The translations under genes and the position numbers were made by a program. Source: Candidatus Woesearchaeota archaeon (lineage in GTDB: Archaea; Nanobdellota; Nanobdellia; Woesearchaeales; UBA12501). Taken from it: DNA of 64,000 nucleotides. Positions 1 through 64,000 of this stretch are shown piece by piece. A model generated the notes under the pieces. The model saw nothing but the letters and a program-made list of their open reading frames with translations, searched no databases and was not told the origin of the DNA. The DNA is taken from the NCBI GenBank assembly GCA_030651375.1, contig JAUSFM010000015.1:62001-126000 (forward strand), given 5' to 3'. How positions within the stretch are numbered: the first letter of the stretch is position 1; each line of letters begins with the position of its first letter.

Positions 1-2
1 CA

Positions 3-629
3 CGGCCGCCGGATGTCTATCGGGGAAACCCCTTCCAAATCGAAGCAGCAATTGCCTACGGCGGCGACCAGCCACTTGAAGAATCAGTTCGCGTGCTCCG
101 CTACGCAAACCGTGTTCCTCTTCTGCACCAGCAGGCAAGTTGTGCCGCAACCGAAGCAATTATGGAAACCGCATGGCGGACATATGGTTTATCCCAAAGC
201 AAGGATGCCATTCCCTTTGGGCCAGCAACCATTGTCGTGCATATGTCATCGGTTTGGGTGCCGTTTACCAGCGAAGCAAAAGAAGCCATTGCCCATTATC
301 CTGAAATCATCAAGGAAATAAAGCTGGCGCTGCAAGAGTGCGGCCGTGAGCTTGCACGGTACACCGGCAAGAAAAAGCGGCTCAACGACGAACTCGAGAA
401 GCGCGGCTACATTGAAAAATATATTCCCCACATATGCACTGCGCTGAAAGACTTGCTCGGGCTGAAAGAAAAAGACAAGGAAGAAATCAACAAAAACCTC
501 AAAGAACTGCTCGAGAAAAGCCGTGGTACGCTCGAAAAAATTGAAGATGAAAACGTGGAATACGATGAGGCGTTTGCAAAAATTGGCAAGGAAGAAAAAG
601 TCGAAGAACCCGAAGAAAGCGAAGACTAA
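3..629 (+). CDS. top6B: DNA topoisomerase VI subunit B, C-terminal part
   Basis: The frame is open from the first bases of the window, so only the C-terminal part is present. Its first residues, RPPDVYRGNPFQIEAAIAYG, and the following RYANRVPLL match the transducer-to-C-terminal region of Top6B, the GHKL ATPase subunit of the type IIB topoisomerase that passes one duplex through another. The GHKL ATP site lies upstream of the window. The last 70 or so residues are charged and helical with a run of Glu, as often seen at Top6B tails. It ends 15 bases before top6A, so the two subunits form one operon. Identification is confident; the start cannot be seen. Confidence 0.93.
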   Translation, partial: RPPDVYRGNPFQIEAAIAYGGDQPLEESVRVLRYANRVPLLHQQASCAATEAIMETAWRTYGLSQSKDAIPFGPATIVVHMSSVWVPFTSEAKEAIAHYPEIIKEIKLALQECGRELARYTGKKKRLNDELEKRGYIEKYIPHICTALKDLLGLKEKDKEEINKNLKELLEKSRGTLEKIEDENVEYDEAFAKIGKEEKVEEPEESED

Positions 630-644
630 CACTGGGTAACCACC

Positions 645-1751
645 ATGGCAAAAGACACAACACAAGAATCTGAAAATGTTATCAAGAAAATCATTAGTCT
701 CGGCAATGATATCTATCTCAAAATCTTGAAGCAGGTGAACCCGCGCATGGTTATGCCGCTTCGTTCGCTCCAGAACGTGAAATACGACGAAAAAGAAGGC
801 TATTTCGAAGTGGTGGGAAAACTGAAGGGCCGCACGTTGACTGCGTCCACCGTCAAAACGTTTGCACAAACCTTGCTCATGATGAATGAGAGCAAGAAAC
901 TCATTGAAACTGATGACATTGCCACCAAGAGGGAGATGTACTACATCAGCAAGAACTGGGGCGATGCGCTGTTCCATGAACAGCCGGAATCCGACACCGT
1001 CATGGACGACTTTGAGGCGATGATGGGCGTCAACCGCGAACAAATTGGATTTGTCCCCGAAGAAAAAGGCGGTGCTGTTGCCGGAAAATTGGTTGTTATC
1101 GACAAGGATCCTGAGACAGGAAAAGAATTACGTATCGACTGCACGAAGTTCGGTTCTGGGGCATACAGCGTGCCCACCAGCGTGGAGCACCTCGGGTTTG
1201 AAACCGATGCAAAATTTATTTTGGCGATTGAAACCGCCGGTATGTTCCAGCGTATGGTCAAACACAACTATTGGAAAAAAGCAAACTGCATTTTGATTTC
1301 CATGGGTGGCGTGCCGACGCGAGCATGCCGCCGATTTATCCGCCGGCTTTCAGACGAGAGGCACATTCCAACGTATGTATTCACCGACGGCGATCCGTAC
1401 GGATACCTCAACATTTACCGCACGCTGAAGGTTGGTTCAGGAAACGCCGCGCACATAAACAAATTCTTTTGTGTTCCTAATGCAAAATTTTTGGGTGTGA
1501 CACCACAAGATATTATCGATTACAAACTGCCGACGCACCCGCTGAAGGAGATCGACGTCAAGCGCGTCAAGGACGGCATGAAAAACGATCCGTTTGTCCA
1601 GCACTACAAAGAATGGCAGAAAGCATTAAATCAATTGGTTAGCATGAAGAAGCGTGCAGAACAGCAGGCATTCGCCAAACACCATCTGAATTTTGTTATG
1701 GATACCTACTTACCAGAGAAATTGAAGAACCAGAAGACGTGGCTGCCCTGA
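645..1751 (+). CDS. top6A: DNA topoisomerase VI subunit A (Spo11-like)
   Basis: 368 residues, full length for the family. This is the DNA-cleaving subunit related to Spo11. REMYYISKNWG at about residues 87-97 sits where the winged-helix catalytic tyrosine lies, and the Toprim domain carries the acidic metal-binding motif FTDGDPYGYLNIYRTLKVGS at about 246-265. The start is an ATG 15 bases after the top6B stop. Together with the upstream gene it would make the A2B2 enzyme that relaxes and decatenates DNA with ATP. No missing catalytic residue was seen. Presence of Top6 supports an archaeal host. Confidence 0.96.
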   Translation: MAKDTTQESENVIKKIISLGNDIYLKILKQVNPRMVMPLRSLQNVKYDEKEGYFEVVGKLKGRTLTASTVKTFAQTLLMMNESKKLIETDDIATKREMYYISKNWGDALFHEQPESDTVMDDFEAMMGVNREQIGFVPEEKGGAVAGKLVVIDKDPETGKELRIDCTKFGSGAYSVPTSVEHLGFETDAKFILAIETAGMFQRMVKHNYWKKANCILISMGGVPTRACRRFIRRLSDERHIPTYVFTDGDPYGYLNIYRTLKVGSGNAAHINKFFCVPNAKFLGVTPQDIIDYKLPTHPLKEIDVKRVKDGMKNDPFVQHYKEWQKALNQLVSMKKRAEQQAFAKHHLNFVMDTYLPEKLKNQKTWLP

Positions 1752-1764
1752 TTAGAATTTAGAA

Positions 1765-2469
1765 TTACAAATACGCTTTAAAAAATTCTCGTGCCGCTGG
1801 AGGCATTTCTGGCTGTGCAGTGCGGTAAGACCACATCAAGCTGCGCATGGAATCGAGCACTGACGGTGCCCCTGCTTCTATTCTGACAATGAAGCGATGG
1901 CCACCAATATCGTACCTGCATTGCGCACCGGTTTTTTCGACGGCAAGTGATGGTTGGACAAGGCTGTTGAGAGGACGTGAGGAAGCAGGATCTTTTTCTA
2001 TGAATGCAGCAACGCGTTCCGAACGAAGCGGAAACTGGTGATGGAAGTCATCCCATTGTTCAACATACAGCGGACCCTCCTGAAGGCCAACGGAAAGAAT
2101 TAGGCCCTGATCTGTTTTCTCAACAGCAAGGCCGTCATCACCCAGCGTGCCAACGTTTGCGCTTCGTCCATTTTGTTCTTTGCATTCGACCGCACAGTGA
2201 TGGGCAGCATACACCAGAACGAGCTCACTCGGATGCCCAAGAAGATATGCGTGAAGCCGCGAAGCTGTTTGAAAAAAACCTTGGTACTCTGCGCCATGCG
2301 CAACAATCGCCCAGTCCTTCAACGGAAGGCCAGTTGTTTCACCGGCACGGATTTTTTCCGTGAGTTCTTCAACATCACGCGCGACATACTTTGTAATTTC
2401 TTGCTCTCGTCGACGCGCATCTTCAAGCCGCGCAACATGATGATCTAGTCCTGTAGTCGAAAGCACCAT
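1765..2469 (-). CDS. unknown protein, paralogue of its neighbour at 2511-3284
   Basis: 234 residues if the ATG at 2469 is used; a GTG two codons upstream is possible. The ATG is preferred because a TTTAAAT box A lies about 28 bases upstream, which fits a leaderless message. I do not recognise the family. The N-terminal 60 residues are charged and helical, probably coiled coil. A block GLPLKDWAIVAHGAEY aligns with GDPLQDWAVVQHGFDY of the next gene, and both proteins end with a PP-ARxFF motif, so the two are tandem paralogues. No membrane segment or signal peptide is evident. The gene converges on top6A with 13 bases between them. Confidence 0.75.
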   Translation of the reverse strand: MVLSTTGLDHHVARLEDARRREQEITKYVARDVEELTEKIRAGETTGLPLKDWAIVAHGAEYQGFFQTASRLHAYLLGHPSELVLVYAAHHCAVECKEQNGRSANVGTLGDDGLAVEKTDQGLILSVGLQEGPLYVEQWDDFHHQFPLRSERVAAFIEKDPASSRPLNSLVQPSLAVEKTGAQCRYDIGGHRFIVRIEAGAPSVLDSMRSLMWSYRTAQPEMPPAAREFFKAYL

Positions 2470-2510
2470 AAACACCCATCAGGAAAGAACTGATTTAAAT
2501 TAATTGTGGT

Positions 2511-3284
2511 TCACAAAGATATGTCAACACTGTCGAAGAAGAGACGTGCTTCAGGCGGCGGCACTTTGGTGTAAAATTGGCCACCATGGGGGGTTTTACT
2601 CATATCTAGTCCGCGGTACGAGGGCGAGGTCGTATGTTCTGGTTTCCAAAAATCACTACGAAGAAAATTGTTTACATCAGGGGTGCCTGCAATCAGTTTG
2701 CTTCCTTTCATGGAATTTCCTTCTGCTGAATAAACAAAATAGTGGACCGATCGTTTAAACCGAAGGCCGTTCGGATCAAAAAAATGTTTGGGAGAGGTGA
2801 GAATAAGAACATTCGGTGATCTAGTAGAAATGTCAGAATTGACGATATAATGCCCCGTGTCACGGAACGCTGCTTCACGCTTTTCGAACAAACTGCCAGG
2901 ATTTGAAAGACGAACCGCAAGATGGTAACCGTCAGACGTGGAGCGCACCTTAAGGACACCAGTTTCAAGAACGCCGACTGACAGCATTTCTTCGCCAGTT
3001 CCAATTCCCTTGGAACTTCGGTCGAGCTTTGCGACCAGTTGTCCTGCATTGTTTGCAAGATAATTCTGAACCGCATGGGCGAGTTTGGCATATCGTTTAT
3101 AATCAAAGCCGTGCTGTACAACTGCCCAATCTTGCAGTGGATCGCCGGTTGAGCCGCGTCCGCGAATCTGGTTCTTCAATCCTTCCAGTTCCTCACTTGC
3201 TTCGCCAACTGCGGTTTCCAATTCTCTTTCAGCAGCTTTGATTCCGCGAATTTTTTTATCCAGCGTGGCAAGAAATACGTCCAT
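2511..3284 (-). CDS. unknown protein, paralogue of its neighbour at 1765-2469
   Basis: 257 residues from the ATG at 3284. A longer reading to 3455 is open, but it would run through the degenerate tRNA-Cys tail copy, and a CTTATAAAATC box A about 25 bases upstream of 3284 fixes the shorter start. Features: charged helical N-terminus (about 1-50, with KIRGIKAAERELETAVGEAS), then the GDPLQDWAVVQHGFDY block shared with the next gene, then a mixed alpha/beta C-terminal half ending with a PPPEARLFF motif. Function unknown; cytoplasmic by lack of signal peptide or membrane helix. Tandem duplication with divergence is the simplest origin of the pair. Confidence 0.75.
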   Translation of the reverse strand: MDVFLATLDKKIRGIKAAERELETAVGEASEELEGLKNQIRGRGSTGDPLQDWAVVQHGFDYKRYAKLAHAVQNYLANNAGQLVAKLDRSSKGIGTGEEMLSVGVLETGVLKVRSTSDGYHLAVRLSNPGSLFEKREAAFRDTGHYIVNSDISTRSPNVLILTSPKHFFDPNGLRFKRSVHYFVYSAEGNSMKGSKLIAGTPDVNNFLRSDFWKPEHTTSPSYRGLDMSKTPHGGQFYTKVPPPEARLFFDSVDISL

Positions 3285-3499
3285 AAGCTCGCTAAATAGG
3301 GCGATTTTATAAGGATTATGGGAATTAAGAATATAATGGGAAAGGCGGCGGAAACGGCGCTTCGCGCCCCCAGACCTTTGTTCTCGGATCAAAATAAGGC
3401 GGCGGTGGGATGTAAACCTACACAATCTTTTTGCTTTCGCAAAAAGCTTGACCAAAAATAAGCTAAGGTGGGCTTCGCTTTGCTCAGCCCACCGAACAA
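3285..3499 (-). mobile_element. tRNA-Cys-associated hairpin insert with tail copies
   Basis: Reading away from the 3' end of tRNA-Cys there is a hairpin GGTGGGCTG...GCCCACC, then TTTTTGGTCAAGC running into a CTTTTTGC/GCAAAAAG hairpin (3427-3460), then a degenerate copy of the tRNA 3' end (3398-3424), then a GGCGCGAAGCGCC palindrome near 3358-3370 and a further short CCGCCGCCTT fragment near 3346-3356. No ORF. The GGTCAAGCTTTT hairpin followed by a tRNA-tail copy recurs behind tRNA-Thr and tRNA-Leu in this window, which suggests a shared small element. Calling it mobile is inference. The part next to 3284 also holds the promoter of the downstream gene. Confidence 0.5.
3398..3424 (-). repeat. 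degenerate copy of the tRNA-Cys 3' end
   Basis: On the minus strand this reads as a T-arm and acceptor 3' strand (TAGGTTTACATCCCACCGCCGCC) that matches the true tRNA-Cys 3' end apart from a few changes in the T stem and loop. The acceptor 3' strand and the first flanking TT are identical. It lacks the 5' two thirds of a tRNA and cannot fold as one, so it is a remnant or attachment-site copy. Confidence 0.75.
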
Positions 3500-3572
3500 G
3501 GCGGCGGTGGGATTTGAACCCACAAGTGATCGCTCTGCAGGCGATTGCCTTACCGGATTTGGCTACGCCGCC
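3500..3572 (-). tRNA. tRNA-Cys (GCA)
   Basis: A 73-base cloverleaf on the minus strand: acceptor GGCGGCG/CGCCGCC, D arm GCC...GGC, anticodon stem ATCGC/GCGAT with loop CTGCAGA giving anticodon GCA, T arm GTGGG-TTCAAAT-CCCAC. All stems pair perfectly. No intron and no encoded CCA. Its 3' side is followed by the hairpin insert and the degenerate tail copy annotated separately. Confidence 0.96.
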
Positions 3573-3614
3573 GATGAAAGAACAGCGAAGGCAGAGGATA
3601 TATAAATTTTATTA

Positions 3615-4226
3615 TCACTCTTTTTTGCCGTAGATCTCCTGCATTTCAGCCCGCTTCCTTTCCCGCCGCTTTTTCTCGAGCCAAAGATAGACAGTTGCGT
3701 GCGGGCTGCCGCTCAACAGCATTTCAATAGCGTAGCGGGCATTTTTGACATCTTCGAGCACACCGATGATTGCAATTGTTTTTCCATACACGCTCATGTT
3801 TGTTTCGGTTAATTCCTCAATAAGCCGGCGCGACTTGCCGCCTTCGCCAATGACGCGTCCCTTGAGCCGCATCATCTTTTTCGCAGTCTTGCCGGTGTAA
3901 TCAGCCAGCGAAATAATTTCGAGCGAGTAATCCGGCTTGAGAAGCCGGAGAGCAACTTCGGGATTGAACCCGCGGCCAACCGCTTTGACAATTTCCATAG
4001 CCGTCATAATCGTGAGACTGTCAGTGCCGCGCAGCTGCACATCCCCTTCAGTTGAGTCCACGTTGAGCGTGCAGTTGGTTGCAGATTCTATCTCATTTTT
4101 GACAATGCCCTCCTTGCCAATGAGCGCACCCACTCGTTCCTTGGGGATTTTCAGCTCGTACGAAAAGAAAATTTCACCTTCTCCTGTTTCTGATGGTTGG
4201 TGTGGTTGTTTTGGAGCAGGCGCCAT
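3615..4226 (-). CDS. dim2: KH-domain ribosome biogenesis protein Dim2/Pno1
   Basis: 203 residues with two KH domains. The first holds IPKERVGALIGKEG (GKEG as the GxxG loop, about residues 29-42) and the second RVIGEGGKSRR at about 123-133. This arrangement and the C-terminal Lys/Arg-rich helix are those of archaeal Dim2, the homologue of Pno1, which binds the 3' end of pre-16S rRNA and cooperates with Nob1 and RIO kinases. RIO1 lies about 1.4 kb away on the same strand, consistent with the shared role. The start is an ATG with a poorly conserved, Pro/Gln-rich N-terminus of about 15 residues. Confidence 0.92.
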   Translation of the reverse strand: MAPAPKQPHQPSETGEGEIFFSYELKIPKERVGALIGKEGIVKNEIESATNCTLNVDSTEGDVQLRGTDSLTIMTAMEIVKAVGRGFNPEVALRLLKPDYSLEIISLADYTGKTAKKMMRLKGRVIGEGGKSRRLIEELTETNMSVYGKTIAIIGVLEDVKNARYAIEMLLSGSPHATVYLWLEKKRRERKRAEMQEIYGKKE

Positions 4227-4332
4227 ACCTCAGGGGGAAAGCATCGCCTTTTTAAATCTTCCTCACAGTTGGCGCAACTTTTATAAAGAATATCATCCGA
4301 CCATCAATCTATAAGACTTTTGGAGGTTTTAC

Positions 4333-5415
4333 ATGAGATTTCAGGTGTGCCTCGGTATGCTGCTTTTGCTGGTAGTACTGGGGGCATTTACTGCTGCTGC
4401 AATGCCTGATACATCCCTCAAACTCGTGGTCAAGGACATCGCAACCAACAATCGCATTGGCTCGCTGCCGGTGCTCGTGCAGTTGACCAACATCAGAACG
4501 GGGGCAGTTGAGAAAACCAGTGAGTACATTGATGCGCAAGGCGAACTCACCTACCGACTCGAGCCGGGCGACTGGCGCCTTGAGCTTGAAATTTTTGATC
4601 CAAAAACCGAAAGCATCACCCACTACGGCCAGCGGGCAATCTACATCCAAGAGAGTGAGCCGGTGCTCAACCGCAGTTTCTATATGACTCCTGTTGGCAG
4701 TCTTGAAGGGGTGGTGGTGCATGACGATGGCAAGCTTGCGGGCCAAGCAGCCCTTGATTTTCACTGTTCTTTTGCCAGTCAGTTTGAGTATCCGGCGCGA
4801 ACTGACCAGTTTGGCTCCTTTAAGCTGTTATTCGTTCCTGCGGGCACCTGCAGAATTACTGCATCAACAAACGATCGTGTGGGCTCAAGCGAAATAAACA
4901 TTACTGCAGGCGAGGCGAAAACCGTCAAGGTGGTGCTCGATCAGTCTGCTGCTTCGGTTCATCTTTCAACCAGCATTGCATGGGTGATTGCCGGTGCTGG
5001 CGTTGTTATCGTGTTCTTGGTTGGCTATTCCCTGCTTCGCCGCCGGCTGAAATCAGAGCTCAAAGAAGAGTTCACCCCAAAAGCGAGATTTGCACGAAAA
5101 ATCCTCCGGAAGATTAAAGCCCGTACCGAGCACAAACAAGAGAACCAACACCAAGAAAAGAAAGAAACACTGAACCCGCGCGCCCGCGACATTCTCCAGA
5201 CGCTCAACCCGCGAGAGAAAGCAACGGTTGAATTCCTTGTTGGCCAAAAGAACAATCAGGCGACGCAGGCACAGCTGCGGAACAACACGAGCATCCCCAA
5301 GACCTCCCTTGCCCGTGTGTTCCAATCATTGGAGCACAAGAAGGTTATCACGGTTGAAAAGATAGGAAAGATGAAGAAAGTGACGTTGACGCCTTGGTTC
5401 TTGGGCAAGGAGTAA
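4333..5415 (+). CDS. membrane-anchored winged-helix protein with extracellular beta domains
   Basis: 360 residues. Order: signal peptide (1-23, ending AAA), two beta-rich Ig/carboxypeptidase-regulatory-like segments outside the cell (about 25-205), one membrane helix (about 214-236, SIAWVIAGAGVVIVFLVGYS), a basic linker, and a cytoplasmic winged-helix domain (about 280-355) containing LNPREKATVEFLVGQ and TSIPKTSLARVFQSLEHK, a typical MarR/IclR-like recognition helix. A GGAGGTTTT ribosome site precedes the ATG. The layout suggests a one-component sensor-regulator reading an outside signal or cell-envelope state. Target and ligand are not visible. A smaller protein of similar logic lies at 15292-15780. 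Confidence 0.82.
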   Translation: MRFQVCLGMLLLLVVLGAFTAAAMPDTSLKLVVKDIATNNRIGSLPVLVQLTNIRTGAVEKTSEYIDAQGELTYRLEPGDWRLELEIFDPKTESITHYGQRAIYIQESEPVLNRSFYMTPVGSLEGVVVHDDGKLAGQAALDFHCSFASQFEYPARTDQFGSFKLLFVPAGTCRITASTNDRVGSSEINITAGEAKTVKVVLDQSAASVHLSTSIAWVIAGAGVVIVFLVGYSLLRRRLKSELKEEFTPKARFARKILRKIKARTEHKQENQHQEKKETLNPRARDILQTLNPREKATVEFLVGQKNNQATQAQLRNNTSIPKTSLARVFQSLEHKKVITVEKIGKMKKVTLTPWFLGKE

Positions 5416-5474
5416 AAGGGCTTCTATTTATTCTTATTTTTTATTTTGGTCTTCTAAAATGTTTTAAATCGTTG

Positions 5475-5565
5475 TTTTGGTCCACCAAAGGTTTATAACA
5501 CGAACCTTGAATAGTACGTCTTGGCTATCTATGTGGTGTGTGAACCAAAGTTCCACACCACCTTT
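5475..5565 (+). other. possible small structured RNA or bidirectional terminator between convergent genes
   Basis: The 192-base gap between two convergent genes holds a box A-like GGTTTATAA (5488-5496) and, about 35 bases on, a hairpin with arms GTGGTGTGTGAAC (5533-5545) and GTTCCACACCAC (5550-5561) followed by pyrimidine-rich sequence; T-rich tracts lie on both outer sides. It could end both transcripts or encode a short RNA. No box C/D or H/ACA motif was found. Confidence 0.3.
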
Positions 5566-5607
5566 ACCCTTTAGTTACATACGGCTAAGATTTTATTTTT
5601 GTTTTTT

Positions 5608-6333
5608 TTATTTTTGTTTTATTCTCTTCTTCATTTCCTTCTGGTCCAGCTTCAGCCCCAGCTTTGCAAAATAGATGTGGATGTTGCGGATGTCCCGTTC
5701 CAACAGCTCATCTGCATTTGCCGCTGTGAGCACCGTTCCCTGTGAGAAGTCAATAAACACTGGCTTTTCGTTGTAGTTGAGGATATTAAACGGTGAAAGG
5801 TCACCATGCACCAGGTTGGCGGCGTGTAACTTTTTCATGTTGTCCATCACTTCTTCATAAAATTCTTGGAGGCGTTCCGGCGCTGCATGCTTTAGTTTTG
5901 GCGCCGCGGTGCTGTCGCCGATAAATTCCATCACAATAATATGCTCACGGTTGGCAATGGCCATTGGTACGGTACATCCTGCTTCGCGGGCCTTGAGCAG
6001 GTTGCGGTATTCCCGTTTTGCCCATGTGAAAATAATCAGCCGACGCTTCTTTTTGAGGTTCAAAAACCGCGTGTCCTGTCTTATGTATTCGTACATCTTT
6101 GAAAAATCGCAGTTCTCGACGCGGTAAATCTTGACAATGAATTTTTTGGTGCCGTCCTGGGTTTTCTTTTCCGCCGTAAATATGTTCGCTTCCTTGCCGA
6201 TAGAAACAGGCTCGGCGAGGTGGTCAAAATGGCCTTCGCTGTGGAGCTTGAACAAGAGCCGTTCGGTATGGTCATCAAAGACGCCTTTGTAGGTCTTGAA
6301 CTGCTCGCGGAATTGCCGTTTGTCGATTGCCAT
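5608..6333 (-). CDS. rio1: RIO1-type serine kinase/ATPase
   Basis: 241 residues, usual for archaeal RIO1. The ATP-binding loop VSIGKEANIFTA (about 43-54), the catalytic loop LVHGDLSPFNIL (about 172-183, HGD plus the downstream Asn) and the metal-binding FIDFSQG (about 191-197) are all intact. RIO1 acts in final 40S/30S maturation, in the same pathway as Dim2. It ends with a basic tail. A GTATAAATA box A lies about 25 bases upstream of the ATG. The gene is transcribed away from the candidate RNA at 6440-6593. Confidence 0.95.
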   Translation of the reverse strand: MAIDKRQFREQFKTYKGVFDDHTERLLFKLHSEGHFDHLAEPVSIGKEANIFTAEKKTQDGTKKFIVKIYRVENCDFSKMYEYIRQDTRFLNLKKKRRLIIFTWAKREYRNLLKAREAGCTVPMAIANREHIIVMEFIGDSTAAPKLKHAAPERLQEFYEEVMDNMKKLHAANLVHGDLSPFNILNYNEKPVFIDFSQGTVLTAANADELLERDIRNIHIYFAKLGLKLDQKEMKKRIKQK

Positions 6334-6439
6334 GCTGTTTTGTGGTGACTTCCCCTATTTATACTTAGTTGCTTCAATTTTTCACCCCTGTACAGTCCTC
6401 AAAAACGAAAGGTTTAAATAGCACCTATGTTCCACCTAT

Positions 6440-6593
6440 TCAGTGGTTAAAGACTTCGGTCTTTGACCCGTTGTCTAAACACCTCTATTTCCTGGGAAGA
6501 CTTCGGTCTTCTCAGGTTTATGCTACCCCCTGTGAAGAGGAATTATCCTCTTGAGCCGCGCAAGGGCCTTCGGGCCTTTGCGGGGTTTTTTTT
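6440..6593 (+). ncRNA. candidate four-hairpin non-coding RNA
   Basis: A box A GGTTTAAATAG (6411-6421) is followed at the expected distance by four successive hairpins: GGTTAAAGAC-TTCG-GTCTTTGACC (6445-6468), CCTGGGAAGAC-TTCG-GTCTTCTCAGG (6491-6516), AGAGGA-ATTA-TCCTCT (6536-6551), and a strong GC stem with a TTCG loop (6556-6585) ending in eight T. Three of the four loops are TTCG, and the first two stems close with GAC-TTCG-GTC. There is no plausible ORF. It does not show the features I know of RNase P RNA, SRP RNA, or box C/D or H/ACA guides. Function unknown. Confidence 0.6.
6556..6593 (+). terminator. GC hairpin followed by T8
   Basis: Arms CCGCGCAAGGGCC and GGCCTTTGCGGGG around TTCG (12 of 13 positions pair, counting one G-T), then eight T. 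It resembles a bacterial intrinsic terminator; in archaea the T-run alone can terminate. It closes the candidate RNA above. Confidence 0.7.
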
Positions 6594-6640
6594 ATTCTCG
6601 TTATTTGTCAATCTCTCTTTTTTCTTCACCCGCCGATAGA

Positions 6641-6979
6641 TTTATATACATCCGCGCCTTTCCACATTCTTAGCCCCGCCACAGAGGATACTCAACAGAG
6701 CCCACGGCGTAAGCCAAGCTATGAGTTTGGGAGTTAGTGTTGCGGGCTCCAACTTTATATTAATAATCAAGTATCAAATAAATAAAATCAATACAATCAT
6801 CATTAACAACAATCACACCAGCTTGGTGTTGAACAGATCATCATCCTACTGAACGAACAGAACAGCAATTCATTTTCCTATTCATCATCAGCCATCATTG
6901 TGCTCCTGATATTTGTTCTGCACGTTCCTTTTAGGATTATTCTCTGTTCTCTACCCGGCGGAAACCGGAGGTTATTACC
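6641..6979 (+). promoter_or_regulatory. dnaG promoter and long structured leader
   Basis: A box A GATTTATATACATC (6640-6653) lies about 325 bases before the dnaG ATG. The early transcript (about 6670-6755) can fold: GAGCCC (6698-6703) pairs with GGGCTC (6744-6749), enclosing a GGC-GTAA-GCC mini-hairpin with a GNRA loop. After it comes about 220 bases of A/T- and C-rich, apparently unstructured sequence, then a GGAGG ribosome site. It may be a regulatory leader or a separate small RNA; no known riboswitch was recognised. Confidence 0.45.
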
Positions 6980-8281
6980 ATGGGAAAAATCAGCCCGGTC
7001 GCGGCGAAATACATAGTCACCGCTTCCATTGAAATTGACGGCGTTGTCGATCGCCCTGATGTTATCGGCGCAATTTTCGGCCAGACCGAAGGCCTGCTCG
7101 GCTCAGAACTTGAGCTGCGCGAGTTGCAGCGTTCCGGCAGAATCGGCAGAATCGAAGTTAACGTCGACACCAGAACAGGAAAGACCAAGGGAGAAATTAT
7201 CGTCCCGTCGTCGCTCGACAAGGCAGAAACGGCAATCATTGCAGCGGCCTTTGAAATTATTCAGCGCATCGGCCCATGCAATGCAAAACTCAGAGTCAAC
7301 AAGATCGAAGACGTGCGCGTTTCCAAGCGAACATTCGTCGTGGAGCGTGCCAAGGAACTTCTCAAAAACCTGATGGACAGCTCCATGCCTGACTCGCAAG
7401 AGCTGGCAGATGAAGTTGCACACAGCGTCCGCGTCATGGAAATCAGAGAATACGGCCACGACCGATTACCCGCAGGCCCCGGCATTGATGAGGTCGAAGA
7501 CATCATCGTTGTTGAAGGCCGCGCAGATGTTTTGACATTGCTGAAACACAACATCAAGAACGTCATTGCCATGAACGGCTCCGTTGTGCCACAAACAATT
7601 ATCGACCTCAGCAAGAAGAAAGAAGTCACCGTCTTTATGGACGGCGACCGCGGTGGACTGCTCAACATCAAAGAGCTGCTCCAAGTTGCGTCGATTGACT
7701 TCGTTACCAAAGCGCCGACCGGCAAGGAAGTGGAAGAACTCACCAAAAAGGAAATCCACCAATGCCTGCGCGCAAAAATTACTGCTGAACAGGCAACTGA
7801 AGAGCTTGCCAAGTTTGACGCCACCGGCGGCCGCGACAAGCTGCGCAGAAACCTGACTGATTCAACACCAGTGCGCGACTTGCGCCCCGGTGCAGGACCC
7901 GGTTCAGTTGCAAGTGCTGCAAGCTTCAAAGATCGGCCCCAACCAATGGGTGCAATGGCAGCGCCCAGACGGCAAGTCCGCATCTCGCCCGATGAAAAAG
8001 ACAAATTCAAAGGCATGCTGGACGACCTCGTGGGCACGCGCGGCGCGTACATTCTTGACACCAAGCTCAACATCCTCGGCAAAGTGCCGATGACTGAGCT
8101 GGTCACCACGGTCAAGGCCATGGGCAGCGGTGTCTATGCGCTTGTATTTGACGGCAGCATTGAGAAAGACCTTGTTGACGTTGCCGAGAAATCAAATATC
8201 CAACATCTTATCGGTTCAAACACGCATGTCAACCCTATGCAGACGCGCGTGAACTTGATTACTGAAGAAACGCTGGCATAA
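6980..8281 (+). CDS. dnaG: archaeal DnaG-like primase / exosome subunit
   Basis: 433 residues, close to the archaeal DnaG length. The Toprim domain carries EDIIVVEGRADV at about 172-183 and VTVFMDGDRGG at about 214-224, the metal-binding acidic residues. The N-terminal helical domain (about 1-165) and the C-terminal part (about 345-433) match archaeal DnaG, which lacks the bacterial zinc domain and also associates with the exosome. The ATG follows a GGAGG ribosome site and an unusually long leader. The Pro/Ala/Gly-rich linker at about 295-335 looks flexible. Confidence 0.94.
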   Translation: MGKISPVAAKYIVTASIEIDGVVDRPDVIGAIFGQTEGLLGSELELRELQRSGRIGRIEVNVDTRTGKTKGEIIVPSSLDKAETAIIAAAFEIIQRIGPCNAKLRVNKIEDVRVSKRTFVVERAKELLKNLMDSSMPDSQELADEVAHSVRVMEIREYGHDRLPAGPGIDEVEDIIVVEGRADVLTLLKHNIKNVIAMNGSVVPQTIIDLSKKKEVTVFMDGDRGGLLNIKELLQVASIDFVTKAPTGKEVEELTKKEIHQCLRAKITAEQATEELAKFDATGGRDKLRRNLTDSTPVRDLRPGAGPGSVASAASFKDRPQPMGAMAAPRRQVRISPDEKDKFKGMLDDLVGTRGAYILDTKLNILGKVPMTELVTTVKAMGSGVYALVFDGSIEKDLVDVAEKSNIQHLIGSNTHVNPMQTRVNLITEETLA

Positions 8282-8318
8282 CTTTTATTTTTTATCTTTT
8301 ACTTTTTTTATTCTCTTT

Positions 8319-8861
8319 TTATTTTCCTTTTTTTGTTTTTGCCGTCGTATCCACTACCACCAGCGTATGCTTTCGCTCATAGGCCTCCTGCAGGCAAATC
8401 TCCATAATCTCACATTCCATATTCTCTTCAATCTTATTTTTCGGGTATTGTTTCTTCTTCAGCCGGCGGTAGAGTTCCTCAAGGTCACAGCGGGTGACCA
8501 AACAAATATCAACAAATCGGGGTGAGAGATAGTGCGACAGGTGGCTGTCGATGACGATTTTTTCCTTGTTTTTTCTTTTTTCCTTGACGATTTTTTCAAG
8601 CACACTGGTGAATTTGTCTTCGTCAACAATCCAGCACTTGTTTTTTGTGTCATATCGTTCGCGTAATGTGTATTTTTTTATTAGTGCGTTGACGTCCAAT
8701 CGGTTGAATCCATATTTCTGTGCAACTTCCTTTGCAAGCGTTGTTTTTCCGGTTGACGGCGTGCCCGTGACAATAATGACGTGCGCTTTTCGTATCTTTG
8801 GCGCAATTTCAGAAAGTGAACTGATAGTTGGAATCTTAAACAATCGGCACACCCTGATCAT
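8319..8861 (-). CDS. adenylate kinase 6 / Fap7-family nucleotide kinase
   Basis: 180 residues. The P-loop GTPSTGKTTLA lies at about 32-42, followed by the family's short nucleoside-binding segment and HLSHYLSPRFVDICLVTRCD (about 105-124), typical of AK6/Fap7, an atypical adenylate kinase/ATPase used in small-subunit pre-rRNA cleavage. About 27 extra residues precede the normal beginning of the family. There is no closer ATG, so translation may start at the ATG at 8861, the GTG at 8852 or the TTG at 8843; the first overlaps the end of the upstream lipoprotein gene by 26 bases. The C-terminus is Lys-rich. Role with Dim2, RIO1 and ABCE1 is inferred from family knowledge. Confidence 0.88.
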   Translation of the reverse strand: MIRVCRLFKIPTISSLSEIAPKIRKAHVIIVTGTPSTGKTTLAKEVAQKYGFNRLDVNALIKKYTLRERYDTKNKCWIVDEDKFTSVLEKIVKEKRKNKEKIVIDSHLSHYLSPRFVDICLVTRCDLEELYRRLKKKQYPKNKIEENMECEIMEICLQEAYERKHTLVVVDTTAKTKKGK

Positions 8862-9207
8862 CTACTGCCTGTCCCTTTTTTTCAGCAAGGCATTTTTGTA
8901 AAACGCCGGTGTACGGCGCTTCGTTGCTCCACTGGCAACTTCCTTCTACGCAACCACAGGGTACATCGTTGTAACATTCGTATCCAGCCTTGTATTCACA
9001 TGTTGAAAAGACTGGTTCCTGTTTTTGAGACTGGCAGATTGTTCCACTGCATCCTGTTCGAACACAGTCATTGTTGGTTGTGCAGGTGTTTTGTGCAGGT
9101 GGAGAATCAGATGGTGTAGGCGTCGTGAGTTGAGGGCTGGCAGGCGGTGCTTTGCTGCATCCAACTACTAACAGCATCACCCAGAACGCGATGATTATTT
9201 TTATCAT
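8836..9207 (-). CDS. Cys-rich lipoprotein (eight-cysteine-cluster type)
   Basis: 123 residues from the ATG at 9207; a longer open frame upstream adds a non-hydrophobic segment and is disfavoured. The protein starts with a lipoprotein signal ending LLVVGC, followed by a Pro/Thr/Ser-rich linker and a compact domain with nine cysteines from NTCTTNNDC to GSCQW. The CxxxxxC...CxxxxC spacing recalls the eight-cysteine-cluster domain found in archaeal surface proteins; the cysteines probably form disulfides outside the cell. Its 3' end overlaps the possible start of the kinase gene. Ligand unknown. Confidence 0.8.
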   Translation of the reverse strand: MIKIIIAFWVMLLVVGCSKAPPASPQLTTPTPSDSPPAQNTCTTNNDCVRTGCSGTICQSQKQEPVFSTCEYKAGYECYNDVPCGCVEGSCQWSNEAPYTGVLQKCLAEKKGQAVDDQGVPIV

Positions 9208-9300
9208 ACCTTGTTTACTGTTTTTTGTTTTTTTTAAAGTTTCGCTTTCCGGTGCTCTTTTCCACAAATTTTATAAAACAACTTCAGCATATACCGAACT

Positions 9301-9903
9301 ATGGCACAGGACATGCTCTCAAATCTCGAACAAACAGAAACCGGCCTCAAAGATTTTGCGCGTTGGTTCAAGCCCTCTCTTCTGCCGGGTGAAAAAATTG
9401 AGTCCACCTTTGACCTCGGCTTCTGGCGGTTTGATGTCTATACCATCTTCGCAACCAACCAGCGCCTGATTGTGGTCAAGCGGTTTCCGAAAAGTCTTAT
9501 GGAAGTCCATTACGAACAAATTGAGCTGCTTGAATACTATACTGACATTGAATGGATTAAAGGCCTCTACGCATTTTTTGGATTTATGCTGACGTTCATG
9601 TTCTGGTTCAACCGCTCGGCAATTATGCAGGGCCTCTACGACTTGGTCGGTTCCATTCAAAAACTCTCCAGCGCTGTCACGATTGGCGGCATTCCTGCAG
9701 GCGAGTGGCTTATTTTCCTTGGGATGCTCTGTGTGTCGTTTTACTTCATTGGCTTGTTTGTGCTTTCTCTATTCGGCCAGCTGCGCATTCTTTTGCTGGA
9801 GCAGGCGCCGTTTGATATCACCACGGAATTGACGCCACAGATTCAGCAGCTCATTATGCTCGTTGACCAGAAAAAAGCCGAGCTGGCAAAGAAAAAGCCA
9901 TAA
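9301..9903 (+). CDS. membrane protein with bacterial-PH-like domain
   Basis: 200 residues. The N-terminal part (about 30-85: LLPGEKIESTF, FATNQRLIVVKR, YEQIELLEYY) has the strand pattern and the NQRLIVV signature of bacterial PH (YdbS/YdbT-like) domains. Two membrane segments follow (about 88-103 and 138-163), and then a cytoplasmic helical tail rich in Lys. The function of such proteins in archaea is not established. The gene is 4 bases upstream of trmI, so the two are probably co-transcribed. Confidence 0.75.
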   Translation: MAQDMLSNLEQTETGLKDFARWFKPSLLPGEKIESTFDLGFWRFDVYTIFATNQRLIVVKRFPKSLMEVHYEQIELLEYYTDIEWIKGLYAFFGFMLTFMFWFNRSAIMQGLYDLVGSIQKLSSAVTIGGIPAGEWLIFLGMLCVSFYFIGLFVLSLFGQLRILLLEQAPFDITTELTPQIQQLIMLVDQKKAELAKKKP

Positions 9904-9907
9904 CACC

Positions 9908-10648
9908 ATGAAAACCGTTGCGCGCATTCTTCTTGCAGATGGGAAAAAACAATACGTCCCGAGCATCACGCAGGATTACCACTGCTCTGATGGCGTGATA
10001 AAAAAAGCAGACCTTGCCAAAAAAAGCGGCGAGGTATCAACCAATAAAGGTGTGTGCTTTTCGCTGTTCGAGCCTTTTTTTATTGACAAATACGAAAAAC
10101 TAACGCGACACGCACAAATCATGACGCTGAAAGATATCGGCGCGATTCTGGCACATGCAGGCATTACGAAAAACAGTGTGGTGCTCGATGCCGGCTCCGG
10201 CTCGGGCGCAGTTGCCTGCGCCCTAGCGATGCACGCGAAAAAGGTTGTGACGTTTGATATTGATGATCGCAGTCTTGAGGCGACCAAGACCAATGTTGCA
10301 TTTCTCAGCCTGAAAAATGTGGCGGTGAAAAAAGGCAACATCTACACCGTCGACGACATCAAAAATTCAGGTGCAGGAAATTTCGATGTTTTTGTGCTTG
10401 ACGTGCCGCAGCCGTGGGACGCGCTCCTAACGGCGCAGGCCATGCTCAAACCGGGTGGCTTTCTTGTTTCCTATTCTCCCCAAACAACCCAAGTGCATGC
10501 GATGGTCGTTGCAGCAAAAAAAATGGGATTTATTCATGTGCAAACAATTGAAATAATCCAGCGCAGCTGGCAGGTGGATGAACAGCGTTGCCGGCCTGAT
10601 TTTCAATCGTTGGGGCATACGGGATTCTTGAGCTTTCTGAGGCGGTGA
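9908..10648 (+). CDS. trmI: tRNA (adenine-N1)-methyltransferase TrmI
   Basis: 246 residues from the ATG at 9908, four bases after the upstream stop; a longer in-frame opening overlaps the upstream gene and has no support. The SAM-binding motif VLDAGSGSGAVACAL lies at about 93-107, with VVTFDIDDRSLEA as motif II and VFVLDVPQPWDAL as motif IV (DxPxPW), the hallmark of the TrmI/Trm61 family. Archaeal TrmI methylates A57 and A58 in the T loop. The N-terminal beta domain (about 1-60) fits as well. Confidence 0.92.
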   Translation: MKTVARILLADGKKQYVPSITQDYHCSDGVIKKADLAKKSGEVSTNKGVCFSLFEPFFIDKYEKLTRHAQIMTLKDIGAILAHAGITKNSVVLDAGSGSGAVACALAMHAKKVVTFDIDDRSLEATKTNVAFLSLKNVAVKKGNIYTVDDIKNSGAGNFDVFVLDVPQPWDALLTAQAMLKPGGFLVSYSPQTTQVHAMVVAAKKMGFIHVQTIEIIQRSWQVDEQRCRPDFQSLGHTGFLSFLRR

Positions 10649-10729
10649 TTTTTCACCAGTTTCCCCTGAACTGAAACTGCGTCACTTAGGCAGACACCAA
10701 CCGTAAAAGATTTCTCGTCGAAATATATC

Positions 10730-11335
10730 TTATCGTGCATGCATCAACGACTCTTTTATTATCCCCACTGATGAATACAGCACCAGCCCGGCTATCCCTA
10801 AACCAACTATTATGTCTGGCCACATAGAATTGAAGTAACCAACAAGGATACCTGCTATCATAACGCCTATGTTTTGATAGGCATCATTTCTTGAGCAAAT
10901 CCAAGCAGAGTTTATATTTATGCTTTTGTCTTTGTGTTTTGTCAGTAAGATGGAACAGGTAGTGTTTGCAATGAGTGCCAAGATAGCAATAATGGAAATT
11001 GTCTGTGCCGTTGGAATAATAGGGTGAGTTATTTTATGGAAAGCTTCCCAAAAGACATACAACCCAAAGAGAAGCATTATGGCCCCTTTTACCACCGAAG
11101 CTTTAGCCTGAATTTTATGGTTTTTAGAAAGAACAAACAAGCTTATTCCATAGACAAATGCATCTCCGAACATATCAAAAGAATCTGCTAGTAACGCGCT
11201 GGAATTGGCAATTAGTCCACTTATCAATTCTATCAGGAACATTCCTGCATTGATGAAAAATACGATGTAGAGTACCAGTTTCAATTTTTTAATTACTTCT
11301 TTTGAAAGATACGCATCTGTTTTACAGCAATCCAT
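10730..11335 (-). CDS. cation diffusion facilitator-type transporter
   Basis: 201 residues with about six membrane helices. NSSALLADSFDMFGDAF in helix II and SRNDAYQNIGVMIAGI in helix V correspond to the paired metal-site motifs of CDF (cation efflux) proteins; the N-terminal CC (MDCC) may also bind metal. The usual cytoplasmic C-terminal domain is absent, so this is a short form. It is the last gene of the copper operon, 6 bases after copA. The exported metal is not evident; operon context suggests copper or another thiophilic metal. Confidence 0.82.
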   Translation of the reverse strand: MDCCKTDAYLSKEVIKKLKLVLYIVFFINAGMFLIELISGLIANSSALLADSFDMFGDAFVYGISLFVLSKNHKIQAKASVVKGAIMLLFGLYVFWEAFHKITHPIIPTAQTISIIAILALIANTTCSILLTKHKDKSININSAWICSRNDAYQNIGVMIAGILVGYFNSMWPDIIVGLGIAGLVLYSSVGIIKESLMHAR

Positions 11336-11341
11336 AATCAG

Positions 11342-13516
11342 TCAACTCTTCATCTTCCTCTTAATTCTCAAGCTATTTCCCACAACACTAATGCTTGAAA
11401 GCGCCATCGCCCCTGCCGCGATCATCGGATTGAGCAGGCCAAATGCAGCGAGCGGGACTGCCGCAACATTGTAAAAGAACGCCCAAAACAAATTCTGTTG
11501 TATCGTCTTAAACGTCAGTTTTGATAATTGAAGCGCTTCAACGACTTTCAGCGGGCTGCCTTTGACCAGCACGATGTTGCCTGCTTCAATCGCAATGTCT
11601 GTTCCAGTGCCAACAGCGATGCCCAAGTCTGCCTGTACCAATGCAGGAGCGTCATTAATTCCATCACCCACAAATGCAACTTTGCCACCTTTTTGCTGTA
11701 TCATTTTTACTTTTTCTGCTTTCTCATTTGGCAAGACCTCTGCAAATACTTTGTCAACACCCACCTCGTGCGCTATGGCGTCTGCGGTGCGTTGGTTATC
11801 CCCTGTTATCATGACCGTGCCAATGCCTGCTTTGCGGAGTTTTCCGATCGCCTCAACGGCGTCTGCTTTCAGCGTATCAGCAATCGCAATTAACCCGAGT
11901 ACTTTTTTGCCCTGTACAACCACCACAGTTGTTTTGGCTTCCCGTTCAAGCTGTTCCAATTGCTGCGCCCATTGAGCCGTATTGATTTTGTATTCCCTCA
12001 TCAGCCGCATGCTTCCTACCAAAAGAACTTCTTTTCCAAGTTTTCCTTTTACGCCGCGGCCTTCGCAGTTCTGAAATCCCGTAACATTTTTCAGCTTCAG
12101 TTTTTTCTCGTGCGCCGCGTTCACGACTGCTTTTGCCAGCGGGTGTTCTGAAAACTGTTCAATGCTTGCGCCAAAAGCGAGAATGTTGTCCTGTTTCATT
12201 TTCTTATCACATACTACCACATCAGTGACCTTTGGCTTTCCTTCAGTTAATGTGCCAGTTTTGTCAAACATCACAACGTCAATATGTTTTCCTTTTTCTA
12301 ATGCTTCGCCGTTTTTAATCAAGATGCCCCGCTTTGCGCCAAGACCAGTGCCAACCATAATCGCCGTCGGTGTTGCCAGTCCCAGCGAGCATGGGCAGGC
12401 AATCACCAGTACAGCAACCGCAGGGATAATACTTTTCGTGATATCTCCCGTGACAAAATACCATCCGATCGCGGTCAGAACCGCAATGGCAAGCACGATC
12501 GGCACGAAAATGCCTGCAACCTTGTCAACGACTTTTTGGATGGGCGCTTTTTTGACCTGTGCTTCTGCGACCATTTTCACAATCTGCGCCAGTGCTGTTT
12601 CAGAACCCACTTTGGTTGCCTTCATGTAAAATGCACCGCTGACATTGATCGTTGCGCCAAATACGTCGTCATCCTGTTTTTTGTTCACCGGCATGCTTTC
12701 TCCGGTGAGCATGGATTCATCAACGCTGCTGATTCCTTTGGTGACCTTTCCGTCAACGGGAATTTTTTCGCCGGGTTTGACCAGCAGAATATCTCCTGTT
12801 TTCACTTGTTCAACCGGAATATCTTCTTCTTCTCCGTTACGAATTACCCGCGCGGTTTTTGCGCCGAGTTGGAGCAGTTTTTCGATCGCTTCGCTTGCCT
12901 GTCCCCTGCTTTTTGCTTCGAAGTATCTCCCCAAAAGAATCAACGCCGTGATAATCGCGCCTGTTTCAAAATACAGGTCCATCAATCCAACGCTCATCGC
13001 CCAGATGCTGTAGCCAAGCGCAGCCAGTGTTCCGAGAGAAATGAGCGTGTCCATATTTGCTGAAAAACTGCGTAGCTGGCGTACCATGCCCACGTGAAAT
13101 TCCCAGCCAAGGCCGAGAATGACAATCATGCCAAGCACTGCCTGAACCCACACACTCACGTTATATCCTAAAAAGTCCCACGGGGTTTCAACTCCAAACA
13201 TCGCCGGAATTGCCGCTGCTGCGCCGAAACAGAGCGCGATAAACGCCTTCTTTTTTGTTGTGGCAAGTTCTTTGCGCGCCTCGTGCTTGTGCTGGCTTGC
13301 TGATGCTTCGGTCAAAACCTTATATCCATTTTTGATGATTGCTTCGTGGAGTGTTTTTTCAGAAACTCGTGTTTCATCAAAATCAACCGATGCAGAATAG
13401 GTCGCGAAATTGACGGTTGCGTTGGCCACGCCGGGAATTTTTTTTAGGCTTCGTTCATTGCGCACAGAACAACTTGCACAGTGCATGCCGCCGATGCTAA
13501 AGGTGATTGTTTTCAT
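11342..13516 (-). CDS. copA: copper-exporting P1B-type ATPase
   Basis: 724 residues. One N-terminal HMA domain (GGMHCASC at about 9-16), membrane helices, TGES actuator motif ([10 protein letters not shown], about 268-277), the transmembrane metal site [12 protein letters not shown] (CPC, about 370-381), phosphorylation site [11 protein letters not shown] (about 418-428), SEHPLAKA and the hinge [11 protein letters not shown] (about 640-650). All catalytic motifs are intact and the CPC motif indicates Cu(I). The start overlaps the copZ stop by 4 bases (ATGA), indicating translational coupling within the operon. Confidence 0.96.
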
Positions 13517-13716
13517 GCGACGGTGTAGTCTCCAAGGCTCTTGATTTCTTTTTTTAGTGCGTTCCAGTCAACTGGCTCTTCATACTCAATCGTCGCCGTT
13601 CCCTTCACAACATCAACAACACAACCGGTAACTCCTTTTGTTTCCTTGGCAACTTCTTCAATCATTGCTTTGCACGATGCGCAATGCATTCCTTTGACGG
13701 AGAGTACTTTTTTCAT
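13513..13716 (-). CDS. copZ: HMA-domain copper chaperone
   Basis: 67 residues, a single heavy-metal-associated domain with the metal-binding KGMHCASC at about 8-15. It is the size and fold of CopZ/Atx1, which hands Cu(I) to CopA. The gene abuts the upstream HMA-TauE gene without a gap and overlaps copA by 4 bases. Confidence 0.92.
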
Positions 13717-15054
13717 TTAGACCACCATAAATGCGCCGTCAGTCATGCCCATGCTGCACGTGAATCTGAGCGTTCCTGCTGACTTCGGTGTGAAGGTAAT
13801 CACCGTCGTGTCCGCTCTTGAGAGTCGTTTCGTAATGCCTAAGGACGGAATCGTAATGACTGAGGCGCAACCCTGTGCCTTGCTTCCATCAATGCGCCAT
13901 TCAACCGGCACGCCTTTTTTGAGCGTGAACCGGTTTGGGTTGTAATCAATGCCGTTCACCGCCATATCAATAACCTGTTTTTCTCCGGTAGGAATAGTTG
14001 GAATATCGAGCGTTGGTGCGCCAACAGTGGCGCCGCTAATGGTTGCGCCGGTCAGTGCCCATCCGCTCGTCAAACTAACAACACCTGCAAAAAGGACGAT
14101 GACTGCCGCGGCTTTTTTGACATAGTGTTGCATATTTCCCTTTGCAACGCTGGTCAGTGCACCGACTGAAAGAAGCGCAGGAACTGTTCCCAGTGCAAAT
14201 GCGAACATGACGCCCGCGCCGAGGAACATGTTTCCTTGCGCAAGGACATACAGTTGTAATGCCTGGGTAAATCCACACGGGAAAAAGAATGTTGCTGCGC
14301 CAAATAAAAAGGGCCCGTGTTTTTTGTTTGCTTGTGCGTCATATAATCGGTGCGTGATAAAACTCGTGAAGGAGGGGATACGTACAAACAGCGGCACCTT
14401 GAGCATCTGCAGGCCGAGCATAATCATCACCACACTCACGACAATCATCAGGATGCCATTTGTTCTTGGCGATAAGGCAAACAACGAGCCGACCGCACCC
14501 AGCAATCCACCAAGGACGGTGTAGGAAACAACCCTTCCCAAATTAAAATAAATATGTGGCTTGAATTTCTGTGCCTTGGTCAGGTTCGGATGGGTTTCAT
14601 TGTACTGCGAGGCAACAGCCATCAGGAATGAGCCGGTAACCGCTATGCACGTTGAAACTGCTGCAACTAATCCAAGGACAAATGCCGCGCCGTAGCTTAC
14701 GGTGTCAGGCACGCCGATATTCGGCAAAAGCTGAAACCGTTTCAAAAGGAAATAGGCGCCAAGAACAATGATAAACACCGCGCCCCATTCAACATGGTTG
14801 CGCGTTATTTCGAAATACTCTTTTTTACTTCCTTTTTCCCCTTCTTCATGATGAGTAATACTATAACCCTGATCTTTGACTGCATTGTTTAACTGATTCA
14901 TACCTGGTTCGGTGGTGTAGGTGAGCTCTGCTTTGCCTGTTGCGTGGTTTACCTTGACTTTTTCAACGCCTGGAATTTCTTTCCATTTTCGTTCAATCAT
15001 TACTTCACAGCTTCCGCAATGCATACCTTTGATGCACACATTCATTTTTTTCAT
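13717..15054 (-). CDS. HMA - TauE/SafE-like membrane - cupredoxin fusion protein
   Basis: 445 residues in three parts. An N-terminal HMA domain (KGMHCGSC, about 9-16), a membrane domain of about seven helices (about 85-335) of the TauE/SafE or UreH-DsbD type with AVSTCIAVTGSF and FFFPCGFTQALQLY Cys motifs, and a C-terminal cupredoxin-like domain (about 355-445) ending in TLRFTCSMGMTDGAFMVV, whose Cys and Met residues resemble copper ligands. It likely collects copper or delivers reductant across the membrane. Start ATG is 7 bases after the stop of the small membrane gene. Confidence 0.88.
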   Translation of the reverse strand: MKKMNVCIKGMHCGSCEVMIERKWKEIPGVEKVKVNHATGKAELTYTTEPGMNQLNNAVKDQGYSITHHEEGEKGSKKEYFEITRNHVEWGAVFIIVLGAYFLLKRFQLLPNIGVPDTVSYGAAFVLGLVAAVSTCIAVTGSFLMAVASQYNETHPNLTKAQKFKPHIYFNLGRVVSYTVLGGLLGAVGSLFALSPRTNGILMIVVSVVMIMLGLQMLKVPLFVRIPSFTSFITHRLYDAQANKKHGPFLFGAATFFFPCGFTQALQLYVLAQGNMFLGAGVMFAFALGTVPALLSVGALTSVAKGNMQHYVKKAAAVIVLFAGVVSLTSGWALTGATISGATVGAPTLDIPTIPTGEKQVIDMAVNGIDYNPNRFTLKKGVPVEWRIDGSKAQGCASVITIPSLGITKRLSRADTTVITFTPKSAGTLRFTCSMGMTDGAFMVV

Positions 15055-15061
15055 AGCACAC

Positions 15062-15217
15062 CTACCTCTTTTCCATCTGTTTCCACATCTTCATAATCCA
15101 CATGAACACGAGTACAACAAGTCCGACAAGGAGCAGCGTGTACAGGAGCATAAAAAACCAGCCGAAGCCGGCACCATAACCACTCATCATCCCACAACCC
15201 AATCCATCATACACCAT
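15062..15217 (-). CDS. small membrane protein, first gene of the copper operon
   Basis: 51 residues. A Gly/Tyr-rich start (GLGCGMMSGYGAGFGWFF) runs into one membrane helix (LLYTLLLVGLVVLVFMW) and a short Met/Lys tail. A GGGAGG ribosome site precedes the ATG and a TATTTAAAG box A lies further upstream, beside a 16-base palindrome. It resembles SHOCT-neighbouring small membrane proteins often found with copper genes. The Met and Cys residues near the membrane could bind Cu(I); this is inference. Confidence 0.82.
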   Translation of the reverse strand: MVYDGLGCGMMSGYGAGFGWFFMLLYTLLLVGLVVLVFMWIMKMWKQMEKR

Positions 15218-15254
15218 GGTCTCGCCTCCCACTAAGAACGATGGTAGATGTAAC

Positions 15255-15285
15255 CCTTTAAATACCTTATTGAAACTAGTTTCAA
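15255..15285 (-). promoter_or_regulatory. copper operon promoter with 16-bp palindromic operator
   Basis: TTGAAACTAGTTTCAA at 15270-15285 is a perfect palindrome. On the minus strand it lies directly before the box A (TATTTAAAG, about 15257-15265) of the operon that begins at 15217, and just past the stop of the winged-helix gene at 15292. The position beside BRE/TATA suits a dimeric regulator, most simply the neighbouring winged-helix protein. Confidence 0.7.
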
Positions 15286-15291
15286 AAGAGA

Positions 15292-15780
15292 CTATTTGAG
15301 AAAAATAACATTGGACATGCCGCGGCGCTTGCGCTCAACAAGGCCGTACTGTTCGAGCTTGTCCACCAAGCGTGTTGCCTGCACTTTAGTAAACTTCAGG
15401 TGCTCGGCAAGCACCGTCTGGTACATTCCCTCTTTATGGTCTTTGATGAGCAAAAACGCCTTTTTCTCTTCTTCATTCAGCTTGTGTATATCATACTCTT
15501 TCTGCTGGATAACCCGCTCACTTTTTGAAAACGCCAAGAACAGGCCGATGCCACCGACAACAGCGATGAGGATGCATGTAGCGAGAGGAATCCACAACAG
15601 GCCTTTGCCTTGAATATACGGACATCCTTGTTCACTGCACGTGCTTCCTTCTGCAGTGCCGCACGTTGCAACACACGCTTCAGTGAGGTGCTTGTCAAAC
15701 GAGCGGATGAAAAAAATGAGCGACGCAAGAACGATGACGCTGATGACTGCAAGCATGATTCCGAGCTGTTTTGATTTCAT
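15292..15780 (-). CDS. membrane-anchored winged-helix regulator, probable metal sensor
   Basis: 162 residues. Two membrane helices (about 7-25 and 64-86) bracket an outside loop with four cysteines (ACVATCGTAEGSTCSEQGC). The C-terminal part (about 100-162) is a MarR/IclR-type winged helix: EEEKKAFLLIKDHKEGMYQTVLAEHLKFTKVQATRLVDKLEQYGLVERKRRG in essence, basic at its end. It lies directly upstream of the copper operon, on the same strand, next to a perfect palindrome. A cysteine loop outside and a DNA-binding domain inside suggest direct sensing of copper or redox state. Metal specificity is inferred from context only. Confidence 0.83.
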   Translation of the reverse strand: MKSKQLGIMLAVISVIVLASLIFFIRSFDKHLTEACVATCGTAEGSTCSEQGCPYIQGKGLLWIPLATCILIAVVGGIGLFLAFSKSERVIQQKEYDIHKLNEEEKKAFLLIKDHKEGMYQTVLAEHLKFTKVQATRLVDKLEQYGLVERKRRGMSNVIFLK

Positions 15781-15815
15781 ACGCTCAAGAAGAAAAAGGA
15801 GGTATAAAAGACTTT

Positions 15816-16172
15816 CTACCCATACCTCATTTTGGCCGTTCGCTGTTCTAAATCAAAATCTCTTAACAGTATCGTTTTTTCTTCAGCACCTTCAGCTACC
15901 TCTAACGGCATTTTGCTTATGACTGTCTGGGATCCTACCAACGCTGTAATTCCAAGGGCGGTCATTCCTGTATTTCTCGTCAAGATTCCTTCGACAATTC
16001 CATACACCGCACCAACTGCACAAAAAGTATATGCCCCTGTAGTCACGAATGCAAAAATTGTTGTTGCAGGATCTCGGTATACACATTCGCCTATTCCCAC
16101 TCTCCCCCTTTGTTGGCTTCTTTTGAGATACTCTAACTGTGGAACTGCCCATCTTTTAATCTCTTCATACAT
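15816..16172 (-). CDS. unknown small membrane protein
   Basis: 118 residues from the ATG at 16172. A GTG at 16181 overlaps the ABCE1 stop (GTGA) and could give coupled translation, adding three residues. The N-terminus is charged, then come two hydrophobic segments (about 38-62 and 66-82, Gly/Ala/Thr-rich), then an acidic to basic tail. No family recognised. It is probably co-transcribed with ABCE1. Confidence 0.65.
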   Translation of the reverse strand: MYEEIKRWAVPQLEYLKRSQQRGRVGIGECVYRDPATTIFAFVTTGAYTFCAVGAVYGIVEGILTRNTGMTALGITALVGSQTVISKMPLEVAEGAEEKTILLRDFDLEQRTAKMRYG

Positions 16173-16177
16173 TTTAA

Positions 16178-17950
16178 TCACCCATACATTTTCCCACTTG
16201 CCCGCTGTTGTTGGTCAATTTGGCTGCCCGGCTTGTTGGCGCGCGGACGAAAACTTTCAGGATCCTTGCGGAACGTCAAATTCATTTCTTTCAAAAACAT
16301 GTTCATGCCATGTTCTTTGTCAAATGGCCCTTCAATAGTGCCGCTGTGTGCTGCAACTCCCGTGCACACACATACTCGATTGGAAAGGTAATCAACAAAC
16401 AGCAGGTCGTGGTCAACCACCAGACAACTTGCCCCTTTATGTTCCATCACTTCGCGAATCACTTTTGCGACGGCGAGACGCTGTTCGACGTCAAGATACG
16501 CTGATGGCTCGTCAAGTAGATATAATTGAGCATCGCGGGCAAGGCATTGCGCAATGGCAACGCGCTGCAATTCTCCACCTGACAATTCGCAGAGTTTTTT
16601 TGTGTACAAGTCTTTGAGCTGCAGCGGGCGTACCAGCAGCGCTTCATATTTTTCATTAACCTGTTTGAGCACGTCTGCGGTAAGCTGTTCGCTTTCACTT
16701 TCGAGATATTGCGGCTTGTATGAAACTTGGACACTGCGATCGCTCTGCACACTTCCGGAATCAGGCGCATGGTCGTTTGCCAAAATCCTGACAAATGTTG
16801 TTTTTCCAATGCCATTCTCGCCGAGCATACCATACACTTCATTCTGCGCAATGAATCCTTCCGGCGCCTCAAGCGAGAACGTGCCTACTTTTTTCTTGAT
16901 GCGCTCCCACGACAGCATTTTTTTTGGGGTGGTCGGCGTGCTCTGCGGCGTTATATCAAAGGTGATGGCATAGTCGCGGAAGCGCATATTTTCATCTTTC
17001 AAAAATCCGCTGAGGTACGTGTTGATGCCGACTCTGCTGGTCATCGGTTGGCTCACCACACCATAACCGCCGACTTCACCATACATGATGTGCACAAGGT
17101 CAGTCATAAAGTCGAGAATAATTAGGTCGTGCTCAATGACCAACACTGCATTTTTTTCTTCGCCGTTTGCGTCGTCAACAAGGTTTCGGATGAATCGGGA
17201 AACACTGACGCGCTGCTTGATGTCAAGATACGACGTCGGCTCGTCAAACAGGTACACGTTTGCCTTTTTCAGCGCCGTTGCGCAAATAGCAATCCGCTGC
17301 AGTTCGCCGCCGCTCACGCTGGCAATGTCATGGTCAAGCACGGTATCAATCTCAAGGAGTTTTGCGTACTGCTCAAGCTTCTTTTTTTCATTTGCTTTTT
17401 CCAGCAGCTGGCGCACGGTTCCGTTGTGGTGTTTGGGGATGCCATCAACGGTTTGCGGCTTGTAGGCAACGCGGATGGTCCCATCCCGAACTTTTTCAAA
17501 ATATGCCTGCGCTTCTTGTCCCTTGAAATAATTGATAACTTCGTGATGCGTTGCGTCGCTGTCTTTGCCGAGGTTGGGCTTGACTGCTCCTGCAAGAATT
17601 TTCAGCGCCGTTGATTTGCCGCCACCGTTTCTTCCGAGTACGCCAACAACTTTGCCGAAAAGCGGCGTTGGCAGATTATACAAATGAAACCCATTCGAAC
17701 CGTAGCGGTGAATCGGCGGCTTGTTGATTGCTTCCGGAAGATTGATGATATGAATCGCGCCAAAGGGGCATCGCTTGGGGCAGATGCCGCAGCCCGTGCA
17801 TAAGTCAGCATCTATCTTTGCCTTGTTGTCCTCCCCCTTGACAATACACGCCGCGCCGGTCTTGTTCACTGGGCACAGTCGGGCGCATAAATAGTTGCCG
17901 CACTGCATCGGATGGCACTTGTCTTTTTCCACAACCGCTATGCGAACCAT
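16178..17950 (-). CDS. abcE1: ribosome recycling ATPase ABCE1 (Rli1)
   Basis: 590 residues, full length. Two 4Fe-4S clusters at the N-terminus (CHPMQCGNYLCARLCP, then CTGCGICPKRCP, about 12-66), then two ABC domains: Walker A GRNGGGKST (about 105), signature SGGELQRIAI, Walker B LFDEPTSYLD; second Walker A GENGIGKTT (about 375), signature SGGELQRVAI, Walker B LLDEPSAYLD. These define ABCE1, which splits ribosomes after termination. Divergent promoters lie between it and the gene at 18057. Confidence 0.97.
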   Translation of the reverse strand: MVRIAVVEKDKCHPMQCGNYLCARLCPVNKTGAACIVKGEDNKAKIDADLCTGCGICPKRCPFGAIHIINLPEAINKPPIHRYGSNGFHLYNLPTPLFGKVVGVLGRNGGGKSTALKILAGAVKPNLGKDSDATHHEVINYFKGQEAQAYFEKVRDGTIRVAYKPQTVDGIPKHHNGTVRQLLEKANEKKKLEQYAKLLEIDTVLDHDIASVSGGELQRIAICATALKKANVYLFDEPTSYLDIKQRVSVSRFIRNLVDDANGEEKNAVLVIEHDLIILDFMTDLVHIMYGEVGGYGVVSQPMTSRVGINTYLSGFLKDENMRFRDYAITFDITPQSTPTTPKKMLSWERIKKKVGTFSLEAPEGFIAQNEVYGMLGENGIGKTTFVRILANDHAPDSGSVQSDRSVQVSYKPQYLESESEQLTADVLKQVNEKYEALLVRPLQLKDLYTKKLCELSGGELQRVAIAQCLARDAQLYLLDEPSAYLDVEQRLAVAKVIREVMEHKGASCLVVDHDLLFVDYLSNRVCVCTGVAAHSGTIEGPFDKEHGMNMFLKEMNLTFRKDPESFRPRANKPGSQIDQQQRASGKMYG

Positions 17951-18056
17951 GCACCCAAAACACGTGCCGGTGTTTATATATTTTTATACCCTCGTAAGAA
18001 AAGTATATAAACCACCCTCATCCTTCTATCAGGTGGTGCTGAGGGTTGATGTTGTG

Positions 18057-18455
18057 ATGAAAGCACTCAAAACAGAGTTTGCCGCGTGGAAAACCGGCGA
18101 AACCTGCGCGCTCGGCAAGATGGAATTTGACAGCCTGAAGATGATGAAAAAAAACATCAACGAAGGCAAATATACTGACATTGCCCAAGCCCGTGACCAT
18201 ATCGATTTTTTGAACACCTTAACCAAAAAAGTAAAAAAAATTTCCAGTGATGCACATCATCAGCTCTGTCCTGAAGCACAACTGGTCATTGCACAAATTC
18301 AGGATGTCCACAGCCTGCTTGACGCATTGTACTGCAAGCTCACTGCCGGCATGACGCCATCGCACCACGAGCGGCCCAAGCGGTACACCGGAACGGGCAT
18401 GTCCGGCTTCGGCGCAGGATCCATGAAACAAGCCCTTGTCGGCGGAAAATACTAA
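18057..18455 (+). CDS. unknown helical protein
   Basis: 132 residues from the ATG at 18057. A GTATATAAACC box A (18003-18012) and the gap to ABCE1 support this region as the 5' end; an upstream frame extension crosses the promoters. The protein is mainly helical and Lys-rich, with one Cys in WKTGETCALG and two in SSDAHHQLCPEA and DALYCKL, and a Gly-rich end (GTGMSGFGAGS). No family recognised. Fifty bases downstream lies a small zinc-ribbon gene on the same strand, so the two may form an operon. Confidence 0.7.
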   Translation: MKALKTEFAAWKTGETCALGKMEFDSLKMMKKNINEGKYTDIAQARDHIDFLNTLTKKVKKISSDAHHQLCPEAQLVIAQIQDVHSLLDALYCKLTAGMTPSHHERPKRYTGTGMSGFGAGSMKQALVGGKY

Positions 18456-18505
18456 CCACTACGTAACCTCTACTACCAACAAACGAACAAGAACAGGTGT
18501 GGCGC

Positions 18506-18661
18506 ATGAAATGTGAAATCTGCAAGGCAACGGTTGAGACAACCTTCTTGGAAAAAATTCTTGGCAGCTATTTCAAAGATGCCAAAGGCAAAAAGCACCT
18601 TATCTGCCCTCACTGCCAGAAAAAATTCCCCAAAAAAGACGATGTTTTAAAAAAGCTTTAA
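18506..18661 (+). CDS. 51-residue zinc-ribbon protein
   Basis: MKCEICKATVETTFLEKILG, then FKDAKGKKHLICPHCQKKF and a Lys-rich end. Two CxxC pairs (CEIC at 3-6 and CPHC at about 36-39) form a classic zinc ribbon. Similar short archaeal zinc-ribbon proteins are widespread and mostly uncharacterised. The gene lies 50 bases downstream of the helical protein gene and 29 bases upstream of tRNA-Thr. Confidence 0.8.
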   Translation: MKCEICKATVETTFLEKILGSYFKDAKGKKHLICPHCQKKFPKKDDVLKKL

Positions 18662-18690
18662 AAGGGACGGCTGTTTTCTCGAAGCACAAT

Positions 18691-18762
18691 GCCTCTGTAG
18701 CTTAACGGTGGAGCGGCGCTTTCGTAAAGCGCAGGTTGGGAGTTCAAATCTCCCCAGAGGCT
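18691..18762 (+). tRNA. tRNA-Thr (CGT)
   Basis: Acceptor GCCTCTG/CAGAGGC, D arm GCTT...GAGC, anticodon stem GCGCT/AGCGC with loop TTCGTAA (anticodon CGT), T arm GGGAG-TTCAAAT-CTCCC, discriminator T. All helices pair. No intron. The 3' side is followed by the hairpin insert 18765-18858 and a degenerate copy of the tRNA tail. Confidence 0.95.
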
Positions 18763-18764
18763 TA

Positions 18765-18858
18765 TTGGTTTGGAGTCGAGGGCACGGTCTCACGTTGCGC
18801 GAAGCGCCTCGGCCTCGGAGAGGCCGTTTTGGCCAAGCTTTTGCGCTTGCGCAAAAGG
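18765..18858 (+). mobile_element. tRNA-Thr-associated hairpin insert
   Basis: A 94-base ORF-less insert between the tRNA end and a degenerate copy of that end. It contains GTTGCGCGAAGCGCC (18794-18808), a GGCCTC-GGA-GAGGCC hairpin, and TTTTGGCCAAGCTTTTGCG paired with CGCAAAAGG at its end. The same order of GCGCGAAGCGCC, hairpin, GG(T/C)CAAGCTTTT and tail copy is seen behind tRNA-Leu. Mobility is inferred. Confidence 0.5.
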
Positions 18859-18885
18859 TTGGTTCTAAATCTCCCCCGAGGCTTA
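18859..18885 (+). repeat. degenerate copy of the tRNA-Thr 3' end
   Basis: TTGGTTCTAAATCTCCCCCGAGGCTTA in essence repeats the tRNA-Thr T arm, acceptor 3' strand and flanking TA with a three-base gap, one inserted base and one substitution. It cannot fold as a tRNA. Confidence 0.72.
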
Positions 18886-18950
18886 TTTTAATTTTCTGCA
18901 TTATTCTTTTCACCACAAACAATTTAAACCTCCTCCCTGCTTTTTTCCTC

Positions 18951-19592
18951 ATGAGAAAATTTCGCAGGACAAAATCAGACGTTCTCACCAACGCCACTCC
19001 CACAGCTGAAAAGAAGCCGAGAAAACTATGGGCCATTGTCATCATTCTGGTCATGGCGATGAGCGTTGTTGGTTTTTTGTCGTTTGATTATTCCAGCATT
19101 GAAAAATATAACGGCTTCAAGCTCGTGAATGTCGATGCACGCTCGTGGAAAGTCGTCAAAATTCCTGATCTGCTTTTCTATTCACATCCGAACGAGCTTG
19201 AATCATTCCCCCTCACTGAAGATTTTATGCTTCGGCTGAAAGCCTCACCGGTTATCTGGTTCACGACGCCACCGGATGATGCCAACAATGAAACTATCAG
19301 TGCGGTTATTTTTGATTTTGTGTGGCCGTTTGCCGAGCATGATTCCATTGTGCGCCGAGGAATTACGACCTCAAATGGGAGTCTTCCTTTCGTGACCTGT
19401 GCCAATGCAACCTCCTCACTTCCCATCGTGGTTGTGGAAACAGGCAGCAACCGCTCACTCGAGCGTACTGGAACATGTTACACGTTTACCGGGCAGACCA
19501 CACGCGATTTCGTTGATCTGCGCGACCGTATTTTGTATGGATTTTATAATGTGATTCCTGATAGTGCCGGAGTTGCCGGTGGTTCGCCATGA
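18951..19592 (+). CDS. unknown single-pass membrane protein, first of a paralogous pair
   Basis: 213 residues from the ATG at 18951, about 25 bases behind an AATTTAAACC box A. A basic N-terminus (about 1-25), a membrane helix (about 26-46, IVIILVMAMSVVGFL), then an outside alpha/beta domain with the motif KYNGFKLVNVDARSWKV and two cysteines late in the chain (FVTCANAT and TGTCYTF). The next gene encodes a diverged copy and begins within its stop codon (ATGA overlap). No known function. Confidence 0.78.
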   Translation: MRKFRRTKSDVLTNATPTAEKKPRKLWAIVIILVMAMSVVGFLSFDYSSIEKYNGFKLVNVDARSWKVVKIPDLLFYSHPNELESFPLTEDFMLRLKASPVIWFTTPPDDANNETISAVIFDFVWPFAEHDSIVRRGITTSNGSLPFVTCANATSSLPIVVVETGSNRSLERTGTCYTFTGQTTRDFVDLRDRILYGFYNVIPDSAGVAGGSP

Positions 19593-20374
19593 GCAGAATT
19601 GCAAAAAAACATGTCAGCAGAAAACGGGTTTCAGCAGTTTCAGTCCGCTCACCAAAAAAAGACACCACTCTTCACACGTTGGTGCAGGATCAGCTGCGGG
19701 ATGACCAGCCTCTACCCATAAAGAAAAAAGTGGTGCATGTGTCTGGCGATAAGAGTTTTTACATTATCACTGCAGTGGTTGTGGTTCTTTTTATTGCCCT
19801 CATTCTAACGGTTACTATGCTGAAAAAATCATCGCCGGTTACCTTGGATGATTACCATGACTTGAATCTCCAAGGTAAGCTTGATCCAGAAGAAGGGTAT
19901 CTATACAATGGATTCAGTTTTGTCAAAGTTAAGGATACGTGGTACACTCGCCTTAAACGCCAAAACAGTAGTCAGGTATACCATGTTGAAGTTCGCTACG
20001 GGCCGCGTGATGTGGAAAGCGTGCCGCTGCATGGCGATTATAATTACCTCCTTACGTTTAACAGCACTTTTATCACGTTCGATCCAATCGGCAAAGACTT
20101 TCCCCATGTTGCGCTTGCTGCTGCTGACCTCAGTACAAATTTGGTCAAGGTCTTTAACCTGACACCGTACGCCGCCTGCACCAAAAATGAAACAAAAGCA
20201 TGCACTGATCGCCCTATCGTCGGCTGCACCCAAGGTGTTCCTGTTATTTTCCTGAAAGAAGATCCAACTCCCGCAGTGACCGTTACCGGAACCTGCATCA
20301 CCGTCCAAGGCACGGGCTTTGACCTGGTGAAAGCAGCGAACCGGTTATTGTTAGCGTGGTACGGGGTTATGTGA
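19589..20374 (+). CDS. unknown single-pass membrane protein, second of a paralogous pair
   Basis: 261 residues. A basic N-terminus, a membrane helix (about 57-79) and an outside domain with LYNGFSFVKVKDTWYTRL, aligning with the YNGF...W motif of its neighbour, and a late Cys set (YAACTKNETKACTDRPIVGC and GTCITVQG). The 4-base ATGA overlap with the upstream gene suggests coupled translation and possibly a heterodimer on the outer membrane face. Function unknown. Confidence 0.78.
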   Translation: MSRIAKKHVSRKRVSAVSVRSPKKDTTLHTLVQDQLRDDQPLPIKKKVVHVSGDKSFYIITAVVVVLFIALILTVTMLKKSSPVTLDDYHDLNLQGKLDPEEGYLYNGFSFVKVKDTWYTRLKRQNSSQVYHVEVRYGPRDVESVPLHGDYNYLLTFNSTFITFDPIGKDFPHVALAAADLSTNLVKVFNLTPYAACTKNETKACTDRPIVGCTQGVPVIFLKEDPTPAVTVTGTCITVQGTGFDLVKAANRLLLAWYGVM

Positions 20375-20385
20375 TCAGTGCTTCA

Positions 20386-20808
20386 TCATATCATCACTAT
20401 CTCTGGTTTAATATACTTAAATTTCACATAGGCTGGCAGTGAAAATCGTGAGGCGCTGACCTGTTTTTCTTTACAGTAATACGTGTTGTTTACTTTAACA
20501 CCCATCATTTTTTCAAGCAGTGGGTAATAGGCACTGCTTATATTGGTGCCCTGCCTTTGCCACATTGTCCATATGTGCTTATTCCTGCCATCGTCAATTG
20601 TAACATGGATTTTGTTCGCGAACCTTGTTTCAGTGCGTGTATGGTTGCCAACAACCCATGCTACTCCTGTCAGTTCTGGTCTTGACCAAGTGCATTTGAG
20701 CGATTTGCCCGATGCACTAATATTCTTCATTGTATCGTACACAACTGCTTCTTGCGTGCATGCTGAAAGAAGGAGAAGTGCTCCGATTAAAGCAATTATT
20801 TTTTCCAT
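20386..20808 (-). CDS. unknown lipoprotein
   Basis: 140 residues. The signal sequence MEKIIALIGALLLLSAC ends in a lipobox (LSAC), so the protein is likely lipid-anchored outside the cell. Mature part: beta-rich, with the segment LKCTWSRPELTGVAWVVGNH and a second Cys in YYCKEKQ that may form a disulfide. No family recognised. It converges with the paralogous pair across 11 bases. Confidence 0.72.
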   Translation of the reverse strand: MEKIIALIGALLLLSACTQEAVVYDTMKNISASGKSLKCTWSRPELTGVAWVVGNHTRTETRFANKIHVTIDDGRNKHIWTMWQRQGTNISSAYYPLLEKMMGVKVNNTYYCKEKQVSASRFSLPAYVKFKYIKPEIVMI

Positions 20809-20917
20809 GGGTAGCTCTCTTTAGTCTCTTTTTTGTTTTTAATGTTTGTTATTTTACACAAACTATAAAAAAGGCAGTGTTCTTTAATAGGGAATTAGGA
20901 GAGAAAAGAGGGATCCT

Positions 20918-21346
20918 ATGTTTGATTTCAAGCAGCGTGTGTTTACCATCCTTGCTATGGTCTTGCTTATTGGCGGGATGGTTGTGTTGACCACCAACAA
21001 AGATCTGACCGGCACCTCGAGCGTGTATGCTGCTCCTTCTGCCTCACCTTCAGTTACGAGCTTCACGGGCTACCCGATTGCAGACCGTGCAGGAAGCGTT
21101 TCTGTTGACGAGCTGGGAAAATTTGGTTTCTACGTGCTCCTCTTGGCAGGATTGGTTGTTGGCGTGTTCCAGCTTGCTTCATTTTCAAGCCGGCTGAATG
21201 ACGAGAGTGATGCGCGCAGGGCAGTGGTGGCGTACATCAAGCAGGCGCGTGAGCAAGGATTTTCCCCTGATCAAATCGAGAAGCGCTTGCAGGATGCCGG
21301 CTGGGGTGACGAGAGTCTCGAGAAGTCATTTAATCGGGTTGCGTAA
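20918..21346 (+). CDS. membrane protein with C-terminal helical motif
   Basis: 142 residues. Two hydrophobic segments (about 8-25 and 68-88) enclose an outside Ser/Ala-rich stretch. The cytoplasmic tail holds VVAYIKQAREQGFSPDQIEKRLQDAGWGDESLEKSF, a three-helix motif that recurs at the end of the protein at 53186-54106 (IEEYILKGMKTGHTEDEIHQKLLDAGW). This motif may be a docking module. ATG at 20918 follows AGGAGAG and GGATCC. It lies 57 bases upstream of valS. Confidence 0.75.
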   Translation: MFDFKQRVFTILAMVLLIGGMVVLTTNKDLTGTSSVYAAPSASPSVTSFTGYPIADRAGSVSVDELGKFGFYVLLLAGLVVGVFQLASFSSRLNDESDARRAVVAYIKQAREQGFSPDQIEKRLQDAGWGDESLEKSFNRVA

Positions 21347-21403
21347 CCAGTTGCATACGCTTTGAACTAAACATTTAAATATTCTCTTTTTTCTCCCGTC
21401 GTC

Positions 21404-23860
21404 ATGGCTGATGCTCTTGATTTTTCAAAGCTTGAGAACTACGACCCACTCGTGCAGGAGCCGCTGATTCAGGCATTCTGGGAAAAAAACAAGATTTACG
21501 CATTCAACCAAAACACCCAGAAAGAAATCTATTCCATTGACACGCCGCCGCCGACCGTGTCTGGAAAAATGCACATGGGGCATGCATTCTCCTATTCCCA
21601 GCAAGACTTTGTCGCGCGGTACAAGCGTATGCGCGGCTATGAAGTTTTCTATCCTTTCGGCACCGACGACAACGGCCTTGCGACCGAGCGGCTCATTGAA
21701 AAAATGAACAAGGTCACGGCCCGAAAAATGGACCGTCAGGCGTTCATTGCGCTCTGCCTGAAAACCCTTGAAGGCCTTCGCACTGAATATGTGCAGGATT
21801 GGAAACGGATTGGTTTCTCTGCGGATTTTTCGCTGTTTTATTCAACCATCAACGCGCACAGCCAGCGTATTTCCCAGCGCTCGTTTGTCCAGCTCTATCA
21901 TCAAGGCAGAATTTACCAGAAAGAATCTCCGACCATCTGGTGCCCGCAGTGCCAGTCCGGCTTTGCCCAAGTTGAGCTGGAAGACGTCGAGATGACCAGC
22001 CATTTCAACGACATTGTTTTCAAAGCAGGCGCAAAAGATCTCGTAATCGGCACCACACGGCCGGAAATGCTTGCTGCCTGCGTCGCCGTACTCGTGAATC
22101 CGCATGACCAGCGCTACACAAAACTGATTGGCACCTTTACGAAAGTTCCGCTCTACAATCACGAAGTTCCAATTCTTGCCGACGAAAAAGCAGACCCCTC
22201 CAAAGGCACAGGTGTTGTCATGTGCTGCACGTTTGGCGACCAGACCGATGTGGAATGGTGGTACAAACATCATCTTCCATTGCGCGAACTTATCAACAAG
22301 GACGGGACGCTCACCACTCTTGCCGGAACCTACGCGGGCATGCCAACGAGAGATGCGCGAAAGGCGATCATCGAGGAGCTTCGAACCAAGGGATTGCTGC
22401 TCGTGCAGAAACAAATCACTCACGCGGTAAAAGTGCACGAGCGGTGCGGTACTGAAATAGAATTCCTGAAAACAAAACAATGGTTCCTGCGCTATCTTGA
22501 TCTCAAAGAGCAATTTCTTGAAGCCGGCAGCCAACTGAATTGGCATCCAAAATTCATGAAGGTTCGCCTTGACCATTGGATTCAGGGACTGCAGTGGGAC
22601 TGGTGCCTCAGTAGGCAACGGTTCTTTGGCGTTCCCATTCCGATATGGTACTGTAAAAAGTGTTCAGTGCCAGTCATTGCCGAGGAAAAAGACCTGCCCG
22701 TTGATCCGTTGCAGTCGTTTCCAAAGAAAAAATGTGCCTGCGGCTGCAAAGAATTCATTCCGGAAAAAGATGTGCTTGACACCTGGGCAACATCGTCGCA
22801 CACGCCGGAACTTGCCGTCGAATTAGTCAGCGACCACACCCTACGGGCAAAACTTTTTCCCATGAGTCTGCGCCCACAAGCCCACGACATCATCACGTTT
22901 TGGCTCTTCAACACTCTCGTCAAGAGCCAGCTGCACCATCAGAAAAATCCGTGGAAGGATGTTATTATTTCCGGCTTTGCGCTTGACCCGCACGGCAGAA
23001 AAATGTCCAAATCAAAAGGTAATGTCGTGGAGCCGCAAACCGTGACAGCGAAGTACGGTGCTGACGCGCTGCGTTTCTGGGCAGCAGGATCAAAACTCGG
23101 TGATGACCTTCCCTATCAGGAAAAAGATATTGTGACTGGAAAGAAAATGGTCGTTAAGCTCTGGAACGCGGCGCGATTTGCCATGACGCATCTCGAATCG
23201 TACACTCCGGGAAAACTTTCTCCACCAAAAAAATTCCTGCTCATGGATCGTTGGCTTCGCTCAAAATTACACGGTCTTATCAAGCGCAGCACCGAGGCGT
23301 TTGACCAGTACGAATATTCAAAAGTAAAAACTGATGTTGAAAAATTTTTCTGGCATGACTTCTGCGATAATTACCTCGAAATCATCAAGGGACGGCTGTA
23401 CAACACCGAACAGTATGGGCACGATTCAACAGAATCAGCGCGTAGCACACTGTACCGCGCACTGTTTTCGATACTGAAACTCACTGCGCCACTTCTCCCC
23501 TTTATCACCGAAGCAGTATATCAGCGCTCATTTCACCACCATGAAAAAATCCTGAGCATCCATCACACTACCTGGCCGGACTATGATGAATCGCAGATTG
23601 ATAAAACCGCTGACGAAGCTGGTGACTTGCTCATTGACATCATCACTGCAGTGCGCAAGGCAAAATCAGACAAAACAGTTTCCCTCGGCAAAGACGTTGC
23701 GAAAATTCTGATTGAATGCACCGGACAAGAACAGATGATGCTTGAAGAAGCGATCGATGACATAAAAAATACAACGCGCGCCGCAGCAATTGAGTTTGGT
23801 GCCGTTGAAAAAGGAGTGAAATGCCTGAACACCGACGTCAAGGTTGGCGTTGTGTTTTGA
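21404..23860 (+). CDS. valS: valyl-tRNA synthetase
   Basis: 818 residues, on the short side for ValRS. Class I motifs: PTVSGKMHMGHAF (HIGH type, about 49-61) and GRKMSKSKGN (KMSKS, about 528-537). The editing domain has GTTRPEMLAACVAVLVNP, and DTWATSS follows the family's CP1 exit pattern. Zn-binding-like Cys pairs (CPQCQ; CKKC; CACGC) are present. The C-terminal coiled coil of bacterial ValRS is missing, as in archaea. Box A AACATTTAAATATTC lies about 30 bases upstream of the ATG. Confidence 0.95.
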   Translation: MADALDFSKLENYDPLVQEPLIQAFWEKNKIYAFNQNTQKEIYSIDTPPPTVSGKMHMGHAFSYSQQDFVARYKRMRGYEVFYPFGTDDNGLATERLIEKMNKVTARKMDRQAFIALCLKTLEGLRTEYVQDWKRIGFSADFSLFYSTINAHSQRISQRSFVQLYHQGRIYQKESPTIWCPQCQSGFAQVELEDVEMTSHFNDIVFKAGAKDLVIGTTRPEMLAACVAVLVNPHDQRYTKLIGTFTKVPLYNHEVPILADEKADPSKGTGVVMCCTFGDQTDVEWWYKHHLPLRELINKDGTLTTLAGTYAGMPTRDARKAIIEELRTKGLLLVQKQITHAVKVHERCGTEIEFLKTKQWFLRYLDLKEQFLEAGSQLNWHPKFMKVRLDHWIQGLQWDWCLSRQRFFGVPIPIWYCKKCSVPVIAEEKDLPVDPLQSFPKKKCACGCKEFIPEKDVLDTWATSSHTPELAVELVSDHTLRAKLFPMSLRPQAHDIITFWLFNTLVKSQLHHQKNPWKDVIISGFALDPHGRKMSKSKGNVVEPQTVTAKYGADALRFWAAGSKLGDDLPYQEKDIVTGKKMVVKLWNAARFAMTHLESYTPGKLSPPKKFLLMDRWLRSKLHGLIKRSTEAFDQYEYSKVKTDVEKFFWHDFCDNYLEIIKGRLYNTEQYGHDSTESARSTLYRALFSILKLTAPLLPFITEAVYQRSFHHHEKILSIHHTTWPDYDESQIDKTADEAGDLLIDIITAVRKAKSDKTVSLGKDVAKILIECTGQEQMMLEEAIDDIKNTTRAAAIEFGAVEKGVKCLNTDVKVGVVF

Positions 23861-23900
23861 GCAATAGGTTTATAAACTTCTGACTTTTGGATGTTATTGC

Positions 23901-23984
23901 GCGGACGTGCCGGAGCGGTCAAACGGGACGGGCTTAGGACCCGTTAGCTTAGTGCTTACGCAGGTTCGAATCCTGCCGTCCGCA
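23901..23984 (+). tRNA. tRNA-Leu (TAG)
   Basis: Class II tRNA: acceptor GCGGACG/CGTCCGC, anticodon stem ACGGG/CCCGT with loop CTTAGGA (anticodon TAG), a long variable arm TAGCTTAGTGCTTAC, and T arm GCAGG-TTCGAAT-CCTGC. No intron. The last 26 bases and the following TCA recur perfectly 224 bases downstream. Confidence 0.95.
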
Positions 23985-23987
23985 TCA

Positions 23988-24182
23988 ACATTTTTTTGCT
24001 TCGCAAAAAAATGTTGTGCACGACGAGTTTTCGCCTCCGGCGAAAACAGCGCTTCGCGCACGGAAAAAATATAGGATACTAACCAGTTGGTGTTCAGTCG
24101 TTGCGCGAAGCGCCGGGGCTCCGAACGAAGTGAGGTGTCTTTTTTTGGTCAAGCTTTTGCCGCCGAAGGCGGGAAAAGGTTG
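23988..24182 (+). mobile_element. tRNA-Leu-associated hairpin insert
   Basis: 195 bases without an ORF between two perfect 29-base copies of the tRNA-Leu end. Order: AACATTTTTTTGC/GCAAAAAAATGTT hairpin, GTTTTCGCC/GGCGAAAAC hairpin, GCGCTTCGCGC, a central unstructured part, GTTGCGCGAAGCGCC, then GGTCAAGCTTTTGCC with a CGCC-GAA-GGCG stem. The end structure matches those behind tRNA-Thr and tRNA-Cys. The perfect flanking repeat suggests this is the most recent of the three. Confidence 0.6.
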
Positions 24183-24211
24183 CGCAGGTTCGAATCCTGC
24201 CGTCCGCATCA
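24183..24211 (+). repeat. perfect 29-base copy of the tRNA-Leu 3' end
   Basis: Identical to 23959-23987: the end of the variable arm, T arm, acceptor 3' strand, discriminator and following TCA. It looks like an attachment-site duplication. Confidence 0.9.
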
Positions 24212-24251
24212 CTTTTTCTTTTGAGTCACGGTAACCAAAGAATTCATCTTC

Positions 24252-25637
24252 TCACCGCCTCTTCCACACCACGCCATCAGGCGTGTCGTCGAGCCGGATG
24301 CCCTGCTGCGCAAGCTCGTCGCGTATCTTGTCTGCAGTTTTCCAATCCTTTTTTTTTCGTGCTGCTTCGCGTTGGGCAATGAGTTTTTTGATGTCTGCGT
24401 CAATATTTTCCTCTTTGTGGGCAAGTACGTTGAGCACTGAATCAACTTTTTTTATACATCCGAGAATCTGTTTTGCTTCTCCTGTAGTGAGTTTTTTGTC
24501 GTTGTTGAACCGGTAGATTTCTTTGACGCAGTCAAACACATGGCCTAATGCCCCAGAAATATCAAAATCGTCATCCATACAATTTTCAAATCCTTTCTGT
24601 GCTGTTGCCAGCGCTTTCTTCACTTCAGCTCGGATCGTGCCGGGCGCGTGCTCTGTTTTGGTCAGCATGCCCATAAAATCATACAGCCGTTCGAGGCCGT
24701 TCTTTGCCTGATCCAACAGCGTGTCAGCAAAGTTGATGGGCTGTCTGTATTGGGTTGACAGCAAAAAAAAGCGTACAATGCGCGCGTCGTATTTTTTCAG
24801 CACGTCGCGAATGGTAAAAAAGTTTCCTAAGGATTTTGACATTTTTTCATTGTCCACCGTCACAAAACCGTTGTGCATCCAGTAGCGCGCAAACGGTGCG
24901 CCATTCGCTGTTTCGCTCTGCGCAATTTCGTTTTCGTGGTGGGGGAAAATAAGGTCTTGCCCTCCTGCGTGGATGTCAAGGGTTTTGCCGAGGTGTTTCA
25001 GGCACATGGCACTGCATTCAATATGCCAGCCCGGCCGCCCTGCTTGCCACGGCGCGTTCCAGAACGGCTCGCCCGGCTTTTGGTATTTCCACAGGCAGAA
25101 ATCATGCGGATGTTTTTTCCCCTCGGCAACCGTATGGCGCGCCTCTTTTTTGAGCTTGGCCAGTTTCTGGCCGGAGAGTTTTCCGTATGCTTTGCATTTT
25201 TTAAGGTCAAAATAAATACCATCAAATTCAATTTCATACACTGCACGTTTTTTTTCAAGCTGGGTAATCAAGTCTATCATTTCCTGAATATGCTCAGTTG
25301 CTTTCGGCGCAACGTCTGATTTCATAATCCCTAATTTCCCATAGTCTTCCTGATACGCCTGTATCATTTCTTCACTGAGCGCTGATTCTGTTTTTCCGCG
25401 CTCCTTGGCGCGGTTGATAATTTTGTCATCAACATCAGTGAAATTAGAAACAAAGGTGACTGCAAATCCTTTCAGCAAAAAATAGCGGCGAATGACATCA
25501 AACGCAATCGCACTGCGCGCGTGGCCGATGTGACCGTAGTCATACACGGTCGGTCCGCAGAGGTACATCCCGATTTTGCCGGGTACCAGCGGCTTGAAGG
25601 GCTCTTTTTTCTTGGTGAGTGTGTTGTAGATGCGCAT
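24252..25637 (-). CDS. cysS: cysteinyl-tRNA synthetase
   Basis: 461 residues, usual for CysRS. Motifs: YLCGPTVYDYGHIGHARSAI (about 25-44) with the zinc Cys and GHIGH; HHENEIAQSE with zinc ligands (about 230-239); KMSKSLGNF (about 266-274). The ATP and Cys sites look intact. The C-terminal region has a Lys-rich anticodon-binding domain (REAARKKKDWKTADKIRD). The gene is divergent from the DsbA-like gene. It supplies Cys-tRNA for the tRNA-Cys encoded at 3500. Confidence 0.95.
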   Translation of the reverse strand: MRIYNTLTKKKEPFKPLVPGKIGMYLCGPTVYDYGHIGHARSAIAFDVIRRYFLLKGFAVTFVSNFTDVDDKIINRAKERGKTESALSEEMIQAYQEDYGKLGIMKSDVAPKATEHIQEMIDLITQLEKKRAVYEIEFDGIYFDLKKCKAYGKLSGQKLAKLKKEARHTVAEGKKHPHDFCLWKYQKPGEPFWNAPWQAGRPGWHIECSAMCLKHLGKTLDIHAGGQDLIFPHHENEIAQSETANGAPFARYWMHNGFVTVDNEKMSKSLGNFFTIRDVLKKYDARIVRFFLLSTQYRQPINFADTLLDQAKNGLERLYDFMGMLTKTEHAPGTIRAEVKKALATAQKGFENCMDDDFDISGALGHVFDCVKEIYRFNNDKKLTTGEAKQILGCIKKVDSVLNVLAHKEENIDADIKKLIAQREAARKKKDWKTADKIRDELAQQGIRLDDTPDGVVWKRR

Positions 25638-25760
25638 GGGGTTTTGTTTTTTTGTTGTTTTTTTAAATATTTCCCTTGGTATTTCTCTTTTTCCCCTTTT
25701 TCCTGTTCTATATTCTTTTGTATAACTATCTTTATAAAAGCTCCGGTGTCCCCCACACTT

Positions 25761-26735
25761 ATGGCAGCCAAAAACCCGTGGAAGCTTGCAACCTTGGTGC
25801 TTGCATTACTCCTGCTTATCTCCTTTTTTGTACCAAAAAATCTTCTGCGGCCGTGGGAATCAACTGACACTGCCACCAATTCGGTGGTTCCTGCACTTGT
25901 TGACACATCGTACGACCCGGCGGTTCAGGTTGCCATCATCAACGACAAGACCTGCACGCTTTGTGACGCCTCGAATGTTGAAACTGGCCTTCGTACCTAT
26001 TTTCCAACGGTGCAGATAAAAACAATTGACGTCGCAAGCTCCGCCGGAAAGTCCCTTATCAAACGCTTCAATTTGCAAACACTTCCGTCATTTATTTTTG
26101 ATGCCGCGATCACCGCAACAGCAAATTACGACAAAGTCAAGTCTGGGTTGATTCAAAAAGAAGGTGTGTACCTGCTTAACCCAGCGATGACTGGTGCAGG
26201 CCGCCTTATACACAATCCGAACGTGCTTCCTGATGATGCAGCAGAAGGTTCAGAGAATGCTCCTGTAGTGATGTTTGAATTTTCCGATTTCCAATGCCCC
26301 TTCTGCAAAAAGTTTTTCGACGAGACCTACCCTCTGCTGAAGAAGGACTACATCGATACCGGCAAGGTTCGCCTGATATTCCGCCACCTGCCGCTTGACA
26401 TTCACGAGTTCGCTGCGCAGACCGCGCTTGCGGCGCAGTGTGCTAACGACCAGAAAAAATTCTGGGACTACCATGATGTTTTGTTCGTTCACCAAAGCGC
26501 GCTTGATGTTGATAGCCTGAAAAAATATGCAGCGGATTTGAAGCTTGACACCACCCAATTTGGCGACTGCCTCAACACCGTCAAACACGCCCAGCGCATT
26601 GCCGGCGATATCGCCTATGCCACCAGCATCGGCATTTCTGGTACGCCGAGCTTTGTCATTAATAGAGTGGTCATCAGCGGTGCTCAGCCGTACGAAATTT
26701 TTAAGACGATTCTCGACGCTGAGCTGAAAAAATGA
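25761..26735 (+). CDS. DsbA-family thiol oxidoreductase with an extra N-terminal thioredoxin-like domain
   Basis: 324 residues from the ATG at 25761; a TTTATAAAAG box A sits about 28 bases upstream. N-terminal membrane anchor (about 8-24), then a thioredoxin-like domain (about 50-135) with NDKTCTLCDA as a CxxC-type motif and the family's cis-Pro-like TLPSF, then a DsbA/thioredoxin_4 domain (about 165-320) with CPFCKKF active site and GTPSFVIN near the end. It probably makes or isomerises disulfides outside the cell, useful for the many Cys-rich surface proteins here. It overlaps the next gene by 4 bases. Confidence 0.87.
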   Translation: MAAKNPWKLATLVLALLLLISFFVPKNLLRPWESTDTATNSVVPALVDTSYDPAVQVAIINDKTCTLCDASNVETGLRTYFPTVQIKTIDVASSAGKSLIKRFNLQTLPSFIFDAAITATANYDKVKSGLIQKEGVYLLNPAMTGAGRLIHNPNVLPDDAAEGSENAPVVMFEFSDFQCPFCKKFFDETYPLLKKDYIDTGKVRLIFRHLPLDIHEFAAQTALAAQCANDQKKFWDYHDVLFVHQSALDVDSLKKYAADLKLDTTQFGDCLNTVKHAQRIAGDIAYATSIGISGTPSFVINRVVISGAQPYEIFKTILDAELKK

Positions 26736-28411
26736 AGACAGGCCCGGAACTGATTGAGGATGCACAGAAAGGCCGCTTTTCTCTTGACGATTTTGCCGGT
26801 TCAGTTCAGCACCTGCAGGTTCAGCCAATCCATGTCGCGGCATTGCTTGGCACACTCTATGCACGGGATCCTTCCTCGTATGGTTCAATTTCTGGTCCTG
26901 TTTTGTCCATTGCTCGGGACAGTGGTCCTATCCAGTATAATGGATTTGTTCCGAGTTTTACCGGCGTGTTCGATACTTCGGCTGAAGATGCATTCGTAAC
27001 AAATCTTCTTAATGCAAAGGTTAACCACACCGCATGGAACGCGCCAGAAATTGACGAGCTCGTGCAGGGATATTGTAGCGAACGGTTTGCCCATCATCAC
27101 ATGGCCGCCCTGCTCGGCGCCATCATGGTACAAGGATTGACCACTGCTGAAACCGTTGCGCTCACCACTGCAATGACAAATTCCGGCAACCGTCTCTCAT
27201 TTCCATCGCTCGACGCAAAAGGCCTTGTTGGGGTCGATAAGCACAGCACCGGCGGCGTTGGCGACGGTACGAGCCTTGTGCTTGCACCGTTGGTTGCAGC
27301 GGCGTGTGACTCGGTGTATGTGGCGATGATGTCTGGTCGCGTACTGAACCATACCGGCGGCACCCTGAATAAGCTTGAGGCTATTCCTGGATTTCGCGTC
27401 GATTTCAGCGCGTCAGAACTTGAAGCAATTCTTGGTGAAACACGATGCGCTATCTTTGGCCAGACCGCCGAGCTTGCGCCGGCGGATAAGAAAATCTACG
27501 CGTTGCGTGATGCAACTGGCTGTGTGGCAAACGACGGGCTGATTGTTGGTAGCATCTTGAGCAAGAAACTTGCTGCAGGGGTGCAGGTGCTGGCCATGGA
27601 TGCAAAATTCGGCAACGGCGCGTTCTTGAGCGACTATGATACCTGCAGAAACTTTGCCCAGCTCATTGTTGACGTCGCCGCAGGAAACGGCATGAAAGCG
27701 CGCGCTTTTACCACTGACATGAACGAGCCGCTGGGCATGTACGCCGGCAATAAGCTCGAGGTTGCATGGGCAGTTGAATGTTTGAATGGATACCACGGCG
27801 ATTCACGCTTTATGCATGTTACCTATCGCCTTGCGCAAGAAATGATTGCGCAAGCAGATCCGTTATCAGTTGCACCGTCACAGCTCCGTTATCTTATTGG
27901 TGGGCATACCGTCCCCGGTCGGCAAACTCCCTATGAAAAATTCAAGGCAATGGTCACAGCACAGGGTGGGGATGTTAATGTTGGCGGTCTTGGCTCTCTT
28001 GACCCTGACAACCATACCAGAATGAGAGGTATACCCTTGCAACGATTGGCAGCACAGAGATGTGATAGATACATTCTCCGCCGTTTGAATCCGCAAAGAA
28101 CAACTCACCTTCATTATGTTACTGCCCCTAAATTTGGTTCTGTTAGCGAATGTGGCTACGTCACGAGCTTCGACGTGAAACAAATTGGCGACGAAGTACA
28201 TCGGCTTGGCGACGCCACAAATCCTGATGTTGGCGTCATCTTCACAAGACAGCGCGGCGATCTTGTTGCTGCAGGCGACGTTCTCGCCGTGGTTCTTCAC
28301 GACGGAAAAACAGGAAATCCAGAAGCATTTGGCAGGTACATTCATCTCGACCGCGAGCCGCCGAAAGACGAGCCACTCATCCGCGCGATGATTTCACCGT
28401 CGCAGCAATAA
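26732..28411 (+). CDS. pyrimidine-nucleoside (thymidine) phosphorylase with long N-terminus
   Basis: 559 residues, about 120 longer than bacterial DeoA. The phosphate motif KHSTGGVGDGTS, the SGRVLNHTGGTLNKLE segment and YALRDATGCV...SKKLAAG...DAKFGNGAF...MNEPLG are those of pyrimidine-nucleoside phosphorylases, not of archaeal AMP phosphorylase (which has GGVPGNK). The reaction is nucleoside plus phosphate to base plus pentose-1-phosphate. The N-terminal 110 residues hold an extra segment (LQVQPIHVAALLGTLYARD) that looks like the canonical ERFAHHHMAALLGAIMVQG further on. C-terminal PYNP_C-like domain present. Start overlaps the DsbA gene (ATGA). Confidence 0.85.
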   Translation: MKTGPELIEDAQKGRFSLDDFAGSVQHLQVQPIHVAALLGTLYARDPSSYGSISGPVLSIARDSGPIQYNGFVPSFTGVFDTSAEDAFVTNLLNAKVNHTAWNAPEIDELVQGYCSERFAHHHMAALLGAIMVQGLTTAETVALTTAMTNSGNRLSFPSLDAKGLVGVDKHSTGGVGDGTSLVLAPLVAAACDSVYVAMMSGRVLNHTGGTLNKLEAIPGFRVDFSASELEAILGETRCAIFGQTAELAPADKKIYALRDATGCVANDGLIVGSILSKKLAAGVQVLAMDAKFGNGAFLSDYDTCRNFAQLIVDVAAGNGMKARAFTTDMNEPLGMYAGNKLEVAWAVECLNGYHGDSRFMHVTYRLAQEMIAQADPLSVAPSQLRYLIGGHTVPGRQTPYEKFKAMVTAQGGDVNVGGLGSLDPDNHTRMRGIPLQRLAAQRCDRYILRRLNPQRTTHLHYVTAPKFGSVSECGYVTSFDVKQIGDEVHRLGDATNPDVGVIFTRQRGDLVAAGDVLAVVLHDGKTGNPEAFGRYIHLDREPPKDEPLIRAMISPSQQ

Positions 28412-28456
28412 AACAAAAACAGAAACATTAAAAAGCCCTTTTTGTTCACTTCTTCT

Positions 28457-29272
28457 ATGTTCCAAAAAATAAAAAAATACTGTTCTTCCTACACCGCTCC
28501 GGCAAAGAATTCGTTCATTGCCCTCTTTCGTCGCCCTCGATTTTTGCTCATTTCAGCACTCGCTGATTTTGTTTTTCTGTTTGCCTATGGTCTCGTGACT
28601 GCGCCGCTGGTGCAGAAAATTATTGAAAACCTGCTCGGCTTTGTGCAGTGCATTACCAAGGCAACAACCAACCAGTCGCCGTGGACCTTTTTGTTTTGGA
28701 TTGTGCTGTATTTGGTATCAGTCTATCTCATCTATGTCGTGTTTCAGGGCGTGGCATGGTGGGCGGCTACAAAATCAAGCTCTCAAAAATTTCGGAAAAC
28801 ACTCCCGCTTGCTCGGTACCTGTTCAGGTTTTCAAAAACAACAGTTCCGTGGTACCTGCTTTTTGTTGCTGTCCACGCTGTTTCCTATTTCACCACGCTG
28901 GCCGCGCTCGCAGCGCAGCAGACAAAAGACCTTTCGCAGCCGCCTTTTTTTGTTGCTCTGTTTTTTATCGTGCTCTATTTTGCATTCCTCTCCTATGCCC
29001 TGCTTCCTCGGTTTACTCCAGGAACAGCAATCAAAAAGGCGTTCGTTCTTGGCATTCACCATGCGCATAAAACCATCCCACTTTTCGTCGTCATCGGCAT
29101 TGTTTTTTATGCAGCAAACTTTCTGCTCGGCATTCTTGCGTATGCCCTGCTCCGCGATGTTCTCGCCCTTACGGTTCTCTACCACCTCATCTCTGCTGCG
29201 GTTATTTTTCCCTTTCTCTGTTGGACACGCCTCTACCTTCTCGCCAGTATCAACAAACTATTTAAATTCTGA
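28457..29272 (+). CDS. unknown multi-pass membrane protein
   Basis: 271 residues from the ATG at 28457; an in-frame TTG 15 bases earlier is less likely. About six hydrophobic helices, aromatic- and Phe-rich, with charged loops (SSQKFRKTLPLARYLFRFSK). No recognised family or catalytic motif. It ends 16 bases before the IMPase-like gene and may be co-transcribed with it. Confidence 0.75.
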   Translation: MFQKIKKYCSSYTAPAKNSFIALFRRPRFLLISALADFVFLFAYGLVTAPLVQKIIENLLGFVQCITKATTNQSPWTFLFWIVLYLVSVYLIYVVFQGVAWWAATKSSSQKFRKTLPLARYLFRFSKTTVPWYLLFVAVHAVSYFTTLAALAAQQTKDLSQPPFFVALFFIVLYFAFLSYALLPRFTPGTAIKKAFVLGIHHAHKTIPLFVVIGIVFYAANFLLGILAYALLRDVLALTVLYHLISAAVIFPFLCWTRLYLLASINKLFKF

Positions 29273-29288
29273 ATCGTGAGGGCACCGT

Positions 29289-30095
29289 ATGGTGAAACAC
29301 TCTGCTTTTTTGCATACAGCGATAAAGGCGGCGAAAGCAGCCGGCGTCATCATCAGAAAAAATTTTGACTCTGCTCCGACCGTGAGCATCAAAAAAGATA
29401 GCTCTTTTTTGACGACTACTGACCTTGCGGCAGAGAAAGAAATCATCACCATTCTCAAAAAAACATTTCCCCACCACCAGATATACTCCGAGGAAGCAGG
29501 CGCAATTCGCAGTGCAGGAACATCCGAGTATCTCTGGCTCGTTGACCCACTTGATGGCACAACCAACTTTTCTATTCATAATCCGTTCTTCAACACCGCT
29601 ATCGCGCTTCTGCACAACGGCACACCCATCGTTGCAGTGGTGTACAATCCAATTGCCAATGAGCTTTTTTACGCCGAGCGCGGAACGGGCGCGTTTCTGA
29701 ACAAAAAACAGATTCATGTTTCAGCGGAAAAAGATCCGAGAAATGGGGTGTTGAGTTTTTGCCACGGCTCAACTGATAAGGCAGTTGCGCGTAGTTGCCT
29801 GGTTTCCACATCACTCAAGAAAAACCTGACAAAACATGTTCGCCAGCTGGGCGCTGCGGATTTGGATATGTGTTATGTTGCAGCCGGCCGCGTGCTGTGC
29901 TACTACTCCACCGGCCCGGTGCTGCACCCGTATGACATTTACCCCGGCATGCTCATTGCGCAGGAAGCCGGCGCCGTGGTATCTGATTCAGCAGGAAAAC
30001 CATTTACCTCAAAAAGCACGGATATCCTCGTCAGCGCCCCCAGCGTGTATGATGAGCTGCTGAAACATATTCACGCAGCGCTTAAACACCACTGA
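29289..30095 (+). CDS. suhB: inositol monophosphatase-family phosphatase
   Basis: 268 residues. IMPase/FBPase motifs: EEAGAI (metal-binding Glu, about 70), WLVDPLDGTTNFSI (Asp-Pro-Leu-Asp-Gly-Thr, about 83-96) and the late HPYDIYPGMLIAQEAGAVV (usually WD, here YD, about 218). This superfamily cleaves inositol-1-phosphate or fructose-1,6-bisphosphate; archaeal members often do both. The Trp-to-Tyr change in the last motif is a mild deviation. Three metal-binding acidic residues are kept. Symbol is for the family rather than a proven function. Confidence 0.88.
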   Translation: MVKHSAFLHTAIKAAKAAGVIIRKNFDSAPTVSIKKDSSFLTTTDLAAEKEIITILKKTFPHHQIYSEEAGAIRSAGTSEYLWLVDPLDGTTNFSIHNPFFNTAIALLHNGTPIVAVVYNPIANELFYAERGTGAFLNKKQIHVSAEKDPRNGVLSFCHGSTDKAVARSCLVSTSLKKNLTKHVRQLGAADLDMCYVAAGRVLCYYSTGPVLHPYDIYPGMLIAQEAGAVVSDSAGKPFTSKSTDILVSAPSVYDELLKHIHAALKHH

Positions 30096-30147
30096 ATATC
30101 ACAACCTTTTTATTTGGCGGCTTCCCCTCTCTATTCGAGGTGTTCCT

Positions 30148-30537
30148 ATGGACTATGACCATCATATGTGGACCAGTGTGCTCATGCGGCTCTCGCTTGG
30201 CGTTGTCTTCCTTGCTGCTGGTGTGTTAAAGCTCTTTTTTAACTTCGCACCACCGATTGAAAAAATTGTTTTCTTCATGCCCAAAGAAACATCCCTCGCG
30301 CTTCTCGGCATTGTGGAATTTGTCGTTGGTGCCCTGCTCCTGCTCGGCCTGCTGACCCGCGCTGCATCGGTCATTGCAGGGCTTCTGCTGGTTGGATTCG
30401 TGCTGAGCTCATTTGCGCTCGGTGTTTTTGTTTCACAGTTTATCATCAAAGATTTTGTCCTGCTGTCTGCAGCATTGCATTTCATGATGCATGGCGCACC
30501 AGCGTTCAGCGTTGACTCGCTTATTCAGCGGATCTAA
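30148..30537 (+). CDS. DoxX-family membrane protein
   Basis: 129 residues with four membrane helices and the DoxX pattern: LRLSLGVVFLAAGVLKLF at the start, LGIVEFVVGALLLLGLLTRAAS in the middle, FVSQFIIKDFVLLSAALHFM near the end. DoxX-like proteins are linked to quinone or thiol redox chemistry, without a settled function. A GAGGTGTTCC ribosome site precedes the ATG. Confidence 0.86.
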   Translation: MDYDHHMWTSVLMRLSLGVVFLAAGVLKLFFNFAPPIEKIVFFMPKETSLALLGIVEFVVGALLLLGLLTRAASVIAGLLLVGFVLSSFALGVFVSQFIIKDFVLLSAALHFMMHGAPAFSVDSLIQRI

Positions 30538-30595
30538 CTCATACATCAATAACTAAAGAAAAATAACTAAGGAAAAAATAAAAAAGAGGTGTCGG

Positions 30596-31528
30596 GTGAT
30601 TCTGGTAGCCCTTGGCGGCAATGCCCTGCTTCAGCACGGGGAAAAGCCATCCATTGCCGCAGAATTGCGCAATGCAGAAACTGCTGTTCACCATCTGGCG
30701 CCTCTGCTGGCCAACAAAAAGCTCGTCATCACCCACGGCAATGGTCCGCAGGTTGGCGCGATTCTTCTTCGAAGTGAGCTTGCAAAAAATGCCGTGTACG
30801 CGCTTCCGCTTGCCGTCTGCAACGCAGAATCCGAAGGTGAGATTGGCTATATCCTTGAGCAGGCAGTGCGGAATGTGTTTCTCAAGAAAAAAATACGCCG
30901 CGAGGTTGCCAGCCTTGTTACACTCGTTGAAGTTGGCAAAAATGATCCAGCATTTCGAAAGCCAACTAAACCAATCGGGCCTTTCTACACAAAAAAACAG
31001 GCAGTGCTGCTCGCACGAAAAGGCATGTCCATTATCAACGATTCAGGCAGGGGATATCGCCGCGTGGTGGCGTCGCCAAAACCAGTGCGCATCATCGGCA
31101 GTGTAGTGATTGAAAAACTTGCCCGTGCGGGTATTATCGTCATTGCTTCTGGCGGCGGAGGCATTCCAGTTATATCAACAAAAAACCGTTTGCAAGGCAT
31201 TGATGCGGTTATTGACAAGGACTATGCTTCGGCGCGGCTTGCGCATGATATCGATGCTGCTGTTTTTATCATGGTGACTGACGTGCCGTGCGTGTACCTG
31301 AACTATGGCACGACCCGCCAAAAAAAACTTTTACGGCTGACCGTTGCTGACGCAAAAAAATATCTTCGGGACGGCCAATTTTCCGAAGGAAGCATGAAAC
31401 CGAAGATTGAAGCAGCAATCAGCTTTCTTACGGATGGTAATCATCGCGCGCGAAAAGCACTTATTGTCTCAATTACCGATGTCGAGGCCGCGATACACGG
31501 CATTGCAGGCACAACCATCACCCGGTGA
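30596..31528 (+). CDS. arcC: carbamate kinase
   Basis: 310 residues. GTG start preceded by AAGAGGTG. Amino-acid kinase fold with MILVALGGNALL at the N-terminus, ITHGNGPQVGAILLRSE (about 43-59), the carbamate-kinase-specific AVCNAESEGEIGYILEQ insertion, RRVVASPKP, and SGGGGIPVI (about 182-190), then DKDYASARLA. It interconverts carbamoyl phosphate plus ADP and ammonia, CO2 plus ATP, either making ATP or feeding pyrimidine synthesis. It is followed by a cDPGS-like GTPase gene. Confidence 0.92.
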   Translation: MILVALGGNALLQHGEKPSIAAELRNAETAVHHLAPLLANKKLVITHGNGPQVGAILLRSELAKNAVYALPLAVCNAESEGEIGYILEQAVRNVFLKKKIRREVASLVTLVEVGKNDPAFRKPTKPIGPFYTKKQAVLLARKGMSIINDSGRGYRRVVASPKPVRIIGSVVIEKLARAGIIVIASGGGGIPVISTKNRLQGIDAVIDKDYASARLAHDIDAAVFIMVTDVPCVYLNYGTTRQKKLLRLTVADAKKYLRDGQFSEGSMKPKIEAAISFLTDGNHRARKALIVSITDVEAAIHGIAGTTITR

Positions 31529-31597
31529 AAAACAATATAAAGCTGAAACACCACAGAAACAAAACAGAAACAAAAGAGAAACAAAAAAGAGGTTGGC

Positions 31598-32938
31598 ATG
31601 GTCACAAACGTCATCATCATGGGCGCAGCAGGCAGGGACTTCCATAACTTTATCACTCTTTTCCGCAACAATCCCACCTACCGCGTCGTTTGTTTTACTG
31701 CGGCACAAATTCCAGGCATTGCCCGACGCACGTTTCCCGTGAGCATCGCCGGCAAGCTCTACAAGAATCCGATCCCCATTTTTTCTGAAGAGCAGCTTCC
31801 GACGCTCATCAAAAAATATCATGCTGATGAGGTCTATCTTTCATACAGCGACCTGTCGTTCAAAGACGTCATGCAGAAAGCAGGCATCGTGATGAAAGCA
31901 GGCGCTGAATTTGTGCTTGCGCCCGCAGAAAAAACAATGCTCACGTCGAAAAAGCCCATCATTGCCGTGTGTGCCGTACGCACGGGCTGCGGCAAAAGTT
32001 CAGTGTCCCAAAAAATTGCCGCATACATACACTCAAAAAACAAGCGCGTGGTGGTCGTTCGCCACCCGATGCCGTACGGTAATCTTGAAGACGAAATCTG
32101 CCAGCGTTTTGCGTCGTATGCAGACCTCAAAAAAAACAAGTGCACCATCGAAGAGCGCGAGGAATACGAACCCTACATCGAAAAAGGCATTGTCATCTAC
32201 GCAGGCGTTGACTACACTCAAATTCTCCGGGCTGCAGAAAAAGAAGCGGATGTCATCATCTGGGACGGCGGCAACAATGACACGCCGTTTTTCAAGCCCG
32301 ACCTGCACATTACCTTGGTTGACCCCCACCGGCCCGGCAATGAGATTTCATATTATCCTGGCTACACCAATCTGCTGATGGCAGATATTATCCTCATCAA
32401 CAAAGCCAGCAGCGCGCCTAAAAAAAATGTTGCGTTGGTTGAGCAGAATTGCCGTGCTGCAAACCCGCGCGCTGCCATCATCAAATCTGCGTCCGTCATC
32501 AAAGTGGACAAGCCCGAGCTGATTCGCGGCAAGCGGGTAGTGGTTGTGGAAGATGGCCCGACCTTGACGCACGGAAACATGACCTATGGCGCCGGCATGA
32601 TTGCCGCACAAAAATATCACGCAACACCCGTTGATCCGCGGCCGTATGCCGTTGGCAGTATTCGCATGATTTACAAGCATTTTCCCAAGCTCGGTAAGCT
32701 TCTTCCCGCAATGGGCTACAGCAGCCATCAGCGCATGGAGCTCCAAACAACCATCAACAATACACTCGTGCGTGGCCATGCACATGCGGTGCTCGGCGCC
32801 AACCCCATTAATCTCAGCAGTCTGCTTCGCCTGAAAAAACCAATTGTCAAGGTGCGGTACCACGTTGAAGAGCTGGGAAAACTAAAACTCGCGTCGTTTA
32901 TTGACCGTGTCCTCAAAAAACAAAAAACAAAAAAATAA
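31598..32938 (+). CDS. cyclic 2,3-diphosphoglycerate synthetase-like GTPase
   Basis: 446 residues. N-terminal Rossmann-like part (NVIIMGAAGRDFHNF, about 4-18), a P-loop AVRTGCGKSSVSQKI (about 127-141), IWDGGNNDTPFF (about 223-234) and a C-terminal domain with VVVEDGPTLTHGNMTYGAG, which matches the COG2403/cDPGS family. The family includes the methanogen enzyme that cyclises 2,3-diphosphoglycerate, but many members have no tested activity. Its position after arcC is a recurrent-looking pairing and could hint at carbamoyl phosphate metabolism. Confidence 0.85.
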   Translation: MVTNVIIMGAAGRDFHNFITLFRNNPTYRVVCFTAAQIPGIARRTFPVSIAGKLYKNPIPIFSEEQLPTLIKKYHADEVYLSYSDLSFKDVMQKAGIVMKAGAEFVLAPAEKTMLTSKKPIIAVCAVRTGCGKSSVSQKIAAYIHSKNKRVVVVRHPMPYGNLEDEICQRFASYADLKKNKCTIEEREEYEPYIEKGIVIYAGVDYTQILRAAEKEADVIIWDGGNNDTPFFKPDLHITLVDPHRPGNEISYYPGYTNLLMADIILINKASSAPKKNVALVEQNCRAANPRAAIIKSASVIKVDKPELIRGKRVVVVEDGPTLTHGNMTYGAGMIAAQKYHATPVDPRPYAVGSIRMIYKHFPKLGKLLPAMGYSSHQRMELQTTINNTLVRGHAHAVLGANPINLSSLLRLKKPIVKVRYHVEELGKLKLASFIDRVLKKQKTKK

Positions 32939-32956
32939 AACACGACTGGTGAAACA

Positions 32957-34051
32957 ATGGCACAACATATCGAACTCCTTGAAAAACTCATGAACGCGCT
33001 TGGCCCCAGCGGCGATGAAGGTGCGGTGCGTGACATTATCAAAAAAGAAATCGTGCCCTTTGTTGACGAGATAAAAGTGGACAAGTTTGGCAACCTGATT
33101 GCGCGGCGCGCCGGAAAAGGAACAAAAATAATGTTTGTGGCGCACATGGATGAAATCGCGCTTATGGTCAAAAACATCAATGAGCTCGGCCAGATGTCTT
33201 TCTCGGCAGTCGGCGGCGTTGAGGCCTTAACGCTGGTCGGTGAAACCGTGCGCATCCTGAACAACAAAAACCAATTTGTGTGTGAAGGCATTGTAAGCTG
33301 CGAAGAACTCCATGAAGACCTTGAGCTGGAAAAACTTCCCAAACTCAATGACCTGTACATTGACGCGGGTGTCAGCAGAAATGAGCTCAAGAAGCTCGGT
33401 ATTGACGTTGGCTGCTACGTCATTCCCACGCACTCATTTAGATATCTTGGCAGCAAAAAATATATTTCCGGCAAGGCAGTTGATGACCGCGTCGGGTGTT
33501 ATGTGCTTGTTGAGCTCATCAAACAGCTCAAACAGAAAAAATATGCAGAAGATCTCTATTTTGTTTTTTCAGTGCAGGAAGAAATCGGCCTCTATGGTGT
33601 TCAAGTGTCACTCTACCAAATTAATCCAGACTGGGGAATTGCGATTGACACCACCAATGCTGAAGATTCAGACCCTGCCGACCCCTTGGTAACGCTTGGC
33701 AAGGGTCCGGTTATTACACTGAAGGATTCTGAAATCATCACCAGTAAGCTTCTCGATGACCATATCAAGTCGCTTGCCAAAAAACACAAGATTCCCCACC
33801 AGCCAAAAGTGGAGGATGTGGGCACCACGGATGCCACTAAAATAATGCTGCACAAGGAAGGGCTTCCCTCAACCATGGTTGGGCTTCCGGTACGCAACAT
33901 CCACTCATCTGTTGGCATTGTGCACCTCGATGACATCACCAATTGTATTCGTCTCTTACAGTTGCTCCTTGACAACCCTCCCTGCATGAGTACCCCCTGT
34001 GTAATGAAAAATATAGGCGTGCGGAAAAAGAGAAAAAACAATCGACGCTAA
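32957..34051 (+). CDS. M42-family metallopeptidase
   Basis: 364 residues. Metal and catalytic residues of M42: HMDE (about 63-66), KAVDDRVGCYV (about 174-184), EEIGLYG (about 208-214), IDTT (Asp, about 231) and NIHSS (His, about 315). These enzymes are cobalt/zinc aminopeptidases (TET-like, endoglucanase M family) that degrade peptides in the cytoplasm. The end RKKRKNNRR is an unusual basic tail. Confidence 0.93.
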   Translation: MAQHIELLEKLMNALGPSGDEGAVRDIIKKEIVPFVDEIKVDKFGNLIARRAGKGTKIMFVAHMDEIALMVKNINELGQMSFSAVGGVEALTLVGETVRILNNKNQFVCEGIVSCEELHEDLELEKLPKLNDLYIDAGVSRNELKKLGIDVGCYVIPTHSFRYLGSKKYISGKAVDDRVGCYVLVELIKQLKQKKYAEDLYFVFSVQEEIGLYGVQVSLYQINPDWGIAIDTTNAEDSDPADPLVTLGKGPVITLKDSEIITSKLLDDHIKSLAKKHKIPHQPKVEDVGTTDATKIMLHKEGLPSTMVGLPVRNIHSSVGIVHLDDITNCIRLLQLLLDNPPCMSTPCVMKNIGVRKKRKNNRR

Positions 34052-34086
34052 AAAAACATATAAACCCCCTCGCCTTTTTTTCTCCT

Positions 34087-34854
34087 ATGAAAACCGTTGC
34101 AGTGGTCGGCAAAAATAAAAAAGCAGTGAAGCGACTTATTCATGACCTGCGCGCTGCAAGATTCCGTGTCACAAATCATCCTGAAGCAGTTATTACTCTC
34201 GGCGGTGATGGAACCTATCTCTTTGCGGAACGGAAGTATCCGGGCATTCCAAAAATTATCATCCGTGACAACAGCATCTGCAACCAGTGCAATGAAAACA
34301 CCCTGCACGAAATTATTAACTCCCTGCACACCCGCGCATACACCATCCAGGAAAATCTGACACTTTCTGCAACAATTACCCATCGTTCCGGACGAAAAAA
34401 AGTATACACTCCAGTTCAATGCACCAATGATCTCATACTTCGCAACAAGGATCCAACGCAGGCGCTGCGCTACACCGTCGCCATCAACGGAAAGCAGATT
34501 GACGGAACCCTTATTGGCGATGGCATTGTCGCCGCAACACCCTTTGGCTCAACTGCCTATTTTTATTCAGTTACCCGTAAAAAATTTGTCCGTGGCATCG
34601 GGCTTGCATTCAACAATACCACTATCCATCTCCCTCCCCAGGTTCTTCCGGAGACTGCGCGTATCACCATCACGATTATTCGCAACGATGCCGAGTTTGC
34701 TGCGGACAACAATCCCGCTGTACTCATTGTTCATCCTGGCGACACCATCACCATCACCAAGGCGCACCACCCGGCAAAAATAATCAAGCTCAAAATCGGC
34801 TGGAAAGGACTTATTGACAAACTTTTTAATAACCGGCGTCGTTCATTATTCTAA
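34087..34854 (+). CDS. nadK: NAD kinase
   Basis: 255 residues. GGDGTYLFAER at about 38-48 is the diphosphate-binding GGDGT motif, and IGDGIVAATPFGSTAYFYS at about 143-161 is the second conserved motif (usually DGxxVSTPTGSTAY). It phosphorylates NAD to NADP. The region after the first motif reads DNSICNQCNEN, where most family members have a Gly-rich GxLGFL segment, so the NAD site may be unusual. A CATATAAACC box A lies about 25 bases before the ATG. Confidence 0.86.
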   Translation: MKTVAVVGKNKKAVKRLIHDLRAARFRVTNHPEAVITLGGDGTYLFAERKYPGIPKIIIRDNSICNQCNENTLHEIINSLHTRAYTIQENLTLSATITHRSGRKKVYTPVQCTNDLILRNKDPTQALRYTVAINGKQIDGTLIGDGIVAATPFGSTAYFYSVTRKKFVRGIGLAFNNTTIHLPPQVLPETARITITIIRNDAEFAADNNPAVLIVHPGDTITITKAHHPAKIIKLKIGWKGLIDKLFNNRRRSLF

Positions 34855-34860
34855 ACTACC

Positions 34861-35691
34861 ATGGCACTCAAAGATCACCTTACTGGGCTCAAAAACAAGG
34901 GAAAATATTTTGTTGAAAACACCCGCTACAAAATTCGCCAGTACCAGCTTACGCGCGGCTCTGGCAGAACTGAACAAATTTTCGGCATGAGCATGGCGAC
35001 CAAAATCATGATTGCCCTTCTGCTTCTGGTCGTGGTCACTGCTGTTTTTTACGGTGGAAAAACGCTTCTGAACAAAGAAAAAAGCGCAGGAGAACTCACC
35101 GACGAGGGGTACCTTCCCGTCGAAGAGGCCGACCAAGAACAGGCCGTCGCCGGTGAGCAGGCAGTGCCCATCGAACAGGAAGAAGTTGTTCAAGCAGAAT
35201 CGACACCAGAACCAACTCCTTCTGCTCCTGCCCTTGATGAAGAAAAAGAACAGCTCCGTGCAGACGTGCAGCGTTTGCAAGCAGAAAACAACGAACTCAC
35301 CACTCTTTTGGTCAGTGAATCTGCATTGCGTGACGCTGTGGACTTGACCATCCTTCCTGAACCATTTGACGTGCAAAACATGGGCGCATCCTGCCAGGTT
35401 GACATTCGTGACAAGGAACACGACCTTGAAAGTGAAATCCAATTTTTCAAAGAAGCAAATCGCAGTTATTCCTCGGTGCTGGAACAGGTGCGTGAGCCAG
35501 CACACACGCTCACCACAGCGATTGAACAACTCCGAACAAAAAAACAAGACCTCACCAGCATGGTTCAAAAATGCGTTGCTGAAGCGCCGGAACAACTAGC
35601 TGAGCCAGAACCTGCGCCTGAACCCGAGCCATCTCCTGAACCTGACCCCTCCTCGAATTCCTCTGAAAACCAAACTGAAACCTCGTCATGA
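34861..35691 (+). CDS. unknown single-pass membrane protein with coiled coil
   Basis: 276 residues. A basic N-terminal cytoplasmic part (about 1-40), one membrane helix (about 45-63, MIALLLLVVVTAVFYG), a Glu/Pro-rich linker, a long coiled coil (about 120-155, EKEQLRADVQRLQAENNELTT), and a C-terminal Pro-Glu repeat region (PEPAPEPEPSPEPDPSS). One CQV and one KCVAEA cysteine. No function recognised. The aminotransferase begins within its stop (4-base overlap). Confidence 0.72.
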   Translation: MALKDHLTGLKNKGKYFVENTRYKIRQYQLTRGSGRTEQIFGMSMATKIMIALLLLVVVTAVFYGGKTLLNKEKSAGELTDEGYLPVEEADQEQAVAGEQAVPIEQEEVVQAESTPEPTPSAPALDEEKEQLRADVQRLQAENNELTTLLVSESALRDAVDLTILPEPFDVQNMGASCQVDIRDKEHDLESEIQFFKEANRSYSSVLEQVREPAHTLTTAIEQLRTKKQDLTSMVQKCVAEAPEQLAEPEPAPEPEPSPEPDPSSNSSENQTETSS

Positions 35692-36845
35692 AACCACTAT
35701 CTATTCGTTCAAGCACGATTCACGGCTCTGTTTCTCTCCAGCTCAATGCCCAATATCTTGCGCTGAAAAAACAAGGCAAGCCAGCCATCAGCCTCGGCGT
35801 TGGCGAGCCGGATTTTGACACGCCTGCGCACATCAAGAAAGCAGCGAATGACGCGCTGAAGCGCGGCGCAACGCATTACGTCGCCACTGCCGGCATTCCT
35901 GAAGTGCGTGAAGCAGTTGCACAGTACTTCAAAAAATACCATCGCGTAGAATACACTCCCAATGAAGTCATGGTGTGCAATGGCGCAAAACAGGCAATTC
36001 TCAATGCGCTTCTCGTCATCCTGAATCCCGGCGATGAAGTCGTGATCCCCGAGCCATCATGGTTCAGTTTTGCCGAGTTGGTGAAACTGGTCGGCGGCGT
36101 GCCGGTGTCATGCCCAACTGAAAATTTAATGGTGCGTGCATCGCTGATTGAGCAAAAAATCACCCACAAAACACGAGCCATCATTCTGAACAGCCCGTCG
36201 AATCCGACCGGCGAAGTAATTCCATCTGCCGAGCTGAAAAAAATTGCAGCACTTGTGCATAACCGCGACCTTTTTGTTATTTCAGACGAGATGTACCATC
36301 GCTACCTGTTTGCCGGCCGACATACCAGCATTGCTTCGTGTAAAGATATGTACGAGCGCACGTTTCTCGTGAACGGCGTTTCAAAAACGTATGCCATGAC
36401 TGGCTGGCGGTGCGGATTTGTCGGTGCGCCAGAACAGTTTATTTCGGCAATGACGCGGATTCAGGACCACGCAACCGGGTGTATTAATGTACCGACACAG
36501 TGGGGGGTGGTTGCCGCACTCTCCGGTACCCAAGCGCCGGTCACTGCCATGCTGAAAGAATTTGAAAAGCGGCGGAAATATATCCTCCAGCGGCTCAATG
36601 AAATTAACGGCATGGTGCCGAACAATCCTGCCGGAGCGTTTTATGTATTTCCGGATATTTCCGAATTTCGCTGTTCATCGTTTGATTTCTGCCAGCGCCT
36701 GCTCGCCGAGAAATTGGTTGTTGCCATTCCCGGCAGCGCCTTCGGTGCCGGCGGCGAGGGGCATATCCGGCTGAGCTACGCGACCTCGATGAAGAATATT
36801 AAAGAAGCGATGGATAGAATAGAAAAATTTGTGAAGAAGTTTTGA
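35688..36845 (+). CDS. class I/II aminotransferase (aspartate-type)
   Basis: 385 residues. PLP-binding lysine in NGVSKTYAMTGWRCGF (about 228-243), the Arg-binding NSPSNPTGEVI (about 167-177) and the N-terminal SLGVGEPDFDTP (about 35-46) match AspC-like aminotransferases, which use PLP to transfer the amino group between amino acids and 2-oxo acids. Substrate cannot be set by reading; aspartate or aromatic amino acids are both possible. Overlaps the previous gene by 4 bases. Confidence 0.9.
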   Translation: MKPLSIRSSTIHGSVSLQLNAQYLALKKQGKPAISLGVGEPDFDTPAHIKKAANDALKRGATHYVATAGIPEVREAVAQYFKKYHRVEYTPNEVMVCNGAKQAILNALLVILNPGDEVVIPEPSWFSFAELVKLVGGVPVSCPTENLMVRASLIEQKITHKTRAIILNSPSNPTGEVIPSAELKKIAALVHNRDLFVISDEMYHRYLFAGRHTSIASCKDMYERTFLVNGVSKTYAMTGWRCGFVGAPEQFISAMTRIQDHATGCINVPTQWGVVAALSGTQAPVTAMLKEFEKRRKYILQRLNEINGMVPNNPAGAFYVFPDISEFRCSSFDFCQRLLAEKLVVAIPGSAFGAGGEGHIRLSYATSMKNIKEAMDRIEKFVKKF

Positions 36846-36898
36846 TAGTGTGCCTGTTGCGAGAAATCAAAATTGGTCTTATTATACCTAACTGTTTT

Positions 36899-37543
36899 AT
36901 GGTTAAAAAAATGGTAAATAATATCTTTATGTTGTATGGCGCACATGATATTAAATTTAAGTATGGCTTAAAGAATTTTAAAAACTGCATCGACCAGTTT
37001 AAAACAATTGTAAGAAAAAACAAACTAAAGTATAAAGATATTATCTCAATTATTGAAAATAGTATAATTGACCCTATACCTATTGGAATTAATCCAAAAA
37101 CATCGCCAGAAGATTATGTGAGAAAGAAAACAGAACTGGAAAAACTTTTGCTTGAGACATTCTTAAAAAAGAAAGAGACTTTCTTTTCTACGATAATCAA
37201 AAAATTTAGAGGAAAATCAGAAGGTCATGATGATTTCAGTTTTCAATTAATGAACTTTCTAAAAAATAAAAAAACAATCATTGTGTTTGAAGAAAACAAT
37301 TGTGAAGTTATTAAAAAATATGTTGAGTACGAAAATAAAAGTGTAGAAGAGACCTTAATAAGAATTTTAAAATCATCTCATGAGGTGGACAATATGAGAG
37401 ATGAGTTAATGGTTAATCAAATTAAACAATTAAGTTACAAACATCCTGATAAAAATTTTGTGATTGTTAGGGGGAGTCTTCATAATAAACTTTCTGATTA
37501 TCTTAAACAATCAGGTTTTGATGTATCAGACTATACCTACTGA
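36899..37543 (+). CDS. unknown protein in an AT-rich island
   Basis: 214 residues from the ATG at 36899; later ATGs at 36911 and 36929 are also possible. Much more AT-rich than its neighbours, with Lys/Ile/Asn-rich coding. The segment FMLYGAHDI near the start and KNFVIVRGSLHNKLSDYLKQSGFDV at the end weakly recall TraB/PrgY-like proteins, whose core has GxxH at each end. That likeness is only suggestive. Composition and position between two housekeeping gene blocks suggest transfer. Confidence 0.6.
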   Translation: MVKKMVNNIFMLYGAHDIKFKYGLKNFKNCIDQFKTIVRKNKLKYKDIISIIENSIIDPIPIGINPKTSPEDYVRKKTELEKLLLETFLKKKETFFSTIIKKFRGKSEGHDDFSFQLMNFLKNKKTIIVFEENNCEVIKKYVEYENKSVEETLIRILKSSHEVDNMRDELMVNQIKQLSYKHPDKNFVIVRGSLHNKLSDYLKQSGFDVSDYTY

Positions 37544-37643
37544 GTGTGTCACTATTCGTCGTTTAGATATCTCCAAGGTTTCGTATCTTTAAACCTATCA
37601 AGGTCTCGTTTTATCAGATTTAAGTAGGACCCCGATTTTTCCA

Positions 37644-38177
37644 TCAATTTCTCTTTTTTAGATGTCCATGTTTAATGAGTAGTTCTTCTATATGTGGGTG
37701 CCGATAACTAATATCTTTTGTTTCAGTTAAATCGTGAAATGTCTGCATTCCTATACTGCATTTCGTGCATAACAAATTCACAATTATCGTTCCTTTTCTT
37801 AGATTGTCAGTTTTAACATGTTTATCAAATTCCTTAACACCTACATATTTTCCATTTTTAAAATATACATCAGTAACTTTTTTTATACAATATGTATCAA
37901 TGGCGTCCTTTAATCTTCCTTCTTCAGGTACTTTTCCATCTCTTCTAAACTTCTTCCATGCCTCAATTGCTTTAATCGGATCGCCTTCTACATAAGACTT
38001 CCGCATTTTGACCCTCAGTTGGTCTCTTAAACATATTATTTTTCTTTTATTTCTAGTTCTTACTTGAACAAATGGGTTATTTTCAAAATCAATTGAATGT
38101 CTACTAAACATTGTTCCTGCAAGTATATAATCATGATTTATACAAAATATTGATTTTAATAACCTAAAAAATCCCAT
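37644..38177 (-). CDS. unknown protein in an AT-rich island
   Basis: 177 residues from the ATG at 38177, which follows an AGAGG ribosome site and a CTTTATATAG box A; an in-frame TTG at 38201 is less likely. Basic N-terminus, CxxC (LLCTKCSIG) about 40 residues from the end and an ending rich in His/Lys (HPHIEELLIKHGHLKK). Could bind metal or nucleic acid, but no family recognised. AT-rich like its neighbour. Confidence 0.6.
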   Translation of the reverse strand: MGFFRLLKSIFCINHDYILAGTMFSRHSIDFENNPFVQVRTRNKRKIICLRDQLRVKMRKSYVEGDPIKAIEAWKKFRRDGKVPEEGRLKDAIDTYCIKKVTDVYFKNGKYVGVKEFDKHVKTDNLRKGTIIVNLLCTKCSIGMQTFHDLTETKDISYRHPHIEELLIKHGHLKKRN

Positions 38178-38320
38178 GTTAATCCTCTTATTAAACTTCA
38201 AATAATTGATCTATATAAAGATTATCGTGGTTGGTATATCGACGTCCTTTTCTGTTTCTTCGTGCCCTCCAACTCGTTGTTAAAGTGATTCAATTGTATT
38301 TAATCCTCATCATCCACATC

Positions 38321-38986
38321 TTACTCCTTCATCTTCACCACAAAGAATGCGTGGTCTTTTTCAAAGGGATCCAGCGCTCGGTAATCAACAATCGTCATTT
38401 CTTTCTCCAGTTCGGCGCGCACCTTGGCAAATATCACGCTGGGCCTTTCTTGTACTGCAATACTCCGTGCCTTTACTGCGAGAATGCCACAGCCGCCTTT
38501 TTTCAGAAACATTCTGCAGTTTTTAAGGAATATCTCAACCTGATTTTTTTGGGCAATGTCTTGGAACACCGCGTCACATTCAAGGATTTTGTTCCAATAC
38601 TGTTCGGGATGGTTTGCATCGGCAAGAAGCACCGTCATATTTTCACGCTGTTCAGCAACCAGTACCATGTCACGAAGCGGGCGCGGCGCCACATCAAGGG
38701 CAAACACAAATCCACTCTTTCCGACGATATCAGAGACATGGCTTGCCGTTGTTCCTGATGCGCATCCCAAATATAACACTCGCACACCCGGTTTGATTCC
38801 AATCTGGCTTACTTCCTTTATAATCGCGGCGCCGATTTTGCTCCTGCGCACGTCCCACTCACGGTATTCGATTCCACTATGGTTGACTAATCGTTCACCG
38901 TACACCGCAACGCCCGGCACGAGGTTCTGCGTGAAGAGATGATAATTTTCCTTGAAAACTCCTTGGAGCCGGTGGGGGATGATCAT
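38321..38986 (-). CDS. flpA: fibrillarin, rRNA 2'-O-methyltransferase
   Basis: 221 residues. SAM motif VLYLGCASGTTASHVSDIVG (about 69-88) and motif II FALDVAP (about 94-100), with DANHPEQY and KARSIAV as the further family signatures. The N-terminal HRLQGVF and LVPGVAVYGE are typical. It is the catalytic subunit of the archaeal box C/D sRNP with Nop5 and L7Ae. Operon nop5-rdgB-flpA with 4-base overlaps at each junction. The Cys in LGCASG replaces the more usual Ala. Confidence 0.95.
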   Translation of the reverse strand: MIIPHRLQGVFKENYHLFTQNLVPGVAVYGERLVNHSGIEYREWDVRRSKIGAAIIKEVSQIGIKPGVRVLYLGCASGTTASHVSDIVGKSGFVFALDVAPRPLRDMVLVAEQRENMTVLLADANHPEQYWNKILECDAVFQDIAQKNQVEIFLKNCRMFLKKGGCGILAVKARSIAVQERPSVIFAKVRAELEKEMTIVDYRALDPFEKDHAFFVVKMKE

Positions 38987-39546
38987 TTTTTTCCCTCCAG
39001 ATACGCTGCAAGTTTGAGAAATGCTTGTTGGCGCTGGCTGATACAGTTCTTTTCTTCAGTCGTCATTTCCGCGTATGTTCGCGTGTGGCCATCAGGCACA
39101 AATAACGGGTCATAGCCAAAGCCGTGATTGCCGCCGCGCGGCTTGTCCAGTATTTTTCCTACGACTTCGCCGACAAACACAATCGGCTTGCTGCCCGGCT
39201 CGGCGTAGGCGACGCATGTTTTGAATATAACTGTTTTGTCGTCAAAGATGCTGGCGATTTTGCCGATTTTTTCAGTGCCCAACGCCTTGATAAAATGGGC
39301 GCCATACTGGCCGGGCATGCCACCCAATGCGTTGATATAAAACCCCGTGTCATCGACAACGACAGGCTTGTTTAATTCAAGACAGGCAGCGCTTGCTTTT
39401 GCAATTACGATTTCTTCCTGCGGCGCTTGGAGTTCAGGGAGCTGGAGATCAACATTGGTGATGGTATACTTTTTCAAAAGCTCTTGTGCCTCTTTAACTT
39501 TGTGTTGGTTTGTGGTGACAAACACAATCTCTTTCTTATGTTTCAT
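38983..39546 (-). CDS. rdgB: XTP/dITP diphosphatase (HAM1 family)
   Basis: 187 residues. VTTNQHKVKEAQ (about 10-21), VDDTGFYINALGGMPGQYGAHF (about 65-86) and GFGYDPLFVPDG (about 143-154) are the nucleotide-binding signatures of the ITPA/HAM1 family, which hydrolyses non-canonical purine triphosphates to monophosphates. It sits between nop5 and the fibrillarin gene with overlaps on both sides, so expression is linked to snoRNP genes. Confidence 0.94.
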   Translation of the reverse strand: MKHKKEIVFVTTNQHKVKEAQELLKKYTITNVDLQLPELQAPQEEIVIAKASAACLELNKPVVVDDTGFYINALGGMPGQYGAHFIKALGTEKIGKIASIFDDKTVIFKTCVAYAEPGSKPIVFVGEVVGKILDKPRGGNHGFGYDPLFVPDGHTRTYAEMTTEEKNCISQRQQAFLKLAAYLEGKK

Positions 39547-40520
39547 TTTCTTCCCCTCAACTCATTGCACCTTTTCTCCACCAATCTCTTGAGCTGTTCG
39601 CCGACAAATTTCCCTTTGAAATAATCAACTTTTGCGGCAATTGAAATCTTATCGGCAAGGCACCGTGCCATTTTTCCGCGGCTTTTCTTATCAAGCTTTC
39701 CAACCAAGTCGTGTTCAAAAATCAGTCCGTATTTTGGCGAGCGCGCTCCTGTTCGCAAATGCCGGAACAATGCTTTTTCCGCGCCGAGGAGCTGGACGGT
39801 TGATGCAGGAAACTGGGAAAGCCGTTTCAAGCTGCCTGCCTTGGCAATAAGTTTTGCGCCGATGGCAACACCTGCGACGCTGGTGACATTTGCGCAGTAG
39901 GCTCTCATTGTTTTTTCAAGATATGCTTCATGTTTTTTTCGTAAGGTAACGAGCGTATTGAGCTGCTGGGCAAGTTCATGCACCGGCTCAAGGTCCTTTT
40001 GGTCAAGCGCCGCACCCATGGTTTCCTCTTCGCGGATGTTTAGTTTTTTCATCAGCGCAGGCCGGTCGAACGTCGCCAGCGCATTGATAAACGATTCGTG
40101 GCTTTCTGTCGTGTCAACAAACTCTGGCAGCGTGTAGCCGTACCATTCCCTCAAGCGTTTTGCGAGCAGGTTGAGCATCTTGGTAATCTCACTAATGCTG
40201 TTGCTTGTTTGTATCAACGTGTTGTCCTGTGTTACTGATAGTTTGATGGCCCGTTTGGTCATCGCAAGATTGTTTTTTCGCAGATCGGAAAGCCCGGAGG
40301 CGAGCGCAGCGCTCACGCCGGCATAGAGTTGTTTGAAATTTTTAACGTCTGGCTTCAACAGAATTGCGCCATGTTTGGCAAGGAGTTCCTGCTCATATTT
40401 TGTTGGCTGATCAATAATCTCTTTATTGGTGAATCTTTTTTCTTCAAGAATGCGAAAACTGCCGTCACCGTGCTTAATCACAAAGCTGCCAACGCAGGTA
40501 GTTACAACGAGTTTGTTCAT
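39543..40520 (-). CDS. nop5: Nop5/Nop56-58 core protein of box C/D sRNP
   Basis: 325 residues. An N-terminal fibrillarin-binding part (about 1-90), a coiled-coil section, then the Nop domain with GVAIGAKLIAKAGSLKRLSQFPASTVQLLGAEKALFRHL, in part matching the core signature (about 215-255) and the RNA-binding end KSRGKMARCLADKISIAAKVD. It bridges fibrillarin and L7Ae-bound guide RNA. The C-terminal Lys/Glu tail of eukaryotic Nop56/58 is absent. ATG at 40520, first gene of the operon. Confidence 0.95.
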   Translation of the reverse strand: MNKLVVTTCVGSFVIKHGDGSFRILEEKRFTNKEIIDQPTKYEQELLAKHGAILLKPDVKNFKQLYAGVSAALASGLSDLRKNNLAMTKRAIKLSVTQDNTLIQTSNSISEITKMLNLLAKRLREWYGYTLPEFVDTTESHESFINALATFDRPALMKKLNIREEETMGAALDQKDLEPVHELAQQLNTLVTLRKKHEAYLEKTMRAYCANVTSVAGVAIGAKLIAKAGSLKRLSQFPASTVQLLGAEKALFRHLRTGARSPKYGLIFEHDLVGKLDKKSRGKMARCLADKISIAAKVDYFKGKFVGEQLKRLVEKRCNELRGRK

Positions 40521-40633
40521 GGTCCGTCTCCGGGGGGTTCACTGTGTCGGGGGTTGGCGCCTATCGTACAACGCGACTAACAACTTTGTTGGGAAGGGCT
40601 AACTATTTAAACCTTTCCATCCTGGTAGGTGGC

Positions 40634-40939
40634 ATGAAACTGGTCTATTGCCCCTGTAAATATAACGATGAAGCGCGGGAAATCGCGCGCGAATTACTCA
40701 GGAAAAAGCTGATTGCATGCGCGAATGTGTTCCCAATTACCAGTTTGTATGGGTGGAAAAAGAAAAAACGTGAGCAGGGTGAAACAGTGTTGTTATGCAA
40801 GACAACTGCTGCCCGCGCAAAAAAAGTGGTGGCAGAAATAAAGAAGATGCATTCGTACGAGTGCCCGGCAATCATCGTGATTGACGCAAAGGCGAACAAA
40901 GAATTTGAGAAATGGGTTAGTAAATCAACGTCCCGTTAA
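40634..40939 (+). CDS. cutA: divalent cation tolerance protein CutA
   Basis: 101 residues from the ATG at 40634, preceded by GGTAGGTGG and a CTATTTAAACC box A. LVYCPCKYNDEAREIARELLRKKLIACANVFPITSLYGW matches the CutA1 trimeric ferredoxin-like fold, with the VLLCKTTAARA central strand and ECPAIIVIDA. Its physiological role is not settled; it binds divalent metals. The last 23 bases overlap the 3' end of the convergent UMP kinase gene. Confidence 0.92.
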   Translation: MKLVYCPCKYNDEAREIARELLRKKLIACANVFPITSLYGWKKKKREQGETVLLCKTTAARAKKVVAEIKKMHSYECPAIIVIDAKANKEFEKWVSKSTSR

Positions 40940-41585
40940 ACTCCTTTTCCCGCAGCAGATTGTCAAGTTCTTTCATTGAGGGGCCAATCATCGCCACTTT
41001 TATTTTTCGTTCAGCGGCATACTTGCTTGCCACCGGATCAAACGGCGCGTGAATGCCCGGCTTCCAAGTGGGGCCCACAATTTTTAAGAAATCCTTCCAT
41101 TCAATCTTTCTAATCTTTTTTGCGTTCTTGTATCTGTGCGGGTCTTTGTCATACACATAATTAACATTTGACATGTTGATGATGCGGTAACAATCAAGAT
41201 ACTGTGCCAAATAAACTGCATCCATATCAGTGCTGCATCCTGGCTCCCAGCCGCCTGCAACAATAATGCGATGGTCAGTGTCCGGCGGCTGTGTCGGATT
41301 GTCCAGCACGCGCTTGTAGGCAATGGAGGAAAATAATCCGCGCACCAGTTCAGCATTGAGTTTCGTTGCGGCAATGCCAATCCAGTCAAGGTCTTTTTGC
41401 GTCATCGGGCAGAGTTTTTTTGCCGTCTGCTGGTATTCCCGCGCAACGGTTCCGCCGCCGCAGATGATGACGAATTTTTTGTCCTTGTGGTGCAAAACCA
41501 CTTTTGCAAATTTTTTCAGAAACGCGATGTCCGGCTTTCCCGGATTGATGAGCGAGCCGCCGAGCGAGATGATGAATGTTTGCAT
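40917..41585 (-). CDS. pyrH: UMP kinase (archaeal type)
   Basis: 222 residues of amino-acid-kinase fold. ISLGGSLINPG at the start, CGGGTVAREYQ (about 43-53), DWIGIAATKLNAELVR (about 67-82), GGWEPGCSTDMDAVYLA (about 113-129) and a C-terminal GPSMKELDNLL. This is the archaeal PyrH pattern, making UDP from UMP. The CTP synthase gene is 3.4 kb away on the same strand. It converges with cutA and overlaps it. Confidence 0.92.
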   Translation of the reverse strand: MQTFIISLGGSLINPGKPDIAFLKKFAKVVLHHKDKKFVIICGGGTVAREYQQTAKKLCPMTQKDLDWIGIAATKLNAELVRGLFSSIAYKRVLDNPTQPPDTDHRIIVAGGWEPGCSTDMDAVYLAQYLDCYRIINMSNVNYVYDKDPHRYKNAKKIRKIEWKDFLKIVGPTWKPGIHAPFDPVASKYAAERKIKVAMIGPSMKELDNLLREKEFNGTLIY

Positions 41586-41626
41586 GAACAGAATTATAGC
41601 GTACTGATTTTATTAAGTTTGTTGTT

Positions 41627-43336
41627 TTAGTCTTTCATCAGTATCTCAATGAATGCAGCGAATGCCGGCCGTGCAATCAAGACACCCATAGTGATGCCGA
41701 CGATGGTCGTAAACGCAAAGCCCTTGATGAGTCCCGCGCCTGCAAATAAAAGGGGGATCATGGCAACCAGCATGGTGAAATACGTTCCCATAATAATAAA
41801 GAATGCGCTTCTGATACGCACGCGCCAGTCATACGCTTCAACCATTTTCTTGCCCTTCAACAGTTCATCAACAATGACAATCTGGTGGTCAACACCAGTT
41901 CCCGCAGCAATAATAATGCCTGCAATGGCGGAAATGTCAAGATTCCAGCCAACGACGGCGGCAAAGCCCATCAGCAGCACGATTTCTGAAATCATAGTAA
42001 CCATAATAGGAATTGAAATCTTGATTTTTCGATAGCGGAGGAACACCACTACACCCACCGCAACTATTGCCAGCATGCCGACAAACAATGAATTTTTTAT
42101 AAATCCCTCACCCAGTGAGGGTGAGATTGTGTCAATCTTGACCGTTTCAAGCTTTACCGGAAGACTTCCGGTAATAAGAATGGTCTGGAGCCGCTTCATG
42201 CTTGCCAGTGATTCAGTGAGTGCTCCTTCACGCGTGGTGCCCGAGCCACTGCCGCTGATTGAAATGTCAGTCACCGCGCGGCCCTGCAGCTCTGCGCCAA
42301 TGTTCAGCTCGTCCACTTTTTCATCATCAAGATACAAATCAAGCTTTTGCTCAAGATACTTTTCGCCGTTGTCAGTCACAACTTTGAGCCCGTTGGTTAT
42401 CTGCGCGTGTTTTTCTGCCGCTTCCGGCGTCAGCGAGATGGAGAACCTGAATCGGCACACTTCCATGCTACCGGTTTCCGTTGCTGCTTTGCCGCAGCCT
42501 GCTTGCGGGTCAATGCCTGCACATTCTGCGCTTCTGCACACATAGGTAATATCTTTTCCACCGACAAACGCCACCGTATCGCCGATTTTTGCCTCAAATT
42601 TTCCTTGTTTGCCGACAAGGTTCTTGACCTCTTCCTCGGTCGCGCCGGCGATTTCAATAAGAATATACTGGTTGCCGCTTAAGTCGGTTGTTTTGCGGAT
42701 GATGACATCGCTCAAGCCGTACACATTCAGGCGCTGCTTCATGCCCTCAATCAGCGTGTCCATATCGTCGAAGCTCAACTCCTTTTCCGGCTTCAGGAGC
42801 ACTCGGGTGCCGCCCTGCAGATCAAGCCCCTTGCGCAGGTTTGTTGTTGGCGCCGGATACACTTTAATGCCAATGTCTTCAGCAACTGGGTTGGTGGCAT
42901 TTTTTGGCACCGACACTGTTTTTTGCACGACGGTGGTCATGTTTTGGAGCGTTCCATTGACTGTTTCTTCAGTCGTGACCGTTTCATTGACCGTGCGTTG
43001 TTCGCTTTCCTGCTGAACCGTAAGCCGGTACGTCCGCTGATCCGTGCGAATCAGGAGGGTATCGTTGAGCTTGAGGTCTTGTATCACATCATAATAATCA
43101 TCAACATCTTTTATCGGTATGTTGTTGATTGACGCAATGACTTCCCGTGATGTTGGCGTTGCAGTTGACTTCGGGCTTTCCATGCCCGCCTTGAATGCGG
43201 CGCTGTCCTTTATGACTGTTCTGATAGCAACCCCTTCAACCCACGGCTGCGGTGAAATTGCGACGAGCGCAAAGACTAAGAAAATAAGCCAGATGATGAT
43301 GCGCGTGTTCTTGAATGTTCTGCCGAGTTTTCCCAT
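41627..43336 (-). CDS. secD: protein-export membrane protein SecD, with PDZ-like insert
   Basis: 569 residues. First membrane helix at about 11-29; then a segment with AIRTVIKDSAAFKAGM and REVIASINNIPIKDVDDYYD that looks like a PDZ domain (about 35-105); then the P1 head with KGLDLQGGTRVLL, and at the C-terminus five membrane helices with AIAGIIIAAGTGVDHQIVIVDE. SecD with SecF uses the proton gradient to help preprotein release. It follows secF with an 8-base gap. The PDZ-like insert is uncommon in bacterial SecD. Confidence 0.93.
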   Translation of the reverse strand: MGKLGRTFKNTRIIIWLIFLVFALVAISPQPWVEGVAIRTVIKDSAAFKAGMESPKSTATPTSREVIASINNIPIKDVDDYYDVIQDLKLNDTLLIRTDQRTYRLTVQQESEQRTVNETVTTEETVNGTLQNMTTVVQKTVSVPKNATNPVAEDIGIKVYPAPTTNLRKGLDLQGGTRVLLKPEKELSFDDMDTLIEGMKQRLNVYGLSDVIIRKTTDLSGNQYILIEIAGATEEEVKNLVGKQGKFEAKIGDTVAFVGGKDITYVCRSAECAGIDPQAGCGKAATETGSMEVCRFRFSISLTPEAAEKHAQITNGLKVVTDNGEKYLEQKLDLYLDDEKVDELNIGAELQGRAVTDISISGSGSGTTREGALTESLASMKRLQTILITGSLPVKLETVKIDTISPSLGEGFIKNSLFVGMLAIVAVGVVVFLRYRKIKISIPIMVTMISEIVLLMGFAAVVGWNLDISAIAGIIIAAGTGVDHQIVIVDELLKGKKMVEAYDWRVRIRSAFFIIMGTYFTMLVAMIPLLFAGAGLIKGFAFTTIVGITMGVLIARPAFAAFIEILMKD

Positions 43337-43344
43337 AGTTTAGT

Positions 43345-44418
43345 TCACACTGTTTGTTGTTGTTTTTCTTTCCGCTCAACATACCACCGGAGCAGCCCCG
43401 TGTTTTGAATCCAGGTGAATACCGTATCCACACAGATGCCGATGAAGATTATAGTCATAATCTGCTTGAGCACGTCTGAATCAGAGGCAAGCAATCCGAC
43501 AATTACTGCGGTTGCTGTTGTTGCCGTTGTCGTCAGTCCGGTTTTGATGGCGCTGTAGATGCTCTCCATCACGCTCCCTTCTCGATGCAGTACTCGCGCG
43601 GCAAGCAGGATGTCCGAGTCAACCGAATAACCAACCAGCATGAGCAGCGCGGCAATGCCGCCGGTGGAAAGCTTGATGCCCAGAATGTTCAGGATAGCAA
43701 TCGTCACCACAATGTCAGCAAAAGCAACTGAAATAACCGCGAGCGAAGGAATGAGAATCCTAAAATACAAGAGCACAACAATCGCCATGAAAACGAAGGC
43801 CAGTATCAACGCGGTAAAGGTTTGCTTGAAAAAGCTTGCACCAAGGCTGGAGCCGATAATTTCTGTGCTGTAGCCGTCTTTTTCCAGATTCAACTCCTGT
43901 GCAACGCGGTTGACAAATTCTTGCACCTGTGCTTCTTCAGTCACGTCCGCTTCAATAATCAGCCCGGTTTTTTTACCGGCGCTGCTAATCGCTTTTATTT
44001 CAATATCATTGGCAGGGAACGTGGTTGCTAACAGGTTTTTGAGCGTGTCTACATCGTGCGCTGTTGCCGGTATCGTCATGGTTACGCCGCCCTTGATGGA
44101 AACCCCTTTATGCAAGAAGTCACCAGTGGTGGCAGTCTGCACGCCAATCTGCACGAGCGCGAGGATGAGAATGATGAGCGGAATCCAGAGGAGTTTTTTG
44201 TACTGATCTTCATAGATGCGCTGATACCATGGGCGGTGGTCAAGAGCATGAGGTCGGGGATCGGGAGCAGACGATTCGTGTACTTTTACCGGTTCTTTTT
44301 TTCCCTGTTTGACTTCACGCAGTCGTGCCCGGTCGCGCCGCATTTTTTTCTTAGAAACAAACGGAGAAGAAGCAGTATCAACCGCTGACTGCCCTGATTG
44401 CCCATCTTCGTCTGCCAT
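43345..44418 (-). CDS. secF: protein-export membrane protein SecF
   Basis: 357 residues from the ATG at 44418, which lies about 25 bases behind a CTTTATAAACC box A; an in-frame TTG five codons earlier would lie in the promoter. A long basic cytoplasmic N-terminus (about 1-65), then membrane helix 1, the periplasmic-type domain (GVSIKGGVTMTIPA, about 100), and five C-terminal helices with SVDSDILLAARVLHREG. Partner of SecD. Confidence 0.93.
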   Translation of the reverse strand: MADEDGQSGQSAVDTASSPFVSKKKMRRDRARLREVKQGKKEPVKVHESSAPDPRPHALDHRPWYQRIYEDQYKKLLWIPLIILILALVQIGVQTATTGDFLHKGVSIKGGVTMTIPATAHDVDTLKNLLATTFPANDIEIKAISSAGKKTGLIIEADVTEEAQVQEFVNRVAQELNLEKDGYSTEIIGSSLGASFFKQTFTALILAFVFMAIVVLLYFRILIPSLAVISVAFADIVVTIAILNILGIKLSTGGIAALLMLVGYSVDSDILLAARVLHREGSVMESIYSAIKTGLTTTATTATAVIVGLLASDSDVLKQIMTIIFIGICVDTVFTWIQNTGLLRWYVERKEKQQQTV

Positions 44419-44491
44419 AGCCCGCCAAAACAAGGGCTGGTTTATAAAGCTTTTCGGAAGATATATATACCTTTTTATCAGCTACATTTCT

Positions 44492-44986
44492 ATGGTAGAT
44501 TATTGGAATTTTACACTTCCCAAAAAACCTTGGCTCCGCGGCGGCGTCATTGGCGCGGCTCTGTGCGTTGTGCTATTCTTATTTTACCTCTTTGTTTTTG
44601 TTCCACTAACTCATTCGGTGTATTCAGATCAAATTGCTTCAACAGGATTCGCACCAGAATGGACAACAAACATACCTCTGTATACCGGACACCTTATTGT
44701 TGCTTTTTATATAGAACCGTTGGGTGGTGAATTTGCAAGTTCTGTTTGTCCCAAGGAACCAAATTGTTACAGCTGGTCAGCAGCAGATTTCGTACCGAAT
44801 TGCGCAACGCCGTGGAAGATGGAAGGACAGAATGGATGCTGTACTGGATTGGCTTATGTGCCGAAAGAGCCATGCGCACAGTATGTGCAGAATGGCACAG
44901 GCATTGCCTTGAGCCTGCTTCTTGTCGGGATATATTTTGTTGTCGGCGCAGGTGTTGGGTGGGGGTGGGGAAGAAGAAAAAAATAA
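44492..44986 (+). CDS. unknown membrane protein with Cys-rich outside loop
   Basis: 164 residues from the ATG at 44492, which follows a GATATATATACC box A. Membrane helices at about 18-37 and 138-158 enclose an outside loop with seven cysteines (SVCPKEPNC, VPNCATPW, QNGCCTGL, EPCAQY), probably disulfide-bonded. No family recognised. Its stop abuts the 3' end of the convergent CTP synthase gene. Confidence 0.76.
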   Translation: MVDYWNFTLPKKPWLRGGVIGAALCVVLFLFYLFVFVPLTHSVYSDQIASTGFAPEWTTNIPLYTGHLIVAFYIEPLGGEFASSVCPKEPNCYSWSAADFVPNCATPWKMEGQNGCCTGLAYVPKEPCAQYVQNGTGIALSLLLVGIYFVVGAGVGWGWGRRKK

Positions 44987-46618
44987 TTATTTCTTGTCTT
45001 TGAGCTCAATCGCCGCCTTCACCAGCCCCAGAAACAGCGGCGCCGGCTTGAGCAGCGTCGATTTGAGCTCAATATGCCCTTGGCAGCCGACAAAATAAGG
45101 ATGCGCAGACTCCGGCAGCTCAATAAATTCAACCAGTTTTCTATCCGGGCTCATGCCGCAGAGCACCATCCCGTTCTTTGTCAGAATGTCGTGGTATTCC
45201 GGATTGACTTCGTACCGGTGGCGGTGGCGCTCGCTATTGGTTGAATCAGCGTATGTTCGGTGCATGACGCTGCCGGGCGTGAGATGTGCCGTGCATGCAC
45301 CGAGTCGGAGCGTGCCGCCCATGTTTTGGAGATTTTTCTTTTCAGGAAGAATACAAATTACGGGATGCAGCGTGCTCGGGTCAACTTCAGTGGTGTTTGC
45401 TTTTTCTAGCCCGCAGACATTGCGGGCGAATTCAACCACGGCTAGCTGCATACCATAACAGATTCCAAGATAAGGAATTTTATTTTCGCGGCAGTAGCGT
45501 ATTGCTTTTATTTTTCCCTCGACACCCCTACTACCAAATCCGCCGGGCACAATCACGGCATGCGCACCATTCAGCAGCTCTTTGAATTCGTTTTCATTAT
45601 ACTCTTCAGTTTCGCTTGTCTCAACCCATTTGAAATTTATTTTGTAGCCGGTGTGCGCACTGCAGTGGTTCAATGCTTCAGCAATGCTTGCGTAGGAATC
45701 TTTCAGCGCCGTGTATTTGCCGCAAATCGCGATGGTGATGTCCTTGCCAAATGGGTCAATATTATTTGCCAGCCGGTTCCATTCCTCATTGTGTGGCTCA
45801 ATCGTGATGCCGAGTTTCTTGCTGATGATGCCGAGAATTCCTTGTTTTTCAAAAATTGCCGGAATCTTATAAATGTTATCAACATCAATGCCGCTGATGA
45901 CCGCGCTTGCTTCCACGTCGCAGAACGTGGCAATTTTTTCCTTAATTTTGTCCGTCAAAAATTCTGCGCACCTGCCGATGATGATATCGGGCTGGATACC
46001 CTTTTCGCGCAGTAGGTTGACGCTCTGCTGGGTTGGCTTTGATTTTTGCTCGTCAACACCGGATGGCTTCGGAATGTAGGTCAGATGCACATACAAAACG
46101 TTTTCCCGGCCTGCGTCTTTTTTCAGCTCGCGCGCCGCTTCGATATACAATTCGTTTTCAACGTCGCCGACCGTGCCGCCGATTTCAATCAGCACAATCT
46201 CTGCGTTTTCTTCGTTGGCGATTTCAAAGAAGTGTTCCTTGATGAGGTTGGTGACGTGCGGAATCATCTGCACGGTTTTTCCCAAATAGTCGCCGCGGCG
46301 TTCCTTGTCGCGGATTTTTTCAAAGACCTTGCCCATGGTAAGGTTCCATTTTCCTTTGCACGTGACGCCGAGAAAACGCTCATAGTGGCCGAAGTCCATG
46401 TCCACTTCCGTGCCGTCGTCGAGCACAAAGACTTCGCCGTGCTCCACAGGATTCATCGTGCCCGGGTCAACATTGAGATAGCCGTCACACTTGACCGGGA
46501 TTATGTTGAACTGGCGCGAAAGAAGATTGCCAATGCTGGCGGTCGCAATGCCCTTGCCGAGCCCCGACAGCACGCCGCCGGTGACCACGATAAATTTGGG
46601 TGTTTTTTGAGGGTGCAT
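44987..46618 (-). CDS. pyrG: CTP synthase
   Basis: 543 residues. The synthase domain starts with KFIVVTGGVLSGLGKGIA (P-loop type, about 8-25), followed by KCDGYLNVDPGTMNP. The glutaminase domain has IVPGGFGSRG and LGICYGMQLAVVEF with the nucleophile Cys. Near the end, GCQGHIELKS stands where most family members have QFHPEFKS: His and Glu are kept but Pro is Ile. It makes CTP from UTP and glutamine. ATG at 46618. No sign of regulation other than a short upstream gap. Confidence 0.95.
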   Translation of the reverse strand: MHPQKTPKFIVVTGGVLSGLGKGIATASIGNLLSRQFNIIPVKCDGYLNVDPGTMNPVEHGEVFVLDDGTEVDMDFGHYERFLGVTCKGKWNLTMGKVFEKIRDKERRGDYLGKTVQMIPHVTNLIKEHFFEIANEENAEIVLIEIGGTVGDVENELYIEAARELKKDAGRENVLYVHLTYIPKPSGVDEQKSKPTQQSVNLLREKGIQPDIIIGRCAEFLTDKIKEKIATFCDVEASAVISGIDVDNIYKIPAIFEKQGILGIISKKLGITIEPHNEEWNRLANNIDPFGKDITIAICGKYTALKDSYASIAEALNHCSAHTGYKINFKWVETSETEEYNENEFKELLNGAHAVIVPGGFGSRGVEGKIKAIRYCRENKIPYLGICYGMQLAVVEFARNVCGLEKANTTEVDPSTLHPVICILPEKKNLQNMGGTLRLGACTAHLTPGSVMHRTYADSTNSERHRHRYEVNPEYHDILTKNGMVLCGMSPDRKLVEFIELPESAHPYFVGCQGHIELKSTLLKPAPLFLGLVKAAIELKDKK

Positions 46619-46694
46619 TGATGAGGGAAGAAGCCAGGGGTATTTATAGTTTTGCGTAGTAAATTATATAAACATCTTTGTATTCCTTTTTTCC

Positions 46695-46943
46695 ATGTCC
46701 CAAAAACTTAGCGTCCAAGGCATTACATTCGCCGCAGGCATCATGTGGGGCGCTGCCATTCTTTTTCTCGGCGTGCTCGCCACGCGCGGCCACGGCCTGC
46801 CGTTGATGCAAGCATTTGCATCCTTATATCCTGGTTATCAACCAACTTTTTTCGGCGTGCTCATCGGCGCAGTGTGGGGCATGATTGACGGCTGCATTGC
46901 CGGCGCGCTGTTTGCGTGGGTGTATAATCACTTTGTGAGATAA
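46695..46943 (+). CDS. small two-helix membrane protein
   Basis: 82 residues with two membrane helices (about 10-30, TFAAGIMWGAAILFLGVLAT, and 52-76, FFGVLIGAVWGMIDGCIAGALFAW). Gly-rich helices with GxxxG-type spacing. Small archaeal proteins of this pattern are sometimes labelled holin-like, but no function is known. Box A ATTATATAAAC lies about 25 bases upstream. Confidence 0.72.
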   Translation: MSQKLSVQGITFAAGIMWGAAILFLGVLATRGHGLPLMQAFASLYPGYQPTFFGVLIGAVWGMIDGCIAGALFAWVYNHFVR

Positions 46944-46962
46944 CGGATTGAGCAGTACTTTT

Positions 46963-47544
46963 TTAACGGATTATTTTTCTCTTCATCTCAAATGCATAAA
47001 ATAACAGGTCATGGTATTGTTCTTTCGGTTGCATCCGTTCAATAAACGGCACATACACTTTGTAGGCATCTCCTCCTAACTCAACCACCTTTTTTGCTAT
47101 ATAATCTGAATAACCTTTAGCCCATCTTTCCAATTTCGAAAATTCCCATATCGCTTCTCCTTCTTTTGTCCAATCGCCCGCCCATCTTTGAACTGAAGGA
47201 ATTTCTACTCCTCCCACTGTTTCAGGATGATGTAATAAATAAGATTCACCAAGAATAAGAGCGGGTATGAGGTCTCGGTCGTCCAGAAGCTCAACTCGTT
47301 TGATTGTTCCTAAACACAGCTGAGGTACTGGATCTAATGGATACAGTCTTTGGTTTTGGTGGGGAACATATACCGTTTCAAAAAGAATTAACAAACCCGG
47401 CTCTATTAAACTGGTCCATTGCTCGAGTCTTTGTTCTTTTTTTCTTTGTTTTCGTTCCTCATTTTTTTGTGTTTCTTTCTTTTCTTCTTCGATCCTACGG
47501 AGTTCTTCCTCCCACCTACGGAGGATGTAGTTAGGCAGGACCAT
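46963..47544 (-). CDS. unknown protein
   Basis: 193 residues from the ATG at 47544; a TTG directly before it is less likely. N-terminus is a charged helix rich in Glu/Lys/Arg (about 8-40, EEELRRIEEEKKETQKN), then an alpha/beta domain (about 45-193) with YPLDPVPQLCLG and LLDDRDLIPALILGESYLL. No signal peptide. Starts 9 bases after the stop of the secreted protein at 47554-48177, suggesting an operon. No family recognised. Confidence 0.66.
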   Translation of the reverse strand: MVLPNYILRRWEEELRRIEEEKKETQKNEERKQRKKEQRLEQWTSLIEPGLLILFETVYVPHQNQRLYPLDPVPQLCLGTIKRVELLDDRDLIPALILGESYLLHHPETVGGVEIPSVQRWAGDWTKEGEAIWEFSKLERWAKGYSDYIAKKVVELGGDAYKVYVPFIERMQPKEQYHDLLFYAFEMKRKIIR

Positions 47545-47553
47545 CAAACCAAC

Positions 47554-48177
47554 CTATTTCCCGATCATCACAAACAATCCTGCCTGGTAATCAGCTGGTT
47601 TTCCCGTGCCCAGTGCTGTATCGACGCCAATGCCGGCGATGAATCCATCAACCAACTGATATCCAAGCCGTGCGGCAACTTTTGTTCCGAGAAATTTGTT
47701 GCTCGTTGTCTGAGTTACTGTTTCAACGCTTAAGCTGATATCATCCATTTTGAATTTTGGCGTCAGGTGCAGTTCTCCAATCTGTACATTCCCAAAACCT
47801 ACCCGTGCTGCAGCATAGAGTGCAAACGTATCAGTAAGTTGGCTGTATCGTTCAGCTGCAGCCACGGGAAAAATATCTTCGCCTACAAACCGTGCCTGTC
47901 CGCCGAGCCGAACATCGTAGGGCAAGCCAAGCATTACCTCATTGATTGTCAATCGTTTCCCAATAGTCTTTCCATTATAATCTGTTGCTGGCTTATCTCT
48001 CAAAAAATACCATGGCTTTAACGGAACATCATCAAGTGTCACGCGTGCTTTGATGTCCCGCTTGATGCCTTCACTGTGCGCAAACGCCTCGGCACTTGCT
48101 TTGACAGAAGAAGCCGCATGCACTGCCGGTGTCGTGAGAGCGAGCAGGGTGATGAGTGTTGCTTGTTGTTTGTTCAT
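47554..48177 (-). CDS. secreted beta-rich protein, barrel-like
   Basis: 207 residues. The first 21 residues are a signal peptide (MNKQQATLITLLALTTPAVHA). The rest shows repeated short strands with alternating hydrophobic residues and turns, e.g. FALYAAARVGFGNVQIGELHLTPKF and VAARLGYQLVDGFIAGIGVDTALG, and ends with a strand (YQAGLFVMIGK) like the last strand of outer-membrane barrels. No Cys. It may be a beta-barrel or a beta-sandwich. Function unknown. Confidence 0.7.
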   Translation of the reverse strand: MNKQQATLITLLALTTPAVHAASSVKASAEAFAHSEGIKRDIKARVTLDDVPLKPWYFLRDKPATDYNGKTIGKRLTINEVMLGLPYDVRLGGQARFVGEDIFPVAAAERYSQLTDTFALYAAARVGFGNVQIGELHLTPKFKMDDISLSVETVTQTTSNKFLGTKVAARLGYQLVDGFIAGIGVDTALGTGKPADYQAGLFVMIGK

Positions 48178-48297
48178 GATAGTCTCCTCACTACCTCTTT
48201 TCTGTCATGCAAGTTGTCCGCCCCCTTTTATACATTACCTCACCCTAAGGGGGGAGAAATGGAAAGACTTAAATATCTACTTTCTTTTCCCCCCATA

Positions 48298-49455
48298 ATG
48301 AACCATTCCATCCTCGAATCCATCGGTCTGACCAAATCAGAGATCAACGTGTACCTTGCCTTGTTGGAGCTCGGCTCCTCAACCACCGGCCCGATTGTCG
48401 ATAAATCACAAGCAGCAAGCTCGAAAATCTACGAAATCCTCGACCGGCTTGCGCAGAAAGGCCTTGTCAGCTATGTCATCAAGGCAGGCACCAAATATTT
48501 TGAAGCAGCAGACCCCCAGAGACTTCTTGATTATGTGCAGGAAAAAGAAGAGCAGCTTAAGCAACAAAAACATGAATTAGCTACGGTTCTTCCCGAGCTC
48601 AAATTGAAACAAACGCTCTCAAAATACAAGAGTGAAGCGCAGATTTACAAAGGGATGAAGGGGCTTGATACTGCGTTCAAGGATGTGTTTAAAGTGTGCA
48701 AAAAAGGAGATGAACTGTATGTCTTTGTTGTTGGTGAGTTGGATGAGCGACTCAATGCGTTTTTCATCCGCCAATACACAGAACGCGCCAAACGCGGCAT
48801 CACGACAAAAACTATTTTTTCAGAAGCGGGAAGAACATATTACGAATCACGAAAAAATCTGCCCTATTTTGAAGGGAAAGTTATCGGAACAACTTCATCG
48901 CCGGCAACCGTCCAAGTCTATGGCAATAAAGTTAACTTGCGCATTGGCGGCGCAGACAATGTCGTGTGCATGATTATCGATAACAAACAGCTTGCGCAAT
49001 CATTTAAAGAGCAATTCGACGCACTCTGGAACCAAAAAGTCCACGTCTTTGAAGGGCAAAAACAGGCAACGCTCTTTTTCAAAAATATTCTCACTGACCT
49101 GCATGCAGGCGATGAATACTTTGTCATTAATGGAAATTATGGCGGGCTTAAGGTATTGCGAGATTTTTTTATTGCCTACCATCCTCAACGCAGTGCGCTC
49201 GGCATTAAAGCACATTTTTTGTTTAATCAAAACGTCAAAAAGCATGTTCACAAACTTGCGTTGCCTCCAGCAGAATACCAGTTTCTTCCACCCGACTTCA
49301 AGTCCCCTCTCCAAATTTCATTCTATAAAAACAAGCTCTACATTTCGTTGTGGGAAGAAAATGCCATCGGCTTTCTCATAGAAAGCGAACGGCTCGTCAA
49401 GGCGTTTAAGGCATACTTTGATACGCTATGGAACCAAAAAGGCATCAAAAAATAA
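48298..49455 (+). CDS. TrmB-family transcriptional regulator with duplicated effector domain
   Basis: 385 residues from the ATG at 48298, about 25 bases behind an ACTTAAATATC box A. N-terminal winged helix (about 1-70: LESIGLTKSEINVYLALLELG and SSKIYEILDRLAQKGLV), a coiled-coil linker, then two effector-like halves: about 115-260 and 265-385, each with a FF...A..GI.K strand pattern and each ending F..xFDxLWNQK. TrmB proteins regulate sugar metabolism genes; the duplication may allow a different ligand. Its 3' end overlaps the convergent S2P gene by 11 bases. Confidence 0.87.
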   Translation: MNHSILESIGLTKSEINVYLALLELGSSTTGPIVDKSQAASSKIYEILDRLAQKGLVSYVIKAGTKYFEAADPQRLLDYVQEKEEQLKQQKHELATVLPELKLKQTLSKYKSEAQIYKGMKGLDTAFKDVFKVCKKGDELYVFVVGELDERLNAFFIRQYTERAKRGITTKTIFSEAGRTYYESRKNLPYFEGKVIGTTSSPATVQVYGNKVNLRIGGADNVVCMIIDNKQLAQSFKEQFDALWNQKVHVFEGQKQATLFFKNILTDLHAGDEYFVINGNYGGLKVLRDFFIAYHPQRSALGIKAHFLFNQNVKKHVHKLALPPAEYQFLPPDFKSPLQISFYKNKLYISLWEENAIGFLIESERLVKAFKAYFDTLWNQKGIKK

Positions 49456-49993
49456 TCTTCCACAGTCCTGACCACACCGCCCATCCGTCAAACGGCGGTA
49501 TCGGCAGCATGTTGAAGAAGAACAAGAACATGTTAATTTTTGCCGTCAAAAACCAGACCTTGTGCCATTTCTGCTCGCCGATTTTCTGCTTGTACAGCTG
49601 GCGTGCTGCCAGCCAGAGCACGAGATTAACACCCGGCCCGGCAAAGGCAATCAGCGTATTCTGGAAAACTGTTGACGCGCCGCTGTGGGACACATAGCCC
49701 GGCACGAAAAAAATAAAGCCGAAGTTCACCATTTTCAGAATAACGCCAAGCAGCAAAAAGCCATAGCTTGCGTGAAACGTCGCCGCGAGCCCATATCCCA
49801 GCGCAACAATTTTGTGGCCGAACTCGTGCAAAATAACGCCCGGCGCGGTGATGAGCGCAGCGTACCATAATTCGCGCCAGTTAAACTTCACCGGATACTG
49901 ATAAGCGCTCACGGCAAAGGAATCCTTGAAAATATAGCCCAGCGCAAGTGTCATAATAATGACGTCAACAATCTCACGAAGGGATATAATCAT
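49445..49993 (-). CDS. site-2 protease-like M50 metalloprotease
   Basis: 182 residues, all membrane. HEFGH at 56-60 (zinc ligands and catalytic Glu) and NMLPIPPFDGW near the end (third ligand Asp) define the M50 family. About four to five membrane helices and no PDZ or CBS domain, a minimal form. Such enzymes cleave membrane-anchored regulators. It might act on the membrane-bound winged-helix proteins in this genome, but there is no direct evidence for this. Confidence 0.9.
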   Translation of the reverse strand: MIISLREIVDVIIMTLALGYIFKDSFAVSAYQYPVKFNWRELWYAALITAPGVILHEFGHKIVALGYGLAATFHASYGFLLLGVILKMVNFGFIFFVPGYVSHSGASTVFQNTLIAFAGPGVNLVLWLAARQLYKQKIGEQKWHKVWFLTAKINMFLFFFNMLPIPPFDGWAVWSGLWKIIF

Positions 49994-49998
49994 GGCAT

Positions 49999-50262
49999 CT
50001 ACCGCTCTGCTGGTGCATTGGTGATATTGGAATCGGAATCGTCCGGCACGGTTTCATCCACCATACTGCCAGTAATGCTCGGAGCAGTGGCATCAGCAGC
50101 ATTCGTATTTGCCGCGAGTCCGGTCACACTTCCGGCGCCAACTTCTGCATTCACATTCATGTCTTTGACTTTTTGCAGCACGGTCCACGTGCCAATGGCT
50201 GAAACCATAATCGCCAGTACCAAGAGCACGGCGATGGTTGAATTTGGAACTTGCGCTTTCAT
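49999..50262 (-). CDS. small protein with pilin-like N-terminal helix
   Basis: 87 residues from the ATG at 50262. A short N-terminus MKAQVPNST, a membrane helix IAVLLVLAIMVSAIGTWTVL, and a Ser/Thr/Asn/Asp-rich outside tail. The helix resembles the N-terminal segments of small archaeal surface proteins. A longer reading on this strand runs antisense into the rfcL gene and is rejected. Co-directional with the M50 gene, 5 bases upstream of it. Confidence 0.72.
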   Translation of the reverse strand: MKAQVPNSTIAVLLVLAIMVSAIGTWTVLQKVKDMNVNAEVGAGSVTGLAANTNAADATAPSITGSMVDETVPDDSDSNITNAPAER

Positions 50263-50356
50263 ACAACACCTCAGTTTTGCTTTCCTTTTGGGGTTTTTAA
50301 ATTTTCTGCTGTTCGCCACCATAATCATTATTAACCCGTTCCCGTTGCCGATCTTC

Positions 50357-51580
50357 ATGGCTCTTTTCACCCAAAAATATGCGCCGAAAAAAAACAGCGA
50401 CATCGTGGGGCAGGACCACGCCATTGCGCAGGTGCAGTTGTTTATCAAGAATTTCAAACAACAAAAACACCGCTGCCTGATTCTCCATGGCCCTGCAGGG
50501 TGCGGCAAAACTTCTATCGCACATGTTGTTGCGCATGGAGAAAACCTTGAGCTCGTTGAGCTGAACGCCAGCGACGTGCGCAACAAAGAGGGCATCAGCA
50601 GTGTACTCGGGGGCGCGCTGAAACAGCAGTCGCTGTTCTTCCGCGGCAAAATTATTCTTCTTGACGACATTGATGGCATTTCTGGCAGCGGCGACCGCGG
50701 CGGCGTTGCCGCGCTCCTTTCACTTCTTGAAACCTCTTCTTTTCCTGTTATTTGCACCGCCATCGATCCGTTTGCAGACAATCTCAAACCGCTTCGCAAA
50801 GCCAGCACGCTGGTGGCGTGCGCGCTCTTGGATTACGCATCGATTTCATCGCTGTTGACCACGATTTGCGCCGCGGAAAAAATCACTGCAGACCCCGTTG
50901 CCCTGCGGACGCTGGCGCGGCACGCCGGCGGCGATGCACGCGCGGCGCTCAATGATTTATACACGCTCACCGGCGGAACACACACGCTCACCGCCGCTGA
51001 AGTTGCTGGCTTGGATGCGCGCGAACAGCTCGAATCAATTCCGAATGCGCTCCTCAAAGTATTCAAGACCAAACAGCTCGACATTGCCCTCCACGCATTT
51101 GATTTGGTTGATGAAGAGCCCGATCAAATCCTGTCGTGGATTCAAGAAAACCTGCCGCACGAATATAACCGGCCAGCTGACCTTGCGCGGGCATACGATT
51201 ACCTTTCAAAAGCAGACATTATGCGACGGCGGATTCGGCGCTGGCAATACTGGCGGTTTCTCGTGTATGTGTCTGCGTACATGACCGGCGGCGTTGCCGT
51301 GTCAAAGGATGAAAAAAATCATGCCTTCATCACCTACAAGCAAACCATGCGCGGCCTGATGATCTGGCAAGCAAACATGAAATACACCAAGCGAAAAAGC
51401 ATTGCTGAAAAACTTGCTCCTGCGCTGCACACGTCGTCAAAAAACGTGGTGAACAATGTTATCCCTTACTTGCAGGGGATGTTTAGAAATACAACACCTC
51501 GCAGTACCCCGATGACTGCGCAGATTGCTACCGAATACGAATTGGACGACGATGAGGTTGCGTGGCTGAAGGGGAAATAG
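50357..51580 (+). CDS. rfcL: replication factor C large subunit
   Basis: 407 residues from the ATG at 50357, where the protein starts MALFTQKYAPKKNSDIVGQ as RFC subunits do. Walker A LHGPAGCGKTSIA (about 44-56), Walker B ILLDDIDGISGSG (about 96-108), and sensor-like regions; the C-terminal half (about 290-407) is the large-subunit helical domain. It opens the PCNA ring for loading on DNA. No PIP-box at the C-terminus was seen. The longer frame upstream is antisense to the small pilin-like gene and lacks support. Confidence 0.93.
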   Translation: MALFTQKYAPKKNSDIVGQDHAIAQVQLFIKNFKQQKHRCLILHGPAGCGKTSIAHVVAHGENLELVELNASDVRNKEGISSVLGGALKQQSLFFRGKIILLDDIDGISGSGDRGGVAALLSLLETSSFPVICTAIDPFADNLKPLRKASTLVACALLDYASISSLLTTICAAEKITADPVALRTLARHAGGDARAALNDLYTLTGGTHTLTAAEVAGLDAREQLESIPNALLKVFKTKQLDIALHAFDLVDEEPDQILSWIQENLPHEYNRPADLARAYDYLSKADIMRRRIRRWQYWRFLVYVSAYMTGGVAVSKDEKNHAFITYKQTMRGLMIWQANMKYTKRKSIAEKLAPALHTSSKNVVNNVIPYLQGMFRNTTPRSTPMTAQIATEYELDDDEVAWLKGK

Positions 51581-51618
51581 CAACAAATTATATAAACCCC
51601 TGTTATCCTCTGTGGTTT

Positions 51619-53160
51619 ATGGCAGAACCCTCAAAAGAAAAAGAATCAAAAACACCAAAACTGCTCTCCATCGAAGAGATGGCCACGTTCTGCAAAGCCA
51701 AGGGCTTTGTCTATTTATCTGGAGAGATTTACGGCGGGCTTGCCGGCTTCTTTGATTTCGGCCATCTCGGCTCAGAGCTGAAAAAAAACATCAAGCAGGA
51801 ATGGTGGAAGCACTTTGTCCAGTCCCGCGAAGATGTTGTCGGGATTGACGGCAGCATCATCACCAATCCAGCAGTGTGGAAGGCATCCGGCCACGTTGAT
51901 TGTTTTGAAGACATCATGGTCGAGTGTGAAAAATGCCACGCCCGCATCCGCGGTGACCACCTTATTGAAGACCGGCTGAAAATTCAGGCAGACGGCCTTT
52001 CTAAAGAAGACATCACCAAACTCGTCATTGAAAATAAAATCAAATGCTCCTGCGGCGGCGCGTTTGCAGCGGGAAAACAATTTAATCTCATGTTCTCCAC
52101 GAATGTCGGGCCGGTTGAAACCGCAACCTCAAAAGCATATCTTCGCCCGGAAACAGCCCAGCTCATGTTCACGAATTTCCGGCTCGTTACTGAACACGGC
52201 CGCATGAAGCTTCCGTTTGGCATTGCCCAAATCGGGCGGTCGTTTCGCAACGAAATTTCGCCGCGGGATTTTCTGTTCCGATGCAGGGAATTTGAGCAGA
52301 TGGAAATAGAATATTTTATCCATCCTGAGCGCGTGCAGTGCCCGTTTATTGGCGAAGTCCTTGAAACATCGCTTCTTATCTTTTCAGCAGAATCACAGGA
52401 CAAAAAACAAAAAGCCGTTGACCTGACCATCAAAGAAGCCCTTGACAAAGGCGTTATCAAAAGCCAATGGCATGCCTACTGGCTCGCAACATCGTTCAAT
52501 TGGTTCATCAAGCTCGGTGCCAACCAAAATAACTTCCGCATTCGCCAGCATCTCCAGACTGAAAAGAGCCATTATGCCGTCGATACGTGGGACCTTGAAT
52601 ATAATTTTCCGTTCGGCTGGAAAGAATTGCAGGGCATTGCCAACCGCGGCGACTTCGACCTGAAACAGCATATGCTCCATTCAAAAGTTGACCTCTCACT
52701 GTTTGACGAAGAAACACAAAAAAAAGTTGTCCCCCACGTTGTTGCCGAGCCGTCGTTCGGCGTTGAGCGCACGTTTTTGGTGTTCCTGTTTGATGCATAC
52801 AATTATGATGCCGAGCGGGGAAATGTTGTGCTGAAACTGCATCCCAAACTCGCGCCGGTGCACGTTTCAGTTCTTCCATTGGTCAACAAGCTCCACGACA
52901 ATGCGCGAGAACTTTTCGCCAAGCTGAAAGATTATTTTGTGTGCACCTATGACAAATCAGGCAGCATCGGAAGAAGGTATGCCCGCAACGACGAAATCGG
53001 CACGCCGTACTGCGTCACGGTTGACTTTGAAACACTGCAGGATCATGCAGTTACGATTCGTGACCGCGACACCACGGCGCAAAAACGCATTCCAGTTACC
53101 GACCTTATCCGTGTTATCGACGACCTTATCAGCGGAAGAACAACATTTAACAACATTTAA
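51619..53160 (+). CDS. glyS: glycyl-tRNA synthetase (archaeal/eukaryotic type)
   Basis: 513 residues from the ATG at 51619; an ATTATATAAACC box A lies about 25 bases upstream. Class II motifs: FDFGHLGSELKKNIKQEWW (about 47-65), FRNEISPRDFLFRCREFEQME (motif 2, about 212-232), and PSFGVERTFLVFLFDAY (motif 3, about 377-393). Zn-like Cys sets in CEKCHARI and CSCGGAF. C-terminal anticodon-binding domain (about 410-500). Slightly shorter than some family members. Confidence 0.95.
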   Translation: MAEPSKEKESKTPKLLSIEEMATFCKAKGFVYLSGEIYGGLAGFFDFGHLGSELKKNIKQEWWKHFVQSREDVVGIDGSIITNPAVWKASGHVDCFEDIMVECEKCHARIRGDHLIEDRLKIQADGLSKEDITKLVIENKIKCSCGGAFAAGKQFNLMFSTNVGPVETATSKAYLRPETAQLMFTNFRLVTEHGRMKLPFGIAQIGRSFRNEISPRDFLFRCREFEQMEIEYFIHPERVQCPFIGEVLETSLLIFSAESQDKKQKAVDLTIKEALDKGVIKSQWHAYWLATSFNWFIKLGANQNNFRIRQHLQTEKSHYAVDTWDLEYNFPFGWKELQGIANRGDFDLKQHMLHSKVDLSLFDEETQKKVVPHVVAEPSFGVERTFLVFLFDAYNYDAERGNVVLKLHPKLAPVHVSVLPLVNKLHDNARELFAKLKDYFVCTYDKSGSIGRRYARNDEIGTPYCVTVDFETLQDHAVTIRDRDTTAQKRIPVTDLIRVIDDLISGRTTFNNI

Positions 53161-53185
53161 TAAGCTCTACTGCTCAAGAGGGCAT

Positions 53186-54106
53186 ATGGGAAGAATTAAA
53201 AAAGAGGCGATACGTGCAGCAGGCTACACTCTTCTCGTGCTTTTTTTCTTTGCCGCCTTGCTCCTGCTTGAGGGCACGCCAAGTAATGCCAACGGTATTA
53301 CCGGATTTCAGGTTGCTGATGTTGAGCAAACCCTGACGACGGGAACGCCTGTGCCTGAAGACTTGCTCGCCCAAGTCAAGGCATTTGCCAACAGCTTTCC
53401 GCTGACGAAAGATGTTGGCGACGGCGCTGAAATCTGCCTGCTCATTGACTTCGGCAACAACAATGTTAAATCATTTGACCTCTTCAAGGATGGCGGCGTT
53501 GTTGAAGTGACCGAGTCAAAATACAGCACCTACTGCAACAATGATCCGAACAATCAAGGCAGTGAAGACTTTGTCATACAGTACGTTGATTACGCTTCTT
53601 TCAAAGACCACATCACGAATCCGACGTGCGACAAATTCAAAAATAATGGGCAAGGAAATGACTTTTATTATCTCCCCTCCGAGTTTGTAAAACTCGGCGG
53701 CGACGCGGTATGCAATCGGGTGTTCCAAGTGCGCTACTGCCCTGCAATCAGCCAGTGCTTGAGCAACAGCGACCTTGCGCAGATGGGAATGGACTGCTGC
53801 ATTGAGAAAAAAGGCCTCTACCGAATTCCCGGCTTTGGCACGTGGCAGTTTTACGCAGCTGCTGGTGTGTTTTTCGTTGTACTCTTTGGCATGGTTCTTT
53901 TGCTGATTCACTTCCGGCACAAAGAGGCGCAGATTGAGAAAAAAGAAGCAACCTACCACGCCGGCCAAATTGAAGAGTACATTCTCAAAGGCATGAAGAC
54001 CGGGCACACTGAAGACGAAATCCACCAAAAACTGCTCGACGCAGGGTGGGATGAAGAATTTATCACACCGGTGTTTGAAAGCGTGCGGATGCAGAAGAAG
54101 AATTAA
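53186..54106 (+). CDS. unknown two-membrane-segment protein with helical tail motif
   Basis: 306 residues from the ATG at 53186. N-terminal membrane helix (about 12-30), a large outside domain with eight or nine cysteines (STYCNNDP, TCDKF, AVCNRV, YCPAISQCL, DCCIEKK), a second membrane helix (about 219-241), and a cytoplasmic tail ending with IEEYILKGMKTGHTEDEIHQKLLDAGWDEEF. The same tail motif ends the protein at 20918-21346. The repeated use of this tail suggests a shared partner. Function unknown. Confidence 0.78.
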   Translation: MGRIKKEAIRAAGYTLLVLFFFAALLLLEGTPSNANGITGFQVADVEQTLTTGTPVPEDLLAQVKAFANSFPLTKDVGDGAEICLLIDFGNNNVKSFDLFKDGGVVEVTESKYSTYCNNDPNNQGSEDFVIQYVDYASFKDHITNPTCDKFKNNGQGNDFYYLPSEFVKLGGDAVCNRVFQVRYCPAISQCLSNSDLAQMGMDCCIEKKGLYRIPGFGTWQFYAAAGVFFVVLFGMVLLLIHFRHKEAQIEKKEATYHAGQIEEYILKGMKTGHTEDEIHQKLLDAGWDEEFITPVFESVRMQKKN

Positions 54107-54588
54107 CGGAGATAATGCCTGTCAAAAATTCTTTGCGCTTCGGTATCAATCATTCTTCTCAACGTCCTTCCAGTGTTATACACCGTGCGCACCACTGCTT
54201 CCAATCGTCCGTCATGGGCAAAATCGGTTTCAAGTGGGTGGTACGCGAACACGCCGGTATCCAGCGCGATCAATTTCACTCCATGCTCTTCCTGCACTTC
54301 GCCAACCATTTTTTCCACAATCCTGTACCATACTGCATCTAATCGTCTATCTGCAGCGCGTGTTGTTGATTCCAAACGAATATGGTCTACATACGCACCG
54401 TCTCCCGGCACGTCGTGTACCTGTACCGTGCTGTACACATGAAAATCATTATTCGCTTCATGAAACTGCACTGAACGCTGGGGCGTTTTCAACGCTGCTT
54501 GGTCGTCATTGCTCGGTGACCACGTTCCTTGCACAACGCGGTTGACCGTGGCTACAAGGCGTGGGAGGAGGATAATTGGTTCTGTCAT
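54103..54588 (-). CDS. unknown protein
   Basis: 161 residues. Mixed alpha/beta with a central segment SVQFHEANNDFHVYSTVQVHDVPGDGAYVDHIRLEST and a late helix VYNTGRTLRRMIDTEAQRIFDRHY. No Cys, no signal peptide, no recognised family. It converges on the upstream membrane-protein gene with a 4-base overlap. Confidence 0.66.
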   Translation of the reverse strand: MTEPIILLPRLVATVNRVVQGTWSPSNDDQAALKTPQRSVQFHEANNDFHVYSTVQVHDVPGDGAYVDHIRLESTTRAADRRLDAVWYRIVEKMVGEVQEEHGVKLIALDTGVFAYHPLETDFAHDGRLEAVVRTVYNTGRTLRRMIDTEAQRIFDRHYLR

Positions 54589-54685
54589 ACACTTCTCACA
54601 ACATCCACTCCTTTATAAGAATTATTATGCTGGAACAAAACCATCAGCGTAAACTTTATATACCAACACGTTCGCCCAAAGGGAT

Positions 54686-55063
54686 ATGCCAATCGCAGAC
54701 CTCAAAGCAGGACAGGGAAAAGTTGACCTTACCGTCGACATTACTGAAAAAGGTGACGTGCGCACCTTCGCGAAATTTGGCAAGGAAGGCAGAGTATGCA
54801 ACGCAACGGCAAAAGACGCTTCTGGTGAAATAAAATTAAGCCTCTGGAACGAACAGGTTGACCAAGTCAATGTCGGCGACAAAATCAAAATTACGAACGG
54901 CTATGTCAGCGAATGGCAGGGCGAGAAACAGCTCTCCACCGGCAAGTTTGGCACACTGGAAGTCGTGAGCAAGGGCGCAGGTGCAGCGCCTGCAGAATCA
55001 GAGCCGGCACCAAAAGCTGCGAAGAGTGAAGAAGACGATTTGTTTGAAGAAGAGACAGTTTAA
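54686..55063 (+). CDS. ssb: single-stranded DNA-binding protein (OB fold)
   Basis: 125 residues. An OB-fold domain (about 1-88) with VDLTVDITEKGDVRTFAKFGKEGRVCNATAKDASGEIKLSLW and VGDKIKITNGYV, the pattern of archaeal/crenarchaeal-type SSB and RPA OB folds, followed by an Ala/Pro/Glu-rich flexible linker and an acidic tail (SEEDDLFEEETV) like the protein-docking tail of SSB. A CTTTATATACC box A precedes the ATG by about 25 bases. Confidence 0.9.
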   Translation: MPIADLKAGQGKVDLTVDITEKGDVRTFAKFGKEGRVCNATAKDASGEIKLSLWNEQVDQVNVGDKIKITNGYVSEWQGEKQLSTGKFGTLEVVSKGAGAAPAESEPAPKAAKSEEDDLFEEETV

Positions 55064-55067
55064 GATT

Positions 55068-55580
55068 CTAAGCCTTCTCAAAAATATAATTGCCTACTGC
55101 CCTCCACGTTCTTTTGTATTCTGCTTCACTTCGCACATAGTCACGTAATGGTTGGTCACGAAACGGCACGTACATGCCGCCCGGCATAAGGCATCGCCGT
55201 ATTTCATTCACTGCTGAAAAAAGATCAGTAGTGTACGGTACACGGTTCAGTTGAAATGTTCCCGCACAGTTCGGAAGGGTGTAGTCATACAAGAGCGCAG
55301 TAAAAACCATGCCGAGCGTGTCGTTCTGGAAAGGCAAGCGCTTTAGGTTTGCACATACCACTCCGGGTGCCGGCGTGAGAATTGCACGGTCGCAATCAAC
55401 TGCTATCACTCTACTATCAGGGAACTCAACCCGCAAAAACTCGGTAATGGAACCCGTGCCGCAGTTGCCATCGAGAATGATTTTTTCTTTTAGCCCTTCA
55501 ATTTTTCCGGCATCAGTGAGTATAGTTTTCAGTGCGCGGACCATACACTCCGCAGTAGCCGAATCGGTATACAGGTTCAT
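55068..55580 (-). CDS. SAM-dependent methyltransferase-like protein
   Basis: 170 residues. LDGNCGTGSITEFLRVEFPDSRVIAVDCD (about 36-64) is a class I methyltransferase motif I to II, though Gly-Asn-Cys-Gly-Thr-Gly is slightly unusual. Later NLKRLPFQNDTLGMVFTALLYDYTL and RRCLMPGGMYVPF match motifs IV and VI. Substrate unknown. It is short for the fold and may lack a C-terminal strand. Converges with ssb across 4 bases. Confidence 0.74.
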   Translation of the reverse strand: MNLYTDSATAECMVRALKTILTDAGKIEGLKEKIILDGNCGTGSITEFLRVEFPDSRVIAVDCDRAILTPAPGVVCANLKRLPFQNDTLGMVFTALLYDYTLPNCAGTFQLNRVPYTTDLFSAVNEIRRCLMPGGMYVPFRDQPLRDYVRSEAEYKRTWRAVGNYIFEKA

Positions 55581-55592
55581 GTGTCTCGTTCA

Positions 55593-56258
55593 TCAGCCGC
55601 TCCTATTTAAACCTTTCACTATCAACTCTAACTTTCTCTTTTTTTCTTCATTTTCAAAACCAATCTCTTTTTGAAATAATCGTATGCTTTCTTTTCTTCG
55701 TATCTTCATTCTTACGCCGACCGTCACTTTTCCATCTTTGCGCTTATTTTTTCTTCCTTCTAAAAACGGTTTTGTTGTTTTTATACCAAAATAAGACTCG
55801 AGCAACTTTTTTATATCCTTAAAAAAATTAATTCCATCTTTAACGAGAGATACCTCTTTAGACATTTTTATTTCTATTGCTTTTGAAAAACAATCGACAC
55901 ACCCTTCACAGGTAAACAACCGTTCGGCAAAACGGCGAAAACATTCTTTATCGTTTCGAATCCATGCGGGTATAACAAAACGTTGTAACACTTTATTCCC
56001 TGCAGGAACACCTAGACTATACATGTACCGTGCAATCTCTCTGTTATTAATCCCTAAATTAAATGAAACCCCGTATAGGTTTGTTTTATTTTCCCTGATT
56101 TTGCCTTTGTAACCAAAGAGCACGTTTATTTCGTTATTAAATCGCTCAAGTTCCGTAGTATCTTTTGAGGTATAATCCATCCTCCATTTTGGATGGCCTT
56201 GAAGATGCCCATCTCCCATAAGATCTCCAACAATCCCTGCTAATATCCTCTTCTTCAT
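55593..56258 (-). CDS. LAGLIDADG-type homing endonuclease
   Basis: 221 residues from the ATG at 56258, about 28 bases behind a GTATTTAAACAGG box A; an upstream in-frame extension lacks support. First motif ILAGIVGDLMGDGH (about 5-18), with the helix and the catalytic-type Asp; second motif FAERLFTCEGCVD (about 101-113) is degenerate. The rest is Lys/Arg-rich and AT-rich, including MKIRRKESIRLFQKE. Freestanding and 121 bases from an apparently interrupted tRNA-Phe, which would suit an intron- or tRNA-gene-associated endonuclease. Confidence 0.82.
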   Translation of the reverse strand: MKKRILAGIVGDLMGDGHLQGHPKWRMDYTSKDTTELERFNNEINVLFGYKGKIRENKTNLYGVSFNLGINNREIARYMYSLGVPAGNKVLQRFVIPAWIRNDKECFRRFAERLFTCEGCVDCFSKAIEIKMSKEVSLVKDGINFFKDIKKLLESYFGIKTTKPFLEGRKNKRKDGKVTVGVRMKIRRKESIRLFQKEIGFENEEKKRKLELIVKGLNRSG

Positions 56259-56379
56259 AAGGGGGCATGTATTGTTCCTGTTTAAATACCTGACGCGGGT
56301 GTTTGTCCAGTGTCCAGTGGAAAAGACCAAAAACTATATAAATCGTCCATAAGCCCTCTGGTTCAAGCTGAGTTATTAT

Positions 56380-56482
56380 GGGAATGAGAAAACAATTGTT
56401 TTTTTGCCATTAACATAGCTCAGCCTGGGAGAGCACCACGCTGAAGACGTGGTTGTCGTGGGTTCAAATCCCACTGTTCCCA
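56380..56482 (+). tRNA. tRNA-Phe (GAA) with an apparent insertion in the 5' acceptor strand
   Basis: The core is clear: D arm GCTC...GAGC, anticodon stem CCACG/CGTGG with loop CTGAAGA (anticodon GAA), T arm GTGGG-TTCAAAT-CCCAC, acceptor 3' strand TGTTCCC. The matching 5' strand GGGAACA is not contiguous: GGG(AA) lies at 56380-56384 and (AA)CA at 56412-56415. The 29 intervening bases have complementary ends (AATG/CATT) and an inner AAAAC/GTTTT hairpin. Without this reading, only four of seven acceptor pairs form. A CTATATAAATC box A lies at 56334-56344. A canonical bulge-helix-bulge could not be drawn. Confidence 0.75.
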
Positions 56483-56556
56483 TGGGGGACTCGCAAGAGT
56501 CCTTCTTTATTTTTCTCTTCCGATAAAAATATATACCTCCGGAGTTTCCTGTGCAC

Positions 56557-56862
56557 ATGGTTAAAAAATCATTACTCGATCGAGTGCATGATGCGACTCC
56601 CCTATCAGTGCCACTATTAGTCTGTGCAACATTTATCGGCGGAGGTTTGTATCTGGGCAGGTATCTGGATAAATTGGATGATGTACGTTGGTGTCGCCAA
56701 AAAACATACAGCTCATCTGTTTCTGGCAACACTTTCGACCCTGTAACTGTAGCGGGGCCTTTGACCAATCTGTCCTGTAATGAACTTTTTAACTGGGATA
56801 CACCATCTCCCGTTGTGCGCTTTTTAAATAACTACGCTGCCGCTAAATATGGCATTCGATAA
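56557..56862 (+). CDS. small membrane protein, first of a paralogous pair
   Basis: 101 residues from the ATG at 56557; a GTG two codons earlier is possible. AAATATATACC box A about 24 bases upstream. One membrane helix (about 17-36), then an outside domain with DVRWCRQK and DP..V..P.T..SCNELFNWDT. The next gene shares this DV..CR ... DP ... SC.ELF.W pattern. Function unknown. Two Cys could form a disulfide. Confidence 0.72.
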   Translation: MVKKSLLDRVHDATPLSVPLLVCATFIGGGLYLGRYLDKLDDVRWCRQKTYSSSVSGNTFDPVTVAGPLTNLSCNELFNWDTPSPVVRFLNNYAAAKYGIR

Positions 56863-56903
56863 ATCCGATACAATTTTATATTGGTGTTTGTTCTCTACTG
56901 TCA

Positions 56904-57194
56904 ATGACTGACCAACCACTAACCGAACGACTTGATAGTGAAACTTCTTTAACAGGGTTCTTTGTAGGCGCTATTATAGTCCCCGCAGCACTTGTGGCAA
57001 TAATGGCTTCTGCGGCTTACACCCAAATGAAAAGGCAGGATGTTGCCTATTGTCGCGGACAAATGAGTGCTTCGGCTGCGTCTGTTCAGCCAGTAGATCC
57101 AACAAAAATCTATGCACCCGAGACGGGTTCATCATGTGCTGACCTTTTTCGTTGGGAAACTCGTTATAACTCCTCTTATTTCTATATTAAGTAA
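56904..57194 (+). CDS. small membrane protein, second of a paralogous pair
   Basis: 96 residues. One membrane helix (about 18-39, FFVGAIIVPAALVAIMASAAY), then DVAYCRGQ, DPTKIYAPETGSSCADLFRWET, which match the pattern of the previous gene. Acidic N-terminus. The end is 18 bases from the 3' end of the convergent flaJ gene. Function unknown. Confidence 0.72.
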   Translation: MTDQPLTERLDSETSLTGFFVGAIIVPAALVAIMASAAYTQMKRQDVAYCRGQMSASAASVQPVDPTKIYAPETGSSCADLFRWETRYNSSYFYIK

Positions 57195-57212
57195 TCAGAA
57201 TCATTTTCTTCC

Positions 57213-59495
57213 TCACTGCGCAATTCCTTTCAGTATAGTGACCGCGAGAATGTTGAAGAGCACAGTCACAACCGTTGCAATGACAATATACGTCAGCGTA
57301 CTCGTGACCAAATTACTGCCGAGCATGTAGCGTTCGTTTAATTCATCAGCCCCATTCTCCACCCCATTCGTCATTATCGTCAAAATATATACAATCTGTA
57401 CAACGTACAATCCGACCATGAACTGGAAGTAATACGTCGGCACGCTGTCGCCAAACAGCGAAAGCAATCCACCAGCTCCACCGCCACCGGTCTCCGCCAG
57501 TGTGCGCATCTGCGCGCCCAACTTTCCAAGAATCGTCGTAATCATCGACGTAATGCCAATGACAATGCCGGAAATCACCGGCGCCATGAAGCTAATCTGC
57601 GAGCGCATGGATGAGACAATGTCAGACAGCAAATCCTTCAAGCGTTCGTTGACTTTGTGAATTTCTTTCATGTAATTCGACACGTTAATCAGCGCAGAGG
57701 CTGCAATTTTCGGTCCTTTCTTTGCGCTTTCGGTGAGGACTTTCATGGACGATTCAATTACATCAGACGGATAGGCAACCAGTGCGCCGTACTGCGGGTG
57801 GAAAATCGCGTCTTCAACGCCCATGCCTTTCTGCGAAATATTGTTTGACACCGCGGCAAAGAACTCACCCGACACCGTGCCTTGCATGGTCTCTGCCACT
57901 TTTGCAAATGCAATCTCCACCGGTATGCCGTCGCCGATGCGGTTGCCAAGCTGGAACAGCGCCGAAGCAAATTCCTGCTCAAGCTGGCGGGACTTTTCAC
58001 GGATTTGAATCACATTTTTCGAGCGCAGTTTGAAATACAATCCCATACTAATGCCAATTCCTACAATAATAAACATGCTCAACAGCGTTGCGCCGAGGCC
58101 ATAGGGCCCAATGATCTCTCCACCAGGGCTGTCTGGCTTTGGCTGGGACAGGCGATAATCAAGCAGCGCAATTTTCGCGTTTTTGTCCTCCATCTTCGTC
58201 GTGGATGCAAGGTTCCAGTCGTTGGTAATGACAAAATCCCAGTGGTTATTTTTTTCAACGGGGTTATATACTGCTGCGTGGATAAGGAGGGGGGAAAGGC
58301 CGAGGAGCAGGAAGAACACTGCAAAAATCACCGCGACATACATCGGCTCAATAGACACTTCTTTTTTGCCGAAGTGGAAAATCATTTTCTTGAATTTCTT
58401 GACTTCAGGATTGTCAGAAATGTCCGTATCACCGTAGCCCGTGGGCCGCGTTGAGAGAATTTTTCTGCTCATATAATACACACCGAGCGGCAGCGCAATG
58501 TTGTACAGCGCAACGAGGTGGTACCATTTCACTTGGGACATGAAGCTGACGACCAGCGGAAGAATCACCAGTCCCAGAATCGGCAGAATAACACCCATCA
58601 TATGGAGCATGGTAATAGGGGACTTGAGTTCCTGCGCGTAGTGCAACATTTTTTCATACGTGCCTTCAAGCATGGTTGAGAGAGCGCGGTCGAGCGTTCC
58701 CACCCGTTTTGTTTCGTCGCCCTCATACAGCGATGCCTCAATGAGGTGCATTGATTCGATAAACTCCTGCGCTGAATCTTTCCACGTTTCCAAATACGCA
58801 TCCAGCGCTTCTTTGACTGACTCATATTTTTGCGTTTCAACATCCCACAATATTTTTCGCAAGTCCAGCGACAGCGGCGGCGTGAGGTGTTCGGTGGCAA
58901 AGCCAATTGCCCGCTCGAGATTTGAGGTATGGCGCATGTACGTCACAATATAAAAAATGCAGAGCACCATCTGGTTGCTTGCCTTCATCCGCCAGCTGTT
59001 GGCGAAGAATGTTGGGAGCGTTTGCAGCGGCTTGACCATAAGGTAACCACAGATGAAAAAGAAGAAAATAAAAAACGGCGAGTCGAGCAGCAGAAATCCA
59101 AGGAGTGCACCAACCAGCGCGATGGCAGTTGGTCCAAGAAACGCAAACGTGTACACCCCAGTTGGCGTTGCATTGAGGTGGCATATTTCAATATTTTTTT
59201 GGAGCTCGGCAAGCTTTTCCTTGGGCGGGCTTATCTTGACTATCTTTTCCGCGGTATTACACATCTTTTCATAGAACGTAAATTGTTTGGGTAGGTATTC
59301 TTTTTTGAACTCGCTGTACTCCCGGCTCATTATCTGCTTTTGCTCAACTTCCTCCTCGACCGTTGGTGGGGCAGCTGCTTCCTCGGCAAGCTTCTGTTTT
59401 GTGCGCTCAAGCACGCCGGAAATTTCGCCGCGCAGCTTGGCGCGCTCGTCTATCTGCTGCTCTTCTGCAATCGGCTTCTTGTCAAACAGCCCCAT
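57213..59495 (-). CDS. flaJ: type II/IV secretion system platform protein (FlaJ/TadC-like)
   Basis: 760 residues, longer than usual archaellum FlaJ (about 550-600). A charged coiled-coil start (about 1-65, LRGEISGVLERTKQKLAEEA), then two T2SSF-type domains separated by membrane helices: EFIESMHLIEASLYEGDETKRVGTLDRALSTM and EQEFASALFQLGNRIGDGIPVEIAFAKVAETM. About ten membrane helices in total and a Gly-rich stretch TGGGGAGGLL near the C-terminus. It would anchor the pilus or secretion filament and couple to the ATPase encoded at 62053-64000. Symbol used loosely; it may belong to a pilus, not an archaellum. Confidence 0.88.
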   Translation of the reverse strand: MGLFDKKPIAEEQQIDERAKLRGEISGVLERTKQKLAEEAAAPPTVEEEVEQKQIMSREYSEFKKEYLPKQFTFYEKMCNTAEKIVKISPPKEKLAELQKNIEICHLNATPTGVYTFAFLGPTAIALVGALLGFLLLDSPFFIFFFFICGYLMVKPLQTLPTFFANSWRMKASNQMVLCIFYIVTYMRHTSNLERAIGFATEHLTPPLSLDLRKILWDVETQKYESVKEALDAYLETWKDSAQEFIESMHLIEASLYEGDETKRVGTLDRALSTMLEGTYEKMLHYAQELKSPITMLHMMGVILPILGLVILPLVVSFMSQVKWYHLVALYNIALPLGVYYMSRKILSTRPTGYGDTDISDNPEVKKFKKMIFHFGKKEVSIEPMYVAVIFAVFFLLLGLSPLLIHAAVYNPVEKNNHWDFVITNDWNLASTTKMEDKNAKIALLDYRLSQPKPDSPGGEIIGPYGLGATLLSMFIIVGIGISMGLYFKLRSKNVIQIREKSRQLEQEFASALFQLGNRIGDGIPVEIAFAKVAETMQGTVSGEFFAAVSNNISQKGMGVEDAIFHPQYGALVAYPSDVIESSMKVLTESAKKGPKIAASALINVSNYMKEIHKVNERLKDLLSDIVSSMRSQISFMAPVISGIVIGITSMITTILGKLGAQMRTLAETGGGGAGGLLSLFGDSVPTYYFQFMVGLYVVQIVYILTIMTNGVENGADELNERYMLGSNLVTSTLTYIVIATVVTVLFNILAVTILKGIAQ

Positions 59496-59518
59496 GGTCC
59501 CTCTTTTTTTAGATTATT

Positions 59519-59680
59519 TTAATCAATCATATCATTCACAATCATCGAACTCAATAACGTAATCACCGTAATGTACGTGTCAAATAATTCAAAACAGCTT
59601 GTCCCATACGATTTTTTGATTAACCACACAGTCCAAAATAAACTGATAATATACAAAGCCCCTTTTACCTGATTTTTCAT
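59519..59680 (-). CDS. small membrane protein upstream of flaJ
   Basis: 53 residues from the ATG at 59680. Two short hydrophobic stretches: VKGALYIISLFWTVWLI (about 5-21) and TYITVITLLSSMIV (about 36-49). The gene follows a 27-codon gene after two bases, and its stop lies 23 bases before flaJ, whose ATG is preceded by AAAGAGGG. Co-transcription with flaJ is likely; function unknown. Confidence 0.62.
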   Translation of the reverse strand: MKNQVKGALYIISLFWTVWLIKKSYGTSCFELFDTYITVITLLSSMIVNDMID

Positions 59681-59682
59681 AC

Positions 59683-59766
59683 TTACAATACTCCCAATAT
59701 TCGTAATATAAGCAAGATGCCTGCAACGATAACGATGGCCCACCCGATATACTCAACTGGTTTCAT
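59683..59766 (-). CDS. 27-residue single-helix microprotein
   Basis: MKPVEYIGWAIVIVAGILLI plus LRILGVL. One membrane helix and almost nothing else. A strong GGAGGGG ribosome site and an ATTTATAAATC box A (about 59800-59812) precede the ATG, and the next gene starts two bases after its stop. The strong initiation signals argue for real translation. Confidence 0.62.
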   Translation of the reverse strand: MKPVEYIGWAIVIVAGILLILRILGVL

Positions 59767-59860
59767 GAGGACCCCTCCTTTGAAGGATATTCTGTGTTTA
59801 AGATTTATAAATGTTGTTTAGAACCGGAAGGTTTTTTAAGAGGTGCCCGATTTTTAATGT

Positions 59861-60337
59861 ATGTTACACCTCAATGAAGAACTTGACCTATTTTTGCCGG
59901 CGTTGTCATGGGTAAATCGATTTATTCCGGAGTTGTATACGCCTGTTTCTGTCAATGATTTTGTTGAAAATCGGCACTTGGTCAAGCCAACAAAAACAAT
60001 TTTACCGCTCGGTGTGTTTTTTTATGGTGATGCGTTAATTGGATTTCGTAACGTTTCTTTTCGCCGAGGTGCAGAGGATACGCATACCTTGTATGATATG
60101 ACTGATGAGATGGAAATCGAGATTTCTCCGGGGGCATTGGAAACCGTCACTACTCGGCATTTGACCCATACCGAGCTTACTCTTCCTGACGGGCGGCTTT
60201 TCAAAGCAGATGTGTTGTACCATCCCCAAACAGACAAAGCATATCTTTTTGCAGTTACCCGTTCCGGCCGACCCGCACGGAAAACAGAGCGAGCAGAATT
60301 AACCGATCGTCTCGAGACGCTGCGTGTGTACCGATAA
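59861..60337 (+). CDS. unknown protein
   Basis: 158 residues. N-terminal half helical with Leu/Asn/Glu, then a beta-rich section: KTILPLGVFFYGDALIGFRNVSFRRG and ETVTTRHLTHTELTLPDGRLFKADVLYHPQTDKAYLFAVTRSG, suggesting a beta-sandwich or PilZ-like fold, which is uncertain. No Cys, no signal peptide. Located between flaJ and accessory genes, divergent from the flaJ operon. Confidence 0.65.
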   Translation: MLHLNEELDLFLPALSWVNRFIPELYTPVSVNDFVENRHLVKPTKTILPLGVFFYGDALIGFRNVSFRRGAEDTHTLYDMTDEMEIEISPGALETVTTRHLTHTELTLPDGRLFKADVLYHPQTDKAYLFAVTRSGRPARKTERAELTDRLETLRVYR

Positions 60338-60347
60338 ACAACATGCA

Positions 60348-60872
60348 CTATCTCATATGTAGAACACTTCTATCATCAGTAAATCTGAACTCAACCGGCT
60401 GTATGTCATCCGGGAAGTCGTAATATACTCTTTCTCCATTGAGCATGCCATATTCTTCTCCCCTCTGCCCGGGTATAAATCGGGCTGTTCCACCGTGGGT
60501 GAAATCTTCTACAATCAAGAAATATCTGTCTGGAATCTCGTCGATGTCAACGCTTGGCACTTTTACTGCTAAACAAACTCGTGAAGTTCTCTTCCCTTCT
60601 TTATGTGCATATTCTAGGTGTCGGGCATACATTTCAGCAACAACACGCTGCATTGAACAGTCTTCAAGAATAAAATTTTCTCGTGTTGCCAGCCACAGGC
60701 CGGATTCTAGCTCTCCCAATCTAAAATGAGTATTGGACAAACCTGACCCTAATGATTCTAAAGAACACTCACCTGCTCCATTCACGGAATAGTCACGCAG
60801 CGCATCCATAATCGTTCTTGCTGATTCAATTCTTGGCTTTAGCTCTTGTGACGCTTGGTATATGTCTCCCAT
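60348..60872 (-). CDS. unknown protein
   Basis: 174 residues. Charged helical N-terminus, then a beta-rich part with LWLATRENFILEDCSMQRVVAEMYARHLEYA and VCLAVKVPSVDIDEIPDRYFLIVEDF, a general alpha/beta design without a known family motif. Cys at GECSLE, EDCSM and RVCLA. The promoter includes ATATAAAACTTTATAATCC (about 60897-60915) just past a remnant of the flaI 3' end. Function unknown. Confidence 0.65.
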   Translation of the reverse strand: MGDIYQASQELKPRIESARTIMDALRDYSVNGAGECSLESLGSGLSNTHFRLGELESGLWLATRENFILEDCSMQRVVAEMYARHLEYAHKEGKRTSRVCLAVKVPSVDIDEIPDRYFLIVEDFTHGGTARFIPGQRGEEYGMLNGERVYYDFPDDIQPVEFRFTDDRSVLHMR

Positions 60873-60918
60873 AAAATTTGGAGGTGATGAATGGATTATA
60901 AAGTTTTATATCTTCTGC

Positions 60919-60960
60919 TCACTCCTTCCCACCCACGTTCATCTTCTTCATTTCTTTTTT
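60919..60960 (-). repeat. duplicated 3' end of the flaI gene (14 codons)
   Basis: On the minus strand this reads KKEMKKMNVGGKE and a stop, matching the true flaI end KKEMKKLSMGGKE at 62053-62094; 37 of 42 bases are the same. It is not attached to a larger ORF. The two copies flank a 1.09-kb segment with the MNT/HEPN genes. Confidence 0.82.
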
Positions 60961-61013
60961 GCGCAGTGCGCCGTACGGCGCGCCGTTTTGAACTGACACT
61001 GCCCCCCCAAGTC

Positions 61014-61049
61014 GCAACATTTATATATCAGTTGCTATAATAATGTTGC
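61014..61049 (+). promoter_or_regulatory. inverted repeat around the MNT/HEPN promoter
   Basis: GCAACAT (61014-61020) and ATGTTGC (61043-61049) are perfect inverted copies on either side of the TTTATATATC box A, with an additional GTTGC between them. The second arm ends three bases before the likely ATG. This suits autorepression by the toxin-antitoxin pair, whose first protein carries a winged helix. Confidence 0.62.
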
Positions 61050-61051
61050 AC

Positions 61052-61576
61052 ATGATACAAAATTATAGCAAATATCGGATTTTGCAGGAATTTTTTGATT
61101 TTCCAATGAAACAGTTTCATCTGCGGGAACTATCACGGCGAACAAACTTGGCCCAGCCATCAGTACTGAACCACTTAAAAGCCTTGATGAAAGACGGGTT
61201 TATTATCAAAGAAAAAACAGGGCTCTATCCAACCTATCGTGCCCAACGGGATACTGAGCGTTTTAAAACGCATAAAAAAGCAGCTATCTTCATGCGGTTA
61301 TTCGAAAGCGGGCTTATCGATGCTCTCTATGATGCCTGCATGCCTGATACTATCGTTCTGTTTGGTTCAGTGGCAAAAGGCGAAGACACCGAAACCAGCG
61401 ACATAGACCTCTTTGTCCAAGCGCCCCCAAAAAAAGTTGATCTTACCCGCTATGAAAAAATACTGCACCGAACTATCTCTTTATTTTTTGAAGAACGGTT
61501 TTCCCGCCTTAGCCCTGAATTAAAAAATAATATGTGCAATGGCATCATTTTGAAGGGATATTTGAAGGTATTTTGA
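61052..61576 (+). CDS. MNT-type nucleotidyltransferase with winged helix (antitoxin-like)
   Basis: 174 residues from the ATG at 61052, about 28 bases from the box A; an ATG at 61043 lies inside the inverted repeat. N-terminal winged helix (about 1-65: LRELSRRTNLAQPSVLNHLKALMKDGFI), then a minimal nucleotidyltransferase domain with IVLFGSVAKGEDTETSDIDLFV (GSxxxG and the DxD metal pair, about 102-123). In MNT/HEPN pairs the MNT protein adds AMP to and silences the HEPN toxin. The next gene is the HEPN partner. Confidence 0.88.
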   Translation: MIQNYSKYRILQEFFDFPMKQFHLRELSRRTNLAQPSVLNHLKALMKDGFIIKEKTGLYPTYRAQRDTERFKTHKKAAIFMRLFESGLIDALYDACMPDTIVLFGSVAKGEDTETSDIDLFVQAPPKKVDLTRYEKILHRTISLFFEERFSRLSPELKNNMCNGIILKGYLKVF

Positions 61577-61578
61577 CT

Positions 61579-61971
61579 ATGGACCTGATAAAAATAACAC
61601 CAGACGCTGAAAAAGCAAAAAACATTCTGAAGATGATTTTGTTGCTTGAAGAACGTATCAGCATGCAGGACAAAACGAAAATGGCTTCACTCATCCTTGT
61701 TGATTATTATGAAATTGTAAAAGAATTGTTGACTGCGCTTCTTTTACTTGACGGATATAAAACGCTGAGCCATAAAGGCCTCATTGAGTATTTGCAAAAA
61801 AAGTATCCTGAATACACCAGCCATGATCTTTCTTTACTTGATGATCTTCGCATTCTTAGAAATCGGATTGCGTACGAAGGCTTTGCAGTCGAACCATCCT
61901 ACCTTACCAGAAATGAATCTGCCTTTAAGGCAATAATAGCCACATTAAAAAACACCTACAACAAGAGGTGA
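61579..61971 (+). CDS. HEPN-domain protein (toxin-like partner)
   Basis: 130 residues from the ATG at 61579, two bases after the MNT stop. All-helical with DDLRILRNRIAYEGF (about 90-104), the HEPN active motif of the RNxxxY/H class; here Tyr where many have His. Cognate MNT upstream and shared inverted-repeat promoter indicate a toxin-antitoxin or regulatory pair. Tyr in the motif is the usual AMP-acceptor position in such pairs. Confidence 0.86.
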   Translation: MDLIKITPDAEKAKNILKMILLLEERISMQDKTKMASLILVDYYEIVKELLTALLLLDGYKTLSHKGLIEYLQKKYPEYTSHDLSLLDDLRILRNRIAYEGFAVEPSYLTRNESAFKAIIATLKNTYNKR

Positions 61972-62052
61972 AACTACTGCGCCGCACATCAACGCTCAGG
62001 CCATTTGAAAACTCTTATTTTAAAAATGTACAACCCTCTTTACAAACATTCA

Positions 62053-64000
62053 TCACTCCTTCCCGCCCATGCTCAACTTTTTCATTTCTTTTTTCAGCCA
62101 CGTTTCCCATTCAATAAAAATGCGCTTGGCTTCCATGTGGCCGGTTTCTTTCTTGACTTTTTCAGTGAAGAGGTGGAGCATGTCATTGCATTGAATCGTG
62201 AATGGCGCCTCAAGCAAATCACCATTGTTGAGCTTGTCTGCCCAGCTCACCTGCGTTTGCTTGCACTTGGCTCGCAGCTCTATGTTTTCCCACAAGGAAT
62301 CCCAGTTGCCGACGAAGTCAGGAATGTTTGCGGCGATGGTTTTCAGCACATCGCTCTCGCCGTTGATGAGGTCGTCGGTGGTATGAAGCGTGTCAGTCTT
62401 GCTCTCATATTTCATCAGGTCAACAAATCCATTTTCGAGTAGCGGGTCTTCTTCCCAGTGCTTGCGCACTTCAGTAATCTGCGTCACACGGCGCACGCGG
62501 TGAATGCCGTCAGCGCTTCTGATGGGATTGGCAACAATAATAATGTCAGTGGCTTTGAACGATGTTTTCGGTACGCCGATGTCATTGACCACACGGTCAA
62601 ATACACCATAGGGGCTGTCGCCGTGGATAGTGCCGGCAACCACGTTTGCGGCTGCGCCGACTCGCATTGCTTCATAGAGTGCAACCGCTTCCTTGCTGCG
62701 CACTTCTCCTACAATAAGCGACGAGTCTCCGAGGCGCAGGGTGCTGCGGATACCATCTTCAGCGCTCACTTCTGATGTTCCCTTGACCAGTGCGGATGCA
62801 ACTTTCAGTGACTGAATATTAAATCCCAGTTCCCGCAGCCCGTCAACCGGCAGTTCCAGCGTGTCTTCAATGGTAATGACGCGGTACCGCCGCATGATTT
62901 CAACCATGAGTGCTGCAAGAAAACTGGATTTGCCGCTGCTGCGCGTGCCGGCAATCAACATGGTGCGCGTGCCGTCAACGATAAAACTTAGGATGCCAGC
63001 GCCGAGGGGGTTAATCATTTTTTGCTTGATGAAGAGCGGCAGTGTCCATGGCTTGTTTCTATGGCGGCGGAACGAGTACGCAAGCCCAGTCGGATTCAGC
63101 GGGCGGGTGATGGCTGAAATTCTTGCCGTGGCAAAGTTGAGATGCAGTTCCGTGTCAAGAATCGGGTTTGCCTCGTCGAGCGGCCTGCCAGAAATCATGC
63201 GAAGCTTCGATGCCCAGCTTTCTCCCTCATTTCTTGTCGGCACAATATTGGTGTCACAGTCCGCATAATCAGCATGCACAATAAAAATCGGAATTCGCCC
63301 ATACGGGCTGTTGATGGTGATGTCTTGGATTTTCTCATCCATCAACAATACTTCGACAAGGCCGAATCCGACGGTGTATCGCACAAGAATATTGGTCAGC
63401 AGGTCGACCATTTTTGGCGAGAGCTTCAAGTTCTTGTAGTCAATGAGCTCTTCAATGAGGTCATGCCCAACGTGCGAAAATACTTCGCGCATGCGCCGAG
63501 GATTGACAAATTCTTCGCGCGTTGGCTTGTGCTCTGCCATGACGGTTCGCGCCATGTCAAGCAGGTCGTACTCCTCTTCACCCAGCTTGAATTCCGGCGG
63601 CAGCACATGGTACAAATATTTGACGCTGTCAGGAAACTGGAACACGGTAATTTCAACGTCTTCGTCCCCACCCACTTTGTAATTGTCAATCTCCTCGCCG
63701 CCTACAGGGTATTGCGACATGAGCTTGGTGAACATGAAGTCCGGCTTGATGACGGGCCGTAAAATTTCGCGGTACACGTCCCGCACCCCCAGGCGAAATC
63801 CGTGGAGGTGCGGAAGCGCGAGCGTGATGAGCTGGGTGTGCTCGAGCTTGGTCTGAATATACGTCAGGAGCGTGACATACTTTTTTAGCCCTTCTGCTTC
63901 CATGCTCTCCGCGGTTTTGTCGAGGTTAATGCGCTCGGTGCGAATCATGCGCTTGAGCTCAACATAACAGCCGACCGGATCTTCCTTTATCAGCCGGAAA
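62053..64000 (-). CDS. flaI: type II/IV secretion ATPase (FlaI/GspE-like), 5' end outside the window
   Basis: The frame is open up to the window end, so the N-terminus is missing; at least 648 residues are present. P-loop GTRSSGKSSFLAALM (about 310-325 from the visible start), Asp box TIEDTLELP, Walker B-type LIVGEVRSKEA and the His box AGTIHGDSPYGVFDRVVND. This hexameric ATPase drives assembly of archaeal pili, archaella or a secretion filament with FlaJ. The last 14 codons also occur at 60919-60960, so the gene end was duplicated when the MNT/HEPN segment entered. Confidence 0.9.
   Translation of the reverse strand, partial: FRLIKEDPVGCYVELKRMIRTERINLDKTAESMEAEGLKKYVTLLTYIQTKLEHTQLITLALPHLHGFRLGVRDVYREILRPVIKPDFMFTKLMSQYPVGGEEIDNYKVGGDEDVEITVFQFPDSVKYLYHVLPPEFKLGEEEYDLLDMARTVMAEHKPTREEFVNPRRMREVFSHVGHDLIEELIDYKNLKLSPKMVDLLTNILVRYTVGFGLVEVLLMDEKIQDITINSPYGRIPIFIVHADYADCDTNIVPTRNEGESWASKLRMISGRPLDEANPILDTELHLNFATARISAITRPLNPTGLAYSFRRHRNKPWTLPLFIKQKMINPLGAGILSFIVDGTRTMLIAGTRSSGKSSFLAALMVEIMRRYRVITIEDTLELPVDGLRELGFNIQSLKVASALVKGTSEVSAEDGIRSTLRLGDSSLIVGEVRSKEAVALYEAMRVGAAANVVAGTIHGDSPYGVFDRVVNDIGVPKTSFKATDIIIVANPIRSADGIHRVRRVTQITEVRKHWEEDPLLENGFVDLMKYESKTDTLHTTDDLINGESDVLKTIAANIPDFVGNWDSLWENIELRAKCKQTQVSWADKLNNGDLLEAPFTIQCNDMLHLFTEKVKKETGHMEAKRIFIEWETWLKKEMKKLSMGGKE

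Follow-up and report, generated by a model that had tools for sequence, protein, structure and literature searches.

MITEs and REP-like palindromic repeats are short, non-coding, multi-copy sequences that end in hairpins. Archaeal tRNA introns of the bulge-helix-bulge (BHB) type are supposed to spread at the DNA level, with position 59/60 as a known intron site. PMC4090602 cites large-scale tRNA intron transposition by an unknown mechanism in the Thermoproteales (Fujishima 2010). For Caldiarchaeum, Sugahara 2012 (PMC3293823) describes a tRNA-Thr gene that a mobile element of 1.8 kb has disrupted. The casposase of A. boonei generates duplications of 14-15 bp at the 3′ end of tRNA-Pro, and needs TCAAATC upstream of the duplicated segment (PMC6614799).

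The DNA analysed here is a 64-kb stretch (64,000 nucleotides, hereafter the window) from the genome of a Candidatus Woesearchaeota archaeon (G000; 1.30 Mb, 23 contigs). Behind its tRNA-Leu(TAG) gene lies an insert that is probably a copy of a non-autonomous, non-coding and hairpin-ended family of mobile DNA, which is related to introns and inserts beside tRNA genes. The family relates to two known kinds of elements, the mobile archaeal introns and the MITE-like elements. It resembles the mobile BHB introns in the intron site 59/60 and the supposed spread at the DNA level; in contrast to these introns, the conserved hairpin of the family (the head) is also found outside of genes in G000, in both orientations and flanked by duplicated gene ends, as seen in nearly all of the G000 copies that were read. 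The Caldiarchaeum tRNA-Thr locus is similar in bringing together a tRNA fragment, an element and a complete, intron-gaining tRNA, but it represents one locus with a protein-coding element, whereas here a non-coding family is present at many tRNAs of one genome and in several families. Casposons of the tRNA-targeting family 2 (PMC6614799, PMC4046053) likewise have an adjoining T-loop motif and a duplication of about 14 bp at tRNA 3′ ends, a size that some of the duplications here share. The casposase is the closest precedent for a duplication of 14-15 bp at the end of a tRNA and next to a T-loop motif. The hairpin family differs from casposons by the lack of Cas1 or any genes, by another register of the duplication and by its variable length. 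No description of the same arrangement was found in open-access papers.

The preliminary description of the window had reported a 29-nt end of tRNA-Leu that is duplicated around a 195-nt insert, and this turned out to be exact (Table 1). The 29-mer CGCAGGTTCGAATCCTGCCGTCCGCATCA consists of the last 26 nt of tRNA-Leu plus TCA, and occurs exactly twice on the + strand of the 64-kb window. The insert contains strong hairpins (−84.3 kcal/mol predicted for the 198 nt after the tRNA) and has an inverted head at each end, CAAC...GTTG, bounded directly by the repeats. It had been described as having no ORF; this holds in so far as no convincing gene is present, but short frames of 21-75 aa do overlap the insert. 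Absence of the insert elsewhere together with a match to a known stable RNA had been named as a finding that would speak against an integrated element; no Rfam family matched the insert, and a known RNA family was rejected. Unlike a BHB intron, the window copy does not interrupt an RNA gene: tRNA-Leu is intact and the insert is located beyond it. The extra length of the tRNA-Leu repeat spans the T arm. In several other copies the distal tail copy (the stump) is preceded by GCAGGTTC on the element side, which resembles a part of the T arm of tRNA-Leu, so that part of the 29 nt may represent chance agreement with the end of the element.

Table 1. Features of the tRNA-Leu(TAG) locus and of two further tRNA loci in the window.
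Feature	Position	Strand	Basis
tRNA-Leu(TAG), intact	23901-23984	+	ARAGORN, Rfam
Direct repeat copy 1, 29 nt: T arm, acceptor 3′ strand, discriminator A, TCA	23959-23987	+	
Left-end hairpin, forward element head, CAACATTTTTTTGC-TTC-GCAAAAAAATGTTG	23986-24016	+	head model match
Body hairpin 2, GTTTTCGCC-TCC-GGCGAAAAC	24027-24047	+	
Perfect 12-nt inverted pair, GCGCTTCGCGCA (24049-24060) and TGCGCGAAGCGC (24102-24113), bracketing mid-insert	24049-24113	+	
Right-end hairpin, antisense element head, CAACCTTTTCCCGCCTTCGGCGGCAAAAGCTTG on - strand; abuts repeat copy 2	24150-24182	-	
Direct repeat copy 2, 29 nt, stump of tRNA-Leu 3′ end	24183-24211	+	
Example 2: tRNA-Cys (3499-3572), head (3423-3450), tail copy CCCACCGCCGCCT (3397-3409)	3397-3572	-	
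Example 3: tRNA-Thr(CGT) (18691-18762), antisense head (18834-18861), tail copy CTCCCCCGAGGCT (12/13; 18871-18883)	18691-18883	+	

The search of the genome for the insert sequence, as proposed in the preliminary description, yielded about 40 matches (41 with the insert alone; 35, itself included, with the 311-bp tRNA-Leu locus as query). The insert is absent after the tRNA-Leu genes of relatives (19 loci). Both results agree with the earlier view of a small integrated element, which is repetitive and has a copy of the tRNA end on either side. A comparison with an empty site had also been suggested, but no orthologous one was found by valS/cysS synteny, as neither gene is located next to tRNA-Leu in those relatives that were read.

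A copy of the own 3′ tail (at least 12 of 13 nt, not more than 600 nt downstream of the tRNA) was present behind 18 of 42 tRNAs in G000, compared to 1 of 1690 tests with foreign tails and 0 in 20 shuffles. The own-tail duplication is far above chance. Reading of the flanks revealed that about half of the G000 tRNAs are followed by a hairpin insert ending in a copy of their own 3′ end; tRNAs for Arg, Ala, Met, Gln, Ile, Cys, Thr, Leu, Val, Tyr, Ser and Lys are among them. In most own-tail cases the exactly shared repeat starts from position 59 or 60 of the T loop, and its last base lies anywhere from 1 nt short of the tRNA end to 5 nt past it. Its length is 11-21 nt across tRNAs, 28 nt at Tyr and 29 nt at Leu.

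Most tail copies follow a head hairpin of the form CAACCTTTTTTGC-loop-GCAAAAAAGCTTG. In outward reading the head is CAA(C/T)(C/A)TTTTTTGC-loop-GCAAAAAAGCTTG, and it is located at nearly every stump junction. A regular expression for the head gave 41 matches in the stretches read, among them 24016 (-), where the left hairpin of the window copy is simply read in reverse, and C15:109676, which looks like chance. By use of a covariance model the head was detected at 29 distinct places in G000, 25 of which lie within 500 nt of a tRNA, in DNA that makes up 3.5% of the genome. Our reading of G000 covered the stretches around tRNAs and matches. An assembly artefact was rejected as the source of the copies, since most of them lie inside contigs with their own flanks, and the copy at tRNA-Ala(CGC) is the only one located at the ends of contigs. 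The element copies at tRNA-Ala(CGC) at the end of contig C3 and the start of C11 are near-identical, so these two contigs may be neighbours.

The copies vary in orientation and location. Most stump-bearing copies in G000 are antisense to the tRNA. The inverted CAAC...GTTG termini are clear in the window copy, and many other copies are single-headed. Behind tRNA-Ile an array of three units is found, with 0, 1 and 2 mismatches in the stumps from near to far (the third counted by eye). The suggestion that the perfect repeat at tRNA-Leu indicates a recent origin is plausible in the light of this array, though not proven by it. Mirror-image copies are present upstream of three tRNA-Ser genes, and at tRNA-Ser-GGA the initial 20 nt of the tRNA recur ahead of the head, twice. 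Where a ferredoxin-like gene ends, an element copy is enclosed by an exact duplication of 14 nt, GAGATTAAGTATTA, and another copy lies between two ATPase-like genes (gene names were read from translations). One copy is located inside the group I intron (RF00028) of the 23S rRNA gene (C11:20393-20753, corresponding to L160 694-1054 (-)). The family is multi-copy, short and non-coding, with hairpin ends, target duplication and, in the window copy, inverted termini, and in this it is MITE-like. It differs from MITEs and REP-like repeats by its strong preference for tRNAs and by a head in common with introns, and neither a parent transposase nor an autonomous parent element was seen at the copies read.

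The own-tail design is also found in relatives. The tRNA-Leu genes of G033 and G021 show the same arrangement with different inserts, and the duplication in G033 comprises about 14 nt. Own-tail copies were detected at 5 of 36 tRNAs in G121, at 3 of 24 in G006, and, over 8 kb of archaeon SpSt-1190, at five of the six tRNAs located there. The inserts of G006 and G033 are unrelated in sequence. In G153 (L157) an element copy lies between two versions of the last 57 nt or so of a larB-like gene (its 3′ end); the differences are mostly synonymous, so this looks like replacement by another copy and not like a fresh duplication. In G141 an element copy has the 5′ end of a gene on both sides. Many weak matches of the head model in other genomes were discarded as ordinary TTTTTGC/GCAAAAA hairpins or other repeats. 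A viral source was rejected as well: pattern 1 matched no viral contig, and the one match to pattern 2 (L180) looks like chance. A different repeat was seen in order-mates (L133, L144, L156, L158 and others), with a hairpin GAAGTTTTTTGC...GCAAAAAATTT beside GGCTTAAGG / CCCTTTAAGCCC; it was not seen at tRNA genes.

The arrangement could arise as follows. The elements are roughly 85-200 nt long with the conserved head hairpin as one end, and insertion would attach one side of the element near T-loop position 59/60 and its other side immediately after the tRNA end. The segment between the joints (3′ strands of T-stem and acceptor, about 12-16 nt, up to 29 nt at Leu) would end up on both sides, so that the tRNA stays complete, with a stump on the far side of the element. 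The tail copy matches the local tRNA and differs at each locus, which argues for a duplication made at the target and against a fixed att pair. Both orientations and the extragenic sites favour movement as DNA, by an enzyme that may be supplied from elsewhere. The duplications range from 11 to 29 nt at tRNAs and reach about 57 nt at larB of G153; such variable length would be unusual for a single transposase and counts against this scheme. The same is true of the failure to find an orthologous empty site and of the search for a mobility enzyme in G000, which covered Cas1, reverse transcriptase and tyrosine recombinases and gave XerA as its sole match.

Among 371 genomes of the phylum, 14 contain the head together with GACCAAAA, in 22 places overall; read backwards, the pattern is found in none. 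Most of these 22 cases form the 5′ end of tRNA introns, at 37/38 or at T-loop 59/60, and one head copy interrupts the 16S rRNA gene of a relative. Two of the head-bearing T-loop cases belong to named Woesearchaeota records. In 12 T-loop introns of relatives, most of them headed by the hairpin, the intron ends with YGAAAG before T60, and the intron Y pairs with exon R57 in all 12 (A-U in 8, G-C in 4); Y and R were each a condition of the search, but their pairing was not. This covariation is as needed for the central helix of a bulge-helix-bulge, and the introns are probably of the BHB type. As the same head is the 5′ end of these probable BHB introns, the family can be regarded as an intron-related mobile element.

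A sense copy with its stump differs from a 59/60 intron by the first tail alone. We therefore put forward, tentatively, that insertion beside a tRNA with duplication of the gene end could be the birth stage of T-loop (59/60) tRNA introns, and the family a new kind of mobile element. The element would land next to the tRNA and double the tail, and once the first tail is lost, exon 1-59, the element and exon 60-73 would remain, with the element as a spliceable 59/60 intron. In SpSt-1190 (L125) a sense element copy lies behind tRNA-Val(CAC), and one deletion would turn it into a T-loop intron. The antisense stump-bearing copies, which are the majority in G000, could not give T-loop introns. PMC4090602 describes the mode of movement of archaeal tRNA introns as unknown, hence the interest of a head-bearing family. 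A head common to probable introns and to target-duplicated extragenic copies provides a substrate in concrete form, along with an intermediate that is predicted and junctions that can be tested, and the copies in related archaea that are probable tRNA introns may show how such introns arise. The family could further account for tRNA fragments that recur in these archaea and for tRNAs overlooked in their annotation.

Other explanations have to be considered. If the loci were ordinary remnants of integrative elements, the stump would be the attR of a tyrosine-recombinase element that lost its body while the hairpins were left. tRNA 3′ ends are classic att sites, the tRNA fragment of Caldiarchaeum adjoins a mobile element (Sugahara 2012, PMC3293823), and the doubled larB-like end of G153 with its mostly synonymous differences looks like the work of a foreign element that carried in a gene end of its own. 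We nevertheless consider this origin unlikely. XerA is the only match to tyrosine recombinases (PF00589) in G000, the insert encodes no integrase, and the tails vary by locus yet match the local tRNA, with no fixed attP core. For the same reasons the att site pair proposed in the preliminary description, which implies a site-specific recombinase and a fixed attP, had to be abandoned. In addition, the junctions carry the same short hairpins and no remnants of larger bodies, and 5′ stumps and the copies in the group I intron and in rRNA genes do not fit one att site. Spread at the RNA level, with excised introns that reverse-splice into tRNA or rRNA precursors and are then copied into DNA, would account for the common head of the relatives' tRNA introns and of the 16S rRNA gene insertion, and large-scale intron transposition is known from the Thermoproteales (Fujishima 2010, as cited in PMC4090602). 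However, many copies are antisense to the tRNA or outside of RNA genes, reverse splicing is not expected to make target duplications, and no reverse transcriptase was found in G000, which renders this route quite unlikely.

Integration by a Cas1-family enzyme, as by casposons or in CRISPR adaptation, would use the T loop as leader and duplicate about 14 bp at tRNA 3′ ends. The casposase of A. boonei is similar in duplication size and target (PMC6614799), the element arrays resemble repeat-spacer arrays, and the duplications at the ferredoxin-like gene and at tRNA-Leu of G033 are of the expected size, but the lengths across tRNAs are not constant. Moreover, the casposon duplication begins 8 bp past the motif and here it begins at the edge of the motif, and Cas1 (PF01867) was found neither in G000 nor in 12 of 13 element-bearing or tail-duplicating relatives, so that we regard the participation of such an enzyme as very improbable. 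It is just as improbable that hairpin and tail are functional trailers, kept for tRNA 3′ processing, termination or folding and spread by gene conversion. Such a role would agree with stumps that are mostly identical to the tRNA, with hairpins directly 3′ of many tRNAs and with a T-loop variant, GTTTACAT, that recurs ahead of several stumps. On the other hand, more than half of the tRNAs are stumpless, the distal stumps of the tRNA-Ile array decay, the inserts of G006 and G033 do not share sequence, and copies are also located at protein genes and within introns. A mobile hairpin family that duplicates its target thus remains our preferred reading of the tRNA-Leu locus.

Some further features were observed in G000. 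A stand-alone LAGLIDADG gene is located in the window (55593-56330 (-), 245 aa, PF14528, 31.4 bits); it may be a candidate for the enzyme that moves the family. Six probable tRNA genes with short T-loop 59/60 introns were recognized at C14:161485, C3:181200, C3:234465, C9:137476, C9:144800 and C9:145028. These introns are headless, follow the pattern TTCRAA ... YGAANN|TCC with matching T and acceptor stems, and were mostly missed by ARAGORN and Rfam. In the tRNA-Phe gene at 56380-56481 (+) of the window the 5′ strand of the acceptor is seemingly broken (GGGAA / about 28 nt / CATAGCTCAG), which may indicate an intron near position 5/6.
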